Source: a virus. Taken from it: a DNA stretch of 21,374 nt. Positions 1 through 21,374 of the stretch are shown here, piece after piece; the stretch's first letter is position 1, and every line of letters starts with the position of its first letter. The position numbers were made by a program, and so were the translations under genes. The stretch spans positions 1-21,374 of IMG/VR virus record IMGVR_UViG_3300018875_000063. One strand, 5' to 3'. Below the pieces are notes generated by a model that had not been told where the DNA came from, did no database searches, and was given only the letters and a program-made list of their open reading frames with translations.

Positions 1-798
1 ATGATATCGGCCATTGATGCAGGCAATTACATGACCAAGTTTTTTGACGGTCGGCAGCTGAGGGCGTTCCCCTCCCTGATCGGGGAGTACCGGGAACGCA
101 ACCTCCGGCAGCAGCACGGGGATTATGATTTCGAGTTTGAATACGAAGGCCAGCGGGGATTCGCCGGCACGCTTGCTCTACATGAGAGTGAATGCGCGGA
201 AAGCCGGAAAGGCGAGAGCAAAGCGCATCCGGATGCCCGCCTGCGAATCCTGCTTGCGCTGCACCAGTTTGGCGAGGGAATAGAGCATCAGATCATTGTC
301 GGCCAGCCGATCAGCACGCATCAGGAGGCAGAGAAGGCAGCCATCAAGGAGATGCTTTGCGGTCGGCATGAGCTAATCGTGAACGGACAGCGGAAGATCA
401 TCGTCATCCGGCGCTGCGAGGTGGCGGCGGAGGGGGTGACGGCGGGCCTCCTGGTTCCCGGCGGCGGAGTGATCAGGGTAATCGATGTCGGCAGCGGTAC
501 GGTCAATTTCGGCACGCTGATCGATCGCCGGTTTAACGACCGCGGGAGCTTTACGCTGGGGACCGGGATGGAGACGCTTCGATCCGTTAAACCTGCAGAT
601 TTCGCCCGCCAGATCGCTCTCAGGGCGCTTGCCGGGGGCTGGAAGGCTAATGATAGGGTTTACCTATGCGGGGGCGGAGCTGGGGCCGTCTTGGAGGCCC
701 TGCGGGCGTACTTCCCTGGTATCCAGTTGATCGAGGGCGATCCGCAGTATGCCAACGTAAAAGCGTTCTTCTTGATCGCGAGGAGGGTCTATGGCTAA
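1..798 (+). CDS. parM: ParM-like actin-family ATPase (plasmid/prophage segregation)
   Basis: This 265-residue protein is predicted to polymerise with ATP and push DNA copies apart, as ParM and Alp proteins do on plasmids. The actin-fold signatures are visible in order: phosphate-1 loop DAGNYMTK at residues 6-13, a central FPSLIGEYRERN stretch typical of Alp proteins, phosphate-2 loop VIDVGSGTVNFGTL near 162-175, and an adenosine-motif glycine run CGGGAGAV near 224-231. It is shorter than ParM of R1 (about 320 residues), yet the N-terminus begins exactly at the phosphate-1 strand, so it is probably complete. The start sits at base 1, so its ribosome binding site and any upstream centromere cannot be seen. 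It overlaps the next gene by 8 bp, as parM-parR pairs often do. The family assignment is firm; the role in segregation is inferred. Confidence 0.85.
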   Translation: MISAIDAGNYMTKFFDGRQLRAFPSLIGEYRERNLRQQHGDYDFEFEYEGQRGFAGTLALHESECAESRKGESKAHPDARLRILLALHQFGEGIEHQIIVGQPISTHQEAEKAAIKEMLCGRHELIVNGQRKIIVIRRCEVAAEGVTAGLLVPGGGVIRVIDVGSGTVNFGTLIDRRFNDRGSFTLGTGMETLRSVKPADFARQIALRALAGGWKANDRVYLCGGGAGAVLEALRAYFPGIQLIEGDPQYANVKAFFLIARRVYG

Positions 799-1003
799 GG
801 AGATCCGGATTATTCAGGTGGCATTTAATGTGCTCGACCCTGACCAGCTGCAGCTCTACAATCACGTCCAGGAGCGGCCGAATAAGTCCGGTTATCTCAA
901 ACGGCTGATTCAGCGGGATGTCGACGGCGGGCACGGCGGCGGCCGACTGGCTGCGCCGGCTCCGGAGCTGGGGAATGATTTTGTCGTTGAAGGTTTTATC
1001 TAA
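791..1003 (+). CDS. ParR-like small DNA-binding adaptor
   Basis: A 70-residue protein whose ATG lies within the end of parM, preceded by AGGAGG at 780-785. The first half reads as a ribbon-helix-helix-like unit: strand IRIIQVAFNV, then DPDQLQLYNHVQERPNKSGYLKRLIQRDV, where the helix ending in YLKRLIQ resembles ParR and Alp-adaptor proteins. The C-terminal third is Gly/Ala-rich and probably flexible, ending in acidic and hydrophobic residues that could contact the filament. The function would be to bind a centromere-like repeat and couple it to ParM filaments. The assignment rests on gene order plus the pattern of the first 45 residues; no alignment was run. It could instead be a small autorepressor of the operon, which ParR proteins usually also are. 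Confidence 0.6.
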   Translation: MAKEIRIIQVAFNVLDPDQLQLYNHVQERPNKSGYLKRLIQRDVDGGHGGGRLAAPAPELGNDFVVEGFI

Positions 1004-1014
1004 GGAGGGAAAAC

Positions 1015-1218
1015 ATGCTTGAGCTGACCGCAATATTTAAAATCCTGGGGATCGGTGTCGTCTCACATTTCTCCAGCACAGTCCTCGAAAATATGGGGCA
1101 TGGTGGCAAGGTGATGTTCGTCAAGATTGCCGGTTACGTTGCTTGTGCCTATGTATCATTTGAGGTCTGGTGGGAGTGCCTGCGGCAGGTTGCCCACACC
1201 TTCGGCGTGCATGTTTGA
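1015..1218 (+). CDS. SpoIIIAC-like small membrane protein
   Basis: A 67-residue protein with two hydrophobic segments, roughly residues 6-24 (IFKILGIGVVSHFSST) and 37-55 (KIAGYVACAYVSFEVWW). The order IFKILGIGVV, TVLENMG, VKIAGY resembles SpoIIIAC, the small integral membrane protein of the SpoIIIA-SpoIIQ channel of endospore formers, in both length and placement of the two segments. This comparison is from memory, not from a search. The start is preceded by AAGGAGGG, 5 bp before ATG. It sits between the ParM/ParR pair and an FtsK/SpoIIIE-type translocase, so a membrane complex with that translocase is possible. A generic holin-like or phage membrane peptide is the alternative. Confidence 0.55.
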   Translation: MLELTAIFKILGIGVVSHFSSTVLENMGHGGKVMFVKIAGYVACAYVSFEVWWECLRQVAHTFGVHV

Positions 1219-1351
1219 TGCTTTGGTAGCTACATTTGCAGATACGTTAGTAAATACAGCAGTAGTATTGCATTAGTAGTACGAGCAAAAACGTTGATTT
1301 ATCGGGAAAAATCGAATTTGTTTTGAGCGGGAGCGAAAAGGGGCGAAGCGA
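1219..1351 (+). repeat. Noncoding gap with TTAGTA/GTAGTA cluster upstream of the translocase gene
   Basis: No gene is visible in these 133 bases. TTAGTA occurs at 1247-1252 and 1273-1278, GTAGTA at 1262-1267, and a further TAGTA at 1277-1281, giving a short cluster of related hexamers. GTAGCTAC at 1227-1234 is a perfect 8-bp palindrome. This could be a promoter/operator for the translocase gene or a secondary ParR site. I see no convincing -35/-10 pair. Confidence 0.3.
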
Positions 1352-2566
1352 ATGATAATGAGCGGAGTGGGTGGGATAGCAATTATTAAGTTAGCGGCAG
1401 CCTGCGGCTGTCTGGGCGGCGCGTGGACGGTCTACAGGACGACGGCAGACTCAATGTATCGGACCAAGATGCGGAAGCTGTTCATTGCCGGAGAAATCTG
1501 CCTAAAGCGCAGGGGGCGGCAGGGGAAGGAGCTCCGTGTGTATCCCCAGGTGAGCCGGGTCACGGTTTATCATGATTGCGTGCAGGTGGTCTTTGTCCTG
1601 CCGAACGGTCTGGATCCAAAGGAGGTCCGTAAACGGGATTGGCTATTCGAGCAAACCTTTGGCGATAACATCGAGCTATCCGGCTCCTCCAAGACGTTCA
1701 CCTTGAACATTTACGGCCAGGAGGTGCGGCGGTTCGATTATGAGCCGGCGGCCGTAGAGAGGGCCGTAGAAGGACTCAAACTGCCTATCTATGTCGGACG
1801 GAGCCGGACAGGGGATGTAGTGTATGACATGACGGAGCACCCGCATTTACTTGTGGCCGGGGAAACCGGCAGCGGGAAGTCCGTCGCTCTGCGGTCCATC
1901 CTTACGACTCTAATCCGGACAGCGGCGGACAAATTGGAATTGTATTGTGCGGACCTGAAGCGGTCGGAGTTCCATTTATTCAAGGGGGTTGCCCGGCAGG
2001 TGGTGGTCGAAGTTCCTCAGCTGCACCAGATCGTCCTCAAGATCCGGAAGGAGATGCGGCGCCGGGGGGATCTGTTGGACCGGGCGGGCCTGGCGAATAT
2101 AGATGATCTGCCGGCGGGGGAACGGCCCCCGTACATCGTGCTGGCGATCGATGAGGTGGCGTTGCTCAAAAAAGAGAGGGAGATGATGGACGGCATCGAG
2201 GAGATCAGCGCGATCGGGCGTGCCCTGGGGGTGTTCTTGATCCTCAGCATGCAGCGGCCGGATGCGGACGTCCTGGACGGTAAATTAAAGAATAACCTGA
2301 CGGTCCGGATGGCATTTCGCCATAGCGATGAGATCAATAGCCGGATCACCATCGGCAGCGGGGAGGCCGCGGACATCCAGCAGAGCCAAAAGGGGCGAAT
2401 GGTGCTCAAGTTAGACGGCCTGACGAACGTCCAGGGGCCGTATCTCGATCTTCCAAAGGCAAAGACACTCCTGGAGCTCTACAAGCGCACAGAGGAGCCT
2501 ACAGCGGCCCAGAAAGAACCGGAATGGCCGAAGGATGATGAAACAATAGAGATAGGGGTGTTGTGA
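1352..2566 (+). CDS. FtsK/SpoIIIE-family DNA translocase
   Basis: A 404-residue ATPase of the FtsK/HerA class. Residues 5-28 form one hydrophobic segment that probably anchors it in the membrane. The ATPase core follows with TEHPHLLVAGETGSGKS (Walker A 170-177), YCADLKRSEF (strand 2, 198-207) and YIVLAIDEVALL (Walker B 261-268). A later LILSMQRPDADVLDGKLKNN stretch is the usual FtsK sensor region, where Q and R coordinate nucleotide. It lacks the long linker and the gamma DNA-recognition domain of chromosomal FtsK, so it resembles the short translocases of plasmids, ICEs and phages such as the anthrax gamma/W-beta group. The ATG has only a weak AAGGGG site upstream. The next gene starts on its stop codon (GTGA), so the two are translationally coupled. 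It probably moves or positions the element's DNA. Confidence 0.85.
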   Translation: MIMSGVGGIAIIKLAAACGCLGGAWTVYRTTADSMYRTKMRKLFIAGEICLKRRGRQGKELRVYPQVSRVTVYHDCVQVVFVLPNGLDPKEVRKRDWLFEQTFGDNIELSGSSKTFTLNIYGQEVRRFDYEPAAVERAVEGLKLPIYVGRSRTGDVVYDMTEHPHLLVAGETGSGKSVALRSILTTLIRTAADKLELYCADLKRSEFHLFKGVARQVVVEVPQLHQIVLKIRKEMRRRGDLLDRAGLANIDDLPAGERPPYIVLAIDEVALLKKEREMMDGIEEISAIGRALGVFLILSMQRPDADVLDGKLKNNLTVRMAFRHSDEINSRITIGSGEAADIQQSQKGRMVLKLDGLTNVQGPYLDLPKAKTLLELYKRTEEPTAAQKEPEWPKDDETIEIGVL

Positions 2567-3180
2567 AGGTGAACGCGCGCGACAGAGCGATCGTGGCTGA
2601 TCTGGTACGATTCCGCTGCCTGACCCGGGATGATGTGGCGGAGCTTCACTTTTACAACGTCAAGAACCCGGTCACTCAGGCGAACATGGTCCTTAAGCGG
2701 CTGCGGCGGGATGACCTCATTACCTGCGCCACGGATCGGCGAAAGTACATCTATTTCCCGGTGCCGGGCATCAAAAAGGACAGCGCAAAGATAGGGCACT
2801 TCCTGGCTATCGTGGACTTTTACAAGCAGATCCGGAAGGTGGAGGCGCCACGGGTATTCGATGTGGAGCCTAAGCTCGGCGGAAAGGGGCGGCCGGAGCC
2901 GGATGTGTTTTGCATCTGGAAGGGAGCACCGTGGTTTGTGGAGATCCAGCGCTCAACATTTACTGATAAGGTCATGCAGGAGAAGCTGAACCGATATGAG
3001 CAGTATTATCTTAGCGGGGAATGGGAACGGGAGGCGTGGCAGCCGGCGGCCAAAAAGGTATTCCCGTATGTGTGGATCGTCGGGGCTGGCGCCGGCAGTT
3101 ACCGTACCGCAGGAAGGTCATTCAGAGTGTTCCAGGACAGTGTTGATGGGATGAAAAAGAGATTGGGGATTGATTCCTGA
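2563..3180 (+). CDS. Replication-relaxation family protein
   Basis: A 205-residue protein starting with GTG that overlaps the preceding TGA. The N-terminal 75 residues form a winged helix: RDRAIVADLVRFRCLTRDDV is followed by VLKRLRRDDLI and a basic wing with aromatic YIYFPV. The C-terminal part carries PEPDVFCIW and FVEIQRSTFTDK, a D...ExQ arrangement like the core of PD-(D/E)xK nucleases that is common in the replication-relaxation family. Such proteins are regularly found beside FtsK-type translocases in Firmicutes plasmids and prophages, as here. Whether it cuts DNA is unknown. A second in-frame GTG at 2569 is an alternative start. The family call is fairly secure; the role in replication is by family name only. 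Confidence 0.75.
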   Translation: MKVNARDRAIVADLVRFRCLTRDDVAELHFYNVKNPVTQANMVLKRLRRDDLITCATDRRKYIYFPVPGIKKDSAKIGHFLAIVDFYKQIRKVEAPRVFDVEPKLGGKGRPEPDVFCIWKGAPWFVEIQRSTFTDKVMQEKLNRYEQYYLSGEWEREAWQPAAKKVFPYVWIVGAGAGSYRTAGRSFRVFQDSVDGMKKRLGIDS

Positions 3181-3277
3181 TTCTGGAATGTGTTATTATG
3201 TTGCACATATCATACTTTGTTAATGATAAATCTAACCCCTAGCCGTACAGGGGCATCAAATATCAAATTAGATTCAA

Positions 3278-3291
3278 TATAGTGGTATAAC
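3278..3291 (+). promoter_or_regulatory. Possible promoter for the structured RNA
   Basis: TATAGT at 3278-3283 would place a transcription start near 3290, just before the first arm of the RNA. TATAAC at 3286-3291, preceded by TGG, is an alternative extended -10 that would start inside the arm, near 3298. Neither has a good -35, so this is tentative. A 5-bp stem (3236-3240 with 3249-3253) lies upstream and could end transcription from the preceding gene, though it has no T tract. Confidence 0.3.
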
Positions 3292-3463
3292 AAAGGCCGC
3301 TACAATTATCAAGTTTAAGAAGTGTTGAGCAGTATTAAAGTAATCATCTCAATTAAAAAAAACGCTATTTCAATAAAGTTTAGAACTGTACTTTATTGAG
3401 CATTAGTGTTTTGAAGAGATGGTGATACTCAACCTTCCCTTGATTATTGTAGCGGCCTTTTTT
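3292..3463 (+). ncRNA. Presumptive rod-shaped noncoding RNA with terminator
   Basis: This 172-nt AT-rich segment folds back on itself over its entire length. The closing stem pairs 3292-3313 with 3439-3460 (21 of 22 positions) and is followed by a T6 run at 3458-3463, as in an intrinsic terminator. Inside are GAAG 3319-3322 with CTTC 3434-3437, GTTGAG 3324-3329 with CTCAAC 3428-3433, CATCTC 3345-3350 with GAGATG 3416-3421, AAAACGCTA 3359-3367 with TAGTGTTTT 3404-3412 (one G-U), and a perfect 10-bp hairpin, 3370-3379 with 3390-3399. No ORF of note lies inside. The shape, size and U tail recall a regulatory RNA such as a 6S-like rod, but no known family is recognised. A snap-back mobile repeat is less likely because no target duplication flanks it. 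Confidence 0.6.
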
Positions 3464-3476
3464 CATTTAAAAACTG

Positions 3477-3574
3477 AAAGGAGGTGATGCTGGATTAATT
3501 TTCAAATTCGGCATTCGACACTTTGCGACAGCGAAGTCAAAAGGAAAGAATTAGAATGTAGGAAGCACATGTGA
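3477..3574 (+). other. Perfect Shine-Dalgarno with only a tiny ORF (AUU start?)
   Basis: AAAGGAGGTGAT at 3477-3488 is a full-length anti-16S match, stronger than most sites in this window, yet the ATG inside it (3487) yields only three codons. Nine bases after GGAGG an ATT at 3494 opens a 27-codon frame ending at TGA 3572-3574, with basic and charged content (DSEVKRKELECRKHM near its end). It may be a leader peptide with an unusual start, a decayed gene, or a chance 16S-like site. No homology is recognised. Confidence 0.2.
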
Positions 3575-3596
3575 GTGTTAAGTGTTACTTAACACT
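3574..3596. repeat. Perfect 10-bp inverted repeat
   Basis: AGTGTTAAGT at 3574-3583 and its exact reverse complement at 3587-3596 are separated by GTT. No T run follows on either strand, so an operator or protein-binding dyad is more likely than a terminator. A second small dyad, GAGTAG 3609-3614 with CTACTC 3620-3625, overlaps the stop codon of the leftward gene next door and may help end its transcript. Confidence 0.5.
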
Positions 3597-3619
3597 TTAC
3601 TCGGGGAGGAGTAGATTAA

Positions 3620-3847
3620 CTACTCATTCCTGCTACTGTCCCATTTCAGTACATAAAGATCGGTCACACGACAATTAAGGAAATATGCGGCGTTAATTGC
3701 GAATGTAAGAGACATCTTTGCCTCGCCAGATATCAATTGGCTAACGTATGAACGCGAGCACTTCATGTGTCTAGCGAACTCCGCTTGCGTAATTCCCTTG
3801 TCATCAAGTCGATCTTGTAGCAGGCAGTCCCCGAGTAGGAACGCCAA
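3620..3847 (-). CDS. Small XRE-family (Cro/CI-type) regulator
   Basis: A 75-residue leftward protein consisting almost wholly of an HTH_3-type domain. The helix-turn-helix is ITQAEFARHMKCSRSYVSQL at residues 19-38, followed by ISGEAKMSLTFAINAAYFL. The start is TTG (3845-3847), supported by AAAGGAG ten bases upstream; no ATG is available in frame. It lies downstream of the larger repressor in the same orientation, but with a 208-bp gap holding its own promoter region and repeated GTTCG motifs, so it is probably regulated separately. It may act as a second lysogeny regulator. Its targets are unknown; the 12-bp repeats upstream are good candidates. Confidence 0.75.
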   Translation of the reverse strand: MAFLLGDCLLQDRLDDKGITQAEFARHMKCSRSYVSQLISGEAKMSLTFAINAAYFLNCRVTDLYVLKWDSSRNE

Positions 3848-3880
3848 GATCGGTTAACTCCTTTCGTTCAAATTTTAGAC

Positions 3881-3916
3881 ATATTACGTTCGTGTTTTTG
3901 TTCGCGTTTTTGTTCG
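3881..3916 (-). promoter_or_regulatory. Three GTTCG direct repeats at exact 12-bp spacing, upstream of the small XRE gene
   Basis: GTTCG begins at 3888, 3900 and 3912; the first two are part of 12-mers TTCGTGTTTTTG and TTCGCGTTTTTG. On the leftward strand they lie just before a -10-like TAATAT (complement of 3881-3886), covering the place where a -35 should be. No good -35 is visible. Direct repeats here suggest a regulator binding in tandem on one face (12 bp is roughly one helical turn), possibly an activator or autorepressor. The role is inferred. Confidence 0.45.
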
Positions 3917-4055
3917 AGGGGTGATATACTCAATTTAAATCGATGCTGACGGAAATTTATTACATCCAGGGAGTGATGACTTATTCGAAAAGAAATTAAT
4001 CTTAAGGTGTTATCTGTGATCATGGGTAGAGAACCTGACTTCTTAATAAATGTTG

Positions 4056-4898
4056 TCAAATGTTCTTCTTCTGTTCACGATAAAGACGCTCAGCTCGTAC
4101 AGCGGCGATCATCCGAGCGTATTCCTCATCAGTCAATTCCTGACCATCAACCTTAAAGGAGAATGCTTCTTTAATTTCTTCGTCTGAAAGTTCCAATGAT
4201 TTTTCATAAAGCTCTACCTCTGCATTATAAGAGGGAGGGCTTTCTTTGATTTCATTATTCAAGAATGGAATACTGATACCTTCTTTAGCACAAAAAATAA
4301 TTAGTTCATTCCAGAAATCTGATAAGCCTTTTTTCGTAAAGGTACGATCCTTTAAATTTTCAATTCCTTTTTTAACTGTATTGTAATTATAGAACCTATT
4401 AAATTCCTCGACAGCCATCTCTTTATCAGATTCAGTTATTTGGTCCTCTTCTGAATGTATATAATCGTAATACCAATCATCAAAGTCATTGGTGCTTCTA
4501 AACGATGATCCCTTTGTAACAGATGCTATATCAGCGGCATATCCACCAAATATCGAGAATATCTGTTTGTGATACTTCGTCGGAAACTCATTCATGTCAT
4601 TCACAACATTTTTCACAAGTTGAATTAATCTATCCTCGAGTTTTTCCTCCTCCTGATACATATCTATTAATTCATAATCTTCTTTGTTTAGATACCCTGC
4701 TGCAATCATAATCTCTGGATAAGTAATTCCTAATGATCTTGCTAACTTTTTTAGTACAGGAGCTTTTGGAGGATTCCGATCTCCACTTTCAACTCTGGAT
4801 AAATGAGAATGGCTGATTCCAGACTTTTCAGCTACCTCGCTTAGAGTTAGCCCATGCTCTTCACGCTTTGATTTGATGAATTGACCAAAATTATTCAT
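4056..4898 (-). CDS. CI-like phage repressor with XRE domain
   Basis: A 280-residue leftward protein. Residues 1-65 form an XRE DNA-binding domain: FGQFIKSKREEHGLTLSEVA, then GISHSHLSRVESGDRNPPKA, where S, H and R residues lie on the recognition helix. The remaining 215 residues are acidic, helical and soluble, with no S24/LexA-type protease motif, so induction probably relies on an antirepressor or another signal rather than self-cleavage. Of three in-frame ATGs, the third (4898) is chosen because GGAGG lies ten bases upstream; the one at 4907 is only one base from it. It faces the Cro-like gene across an operator-rich gap, the standard immunity layout. Lysogeny control is inferred from that layout. 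Confidence 0.8.
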   Translation of the reverse strand: MNNFGQFIKSKREEHGLTLSEVAEKSGISHSHLSRVESGDRNPPKAPVLKKLARSLGITYPEIMIAAGYLNKEDYELIDMYQEEEKLEDRLIQLVKNVVNDMNEFPTKYHKQIFSIFGGYAADIASVTKGSSFRSTNDFDDWYYDYIHSEEDQITESDKEMAVEEFNRFYNYNTVKKGIENLKDRTFTKKGLSDFWNELIIFCAKEGISIPFLNNEIKESPPSYNAEVELYEKSLELSDEEIKEAFSFKVDGQELTDEEYARMIAAVRAERLYREQKKNI

Positions 4899-4952
4899 GA
4901 GTTCCATTCCTCCAAACTCCAAGTTTATATGTGTAGTTCAAGTATTTTTCCG

Positions 4953-4994
4953 TTTGACAAACGTAATTATACACGTAATTTGTCAAAAAGCAAA
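4953..4994 (-). promoter_or_regulatory. Leftward repressor promoter with flanking operator-like sites
   Basis: On the leftward strand TTTGCT (complement of 4989-4994) and TATAAT (complement of 4966-4971) are spaced 17 bp, a good sigma-A-type promoter for the repressor gene. TTTGACAAA at 4953-4961 and TTTGTCAAA at 4979-4987 flank the -10 and resemble the operator half-sites TGTCA/TGACA. ACGTAATT is also repeated 12 bp apart (4961 and 4973). Autoregulation is likely. A rightward TTGACA at 4954-4959 with TAATTT at 4976-4981 is a weaker divergent promoter. Confidence 0.55.
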
Positions 4995-5014
4995 GGAATG
5001 CTAAGGGAAGGGTG

Positions 5015-5026
5015 TGTCAAATGACA
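5015..5026. promoter_or_regulatory. Operator copy 1, TGTCAAATGACA
   Basis: A near-palindrome TGTCA-AA-TGACA in the divergent gap. The identical 12-mer recurs at 5112 and 5362, and a related half-site lies at 5085. This points to the binding site of the repressor or the Cro-like protein. Confidence 0.65.
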
Positions 5027-5076
5027 AAAATACGAAAATACGTTTGGTTATGCGTAAATATGAAGATATTTCAGGT

Positions 5077-5123
5077 TTTGCTAAATGACACAAATCTAGT
5101 ACTATTAATTGTGTCAAATGACA
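5077..5123 (+). promoter_or_regulatory. Rightward early promoter with operators
   Basis: TTTGCT at 5077-5082 and TACTAT at 5100-5105 are spaced 17 bp and would start transcription around 5112, upstream of the Cro-like gene. A partial operator TAAATGACACA (5082-5092) lies in the spacer, and a full TGTCAAATGACA (5112-5123) lies at the expected start site. A protein bound there would block polymerase. The -10 is weak (4 of 6), so the exact promoter is tentative, but the operator copies are plain. Confidence 0.55.
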
Positions 5124-5144
5124 AAACGATAGGAGGTGAGGACA

Positions 5145-5408
5145 TTGAATAGAAAAGCTAATCTCGACACGACTAAACTCCAGGAATACATGGAACGTAA
5201 AGGCATAAACACCTCAGAAATGGCTGCCAAGGTAGGAGTGTCCCCTTCATGTATGTCTCGTGTACTCAACAACAAAAGGGAGCCCAGCGGCCCAGTATGG
5301 TCTGGTTTAATGGTTCATTTCGGAAAGAAAATATTTGATTATATTTTTTTTGAAGACGATGTGTCAAATGACACAAAAGAATATAAGAGAGAGAAGGAGT
5401 TCGCATGA
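5145..5408 (+). CDS. Cro-like XRE regulator
   Basis: An 87-residue rightward HTH protein. The start is TTG at 5145, eight bases after AGGAGG (5131-5136); the GTG at 5136 overlaps that site and is unlikely. The HTH spans about residues 12-45, with GINTSEMAAKVGVSPSCMSR followed by VLNNKREP, a typical recognition helix and trailing Lys/Arg. The tail is aromatic and acidic, then basic. It opens the rightward early operon and should compete with the repressor for the shared operators. One operator copy lies within its own last quarter, so it may also affect elongation. The final ATGA starts the next small gene. Confidence 0.75.
   Translation: MNRKANLDTTKLQEYMERKGINTSEMAAKVGVSPSCMSRVLNNKREPSGPVWSGLMVHFGKKIFDYIFFEDDVSNDTKEYKREKEFA
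5362..5373. promoter_or_regulatory. Intragenic operator copy, TGTCAAATGACA
   Basis: The same 12-mer as in the divergent gap occurs inside the Cro-like coding sequence, and here it is extended to TGTGTCAAATGACACA, the most symmetric copy. It encodes part of VSNDT. A site about 250 bp downstream of the promoter could allow looping with the upstream copies or act as a roadblock. Confidence 0.6.
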
Positions 5409-5566
5409 ATCAGGTTAACAATATCCCGGTTGAAGTTGTCGATCACTACAATGCTCTCCACAGTTTCTTGAACAGCGGTTGCGTCGCTCCCGATCGAATC
5501 GACTTTGTACGAATGGAGATCGCCATGATCGAGCGTGATGTCCCCGGTATAAAGGTGCTTCAATGA
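5405..5566 (+). CDS. Small hypothetical early protein (53 aa)
   Basis: A 53-residue frame starting at ATG 5405, coupled to the Cro-like gene by ATGA and preceded by AAGGAG. The protein begins MNQVNNIPVEVVDHYNALHS and ends IERDVPGIKVLQ; it is acidic with amphipathic helix potential. The next small gene also starts in an ATGA overlap. The strong site and coupling on both sides make it credible despite its size. No family is recognised. Confidence 0.6.
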   Translation: MNQVNNIPVEVVDHYNALHSFLNSGCVAPDRIDFVRMEIAMIERDVPGIKVLQ

Positions 5567-5679
5567 AGATCATTTTGATCATCATCGCATGGCTGCTTCT
5601 CAATCTACTGTTTGTCTGTCGGCGTTTGCTGGCTGCTGAAATGAGAGAAAGGAGAGAGTCCGATGAACATCCGCGTTGA
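5563..5679 (+). CDS. Single-span membrane peptide (38 aa)
   Basis: A 38-residue frame starting at ATG 5563 inside the previous stop (ATGA). Residues 2-19 (KIILIIIAWLLLNLLFVC) form one strongly hydrophobic segment, followed by a basic, charged tail RRLLAAEMRERRESDEHPR. It overlaps the antirepressor start by 17 bp. It has no clear site of its own, so translation would rely on coupling. A small phage membrane effector or anchor is possible; no family is recognised. Confidence 0.5.
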   Translation: MKIILIIIAWLLLNLLFVCRRLLAAEMRERRESDEHPR

Positions 5680-6280
5680 AAACTGGCTAGGTCATGAGAT
5701 CCGATTTGTAGAAAAAGTGCCTGGTGAATGGTGGGCTGTGGCAGCTGATATAGCAATAGCATTGGGTTACAAACACACCCCGCATATGCTTAGGACACTA
5801 GATCCGGATGAGAAGGATGTCCACATTATGGACACCCTTGGCGGTAAGCAAAAAATGAGGATGATATCCGAATCGGGGATATATGAAGCAGTCTTTAATA
5901 GCAGACGTGATGAGGCAAAGGACTTTAAGAAATGGGTAAAGCAAGTCCTGAAGGACATCCGCAAATTAACCGGCCTTGAAGGATTTCAAATCTTCCGCAT
6001 GTTAGATAAGGAGCATCAGAAGGAGGCCATGCAGCAGCTAAAAGCTTCCCTGAGAAACCCGGTACGAGTGGACTTCATCAAAGCGAACACGATTGCAAAC
6101 AAGGCAGTTTCCAGCAGATATGGTCATCCCAAGATGATCAAAAAGGAACAGATGACACCAGATATGTTGGTGGTCCGTCAGGAGGTCTTGGATGACACGG
6201 TAAACCTTATGGGTTTGAAAGAGAAATTCGATTTGGATATTCCGGTGTCCACCACGATCTATAGCAAGTATGTGAATTGA
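5663..6280 (+). CDS. BRO-N domain phage antirepressor
   Basis: A 205-residue protein. Residues 1-100 match the BRO-N/Ant pattern: NWLGHEIRFVEKVPGEWWAV followed by ADIAIALGY, then a region with ISESGIYEAVFNSRRDEAK and FKKWVKQVLKDIRK, the usual core of phage antirepressors. The C-terminal half (ANKAVSSRYGHPKMIKKEQM, DDTVNLMGLKEKF) resembles the tail shared by Bacillus-type BRO proteins. GGAGAG lies upstream of the ATG. It follows the Cro-like gene in the early operon and would inactivate the CI-like repressor, which lacks a self-cleaving domain, giving the switch a plausible trigger. DNA binding is also possible for BRO-N proteins. Confidence 0.85.
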   Translation: MNIRVENWLGHEIRFVEKVPGEWWAVAADIAIALGYKHTPHMLRTLDPDEKDVHIMDTLGGKQKMRMISESGIYEAVFNSRRDEAKDFKKWVKQVLKDIRKLTGLEGFQIFRMLDKEHQKEAMQQLKASLRNPVRVDFIKANTIANKAVSSRYGHPKMIKKEQMTPDMLVVRQEVLDDTVNLMGLKEKFDLDIPVSTTIYSKYVN

Positions 6281-6296
6281 AAGGAGAAACATCAAT

Positions 6297-6473
6297 TTGA
6301 ACGAACAGGATTACCTTCGAAAGAAAATGCTCGAATCTCTGCAGCACGAACGCCAGATGCTGGCTGAGCGTAGATACCTGGAAGCGCTGGACGCCCGCGC
6401 CGAATATCGGAGATGCCGGCTGGAGCTGCTGAAGCTCTGGGGTGACCGCAGGTATTTACAGGAGGCTATGTAA
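6297..6473 (+). CDS. Small helical protein (58 aa)
   Basis: A TTG start at 6297, ten bases after AAGGAG (6281-6286). The 58 residues are very rich in Arg, Glu and Leu, for example LRKKMLESLQHERQM and RCRLELLKLWGDRRYL, and would form a continuous amphipathic helix or coiled coil. The stop is followed after one base by the ATG of the next gene. No family is recognised. Confidence 0.6.
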   Translation: MNEQDYLRKKMLESLQHERQMLAERRYLEALDARAEYRRCRLELLKLWGDRRYLQEAM

Positions 6474-6474
6474 G

Positions 6475-6642
6475 ATGGACCTCGATCGCTTTTCACGAAC
6501 ACTGTGGGGTGAGCAAATCAAACGTACCCCCGAAGCAGACGCACTCGATGCGTACAAGCAGCAGGTGGAGGACAGCATGATAGATTCCTTGGAGGGAGGT
6601 GAACAAGACAATGCAAGTGATCCAGAAGCTGACGGTGGTTAG
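6475..6642 (+). CDS. Small acidic hypothetical protein (55 aa)
   Basis: The ATG at 6475 has AGGAGG ten bases upstream, within the end of the previous gene. The protein begins MDLDRFSRTLWGEQIKRTPE and ends in an acidic tail EGGEQDNASDPEADGG. The final 32 bases overlap the next gene in another frame. The function is unknown; an acidic disordered tail is common in phage adaptor peptides. Confidence 0.55.
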   Translation: MDLDRFSRTLWGEQIKRTPEADALDAYKQQVEDSMIDSLEGGEQDNASDPEADGG

Positions 6643-6823
6643 TAACCCGACAAGAATCTTTGAAGTAGGTACTGAAGTGAATGGGCGGGAAGTCATCGAG
6701 ATTAAGCAGGTTGGGGACGAAAACATATCGGAGTTTTGGGTGGTAGATGAGAATGAAAAAATCATCGTCAGCATCGAGAACTGCCCGGTAATCGTGGAAT
6801 GGCAAGAAGTCGCTGAAGACTAA
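6611..6823 (+). CDS. Hypothetical beta-rich protein (70 aa)
   Basis: The ATG at 6611 follows GGAGGTGA (6595-6602), a near-perfect site; the GTG at 6599 overlaps that site and is rejected. The sequence alternates beta strands and turns: LTVVSNPTRIFEVGTEVNG, then EVIEIKQVGD, then FWVVDENEKIIVSIENCPV. This fits a small beta-barrel or SH3-like fold, but no family is recognised. It ends just before a short T-rich spacer with a weak GGGTC/GAGCCC stem at about 6848-6860. Confidence 0.6.
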   Translation: MQVIQKLTVVSNPTRIFEVGTEVNGREVIEIKQVGDENISEFWVVDENEKIIVSIENCPVIVEWQEVAED

Positions 6824-6880
6824 GCCTATTATTTTTTTGCCAAAATCGGGTCTTTGAGCCCAAAAAAAGGAGATAGAGCA

Positions 6881-7483
6881 ATGAGTAAGCTGACTGTTGA
6901 ATTGGAATTGGATTGGTTGGATTCAGATTCTGGGAGCGTTTCGGATGCGATAAGAGACGAGGTGGTACGTGGGTTACAAGATCGTTTGATCCAGAAGGTT
7001 GAGAAACAAGTGCAGGCTACTCTCGAATCCAAGATAACCGAAGCCGCTGACAAAGTAACAAATGAGTACCTGGTGGCTGTGTATCAAGAAAGGCTGCAGA
7101 ATCTGAAAATCCCGGTCAAAAAAAGCACCTGGGGTTCAGATGTGGAATATCATTCGCTCTCTGAATATGTCGGTAATCAGTTCGATAACTTCCTGCAAAG
7201 AAAATCCCTCGATGAATACGGGAAACGAGTTGATTATGAACGGGATGCCAAGTATACGATTTTCGAGTATTTCGCCAAAGACATTCTAGGCAAGGAACTC
7301 GAAAAGAAAGTATCCGCGCTTATTTCCGAGGCTAGACAAAAGGCGGAAAACACCGTGCTTAGCACCCTGGAGAAGAACCTGCGTGAACAGTTGTCTGCAG
7401 ACATCATCAGCCGATTGAACATCCCATCTATGTTGAAGAGTTTGCAGGAGAAGGCGGCCGAAATCGAAATGAACGGTCAATAA
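6881..7483 (+). CDS. Hypothetical helical phage protein (200 aa)
   Basis: The ATG at 6881 is preceded by AAAGGAG with good spacing; the upstream TTG at 6854 is rejected. The protein is mostly helical with many Lys and Glu, including DRLIQKVEKQVQATLESKIT and, near the end, ISEARQKAENTVLSTLEKNL, which suggest coiled coils. A middle part with WGSDVEYHSLSEYVG and aromatics looks globular. Its position before the ATPase/RecT block is common for an accessory protein of unknown role. No enzymatic motif is seen. Confidence 0.65.
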   Translation: MSKLTVELELDWLDSDSGSVSDAIRDEVVRGLQDRLIQKVEKQVQATLESKITEAADKVTNEYLVAVYQERLQNLKIPVKKSTWGSDVEYHSLSEYVGNQFDNFLQRKSLDEYGKRVDYERDAKYTIFEYFAKDILGKELEKKVSALISEARQKAENTVLSTLEKNLREQLSADIISRLNIPSMLKSLQEKAAEIEMNGQ

Positions 7484-7523
7484 AATCAAGCGAAAGCGAG
7501 GATATCACATAGATCAGAAGACA

Positions 7524-7766
7524 TTGGAGTACATGGGTGAACGGGTTGATAAGGCTCGGAACATCCAAGCGAAAATCAAGGAGCTTAAGCATTTCATCGA
7601 GTTTAGCGAAGGTAAATCAAACATCGAGCTCCGTGATAACAGCGGTAGAGGATTCACTATTGAGAAACGTCATTTTGAACAACTTGCTTATAGAGCGAGG
7701 GAATCAATCTTGAAAGAGATCCACAATGAAATAAAACTGCTCGATCAAGAGCTTGCGGAGATTTGA
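7524..7766 (+). CDS. Small coiled-coil hypothetical protein (about 80 aa)
   Basis: A helical protein rich in KELK and LDQEL heptads (RNIQAKIKELKHFIEF, ILKEIHNEIKLLDQELAEI), probably coiled coil. The start is uncertain. TTG 7524 and ATG 7533 both lack a well-spaced site, while GCGAGG at 7496-7501 would best serve an in-frame ATA at 7509, giving an N-terminus DQKTLEYMG. It is followed three bases later by the next gene. No family is recognised. Confidence 0.6.
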   Translation: MEYMGERVDKARNIQAKIKELKHFIEFSEGKSNIELRDNSGRGFTIEKRHFEQLAYRARESILKEIHNEIKLLDQELAEI

Positions 7767-7769
7767 GAA

Positions 7770-7997
7770 ATGCGATCATCGAGTGAACTGTTCAGCAGCT
7801 TCCGTGAATCGCTGACACCTGAAACCCAGAAGGACATCGACAGATTGCTATTCCTCTATGACTGGTTCCTAGATGAACCGGATCCGGATCGCAGGAAAGT
7901 ATTGAAAGGCGAGATGAGGATTTTGGAACGCAAATATAACTTGGAGGTAAACCATGAGTCAATTCAAGTTAATCGAGGGCAAAGCCCACAACTTTAA
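7770..7997 (+). CDS. Small hypothetical protein (75 aa)
   Basis: ATG 7770 with GGAG about nine bases upstream. The protein contains SSELFSSFRESLTPETQKDI, then LLFLYDWFLDEPDPDRRKVL, a helical unit with an aromatic core. The last 44 bases overlap the ATPase gene in another frame, so the two are probably translated together. No family is recognised. Confidence 0.6.
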   Translation: MRSSSELFSSFRESLTPETQKDIDRLLFLYDWFLDEPDPDRRKVLKGEMRILERKYNLEVNHESIQVNRGQSPQL

Positions 7998-9504
7998 AGC
8001 CCACCGTGATCTATGCGTTAAGTTTGGCGACCTGACCAAGATCACGGGGGATAACGAAGTGGGTAAATCCAGTATTTTGGAGATCCCTACATGGACATTG
8101 TACGGCACGGACACCTTCGGCGGCAAGATGGACCCGACTCCTACGAATTACAAATACGACCATGTCATGGCCGAAACGCTGCTGGAGGTTGACGGCAAGC
8201 TGCTCAAATTCGGTCGCGGGATTGAGAAGGGGAAGGCGACCTATTACATCAATGACGTGCCAAGCAAGGCGAGCGATTTCGAGGAAATCGTCAAATCGCT
8301 GATTGATAAGGATCTGTTCCTGGCCTTGTTCAATCCCCTGTACTTCTTTTCGCTTCATTGGGAAAGGCAGCGTGAATTAATGCTCCGATATTCGACGCCG
8401 CCCACTCAAAAAGAAGTGTTTGCGGAGATGAGCCGGACGAGCCCGGACCAAAAACTAAAGGACATAAAATTGAACCCTCAAGCCGAGAAGCTGGCCGAGC
8501 TGGTAAAAAAGCACACGCTGCCACAGCTTGAGGAGATCCATAAGAAGAATAAGAACGACAAAGACACAGCACATAAGAAGGCCCAAGGCCGCACGGAGAC
8601 ACTTGAGGAACAGCTCCGTCAACTCCCAGAAGTACCGGACGATATCGAGGCGATCAAGGCGGAAGACGCTGAACTGGTCAAACAGGTCAAAGCTATCCAT
8701 GCCAAAATCGAGCTGGCTGACGAGCCTAAACGGAAGCAGGCGGTGCTTGAGGGGACGCTCGAAAATGTCCGGCAACAGATTGCAGCTGCCAAGGCCCGAT
8801 ACATGAAGGTCCACGGCGAAGAGATCGCAGAGGAATGCTCCACCTGTAAGCGGCCGTTTGACGAGGCGGCGAAGGCGGCGGCCGAAGCGAGCAAGGAAGA
8901 GCGGAAGATGCCGCTGCGGGAAGAGCACGACAAGCTGGTCGCTCGCCGTAAGGAACTCGAGGCGGAGCTGGCCGCGGTGGAACTGGTTGACGTGTCCGAG
9001 CTCTGGGAACAGATGCGTGCCTTGGAGCAACGTAGAGACGCGACAGCAGACACGATTGGCTGGTACAACCGGCGCCAAAGCCTGCAAGCCGATCTCGAAA
9101 AGGCACGAGCTCACGAAGCCGCGACGCTGGAGAGCCGCAACGAATCCATCTTTATCCTTGATGCCATCAAAGCATATGAGGCAAAGGCTGCAGAGCTGCA
9201 GGCGGCCAAGGTACAGGGCCTTTTCAAGACGCTCACGATCCGGCTCTTCAAAGAGCAAAAGAACGGTGATATTAGACCGGATTTTGTAATCGATCGGGAC
9301 GGCAAGACGCCGACACAATTCTCACTGTCGGAAAGCATCCGGGCAGGGCTGGAAGTCCGGGACGTTATCAGTCAGCAAAGCGACTGGATCGCCCCTTGTT
9401 TTATCGACAACAAGGAGAGCGTGACTCGCTACAAGGCCCCGCGCGGCCAGCTGATCACTTGCCAAGTCGTTGAAGACCAACCATTAAAAATCATTAACGC
9501 TTAG
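7954..9504 (+). CDS. Rad50/SbcC-like phage recombination ATPase
   Basis: A 516-residue SMC-class ATPase. The Walker A is ITGDNEVGKSSI (loop 32-39), followed by an N-terminal ATPase lobe. Residues about 180-395 are a coiled-coil-rich arm with a CSTC pair at 295-298, reminiscent of the Rad50 zinc hook. The C-terminal lobe has FSLSESIRAGLEVRD (an ABC-signature-like element near 456-470) and CFIDNKES near 482-489, occupying the Walker B position with D and E. It is about half the length of bacterial SbcC, the typical size of phage versions beside RecT. It would be expected to dimerise and gate or stimulate DNA end processing. The ATG has GGAGG with good spacing. The next gene follows after 14 bp. 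Confidence 0.8.
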   Translation: MSQFKLIEGKAHNFKAHRDLCVKFGDLTKITGDNEVGKSSILEIPTWTLYGTDTFGGKMDPTPTNYKYDHVMAETLLEVDGKLLKFGRGIEKGKATYYINDVPSKASDFEEIVKSLIDKDLFLALFNPLYFFSLHWERQRELMLRYSTPPTQKEVFAEMSRTSPDQKLKDIKLNPQAEKLAELVKKHTLPQLEEIHKKNKNDKDTAHKKAQGRTETLEEQLRQLPEVPDDIEAIKAEDAELVKQVKAIHAKIELADEPKRKQAVLEGTLENVRQQIAAAKARYMKVHGEEIAEECSTCKRPFDEAAKAAAEASKEERKMPLREEHDKLVARRKELEAELAAVELVDVSELWEQMRALEQRRDATADTIGWYNRRQSLQADLEKARAHEAATLESRNESIFILDAIKAYEAKAAELQAAKVQGLFKTLTIRLFKEQKNGDIRPDFVIDRDGKTPTQFSLSESIRAGLEVRDVISQQSDWIAPCFIDNKESVTRYKAPRGQLITCQVVEDQPLKIINA

Positions 9505-9518
9505 GAGGCACTTATCAT

Positions 9519-10451
9519 ATGGCAAAAGAAACTCAGATTCAGGAAGTACCTGATGTAAACATTAATCAGCTTCAAGCGATTGGGGAGTTTGGCCTCCCAG
9601 AGATTATGACTATGAAAGAAACACTCGGCAAGAAACTGACCATCCCGCAGTTCAACCTCTTTATGTACCAGATGAAGCGGATGGGGCTGGATCCTTCGTT
9701 AAAACATGCTTTCCCTATCCCGTACGGTGACACGATTGATATCAGAATCGCATATGAGGGTTACCACGCGAAAGCACAGGAATCGGAGGGTTACCAAGGG
9801 GTATACAATCAAGTCATTTGCGAAAACGAGGTCGATGATTTCGAGGCGGAAACGGACGAGGAGGGCATCATTGTCAGCGTAAAGCACAAGATTAAATTCC
9901 CGCGAGGCAAGGCAGTCGGAGCTTATTCCATTGCTAAGCGAGAAGGGAAAAAGAACGTAATTGTGCTTATGGATGCCAGCGAGGTTCAGAAATGGGTCAA
10001 GAAAAATCCGAGTTTCTGGAAGCTTGATGACGGATCGATCGACCCTGATATGTTCAAGAAGCATGTGGGAATCCGAGCTATCAAAGCTCAATACGACATA
10101 GCTGCTGTGGTCGAGGAGAGCATGGAGTCAATGAACGCAGCATCCGCTGCCCCGACGTATGATCCGCCAACGCGGAAAGACGTTACCCCGCCAGTCGAGA
10201 AGATAGAAACAACAGAAAGCGTGAATCAGGATGACGAGGCTGCTGCGCGTATGAAAGCACTCAAAGCTCAGGTCAAGGCTAACTACAAGAAACTGGGGCT
10301 TACGGACAAGGAAGCTATGGGCGCGCACATGCAGCAATACTGCAAGGTTAAGGGTGACGAGCCTACGGAGGCAGAACTGAAGGCATACCTCAAGATAATG
10401 GACATGCAGATTCAAGCAGCAGAGCAGGCAGAAGACACACTCCCGGAATAA
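9519..10451 (+). CDS. recT: RecT-family single-strand annealing protein
   Basis: A 310-residue annealing protein of the RecT/Bet class. The core region reads FNLFMYQMKRMGLDPSLKHA, then GDTIDIRIAYEGYHAKAQES, with the GLDP and R..YEGY features typical of the family (about 47-90). Strand-rich segments follow to about residue 200, then a charged linker (residues about 205-245), and a helical tail rich in Lys and Glu with QQYCKVKGDEPTEAELKAYL. The ATG is preceded by AGGAGG. It would coat single-stranded ends and pair them with homologous strands during phage replication and repair. It lies directly after the Rad50-like ATPase. No YqaJ-type exonuclease is seen nearby. Confidence 0.85.
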   Translation: MAKETQIQEVPDVNINQLQAIGEFGLPEIMTMKETLGKKLTIPQFNLFMYQMKRMGLDPSLKHAFPIPYGDTIDIRIAYEGYHAKAQESEGYQGVYNQVICENEVDDFEAETDEEGIIVSVKHKIKFPRGKAVGAYSIAKREGKKNVIVLMDASEVQKWVKKNPSFWKLDDGSIDPDMFKKHVGIRAIKAQYDIAAVVEESMESMNAASAAPTYDPPTRKDVTPPVEKIETTESVNQDDEAAARMKALKAQVKANYKKLGLTDKEAMGAHMQQYCKVKGDEPTEAELKAYLKIMDMQIQAAEQAEDTLPE

Positions 10452-10454
10452 GCC

Positions 10455-10640
10455 ATGGAGCAGGTAATCGTCTATGAGCGGTGCCCGGACTGCCAGGTAT
10501 GCGGTAAGGAAATCAATCTGGGTCATGAGAAGCAATTCCATGACTTGCGAGTATGCAGCACATGCAAAGAAGGACTGGAGGGGAAACGAAATGGCAAGCG
10601 AAAGCAAACCCGTGCAACTCGACCTTTTCGACCATATTGA
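10455..10640 (+). CDS. Small zinc-knuckle protein (61 aa)
   Basis: An ATG at 10455, three bases after recT, but without a clear Shine-Dalgarno. The cysteines are spaced C-x2-C-x2-C (CPDCQVCGKEI) and C-x2-C (CSTCKEGL), with a His pair between, the layout of a small treble-clef or ribbon zinc site. The tail is very basic (KRNGKRKQTRATRPFRPY) and lies in the overlap with the next gene. It could be a nucleic acid-binding accessory factor. The cysteine pattern supports a real gene; the weak start lowers confidence. Confidence 0.5.
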   Translation: MEQVIVYERCPDCQVCGKEINLGHEKQFHDLRVCSTCKEGLEGKRNGKRKQTRATRPFRPY

Positions 10641-10806
10641 CCCTCCGGCTCCGGCCCGGGAAGTCCTGAACGGGATGTATTACGAAAAGACCACGGATAA
10701 ATTCGTCTCGTTCGTTCTCGGGCGCCGGTACTACGAGGAGCCGGCCAAGGGGTGCCCGCACGATCGGGAGTGGCAGGAACGATTAAAGAGGGAGCGTGCG
10801 ATATGA
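10591..10806 (+). CDS. Small protein with N-terminal sliding-clamp motif QLDLF
   Basis: The ATG at 10591 is preceded by GGAGGGG, ten bases before the start. The 71-residue protein opens MASESKPVQLDLFDHIDPP; QLDLF matches the consensus beta-clamp-binding pentapeptide QL(S/D)LF. The remainder has an aromatic and basic segment FVSFVLGRRYYEEPAKGCPH and a charged tail. It overlaps the zinc-knuckle gene and ends in an ATGA with the MBL-fold gene. It may bring a recombination or replication factor to the host clamp; that is inference from the motif alone. Confidence 0.6.
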   Translation: MASESKPVQLDLFDHIDPPAPAREVLNGMYYEKTTDKFVSFVLGRRYYEEPAKGCPHDREWQERLKRERAI

Positions 10807-11558
10807 AAGTGGACATATTAGCTTCCGGCAGTGCTGGGAATTGCGTGGCAGTCACCACCGGCGGCAAGACCATCCTGATTGATGCCGGCGTCGCGAAGAC
10901 CAAGATCGAAAAGCGGCTGCTGGAAGTCGGTATCCGGCCGGATCACATTGCGGCGATCATGATCACCCACGCACACAACGATCACACCAAGGGGCTGACT
11001 CTCGCAAACAAATTCCGGATCCCGGTATGGGCGACGGATGGAGAGTGGAAAGGGATATCCGGCGTAGACGAGGACCTGCGGCGGACGGCGGAAACCCGGT
11101 GGGGAAAATACGAGATGATCGAGTTCGGCGGCCTCCATGTGTATCCTTTTCAAACCTACCACGATGCCTATGAGCCAGTCGGGTACGCGGTAGAGGATGA
11201 TGAGGGGAATCGATGCTGCGTTCTCTTTGACACCGGGAAGTGGACGGAGGAGATGCTAGAAATGATGGAAGGCAGCCACTACGTGCTGATCGAGGCGAAT
11301 CATGATCCCGACCTGGTCGAGATGTGCAACCGACCTGACAGCATCAAAGCCCGCATCCTCTCCGATATCGGGCACCTGAGTAATCAGCAGACGGCGGAGG
11401 TCCTGAAACGGTTGATCCGGGGCCGCGGTGAGCGAATATACTTGACTCATTTATCAGGCGAGAATAACACTCCGCAGCTGGCGGAGATGACCGTAAAGAT
11501 GGCACTCCGGCAGCGCGGATTTGAAGCAGGAACACATTATCACCTGGAGGTGGTTTAG
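10803..11558 (+). CDS. Metallo-beta-lactamase-fold protein, YycJ/WalJ-like (possible nuclease)
   Basis: A 251-residue MBL-fold protein coupled to the previous gene by ATGA. The HxHxDH metal site is HAHNDH at residues 56-61. Other expected elements are LASGSAGNC near the start, TILIDAG, YHDAYEPVGYAV with VLFDTG, and a later SDIGHLSN and THLSGENN. These are hallmarks of the YycJ/WalJ branch, some of which are DNA exonucleases. Its position three genes after RecT, with no YqaJ or lambda-type exonuclease in view, suggests it resects ends for RecT. GAGGGA upstream supports the start. The enzyme class is firm; the substrate is inferred. Confidence 0.85.
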   Translation: MKVDILASGSAGNCVAVTTGGKTILIDAGVAKTKIEKRLLEVGIRPDHIAAIMITHAHNDHTKGLTLANKFRIPVWATDGEWKGISGVDEDLRRTAETRWGKYEMIEFGGLHVYPFQTYHDAYEPVGYAVEDDEGNRCCVLFDTGKWTEEMLEMMEGSHYVLIEANHDPDLVEMCNRPDSIKARILSDIGHLSNQQTAEVLKRLIRGRGERIYLTHLSGENNTPQLAEMTVKMALRQRGFEAGTHYHLEVV

Positions 11559-12089
11559 ATGAAATCTTACAAAAATGTATATACAGCCGAGGAGTATAAA
11601 CAGCTTCAAAAACTGAACGAGGCGGCATTAGAGCAAAACAAACTCCTGAAGAGGCAGATCGTTGAGCTCCAGAACGAAAAGCTTAGGCTACAGCAAGAGG
11701 TCGATGATGCAATGGACGTGCATAAGGTGGAGTTGCCGCGGGAAGTGGCTGAGGCGATTGAAGATTTGAGAAATGCAGACTTGTCTGGATTCGGTATCAT
11801 GCACTTTATTGACCATATTTCAGAAGTGAAAAATCACCGCTGGCATGGTCCGTTGCGGGTCCTTCGGAAATTTACCTTTTTGGATACTAACCAATATACG
11901 GCTGGCTGCGAACTCCTGATGAATGCCCTGGTCAACGGCTATACGATTGAGAAGACACCATCCGAAAAGTTGCACACCAAAGTCGAAGAACTAATCTTTA
12001 ACTGGATCGGCAGCCTGGACGTAGACGAGGAAGAAGTGCACCGACTGGCCGACCGGATCGTGGAGCGTGCAGAAGAAATATTAACCTGA
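11559..12089 (+). CDS. Hypothetical phage protein with coiled coil (176 aa)
   Basis: ATG immediately after the MBL gene, with GGAGGTGG well placed. The N-terminal 50 residues form a coiled coil (LLKRQIVELQNEKLRLQQEV). A middle segment VELPREVAEAIEDLRNADLS begins a globular helical domain with FGIMHFIDHI and FTFLDTNQYTAGCELLM. The PREVAEAIE phrase occurs in several Firmicutes phage proteins with DUF1642-like layouts, but I cannot name the family with certainty. The tail is acidic. The role is unknown. Confidence 0.65.
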   Translation: MKSYKNVYTAEEYKQLQKLNEAALEQNKLLKRQIVELQNEKLRLQQEVDDAMDVHKVELPREVAEAIEDLRNADLSGFGIMHFIDHISEVKNHRWHGPLRVLRKFTFLDTNQYTAGCELLMNALVNGYTIEKTPSEKLHTKVEELIFNWIGSLDVDEEEVHRLADRIVERAEEILT

Positions 12090-12105
12090 ACGTTGGTGAG
12101 GAGGC

Positions 12106-13059
12106 ATGAGCGGGTTTATCCCGATTGGAAGGGAGCTTCAGAATCACTGGCTCAGGCGTGATAAAGATTACTGGATGGTTTTCTGTGAAATGTACTTTCT
12201 GGCCCGTTATTCAGACAAGCCTGAGACGCGCGTGATCGACGGGCTGGAAGTCACGATCCATCAAAAAGAATTCATATTTGGTCGCCCTGGTTGGAGTCGG
12301 AGGCTAGATATATCCGAGCAACGGTTGAAGACCCTGATCAAAAAACTCATTGATGAAGGGTTCATAAAACAGACCCAAAGGCACAGCAAATTCACTGTTT
12401 ATTCCTTCGAATATGAGCCCGAAATCATTCAAATGAGCAACCAGCAGAACAACCAGCACAGCAACCAGCAGAAATTTTCAGAGCAACCAGCAGAAACTCA
12501 GACAGGACAAGGGCTCTCGGGCACAAGCAACCAGCAGGATTTTTCAGAGCAACCAGCACAACAACCAGCAGAGCAACCAATGAAAGAAGAAGGTATTAAA
12601 GAAGAAGGTTACAAAGGAGAAGGTTTTAATAATATGGCGAAAAATCACGAACCCATTGCAAGGGAAGTAATTGCTTACCTAAACGAAAAAATGGGCAAGC
12701 GATACAAAGCTACGCCAGGAACAATGAAGTACATTCTTGGTCGCTTACACGAGGGGTACAGCAAAGAAGACTGCATTCATGTGATAGATGTTAAACATGC
12801 CGAATGGTACGGAACGGATAAAGAGAAATACCTGGACTATGAGACCCTCTTTAGACCGAGCAAGTTTCCTAAATATCTGAACCAGCGGCTGGATGTTGTG
12901 ACTCGGAAGGCGAGCAATGGATCTTACCCTACAAAGTCACAAAGAGCGAACTCTATTTTAGACCAAGAACTACGAAAGGAAGGTGGACGGGATGGAACGC
13001 AGCGACGTGATATTACTCATGAAGTTGATCACCAACGTTTACCAGAATTTCGAGGTTGA
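12106..13059 (+). CDS. Phage replisome organizer (winged helix + Phg_2220-type C-terminal domain)
   Basis: A 317-residue initiator-type protein. Residues 1-105 are a winged-helix domain (FGRPGWSRRLDISEQRLKTL, LIKKLIDEGFI), as in DnaD/replisome organizer proteins. Residues 111-174 are a low-complexity linker rich in Gln, Asn and Pro, then Glu/Gly, encoded by tandem repeats. Residues about 183-265 match the phage conserved C-terminal domain: VIAYLNEKMGKRY, GRLHEGYSKEDCIHVIDVKH, YLDYETLFRPSKFPKYLNQ. It would bind the origin and recruit the helicase loader and DnaB, both encoded just downstream. GAGGAGG is very close to the ATG, so spacing is short. The last 68 bases overlap the next gene. The DNA repeats inside the linker probably form the origin itself. 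Confidence 0.85.
   Translation: MSGFIPIGRELQNHWLRRDKDYWMVFCEMYFLARYSDKPETRVIDGLEVTIHQKEFIFGRPGWSRRLDISEQRLKTLIKKLIDEGFIKQTQRHSKFTVYSFEYEPEIIQMSNQQNNQHSNQQKFSEQPAETQTGQGLSGTSNQQDFSEQPAQQPAEQPMKEEGIKEEGYKGEGFNNMAKNHEPIAREVIAYLNEKMGKRYKATPGTMKYILGRLHEGYSKEDCIHVIDVKHAEWYGTDKEKYLDYETLFRPSKFPKYLNQRLDVVTRKASNGSYPTKSQRANSILDQELRKEGGRDGTQRRDITHEVDHQRLPEFRG
12438..12582. repeat. CAACCAGCA iteron array in the replisome organizer gene (candidate origin)
   Basis: CAACCAGCA occurs seven times, starting at 12438, 12450, 12462, 12484, 12528, 12550 and 12562, with a partial eighth (CAACCA) at 12574. The intervals are 12, 12, 22, 44, 22, 12 and 12 bp, so the two halves are mirror images in spacing. AT-rich ATTTTCAG blocks separate copies 3-4 and 5-6. 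Iterons inside the initiator gene are the arrangement of the lambda O origin and several Firmicutes phage origins. Binding has not been shown; the protein linker reads as Gln/Pro-rich filler. Confidence 0.6.
12583..12636. repeat. Three 15-bp purine-rich repeats followed by an AT-rich stretch
   Basis: AAAGAAGAAGGTATT, AAAGAAGAAGGTTAC and AAAGGAGAAGGTTTT lie in tandem at 12583, 12598 and 12613 and are followed by AATAATATGG. One strand is almost pure purine. Placed right after the iterons, this strand-biased, easily melted segment fits a DNA unwinding element. In protein it encodes KEEGI/KEEGY/KGEGF. Confidence 0.55.
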
Positions 13060-13351
13060 GGACCCGGCGAAGATTGATGTCTGGTATATGGTGCTTCAGG
13101 ATACGCCGATCGAGGATGCGAAGCGAAATCTGATGACTCATTTCCGGACAAATAGCTTCCCGCCTACTCCAGCGGATTTAATTCGTGAAAATAAGCAACG
13201 GCAACCTTCGTTTTACGAACTTCAACGAGCTGAAGAAGAAGCTGATCGCTTGGCCCTAGCCGAATACAACGAGAAGGCCGTCCCGATGCCGGAGCATATA
13301 CGCCTAAAGCTTGAACAGACGCTTGCAAGGAAGAAGGTGAGCCGGAAATGA
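12992..13351 (+). CDS. Helicase loader, G39P-like
   Basis: A 119-residue protein starting at ATG 12992; AAAGGA lies eleven bases upstream, whereas the GTG at 12983 is too close to it. The first 65 residues (MERSDVILLMKLITNVYQNF, IDVWYMVLQDTPIEDAKRNL, NSFPPTPADLI) have the layout of the SPP1 G39P helicase loader/inhibitor family, including the conserved FPPT turn. The tail is charged and helical. In SPP1 the protein holds and delivers the DnaB-type helicase G40P to the initiator. Its position exactly between initiator and helicase, with ATGA coupling to the helicase, supports that job. Confidence 0.75.
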   Translation: MERSDVILLMKLITNVYQNFEVEDPAKIDVWYMVLQDTPIEDAKRNLMTHFRTNSFPPTPADLIRENKQRQPSFYELQRAEEEADRLALAEYNEKAVPMPEHIRLKLEQTLARKKVSRK

Positions 13352-14697
13352 GTTTTGAGGCAGAACAGGCCGTACTCGGCTCCATCCTGAAGAATCCAGA
13401 CCTGCTTGATGACTGCTATCTGCGGCCGGATGACTTCGACCCAGAAGGCAATAACGGGTTGGTATTTGAAGCCTTGAGCTGGGCGCATGAACATCTATCA
13501 AATAGACCGGGGGTAAAGGACCCGTTTGACCCTGTATTGCTTGCAGAGCAGTGGGGGGCACAACTTTCCAATATTGGCGGACTGACCTATCTAATGCAGC
13601 TTAGGGGTTCAGTCCCATCGACTTCAAACTTTGATCACTATCAAAAGATCGTCCGAGAAACGAGCATTGAGAATCGAGCAGCCCGTGTAATGCGCGAAGT
13701 TTTAAACGGAGGCAAGCTGAATCTCAGCGCTGTCCGTGAAAGCCTTGAGCGGCTGGAAGAATTGCAAGGGCAAACAATCACTGATGGAATGAAAAAAATG
13801 TCCGACGTTCTGGACGGACATCACAAGGAGATTATGGCACGCGGCAGCCGGGCCGGACTGACCGGGGCCAAATCAGTCAGCGATGATTTCAACGAGTTGT
13901 CAGGCGGCCACCAAAAAAATGATTTGATGATCGTCGCCGCGAGGCCGAGTATCGGCAAGACGGCTTATATTGTAAACGACGCCAGGTCGTCGGCGGAAAA
14001 TGGTTATACCGTGGTACTGTTCTCAGCAGAGATGTCGGGCTTGGACGTGGCAGAGCGTTTTGTCTGCACCATTGGCGGGATCGACAGCAAGAAAATCCGT
14101 GCCGGACGCCTGACGGAAAATGATTGGCATAGCTACAGCAAGGCGCTTGAGATTCTCGACAACCTGCCTCTTTACATCGATGATACTCCCGGGATGACCG
14201 TAGAGTATATCCGTCGGCAGGTTAAGGCTATGAAAAAGAAGCACAAGAACTTGATCGTTTACATCGACTACCTGCAGCTGATCGAGACTGAGAAGAAATT
14301 CAGCCAGAACGCAGATCGGGTGAATTACGTATCCAAACAGCTCAAGCAGATCGCCCGCACCTTTGATGTGCCGGTCATCGCCATCAGCTCCGTGGGCCGG
14401 AAGTGCGAGGAGCGCCAAGACAAACGGCCGATGATGAGCGACCTTCGGGAATCTGGAAATATCGAGTTTGACGCAGATATCATCATGTTCCTGTATCGGG
14501 ACGACTATTACTACCCGGACACAGTTCGGAAAGGAATCATCGAATTGATTATAGCTAAGGGACGTAAGATCGGGACGGCAACGGTGGAGATGGTCTTCGA
14601 TCGAAAAACCGGGCGTTTTATCAACCTGAGCAAGGAAGATAAGGAAAAGCTGGCGGAGAAGGTGAGGCAGCATGAGCAAACTCATTCAAAACGATGA
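13348..14697 (+). CDS. DnaB-like replicative DNA helicase
   Basis: A 449-residue hexameric helicase. The N-terminal DnaB domain (FEAEQAVLGSILKNPDLLDD, about 3-105) is followed by a linker and the RecA-like motor: VAARPSIGKTAY (Walker A 198-205), VLFSAEMSG (223-231), LIVYIDYLQLI (Walker B about 302-312), VIAISSVGRKCEERQDKRP and DLRESGNIEFDADIIMFLYR. These are the standard DnaB motifs; Ile replaces the more usual Met in ARPSMGKT. The start overlaps the loader gene by ATGA. It would unwind the phage fork. Nearly full length compared with bacterial DnaB (about 450-470), so it is probably functional. Confidence 0.93.
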   Translation: MSFEAEQAVLGSILKNPDLLDDCYLRPDDFDPEGNNGLVFEALSWAHEHLSNRPGVKDPFDPVLLAEQWGAQLSNIGGLTYLMQLRGSVPSTSNFDHYQKIVRETSIENRAARVMREVLNGGKLNLSAVRESLERLEELQGQTITDGMKKMSDVLDGHHKEIMARGSRAGLTGAKSVSDDFNELSGGHQKNDLMIVAARPSIGKTAYIVNDARSSAENGYTVVLFSAEMSGLDVAERFVCTIGGIDSKKIRAGRLTENDWHSYSKALEILDNLPLYIDDTPGMTVEYIRRQVKAMKKKHKNLIVYIDYLQLIETEKKFSQNADRVNYVSKQLKQIARTFDVPVIAISSVGRKCEERQDKRPMMSDLRESGNIEFDADIIMFLYRDDYYYPDTVRKGIIELIIAKGRKIGTATVEMVFDRKTGRFINLSKEDKEKLAEKVRQHEQTHSKR

Positions 14698-15067
14698 GCA
14701 ATATAACAAGGCTCTCAGCGGGCTTGTCACTATGGCCGCGCAGCTGGATGACCCACTAAGCCCGATGAGTCCTGAAGAGAAGTCTCGGGTACAGGCGATC
14801 TATGACCGGACTGCAGACCTTGTGCAGTATTACCGGCGGGGGCAGATGGTGAGGAAGTTCCCTGGCCTACGTGAGCAATACGAGAGCCTCGGCTGGACGT
14901 GGCAGGAACTCGGTGACCCCGAACAGTCTGAGTCGGAGCAGCCGGAGGAATCAGTTCTGGAGCAGACTGCGAGCCCGCCAGCAGTAGAAGAACGGTCGGA
15001 GCCGGAAACAGCACCGCCAGAAAAGCCGGCACCAAACAAGAGCCTGATGGATTGGCTCGATGATTAA
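14672..15067 (+). CDS. Hypothetical phage protein with helical head and acidic tail (131 aa)
   Basis: Overlaps the helicase gene by 26 bp; AAGGTGAGG precedes the ATG. The N-terminal 85 residues (YNKALSGLVTMAAQLDDPLS, AIYDRTADLVQYYRRGQMV, FPGLREQYESLGWTWQELG) are a recognisable, recurring Firmicutes phage type without known function. Residues about 90-131 are rich in Glu, Pro and Ser and end NKSLMDWLDD, a short hydrophobic-acidic peptide at the C-terminus that could be a docking motif. The coupling to DnaB suggests a replication accessory, which is inference. Confidence 0.6.
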   Translation: MSKLIQNDEQYNKALSGLVTMAAQLDDPLSPMSPEEKSRVQAIYDRTADLVQYYRRGQMVRKFPGLREQYESLGWTWQELGDPEQSESEQPEESVLEQTASPPAVEERSEPETAPPEKPAPNKSLMDWLDD

Positions 15068-15084
15068 AAAGTGAGGGGAAACGA

Positions 15085-15411
15085 ATGAAATATATAACCA
15101 TTGCAATACCGGTGCTGGATTACCCGATCCGAGGATACCAGCCTGGGGACATGCGGGTGAAGCTTCAGGAGGAAGCGAACGAGCTAATTGACGAAATCGA
15201 GTCTGCGGACTTTGATCAGCGCCGAATGCTCAGCGAGCTGCTGGATGTACTGCAGGTAACGGTCGGGATGATTCGGCAACAGGCGCGGGAGGTATTGCCA
15301 CCCGGGGAGGCTACAAAAACACTCGCCGATGTGATTGCGCGTGCCAATTATGATCATCTCTTGAAAATCAATGAGTATGCCCGGCAGCGTTCCTGGGAGG
15401 TGGCGAGATAG
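15085..15411 (+). CDS. MazG-like nucleotide pyrophosphohydrolase
   Basis: A 108-residue, all-helical protein. The metal-binding pattern of the all-alpha NTP pyrophosphatases is visible as EEANELIDEIE (about residues 31-41) and SELLDVLQVTVGM (about 51-63), that is ExxE...ExxD. Enzymes of this group hydrolyse NTPs or dNTPs to monophosphates, and phage copies are common near replication genes. GAGGGGAAACG lies upstream of the ATG. The match is by pattern and length; the substrate is unknown. The next gene begins immediately after the stop. Confidence 0.6.
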   Translation: MKYITIAIPVLDYPIRGYQPGDMRVKLQEEANELIDEIESADFDQRRMLSELLDVLQVTVGMIRQQAREVLPPGEATKTLADVIARANYDHLLKINEYARQRSWEVAR

Positions 15412-15606
15412 ATGGGAAGATGTAAATTTCCGAAATGTGATCACAGCGCCACTGGAACGTGGGCCCTGGTGGGGCTATGCGACGATCATCTAAAGGGGAT
15501 ACGGATTGAGACAGACACTTATTACCGCCGAAACATCTATTCCTATCAGCGCTATCTGTACAACCAAATATCCTGGCGGATTCCTTGGAGCCGGGAAGCG
15601 AAATGA
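15412..15606 (+). CDS. Small zinc-finger-like protein (64 aa)
   Basis: ATG directly after the MazG-like stop. The first 28 residues carry C-x4-C (CKFPKC) and C-x2-H (CDDH) with an aromatic between, a likely single zinc site. The remaining half is Tyr, Arg and Ile-rich (YRRNIYSYQRYLYNQIS). The stop overlaps the RuvC-like gene through ATGA, so they are co-translated. The role is unknown; many phages encode such small zinc proteins beside resolvases. Confidence 0.6.
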   Translation: MGRCKFPKCDHSATGTWALVGLCDDHLKGIRIETDTYYRRNIYSYQRYLYNQISWRIPWSREAK

Positions 15607-16289
15607 GAATCGTCGGCATTGATCCGGCCACATATACCGGAGTTGTCATTCTGGATGCCGACGGCCAGCCCATCCGCGAAGCTGTTTTAAAGGGAAAAGG
15701 AAAGTCGGCTCCAGGCGGGATAACCCAGGAGCAGCGCGTGTCTCTCGAAAATCAACTCTACAGCATTCTTCGACCGGGAGATGTGGTCATCAAAGAAGGT
15801 ATAGCGAACGGCACTCAGATGATGATTACAACAGCAAAAATCCATGGCGGCCTCGAGAGTATGATCACGCGCAAGGGCTTGGCCTTCGACGAAGTTGCTC
15901 CGCTTGCAGTCAAGAAATTCGTAAAGGTGAGCAACTGGATCGGTGAGCCTGGAAGTAAGCAGCCCCTCAAAGGGGCAGCCAAGAAGAAGGCAATGGCCGC
16001 GGCAGCTCTTGAGCATTTCGGCTACAGCAATCCGTTGCATGATGTGGTCGACGCATATATCATCGCCAAGATCGGCGAGGCGGTGTACCGGGTCCGAAAC
16101 GGCGAGAAATCGCTGGATGATTACCCTCTGGAGTACCAGCGAGAAGTCATATGGTCCATCATCGATCCGGATGGATACAAAGAGTACGAGAAAACGAAGA
16201 AGAAAAAATCAAAAACGACCAAACGCCGGGGGAAGCCTGCGGCGGCGGACAGTCACATCCATATGACAGAACAGTCGTTCTTATTTTGA
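15603..16289 (+). CDS. RuvC-like Holliday junction resolvase
   Basis: A 228-residue protein. The start is ATG 15603 (ATGA overlap), giving MRIVGIDPATYTGVVILD with the first catalytic Asp at position 7. Further acidic residues of an RNase H-like fold follow: VVIKEGIANG near 62-71 and HDVVDAYIIAKIGEAV near 141-156. It would cut branched DNA made by recombination and replication before packaging. The C-terminus is very basic (KTKKKKSKTTKRRGK) and ends TEQSFLF; QSFLF resembles a clamp-binding pentapeptide. The length fits phage RuvC-type enzymes with a tail. Confidence 0.8.
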   Translation: MRIVGIDPATYTGVVILDADGQPIREAVLKGKGKSAPGGITQEQRVSLENQLYSILRPGDVVIKEGIANGTQMMITTAKIHGGLESMITRKGLAFDEVAPLAVKKFVKVSNWIGEPGSKQPLKGAAKKKAMAAAALEHFGYSNPLHDVVDAYIIAKIGEAVYRVRNGEKSLDDYPLEYQREVIWSIIDPDGYKEYEKTKKKKSKTTKRRGKPAAADSHIHMTEQSFLF

Positions 16290-16311
16290 TCAAATGAAGG
16301 AGGTTGCGGAG

Positions 16312-16530
16312 TTGAAACCTTCAGAAATTAAGGCTGGAGAGACCTATGTCGGCAACGGCGGATCGCTGAGAAAAGTAACGGATACTCGGTCTGGATGGGA
16401 CGGAAAGGATTTTTACGATAACATCCACTTCATTTGTATTAAAGGCAGACACCCCGGGGCAGTGTCGGTGGTATCAAGAAGACAGTTCGCGAAATGGGCT
16501 TTGGCTGCCGCAGTAGAGGAGGAGGCGTAG
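16312..16530 (+). CDS. Hypothetical beta-rich protein (72 aa)
   Basis: The best start is TTG 16312, eight bases after AGGAGG (16298-16303); the ATG at 16294 overlaps that site. The protein reads MKPSEIKAGETYVGNGGSLR, then KVTDTR, DFYDNIHFICIKG, AVSVVSRRQFAKWALAAA: small beta strands ending in one helix. The GETYVGNGGSLRKV part resembles small beta-barrel or KOW-like phage proteins, but no firm family. It is followed by a GTG gene four bases after the stop. Confidence 0.6.
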   Translation: MKPSEIKAGETYVGNGGSLRKVTDTRSGWDGKDFYDNIHFICIKGRHPGAVSVVSRRQFAKWALAAAVEEEA

Positions 16531-16534
16531 ATCC

Positions 16535-17053
16535 GTGAAGGTATACGATTACTACATTACTCCAGCGGAATATGAACAAGCTGCGGAAAATGGAGTCTCC
16601 AGGGATCTCATGAATCATCGAGTTCGTGGTCTTGGATGGGGTAAGGATCGCGCGATCGCTACGCCGCCGCGGAAGAAATCCACCCATAAAGAATGGCTGG
16701 CTATCGCTGCTAAGAACGGCATTTCGAAGAGACTGTATTTCAAAAGAGTTTACCGTGGTTGGTCAAAGCAAGACGCAGCGACGAAACCAGTTATGAGCAC
16801 GAAGGAAATAATCAAAAATCTAGACAACTACAGAACTAAGCTCTTTGAACCCGAGGACATCCAGGAAGCCGCTCGCAACGGCATCTCGTACGAGACATTC
16901 CGGAAAAGAGTTAGGGATTGCGGGTGGACAGTAGAGGAAGCGAAGACAAGACGGCTTTACACACCTACAGAACGCGCTTCAAAAGGGGCGAGAGCCGTCA
17001 GACGAAAGCACGGCAATATATTCGCACTTGTCTATCAGAAGAAGGTAAAGTGA
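16535..17053 (+). CDS. Protein with three HTH-like NGIS repeats (possible DNA-binding)
   Basis: GTG start with GGAGGAGG nine bases upstream. The 172 residues contain three similar units of about 35: AAENGVSRDLMNHRVRGLGW, AAKNGISKRLYFKRVYRGW and AARNGISYETFRKRVRDCGW. Each has Ala-rich helix, Asn-Gly-(Ile/Val)-Ser turn, a basic recognition-like helix (HRV, KRV, KRV) and a GW end, matching a helix-turn-helix. The C-terminus is basic (RASKGARAVRRKHG). A nucleic acid-binding protein is likely, with three domains in tandem. No named family is assigned. Confidence 0.6.
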   Translation: MKVYDYYITPAEYEQAAENGVSRDLMNHRVRGLGWGKDRAIATPPRKKSTHKEWLAIAAKNGISKRLYFKRVYRGWSKQDAATKPVMSTKEIIKNLDNYRTKLFEPEDIQEAARNGISYETFRKRVRDCGWTVEEAKTRRLYTPTERASKGARAVRRKHGNIFALVYQKKVK

Positions 17054-17095
17054 ACGGTTAAAACAACTACATTTCATTGTGAAGGGGATATTCAT

Positions 17096-17710
17096 ATGTC
17101 GATTAAAATGAACGTCCAAACCGAAAAGGCACAAGGGACACTCTTAATCTCGGATGCTACGGAGGCCAATAAATCCGATGTTATCAAAGGTTTCTTCAAC
17201 CTCATGGGGGCTGTGAAGGAACTGACCCAGGGCGTCACCTATTCTCCTGAGATCACTATTAAAAAAGGTCCAAAGGAACTGGATGAAAGAGAGGTTATCC
17301 TACCTCTGAAGCATCCGCTAGCGAATCGCAGTAGTCAACGTGAAATAGCATCTCCGGAAAAATCTGAATCACCGATCAAAAAGCCTGATTTAATCAATTC
17401 GACTAGAACACTCAGCCCGACGATCGGCGAAATGCTTGGGGTCGTTCCGCAGCAAGATGCTCCACCCGAAGAGCCCGAGTGGTATCAAACCGGGATCAAA
17501 AATAAGGAGGGAGTTCCACACTACAAACTCCGTTACTGGTGCAAAAATCCACAATGCCGAGATAGATCCAATGACTATATCAAGGAAGACCAGAAAACGG
17601 TCAGCTGCCGGAAATGCGGCCAAGAGCTGCTGGTAAGACAAGCAACGGACGAGCATTTGAAACGTGATGAATGGGGCAATTTCTTTGTTGCTGACAAGTT
17701 GGCTCCATAA
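17096..17710 (+). CDS. Hypothetical protein with C-terminal zinc ribbon (204 aa)
   Basis: ATG preceded by AAGGGG. The first half is a beta/alpha segment (LISDATEANKSDVIKGFFNL) and a flexible Ser/Pro-rich linker. Residues about 147-178 form a zinc ribbon: WCKNPQCRDRSNDYI and VSCRKCGQELL, with two CxnC pairs, followed by aromatic acidic residues. It sits directly before the methyltransferase. It may be a nucleic acid-binding adaptor; no family is recognised. AAGGAGGG between the two genes starts the methyltransferase. Confidence 0.65.
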   Translation: MSIKMNVQTEKAQGTLLISDATEANKSDVIKGFFNLMGAVKELTQGVTYSPEITIKKGPKELDEREVILPLKHPLANRSSQREIASPEKSESPIKKPDLINSTRTLSPTIGEMLGVVPQQDAPPEEPEWYQTGIKNKEGVPHYKLRYWCKNPQCRDRSNDYIKEDQKTVSCRKCGQELLVRQATDEHLKRDEWGNFFVADKLAP

Positions 17711-17733
17711 CCCACCAAGGAGGGATTGGACAA

Positions 17734-19434
17734 ATGATACCGCCACAAGAACTCATTATAGACAATTTCGCCGGCGGCGGGGGAGCTTCTACAGGGATCG
17801 AGCTGGCAACCGGGCGCAGCGTAGACATTGCCATTAACCACGATCCCGCAGCGATCGCCATGCACCGAGCTAACCATCCTGAGACGGAGCACTACTGCGA
17901 AAGTGTCTGGGATGTTGATCCCCGGGAGGTCACCGGCGGGCGTCCAGTGGGACTGGTCTGGCTCTCACCTGATTGCAAACATTTCAGCAAAGCCAAAGGA
18001 GGAAAGCCGGTAGAGAAAGGCATCCGCGGGCTCGCTTGGGTAGCTGTCCGGTGGGCGGCGACAGTCCGGCCGCGGGTCATCATGCTGGAGAATGTTGAGG
18101 AGTTTAAAACCTGGGGGCCGCTGATGAAAGACGGGTATCCGGATCCTGATCAGAAGGGTAGGACGTTTAACTGCTTCGTCAATGCCTTGCGGCGGCAGGG
18201 CTACCGAGTTGAATGGAAAGAGCTGAGAGCCTGTGACTATGGTGCGCCGACGATCCGCAAGCGCCTGTTCCTTGTAGCTCGGCGGGATGGCCGAACGATT
18301 GTCTGGCCGGAACCGACGCATGGCGACCCAGAGAGCGAGGAGGTTAAATCCGGTAAGTTGGAGCCGTGGAGGACGGCAGCGGAAATCATCGACTGGTCGC
18401 TTCCATGCCCAAGCATATTTGAACGCAAGAAACCGCTGGCCGAGAACACTATGCGACGAATCGCCCGAGGACTGCAAAAGTTCGTCTTTGATAATCCGCG
18501 GCCATTCGTGATCAAGGTCAACCATAGTAAAGACGATGCCTTCAGAGGCCAAGAGATAGATCAGCCACTCCAAACGGTCACAGCGAAGAACGGATGGGGA
18601 ATTGTCATTCCGCATATTACCAAGTTCCGCGGGGGTGCCACGGGACACCCAATGACTGACCCACTCCATACAATCACATCCGGCGCGGGAGCTGAACGTC
18701 CGGCAGGCGCCGCCCATGCAATGGGCTTAGTAGCCGCTTTCCTGACTCAGTACCACTCTTACGACGACAGCGCCCGTGGGCAAACGCTCGACCGACCGCT
18801 CCTGACACAAGACACTTCAAACCGTTACGGTCTTGTCACCGCCCATATTGCTCGGCATTTCGGAGAGTCGGTGGGAAGCGAACTCGACAAACCGATCGGC
18901 ACGGTTACGGCTGGAGGCGGTGGAAAGAGCGCCGTTGTAACGAGCCATCTTGTCAAAATGCGTGGTACCAACATTGGGCAGCCAGTTACTGGTCCGCTAC
19001 AAACAATAACCGCAGGCGGCCTTCACTTCGGCGAGGTTCGAGCCTTCCTACTCAAATATTACGGCAGTGCTGATAACGGCCAGAACCTGGGCGAGCCGCT
19101 CCATACTATCACAACAAAGGATCGCTTCGGCTTGGTTACGATACACGGCGTAGATTACCAAATTGTTGACATCGGCATGCGGATGCTAGAGCCACACGAG
19201 TTATTTGCGGCACAGGGATTCCCGCCGAATTACATCATCGATGTGGACGCTGATGGGGTTCGTTATCCAAAGAGCGCGCAGGTTGCACGCTGCGGAAACG
19301 CCGTACCGCCGCCGTTCGCAGAGGCACTGGTTCGGGCGAACCTGCCGGAGCTATGCACGGGTTCCGGAAATTCTTTGACAATTGAACGGTACAAAGAGGC
19401 GGTCGGCGCCGGGCAGATGGAGTTTTCGCTATAA
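17734..19434 (+). CDS. C5 cytosine DNA methyltransferase with large repeat-containing target domain
   Basis: A 566-residue enzyme transferring methyl groups from AdoMet to cytosine. Motif I is IIDNFAGGGGASTG (8-21). The catalytic Cys81 lies in LSPDCKHFS, a variant of the usual PPCQ-FS loop. Motif VI is LENVEEF (118-124), motif VIII RKRLFLVARR (175-184), and motifs IX and X are MRMLEPHELFAAQGFP and ARCGNAVPPPFAEALV. Between VIII and IX lies a 285-residue target recognition region holding six repeats (259-469). Multi-specific phage MTases of SPbeta type also have large target regions. No restriction partner is visible, so protection of phage DNA is the likely purpose. AAGGAGGG precedes the start. 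Confidence 0.9.
   Translation: MIPPQELIIDNFAGGGGASTGIELATGRSVDIAINHDPAAIAMHRANHPETEHYCESVWDVDPREVTGGRPVGLVWLSPDCKHFSKAKGGKPVEKGIRGLAWVAVRWAATVRPRVIMLENVEEFKTWGPLMKDGYPDPDQKGRTFNCFVNALRRQGYRVEWKELRACDYGAPTIRKRLFLVARRDGRTIVWPEPTHGDPESEEVKSGKLEPWRTAAEIIDWSLPCPSIFERKKPLAENTMRRIARGLQKFVFDNPRPFVIKVNHSKDDAFRGQEIDQPLQTVTAKNGWGIVIPHITKFRGGATGHPMTDPLHTITSGAGAERPAGAAHAMGLVAAFLTQYHSYDDSARGQTLDRPLLTQDTSNRYGLVTAHIARHFGESVGSELDKPIGTVTAGGGGKSAVVTSHLVKMRGTNIGQPVTGPLQTITAGGLHFGEVRAFLLKYYGSADNGQNLGEPLHTITTKDRFGLVTIHGVDYQIVDIGMRMLEPHELFAAQGFPPNYIIDVDADGVRYPKSAQVARCGNAVPPPFAEALVRANLPELCTGSGNSLTIERYKEAVGAGQMEFSL
18508..19140 (+). repeat. Six internal repeats in the methyltransferase target domain
   Basis: Residues 259-469 hold about six units of 32-43 residues, each ending in a (D/E/G)(Q/P/K)P-L-TIT/TVT phrase followed by Gly and a V strand. 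Examples are DQPLQTVTAKNGWGIV, DPLHTITSG, DRPLLTQDTSNRYGLV, DKPIGTVTAGGGG, GPLQTITAGG and EPLHTITTKDRFGLV. The DNA copies have diverged, so this is an old duplication. Confidence 0.7.
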
Positions 19435-19447
19435 GGAGAGGATCCCG

Positions 19448-19753
19448 ATGAGCGATAGAGATAAAGCAGCTGAAAGAGAGTGGCTGGAATACTGCATCCG
19501 TTGTAATGAGTCTTATATTCGCGAGTATGAGAAACTGATTGCGTCAGCTGAAAGGCAAATCGAGGAAGAACGCCAAGCCAGGGGTAAGGACGCGAAGGTC
19601 GCAAAAGAACGTATCGAGCATCTGACCAAGAGCTTTATCCCATGGCAGAAAGACGGAATTCAAGATTCACGGGAGAGTATCGAGAGGTACCGAGCACGGC
19701 TCGATGCGTTGAACTTCGTCGAAAAGGACGGCCAGCTTGAACTGGACTTTTAA
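19448..19753 (+). CDS. Small coiled-coil protein with C-terminal QLELDF (101 aa)
   Basis: ATG 19448 with AAGGAGAG nine bases upstream. The protein is helical with many Glu, Arg and Lys (EWLEYCIRCNESYIREYEKL, RQIEEERQARGKDAKVAKER), probably a long coiled coil. It ends DGQLELDF; QLELDF fits the looser hexapeptide form of the beta-clamp motif (QLxLxF). No catalytic residues are seen. It follows the methyltransferase gene after 13 bp. The role is unknown. Confidence 0.65.
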   Translation: MSDRDKAAEREWLEYCIRCNESYIREYEKLIASAERQIEEERQARGKDAKVAKERIEHLTKSFIPWQKDGIQDSRESIERYRARLDALNFVEKDGQLELDF

Positions 19754-19800
19754 ATCGAGGGGAGGAAGGCTTCCCCAGCCTGGAGGGAGGGAGATACAAA

Positions 19801-20013
19801 GTGAAAGTAACAGTGATGGTTAAAGACGGAGGTTATGAATCCCTTCAGATAGCACCTGAGTTACTTGGGGAATTGGCAAAAAGAATAGTCCAGGATGGAT
19901 CGGAATGGGTCCACACTATGACCAAAAGTTATGAGGTTGTCGGGATCTTGGTCAAAGGCCCACAGATTGGTGACAGGGTCATCATTACAGGTAGTGGAGA
20001 AGCAGAAGCATAA
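19801..20013 (+). CDS. Hypothetical small protein (70 aa)
   Basis: GTG start with GGAGGGAGGGAG about eight bases upstream. The sequence VTVMVKDGGYESLQIAPELL, KRIVQDGSEWVHTMTKSYEV, VGILVKGPQIGDRVIITG alternates strands and short helices. The 47-base gap before it contains a small GGAAG/CTTCC palindrome. No family is recognised; it may be a phage accessory protein of small alpha/beta fold. Confidence 0.55.
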   Translation: MKVTVMVKDGGYESLQIAPELLGELAKRIVQDGSEWVHTMTKSYEVVGILVKGPQIGDRVIITGSGEAEA

Positions 20014-20075
20014 AAACCCGCAGAGAACAAGTCTGCTGAAATTATTCCAAAATTATTCGAGAGGGGAAATAACCG

Positions 20076-20564
20076 ATGAAAACTACGATGAACGTATTGT
20101 TTAAGTCCATGCAGAAGGATGACAAAAAGGAGATGCTGAAATTCGAAATCAAGGGGACCGAGGATGCTGGCGAAGAGATGGAGCTGTTCGAGCTCTCCGG
20201 AAGTATCGTGGTTCTCTCCCTGAAAGTCGGCGGAGATGATGTATGCGGGGATGTATCGGCCGAGTTCATCTCCATGCAGCGTGACAGTAAGAAGACAGTC
20301 ATGAAATTCGGCATTAAAGGGGACCGGGAGGGAAAGGCTCAAAAGCTTTATGAATTCGCCGGTCGTAATGTAGAACTTGGGGTGGCACCAAGCCAGATGA
20401 GCATCGAGGAGTTTAATGAGCCAAGGGAAGGCGTACGCGGCAAGATCAATCCGGACGGAACGGTAGATGTCGAGGACAAGAATCAAGTGACCATTGACGA
20501 GGTTGCTGCGGCAGCTGAGGAAGACGGCCCGCCGATGCCAGGTGACGACGATCTGCCGTTTTGA
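20076..20564 (+). CDS. Duplicated beta-rich protein with SSB-like tail DDDLPF
   Basis: A 162-residue protein, ATG with GAGAGGGG upstream. Two related halves lie about 55 residues apart: LFKSMQKDDKKEMLKFEIKG (8-27) and EFISMQRDSKKTVMKFGIKG (63-82), each followed by a Glu-rich element and a strand ELSGSIVVLSL or EFAGRNVELGV. An acidic linker with Pro and Gly leads to the C-terminus PGDDDLPF. This tip is the hallmark of bacterial SSB proteins, where DDD(I/L)PF binds repair and replication partners. No classic OB-fold SSB is seen in the window, so this could be the phage ssDNA-binding protein. The family is not recognised. Confidence 0.65.
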   Translation: MKTTMNVLFKSMQKDDKKEMLKFEIKGTEDAGEEMELFELSGSIVVLSLKVGGDDVCGDVSAEFISMQRDSKKTVMKFGIKGDREGKAQKLYEFAGRNVELGVAPSQMSIEEFNEPREGVRGKINPDGTVDVEDKNQVTIDEVAAAAEEDGPPMPGDDDLPF

Positions 20565-20575
20565 TTGATAACAAG

Positions 20576-20593
20576 CCCCGGCTCCGGCCGGGG
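20576..20593 (+). terminator. GC-rich hairpin after the SSB-like gene
   Basis: CCCCGGC (20576-20582) and GCCGGGG (20587-20593) pair perfectly with a TCCG loop. Only ACATTTC follows, so the U tract is poor; it may be a weak terminator or an mRNA-end stabiliser between the early operon and the ArpU gene. Confidence 0.5.
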
Positions 20594-20628
20594 ACATTTC
20601 TCCAGTCAACAGAAATTGAGGTGAAGAA

Positions 20629-21126
20629 ATGACCCAGATGTCATTCGAGCTTCCCGAATTGGATAGGAAGAAAACCCAGGCAGCTGTCGAGTCGGCTCTG
20701 GAAAAGTACCGCATATTCAAGACAATTACATTCGAGGAACGTGAAGCGAGTATAACAGCCAGCAGCACGGAACGTTTTCATGGGCCTACAAATGTAACCA
20801 GCGATCAGACCGCCGATGTTGCCATTTACAACGTGTACGAACCACAAGCAAGGCAGCAATATTGCGAGAAGGTCGAGAGGGCAGTGAATAAGTTGTATCC
20901 CCGGGAACGTCTCCTTATTCAAGAAAGATATATGAAGGATGAGACCGTGACAGATATGAAGGTTTACAACTTCATCTTTAACCCGCCGATCAGCAAAGAC
21001 CTCTACGCAAAGATAAGATGGACAGCGTTTTACAGGCTAGCTTTTAATCTGGATTATTTCAAGATCATCGATATTAAAAAATTACTCACCCCTCCAAAAG
21101 GGGAACATTACGAGGATCTTTCTTGA
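20629..21126 (+). CDS. ArpU-family phage late transcription regulator
   Basis: A 165-residue protein of the ArpU/phage late-regulator type. The family layout is seen as LPELDRKKTQAAVESALEKY near the start, then TADVAIYNVYEPQARQQYCE, the highly typical KLYPRERLLIQERYMKDE and VYNFIFNPPISKDLYAKIRW, ending in a helical FYRLAFNL. These proteins sit at the border of early and late genes in many Firmicutes phages and resemble sigma-like activators of the late operon. GAGGTGAAG lies before the ATG. The late region that it would control is beyond the window. Confidence 0.88.
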   Translation: MTQMSFELPELDRKKTQAAVESALEKYRIFKTITFEEREASITASSTERFHGPTNVTSDQTADVAIYNVYEPQARQQYCEKVERAVNKLYPRERLLIQERYMKDETVTDMKVYNFIFNPPISKDLYAKIRWTAFYRLAFNLDYFKIIDIKKLLTPPKGEHYEDLS

Positions 21127-21167
21127 ATAAACATAACCTAAGCAGCACAGAGGAGGGGGCAAGGCAT

Positions 21168-21374
21168 ATGGATTCTGCTCAGGCACCTGTCCAGCAAGAT
21201 CAAGAGGTCGATATCAAAGAGCGTGTCACAAAATACATCCAAGGGAAAAACGGACTCATTGGCATTGTCATTCCTCCATGTGACGAACCAACAAGCGCTC
21301 TCGACGATCTCTACAAAACGATTGCTGAAATTGCGATCAGACAAGCAAAGAAGAAAGCCGCTCAGAATGATTGA
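21168..21374 (+). CDS. Small hypothetical protein at window edge (68 aa)
   Basis: ATG 21168 with GAGGAGGGGG about nine bases upstream; the upstream TTG at 21123 has no such site. The 68 residues include VDIKERVTKYIQGKNGLIGI, then VIPPCDEPTSALDDLYKTIA and a basic end AIRQAKKKAAQND. It ends with TGA exactly at the window end. No family is recognised; its place after ArpU may put it at the start of the late region. Confidence 0.6.
   Translation: MDSAQAPVQQDQEVDIKERVTKYIQGKNGLIGIVIPPCDEPTSALDDLYKTIAEIAIRQAKKKAAQND

Follow-up and report, generated by a model that had tools for sequence, protein, structure and literature searches.

The closest described counterparts of the element reported here are 6S RNA (RF00013), intrinsic terminators, the RNase III hairpin in the N leader of phage lambda, and the packaging RNA (pRNA) of phage phi29 (RF00044). 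6S RNA is a long unbranched rod, whereas phi29 pRNA is a phage noncoding RNA with a three-way junction. Intrinsic terminators have a G+C-rich hairpin base with an immediate T-run and are one-directional; the lambda hairpin, which is not a terminator, is a long stem of a temperate phage with an early promoter on one side and a Shine-Dalgarno sequence on the other. The window analyzed here, i.e., an entire virus record of 21,374 bases, contains a rod-shaped RNA element that shares traits with each of these systems. It resembles 6S RNA as a long unbranched rod, but it is phage-borne, lacks a large central bubble, and has no Rfam match. It has the hairpin base, T-run and directionality of an intrinsic terminator; however, the rods of this group measure 121–172 nt with 41–63 pairs, share an A-rich internal loop, and are accompanied by a promoter-like site. 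The long stem, lying between a promoter-like site and a Shine-Dalgarno-like sequence, recalls the lambda N leader, but the rod is followed by a T-run and no equivalent of gene N was identified. Similarity to phi29 pRNA is limited to a comparable length, the phage origin of a noncoding RNA, and an FtsK-type ATPase gene near the rod; pRNA identity was rejected, since all ten homologues form one hairpin, the rod has no branch points, and Rfam gave no match.

Segment 3292–3463 folds into one unbranched rod with a minimum free energy (MFE) of -65.9 kcal/mol, compared with -29.5 ± 3.7 kcal/mol for 200 dinucleotide shuffles (z -9.9). The MFE structure comprises 63 pairs in a single hairpin: a closing stem of 15+6 bp leads through short helices to helices of 8, 9, and 11 bp, and the biggest internal loop of the predicted rod is 8+3 nt. 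The outer arms (3289–3313 and 3439–3463) are 25 nt long and 92% complementary. Because the segment is a long inverted repeat, its reverse complement folds nearly as stably (-62.8 kcal/mol, z -10.3). The rod was not listed by a simple terminator scanner, as the loop limit of that scanner is 8.

The original prediction, made from the letters of the DNA, had described a rod-like structured RNA with a terminator. Its coordinates, rod shape, and T6 ending agree with the MFE fold, while its list of stems is close but not identical to the MFE helices. In the comparison with shuffled sequences that it had proposed, 0 of 200 shuffles matched the window fold, and the fold, the T6 run, and the covarying homologues described below together sustain the view of a structured RNA with a terminator. 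Its statement that the RNA belongs to no recognized family is likewise confirmed by Rfam 15, which gave no match at gathering thresholds in the window or in the scanned loci of relatives. At E ≤ 10, region 3150–3600 returned five chance-level Rfam matches far below family cut-offs, none of them to 6S RNA; the suggested likeness to 6S RNA is not sustained, the core being an A-rich asymmetric loop rather than a large central bubble.

Features at and around the rod locus in the window
Feature	Position	Strand	Description	Evidence
Replic_Relax (PF13814) gene	2563..3180	+	upstream of the rod; adjoins it in the window, L003, and L005; elsewhere not adjacent or not found	
Promoter-like site	3170..3199	+	TTGATT, 18 nt, extended -10 TG-N-TATTAT; overlaps the end of the Replic_Relax gene	
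Inferred 5' leader	3206..3291	+	hairpin 3236–3253; similar in L005 and L130 but not in others	alignment A7 and folds
Rod RNA	3292..3457	+	closing stem 3292–3313 with 3439–3460; A-rich internal loop 3351–3358 opposite GAA; apical hairpin 3368–3399	folds and covariation
T-run	3458..3463	+	completes the intrinsic terminator	at least 5 T in 10/10 homologues
Conserved post-terminator element	3477..3535	+	12-nt extended Shine-Dalgarno-like sequence, then CGACA-N5-CGACA; possible very short ORF from ATT	
Cro/CI-type HTH protein, 75 aa	3620..3847	-	convergent with the rod; homologue beside 8/9 rods	

To date the group comprises ten sequences from viral contigs and Paenibacillales genomes, namely the window rod, eight further rods, and one short relative of 59 nt (L004). 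All ten form a single hairpin (z -6.4 to -10.8) directly followed by a run of at least five T, as in an intrinsic terminator, and nine keep the length of 121–172 nt. The T-run lies on the + strand in every case, and the + strand fold is the more stable in nine; in the exception, G450, the other strand is slightly better (-54.6 vs -51.8). No run of four T was read beside the stem on the other strand of the homologues.

Relatives of the window Replic_Relax protein are encoded by six viral contigs. In L005 the protein is 86% identical and the rod is 92% identical at the DNA level; in L003 the protein is 91% identical, and the rod occupies the same place with very little sequence similarity (z about -6.2). 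L004 and its copy L010 carry the 59-nt hairpin at the rod position, with outer bases similar to those of the window, and since they manage with it, the long rod is dispensable there. None was seen at the rod position in L006, L007, and L008. Among genome contigs, eight of ten relatives of this protein came from records named Paenibacillus. L010 (NZ_KI783311.1) is filed as Pseudoxanthomonas sp. J31 and carries an apparent L004 Paenibacillus-type phage, which is probably contamination.

At 21 loci the downstream region was scanned for unusual folds, and both strands of 27 loci were examined with a rod detector. The detector recovered all five rods present as clean single hairpins (window, L003, L005, L087 from G010, and L089 from G079) and found no pure rod outside the shared locus in these 27 loci; its remaining matches all had two hairpins. 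Loci on repeat contigs were counted once (L009, L010, L028, L042–L046, L058, L093, L098, L101, L133, L134, and L138 were left out). In the genomes and records searched, every match corresponded to one locus per genome or record, which argues against a MITE or other mobile repeat; for the four closest relatives, any matches in their records were confined to the rod locus.

BLAST of the window rod region against phages and plasmids revealed no homologue, the lone plasmid match being due to chance (12% of the query, E 0.8), and the L089 and L141 regions likewise gave none. The exact outer-arm pattern matched only the L005 contig among viral contigs; of the 21 stretches that fitted the Shine-Dalgarno region pattern, 19 were unrelated. 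The core pattern matched 40 of 100 genomes, largely via an unrelated dispersed repeat, and of eight such loci that were folded, only the already known G010 match was a rod. A search of viral contigs for HTH homologues added one locus, L041, without a rod, and a second HTH query gave two weak partial matches. A dispersed element of ~65 nt with complementary ends, unrelated to the rod, is found repeatedly among Paenibacillus-type genomes (e.g., at loci L057, L060, and L079) and is multicopy in some genomes. A text search of the openly available part of PMC returned nothing on the rod element. As neither an Rfam family, nor a DNA record of a similar phage or plasmid, nor a paper within that open text was found, the data support the rod RNA as an undescribed family of Paenibacillales temperate phages.

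Retention of the fold was assessed on a structure-blind MAFFT alignment of six rods (A8), on which the window's own structure was scored; the short L004 hairpin was excluded from every covariation count. In A8, 73.1% of cells were paired, compared with 64.4 ± 1.6% in 500 shuffles, none of which was as high, and 41–48% for slid versions of the structure. Changes on both sides were found in 29 of the 63 window pairs (15.2 ± 2.8 in shuffles, 0/500 as high; 10–17 for slid versions); the slid comparison favors the window structure because it was taken from one of the six sequences, and the shuffle result is not a probability because the six rods are related. For the outer stem alone, both sides changed in 7 of 13 pairs in A8. 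In the nine-rod MAFFT alignment (A9), where only the outer stem was counted because the inner core of L087 is misaligned, this was the case for 8 of 14 pairs vs 2.8 ± 1.2 in shuffles. RNAalifold on A8 predicted the outer stem only. Read by eye, the 5' side of most cores has an A-run, and GUUUUGA or a close variant of it stands opposite on the 3' side.

A model derived from the window rod alone (R1) was searched in 30 loci and matched L005 (6e-36), L087 (7e-7), L003 (9e-5), and L004 (0.037), with the first unrelated locus at 0.15. Since the rod is nearly palindromic, R1 also gives lower-scoring matches to the other strand of the window and L005; L089 was initially found on the opposite strand only, and with filters off it scored 25.2 bits on the expected strand vs 21.6 on the other. 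Over 394 genomes R1 produced one match, G103 (L130), which is a lower bound because the G010 rod, present among the genomes searched, was missed. The second model (R2) was derived from A8, with the G103 and G010 rods in its training set. Five of 392 genomes of the order matched R2 at E ≤ 0.05, a lower bound as are all R2 genome counts, since stricter filters apply above 40 genomes. The matches outside the training set, G252 (3e-8), G016 (3e-7), and G450 (1e-6), are all single-hairpin rods with at least five terminal T. Further sets of 104 and 60 genomes yielded only G450 and G252 again, and nothing below 0.11 was found in 26 loci without a known rod.

The promoter-like site and the post-terminator element are additional to what the original prediction described. 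From the position of the site, transcription probably begins near 3206 and would give an RNA of ~260 nt (3206–3463). A comparable site lies 82–136 bp upstream in nine of ten loci. All of the first seven loci, L004 included, have TTGAxx, an 18-nt spacer, and an extended -10 with TG at 82–117 bp; with spacers of 16 to 19 accepted, such sites arose in 3–8% of shuffles per locus, for a distance range chosen after seeing the data. Of the other three loci, G252 has its comparable site at 99 bp; the site of G450, at 136 bp, is weaker, and the only one in G016, at 139 bp, is poor. The sites of the window, L003, L004, and L005 all fall on a single conserved coding end and cannot count as independent; the site is also present where the upstream gene differs, in L087, L089, L130, and G252. 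This joint occurrence of promoter and rod despite differing upstream genes suggests that they form one unit. When leader and rod were folded together, the rod persisted in 8/8 loci (97–100% of positions).

The gene order of the window is Alp-type actin, FtsK/SpoIIIE, and Replic_Relax on the left, then the rod, then HTH genes, BRO, AAA, and RecT; a DnaB-like helicase is also encoded. In L087, L089, and L130 the next upstream gene is not Replic_Relax, and at L130 it is directed away from the rod. The convergent HTH homologues vary in sequence, with identity down to 32% in G016 and 41% in G450. G252 lacks a convergent HTH homologue; an HTH_17-type protein and part of an integrase are encoded near its rod, and HTH homologues without a rod occur in L006, L014, L018, and L041. 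In L041 the rod position, just past the HTH homologue, seems to hold a quorum-sensing cassette, the parts of which look AgrB-like, AgrD-like, and LytTR-like on visual inspection. The G103 rod is situated near a UmuC-type polymerase gene (IMS domains; L131 7187–9513), and a HicA-type gene adjoins the G016 rod (L140 7117–7332). A small protein without a Pfam match is encoded after the Alp-type actin gene (window 791–1003, +; L141 2395–2688, -), and by position we presume that it may be a ParR-like actin adaptor.

We hypothesize, with a probability of about 60%, that the locus is a stand-alone noncoding RNA gene of ~260 nt whose 3' domain, the rod, serves as a long one-way terminator with a duplex kept for a further role. 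This reading builds on the fold of the rod and the compensatory changes that preserve it, the confinement of the T-run to a single strand, the upstream promoter-like site at most loci, and the convergent repressor-type gene. The transcript would run from ~3206 to 3463, and the rod at its 3' end would be an unusually long intrinsic terminator ending its own transcript. It would thereby shield the convergent repressor gene and the early module from rightward transcription, whether this starts at the promoter of the RNA itself or in the partition/replication operon. The family would span Paenibacillales temperate phages and prophage remnants. Nine of ten members keep 121–172 nt where a hairpin of 59 nt should terminate, which suggests that the duplex is retained for an extra role; the duplex with its A-rich loop may be a protein-binding or RNase III-sensitive structure. 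Against this stand the strand preference of G450, the weak promoter of G450 and the poor one of G016, the absence of a convergent HTH gene in G252, and the short hairpin of L004/L010. A bolder and rather improbable version holds that the A-rich-loop duplex binds RNase III, RNA polymerase, or the small HTH protein and so tunes lysogeny of Paenibacillus phages, with termination as a second, cis role.

The simplest competing view, which we consider unlikely, is that the rod merely terminates the Alp–FtsK–Replic_Relax operon and its length is incidental. It would account for the T-run in 10/10 homologues and for the plain 59-nt hairpin at the same place in L004, but not readily for inner helices that covary in nine long rods, nor for the rod and promoter-like site occurring together at L087, L089, and L130 behind genes other than Replic_Relax. 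That the segment functions as DNA, i.e., as a MITE or single-strand replication origin, is very improbable: both strands fold, but there is one locus per genome or record, the T-run and the stability are strand-asymmetric, and + strand pairs are kept through G-U.

Two further readings are regulatory. In the first, the rod would be an attenuator in the 5' leader of a very short ORF, and read-through would yield a micropeptide together with RNA antisense to the repressor gene. A strong Shine-Dalgarno-like sequence follows soon after the T-run in most loci, 12 nt of which in the window are complementary to the 3' end of 16S rRNA; a frame from ATT (ATG in L087) is open for 13–30 codons in 6/6 loci examined, and the window has no promoter-like site between rod and ORF. 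Set against these points, a second frame is open and looks equally conserved in 5/6 loci, CGACA-N5-CGACA is kept across frames and also in G016, and the short ORF is absent from L130 and G252. Pairing of the leader with either rod arm was no better than in shuffles at 8/8 loci, and the rod persists in the joint fold, so we regard attenuation as doubtful; attenuator or riboswitch refolding was rejected on the same pairing result. The conserved element, common to six loci, could be an operator or encode a micropeptide.

The rod might instead act in trans on the lysogeny decision, as a promoter-like site and terminator of its own and a convergent repressor-type gene beside 8/9 rods would suggest. 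However, at none of the 8 loci tested did the leader or the apical 50 nt form an unusual duplex with the HTH start region, so that antisense action on the adjacent repressor start was rejected, and the rod offers no conserved seed, because hardly any position is left unpaired and the apical loops vary; we hold a trans-acting RNA to be a tentative alternative with the odds against it. These unremarkable pairings of leader, arms, apex, and HTH start thus argue against both refolding attenuation and antisense control of the HTH start. The original prediction had named an antisense RNA as one option, and with the HTH start region as target this is not borne out. By contrast, the covariation analysis that it had proposed found both-sided changes above shuffles, and the neighborhood it had described, a maintenance block and an immunity region, is correct, with Alp-type actin, FtsK/SpoIIIE, and Replic_Relax genes on the left and HTH genes on the right. 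Overall, the structured RNA, terminator, unknown family, and covariation stand, whereas the 6S likeness and antisense pairing to the HTH start do not.

Returning to the preferred reading of a noncoding RNA gene with a terminator rod, the fold of the element is retained through an almost complete turnover of its sequence, and sequence searches miss elements of this kind. The element also remains linked to a repressor-type gene. Should the rod bind a protein, it would add an RNA layer to a Gram-positive lysogeny switch; even if it does no more than terminate, it would be a terminator of unusual length that selection has kept.

Two further observations concern the HTH gene. In the window, a hairpin at 3603–3630 spans its stop codon beside a G-rich stretch (C-rich in the mRNA), and the same was noted by eye at other loci. 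To the right of the 75-aa HTH gene, window 3983–4156 (+) holds a small ORF with a Shine-Dalgarno-like sequence. Across nine loci (window, L003, L087, L005, L006, L014, L018, L089, and L004) this ORF begins with ATT in six, ATC in one, and ATG in two; AUU/AUC starts are thus apparently conserved beside the HTH gene, which would be unusual.

Follow-up and report, generated by a model that had tools for sequence, protein, structure and literature searches.

The window analysed here, the whole 21,374 nucleotides of the IMG/VR virus record IMGVR_UViG_3300018875_000063, belongs to a virus of Paenibacillus-like bacteria, and its relatives include Paenibacillus campinasensis and P. terrae. On the plus strand, at 12106-13059, lies a gene for an initiator, or replisome organizer, of 317 residues (phrog_428 replication initiation protein, E 8e-36; PF09524 Phg_2220_C, E 9e-23). 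Directly downstream on the same strand are the genes for a helicase loader (12983-13351; phrog_2289, E 1e-18) and a DnaB-like replicative helicase (13348-14697; PF03796, E 3e-78; phrog_19). The N-terminal part of the initiator (12106-12426) is predicted to be a winged-helix DNA-binding domain; the AlphaFold2 model of residues 1-111 (pLDDT 90.8, pTM 0.82) places a recognition helix at residues 71-83 and a wing at 87-101. Gln72, encoded by the CAA codon at 12319-12321, lies in this predicted recognition helix and is the residue that predicts base 2 of the repeats described below. The C-terminal Phg_2220_C domain (12667-12882; PF09524) is presumed to recruit the replisome, and unrelated domains take its place in relatives. 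Homology of the N-terminal domain was traced through the relative L047, whose own domain is homologous to the gene O protein of coliphage HK022 and to other phage initiators. In addition, the initiator of the window matches the O-like PHROGs 345 and 391, and its domain model has structural matches to viral replisome organizers in BFVD (best E 3e-8). In the PDB, sequence and fold searches matched nothing more specific than generic winged helices, for the most part ribosomal eS25, and the Pfam search of the window gave no match to the winged-helix domains of plasmid iteron Rep proteins. Elsewhere in the window, a RecT gene lies upstream of the initiator gene and a C-5 cytosine DNA methyltransferase gene (PF00145) lies in the early region at 17734-19434. 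At the left end (1-3180; GC 0.54-0.59) there are genes for an actin-like protein (ALP_N), an FtsK/SpoIIIE ATPase and a replication-relaxation protein; these resemble genes of plasmids or ICEs and stand next to a phage early region, so that the element is possibly a phage-plasmid or a composite.

The linker between the two domains of the initiator carries seven exact copies of CAACCAGCA on the plus strand, at 12438-12446, 12450-12458, 12462-12470, 12484-12492, 12528-12536, 12550-12558 and 12562-12570, followed by a truncated eighth copy, CAACCAatg, at 12574-12582; close relatives have a truncated CRACCA copy in the same place. Dinucleotide shuffling of the window gives an expectation of 0.17 copies and a maximum of 2. 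With the truncated copy included, the starts are 12, 12, 22, 44, 22, 12 and 12 bases apart, and these copies and intervals exactly reproduce those given in a preliminary description of this DNA, which had read the locus as a likely replication origin. All copies have the same orientation and a search of the array for inverted repeats found none; the mirror arrangement emphasised in that description is therefore a symmetry of spacing and not a dyad. The symmetry holds in the window and its closest relatives, but it is not general, and we rejected it as a functional rule because distant relatives show series such as 12, 45 or 57, 12, 23, 11, 11. The conserved unit is instead a 9-bp site on an 11-12-bp step. 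Across the family, gaps longer than 13 bases follow a period of 11.15 bp (resultant 0.83, n = 128; random sets, 0/2000), and the loci obtained by pattern fishing alone give a resultant of 0.76 at 10.95 bp. A lattice of about 11.15 bp accounts for the intervals of the window better than mirror symmetry does, and a step of about 11 bp suits initiators aligned along the helix, about one per turn. Copies and spacing are kept in close relatives, where the preliminary description had asked for them to be sought. The five related records searched for a second array, which are possibly fragments, contained none, with one array per record.

The array is written into coding sequence, and the manner in which it is written indicates that the DNA itself is under selection. 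Translation of the 9-mer gives NQQ (copies 1, 3 and 5) or NQH (copy 2) in one frame and QPA (copies 4, 6 and 7) in another; two frames are used in the window because steps of 22 and 44 bases are not multiples of three, and 100 of 102 arrays spread their copies over two or three frames. When the linker was recoded synonymously, 0.93 copies remained on average and none of 20,000 trials reached seven or more; the protein sequence alone therefore does not account for the array. Among 14 close relatives, codon identity at shared amino acids is 96% at iteron wobble bases and 99% in the purine-rich repeats that follow the array, compared with 57% in the DNA-binding domain and 87% in the rest of the linker (Mann-Whitney against the DNA-binding domain, 4e-10 for the iterons and 3e-9 for the purine repeats). 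The comparison of synonymous conservation that the preliminary description had proposed thus set both repeat classes far above the DNA-binding domain, and its suggestion that the DNA rather than the protein may be selected was borne out by this and by the recoding trials. That the repeats are a feature of the protein, a flexible Asn/Gln-rich linker grown by slippage with the likeness of the DNA as a by-product, is scarcely credible. The linker is indeed of low complexity and steps of 12 bp keep the frame, but slippage leaves the double reading as NQQ and QPA and the recoding result unaccounted for, the 11-bp steps of distant relatives cycle through all three frames, and one base of the repeat covaries with a residue that lies outside the linker, in the DNA-binding domain. 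Recoding, frames and this covariation refute a protein-only origin as a full explanation.

Directly after the array, at 12580-12637, lies a candidate DNA unwinding element, assigned from computed stability and its synonymous identity. It consists of three purine-rich repeats of about 15 bp, starting at 12583, 12598 and 12613 and 82-88% identical, followed at once by AATAATATGG at 12628-12637; the tandem purine repeats and AT-rich segment noticed earlier are thus present. By computed stability, no 50-mer of the replication region, taken as 9500-15150, is less stable than the one that starts at 12585, within the block. The regularity of the purine repeats taken by itself is only marginally above what the protein requires, as 423 of 20,000 recodings reach it. 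Taken together, however, recoding, synonymous conservation and the low-stability block indicate that iterons and purine repeats are constrained as DNA. We also observed that the last purine repeat (12613-12636) contains AAAGGAGAAGG, which is followed by an in-frame ATG at 12634, in the same place in 13 relatives, and that the unrelated C-terminal domains of relatives mostly begin with Met soon after the purine repeats. It is possible that this ATG is an internal start giving the C-terminal part alone, or a remnant of domains that were taken up together with their start codons.

The identity of one amino acid in the predicted recognition helix is closely tied to one base of the repeat. Four relatives (L007, L015, L043 and L044) keep the spacing of the array with CGACCAGCA, TGACCAGCA or, in L007, some TGTCCAGCA in place of CAACCAGCA, and in all four Gln72 is replaced by Arg. 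We therefore compared residue 72 with iteron base 2 across a wider set of loci. A first fishing pattern, CNACCAGCANNNCNACCAGCA, was abandoned, most of its matches being in-frame coding repeats; the scan of viral contigs that was used fixed three CCAGCA motifs at 11-bp steps and left the first three iteron bases free, and most of the matches listed were arrays inside open reading frames of about 230-340 residues. Pooling all collected loci, these matches included, gave 102 distinct domains. Among these, Gln72 goes with A at base 2 in 47 of 48 domains and with G in one, Arg72 with G in 24/24 and A in none, Asn72 with C in 10 of 12 and A in two, and Lys72 with G in all four; His, Ser, Thr, Ala, Gly and Met occur at this position in few domains and follow no single rule. 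The exception, L310, combines Gln72 with AGG and perhaps results from a partial alignment. Counted by copy, the agreement is 242/251 for Gln with A, 127/131 for Arg with G, 42/57 for Asn with C and 20/20 for Lys with G. When all domain columns were scanned by mutual information against eight iteron positions, residue 72 with base 2 came first (1.02 bits corrected; 0.49 for the next pair).

Shared descent and base composition were both considered. A tree built without residue 72 needs 14 changes between Gln and Arg, and the best tree yields 14 independent Gln/Arg pairs, every one of them concordant, although only 2-3 of them lie on well-supported branches, since the branches that separate Gln and Arg lineages are mostly poorly supported. 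Clustering at 60% identity leaves 21 Gln-A, 12 Arg-G, one Gln-G and no Arg-A clusters. A new scan with a different spacing provided a held-out set of 14 domains less than 90% identical to those used, and for these the prediction, fixed beforehand, was concordant in 14/14. Genome GC bias was rejected as the source of the link, with median GC of 0.44 and 0.45 for the two groups and 68% predicted from GC compared with 99% from the residue. The side chains of Gln and Arg are classic partners of the bases A and G, respectively, and we infer a direct contact of residue 72 with base 2. The covariation, a sequence comparison, is strong indirect evidence that the initiator reads the iterons; it speaks to the reading of the sites and not to the start of replication there. 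Our search of the open-licence literature found no paper describing a residue-base code for such initiators, and the code appears to be new, whereas iterons inside an initiator gene are of an already known kind.

The code applies to one subclass of initiators, since CCAGCA arrays are absent in phages A118, A403, Mammaliicoccus phi31, Shewanella 3/49, Cellulophaga phi18:3 and Vibrio 1.135.O, and the other O-like and DnaD-like initiators examined have other repeats, or none of the CCAGCA kind. Three loci (L225, L236 and L240) carry CCAGCA arrays, mostly at 11-bp steps, in open frames that do not match the winged-helix profile, and are perhaps other initiator classes sharing the core of the site. 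Pseudoalteromonas phage HS2 (L376) has Gln at position 72 and repeats around AACCAACA, in which the AACC part is kept and the rest of the core differs; this suggests that other iteron positions are read by other residues.

Comparison of relatives also shows how this part of the genome is exchanged. L010, L011, L012 and L013 match the window along 90-100% of the length of the DNA-binding domain, the iterons and the purine repeats, whereas their C-terminal domain and loader gene cannot be aligned and DnaB aligns in L011 only; across relatives, several unrelated C-terminal domains start right after the purine repeats. The alignment of the N-terminal block where its flanks do not align indicates that the reader, its sites and the melting block travel together. 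This position of the breakpoints, with a RecT gene upstream, could also be taken to mean that the array is chiefly a recombination joint for swapping initiator halves, kept by exchange through short homologous repeats. We consider this very unlikely, as it leaves the covariation with residue 72 and the lattice unexplained and conservation persists where the C-terminal domain has not been exchanged; a role as a joint may itself be a consequence of the array being an origin.

Other phages also have an origin inside the initiator gene. The origin of phage lambda inside gene O is a proven precedent, with four 18-bp iterons (PMC3349717), and in an Stx phage iteron changes that are silent for the O protein served to show that the iterons matter for replication (PMC7466680). 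As in the window, the iterons of these origins lie inside the initiator gene and are followed by an AT-rich stretch (PMC3349717, PMC7466680). The comparison with lambda oriO made in the preliminary description therefore stands for iterons and a melting segment inside the initiator gene, but the layout of the window, with seven or eight non-palindromic direct repeats of about 9-11 bp in place of four 18-bp iterons and its own loader and DnaB-like helicase where the lambda P protein loads host DnaB, is closer to oriL of the Bacillus subtilis phage SPP1, a likeness drawn from the description of SPP1. In this proven precedent, with genes 38-39-40, it is established that gp38 binds direct repeats within gene 38, its own, which are accompanied by an AT-rich unwinding element, and the phage supplies a helicase loader and a DnaB-type helicase (PMC6316719). 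SPP1 also has oriR about 13 kb away; a second array was not found in the five relatives of the window, whose records may be fragments. A further comparison is with gene O of HK022 (L379:1126-2025), whose N-terminal domain is homologous to that of L047 (tblastn E 3e-8) and whose linker holds five CCAGCA copies spaced 11, 22, 33 and 11. Unlike the window, HK022 has Asp at position 72, T at base 2 in several copies and a different C-terminal domain; its Asp72 is possibly a further letter of the code. Salmonella phage P22 likewise has an annotated rep_origin inside its initiator gene 18, as in the candidate origin of the window, with a different repeat, TCGGTAAAA, and no CCAGCA array. The distinction between rep-lambda and rep-P22 is one of initiator-origin type (PMC3349717).

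We propose that the array is the phage replication origin, located inside the gene of its own initiator and working in the manner of SPP1 oriL and the lambda origin, and give this reading, with its whole mechanism, a probability of roughly 0.9. The CAACCAGCA direct repeats would be the binding sites of the winged-helix N-terminal domain, and Gln72, at the start of its recognition helix, would recognise the A at iteron position 2 or the base pair that this A forms. Several initiators would line up along the lattice of about 11 bp and melt the purine-rich block of low stability next to it (12580-12637), whereupon the C-terminal domain and the downstream loader would deliver the phage DnaB helicase. 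Sequence analysis shows the array, the selection on the DNA, the covariation of residue and base, the block of low stability, the order of the genes and the exchange of the cassette; from these we infer that the initiator binds the array, that the purine block opens, that the helicase is loaded and that replication starts at this place. The origin placed here by the preliminary description is well supported, by the conserved copies and spacing, the synonymous conservation and the uniqueness of the array; the GC-skew analysis it suggested was uninformative, the skew staying positive through the region with no switch near the array. Since the covariation speaks for recognition only, an array that is bound by the initiator but is mainly regulatory (autorepression, copy control or handcuffing), with replication starting elsewhere, would also fit it, and plasmids with oop and ori-lambda iterons do inhibit rep-lambda phages, so that iterons can act negatively (PMC3349717). 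This is nevertheless improbable, because a low-stability block with near-perfect synonymous conservation abuts the array, the loader and helicase genes lie downstream and a second array was not found in the five relatives; regulatory and origin functions could also coexist.

Reader, sites and melting block are contiguous and would therefore be inherited as one cassette, and would still fit one another after other parts of the replication module have been swapped. Specificity of initiator for origin type is known among lambdoid phages. In the present family we consider it probable that a one-residue, one-base code, in which iteron base 2 is A for Gln at position 72, G for Arg or Lys and C for Asn, together with a lattice of about 11 bp inside the initiator's own gene, forms a self-contained, transferable cassette, from which origins and their specificities would be predictable across many uncultivated phages. 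The residue-base rule, drawn from a sequence comparison of more than 100 relatives, is unusually testable, and HK022, a laboratory coliphage, is a convenient model. The family would also be a clean natural system for the joint change of a protein and its set of sites, as at least seven sites must follow one amino-acid change. The Asn/Gln-rich linkers of these initiators would owe their appearance to being origins, spelled out across two or three reading frames. Most phage replication origins are unknown, and a protein-blind pattern of three CCAGCA motifs at 11-bp steps yields mostly initiator genes among the matches listed; a helix residue that predicts the variable base would therefore offer a way to locate origins and to predict specificity groups from sequence.
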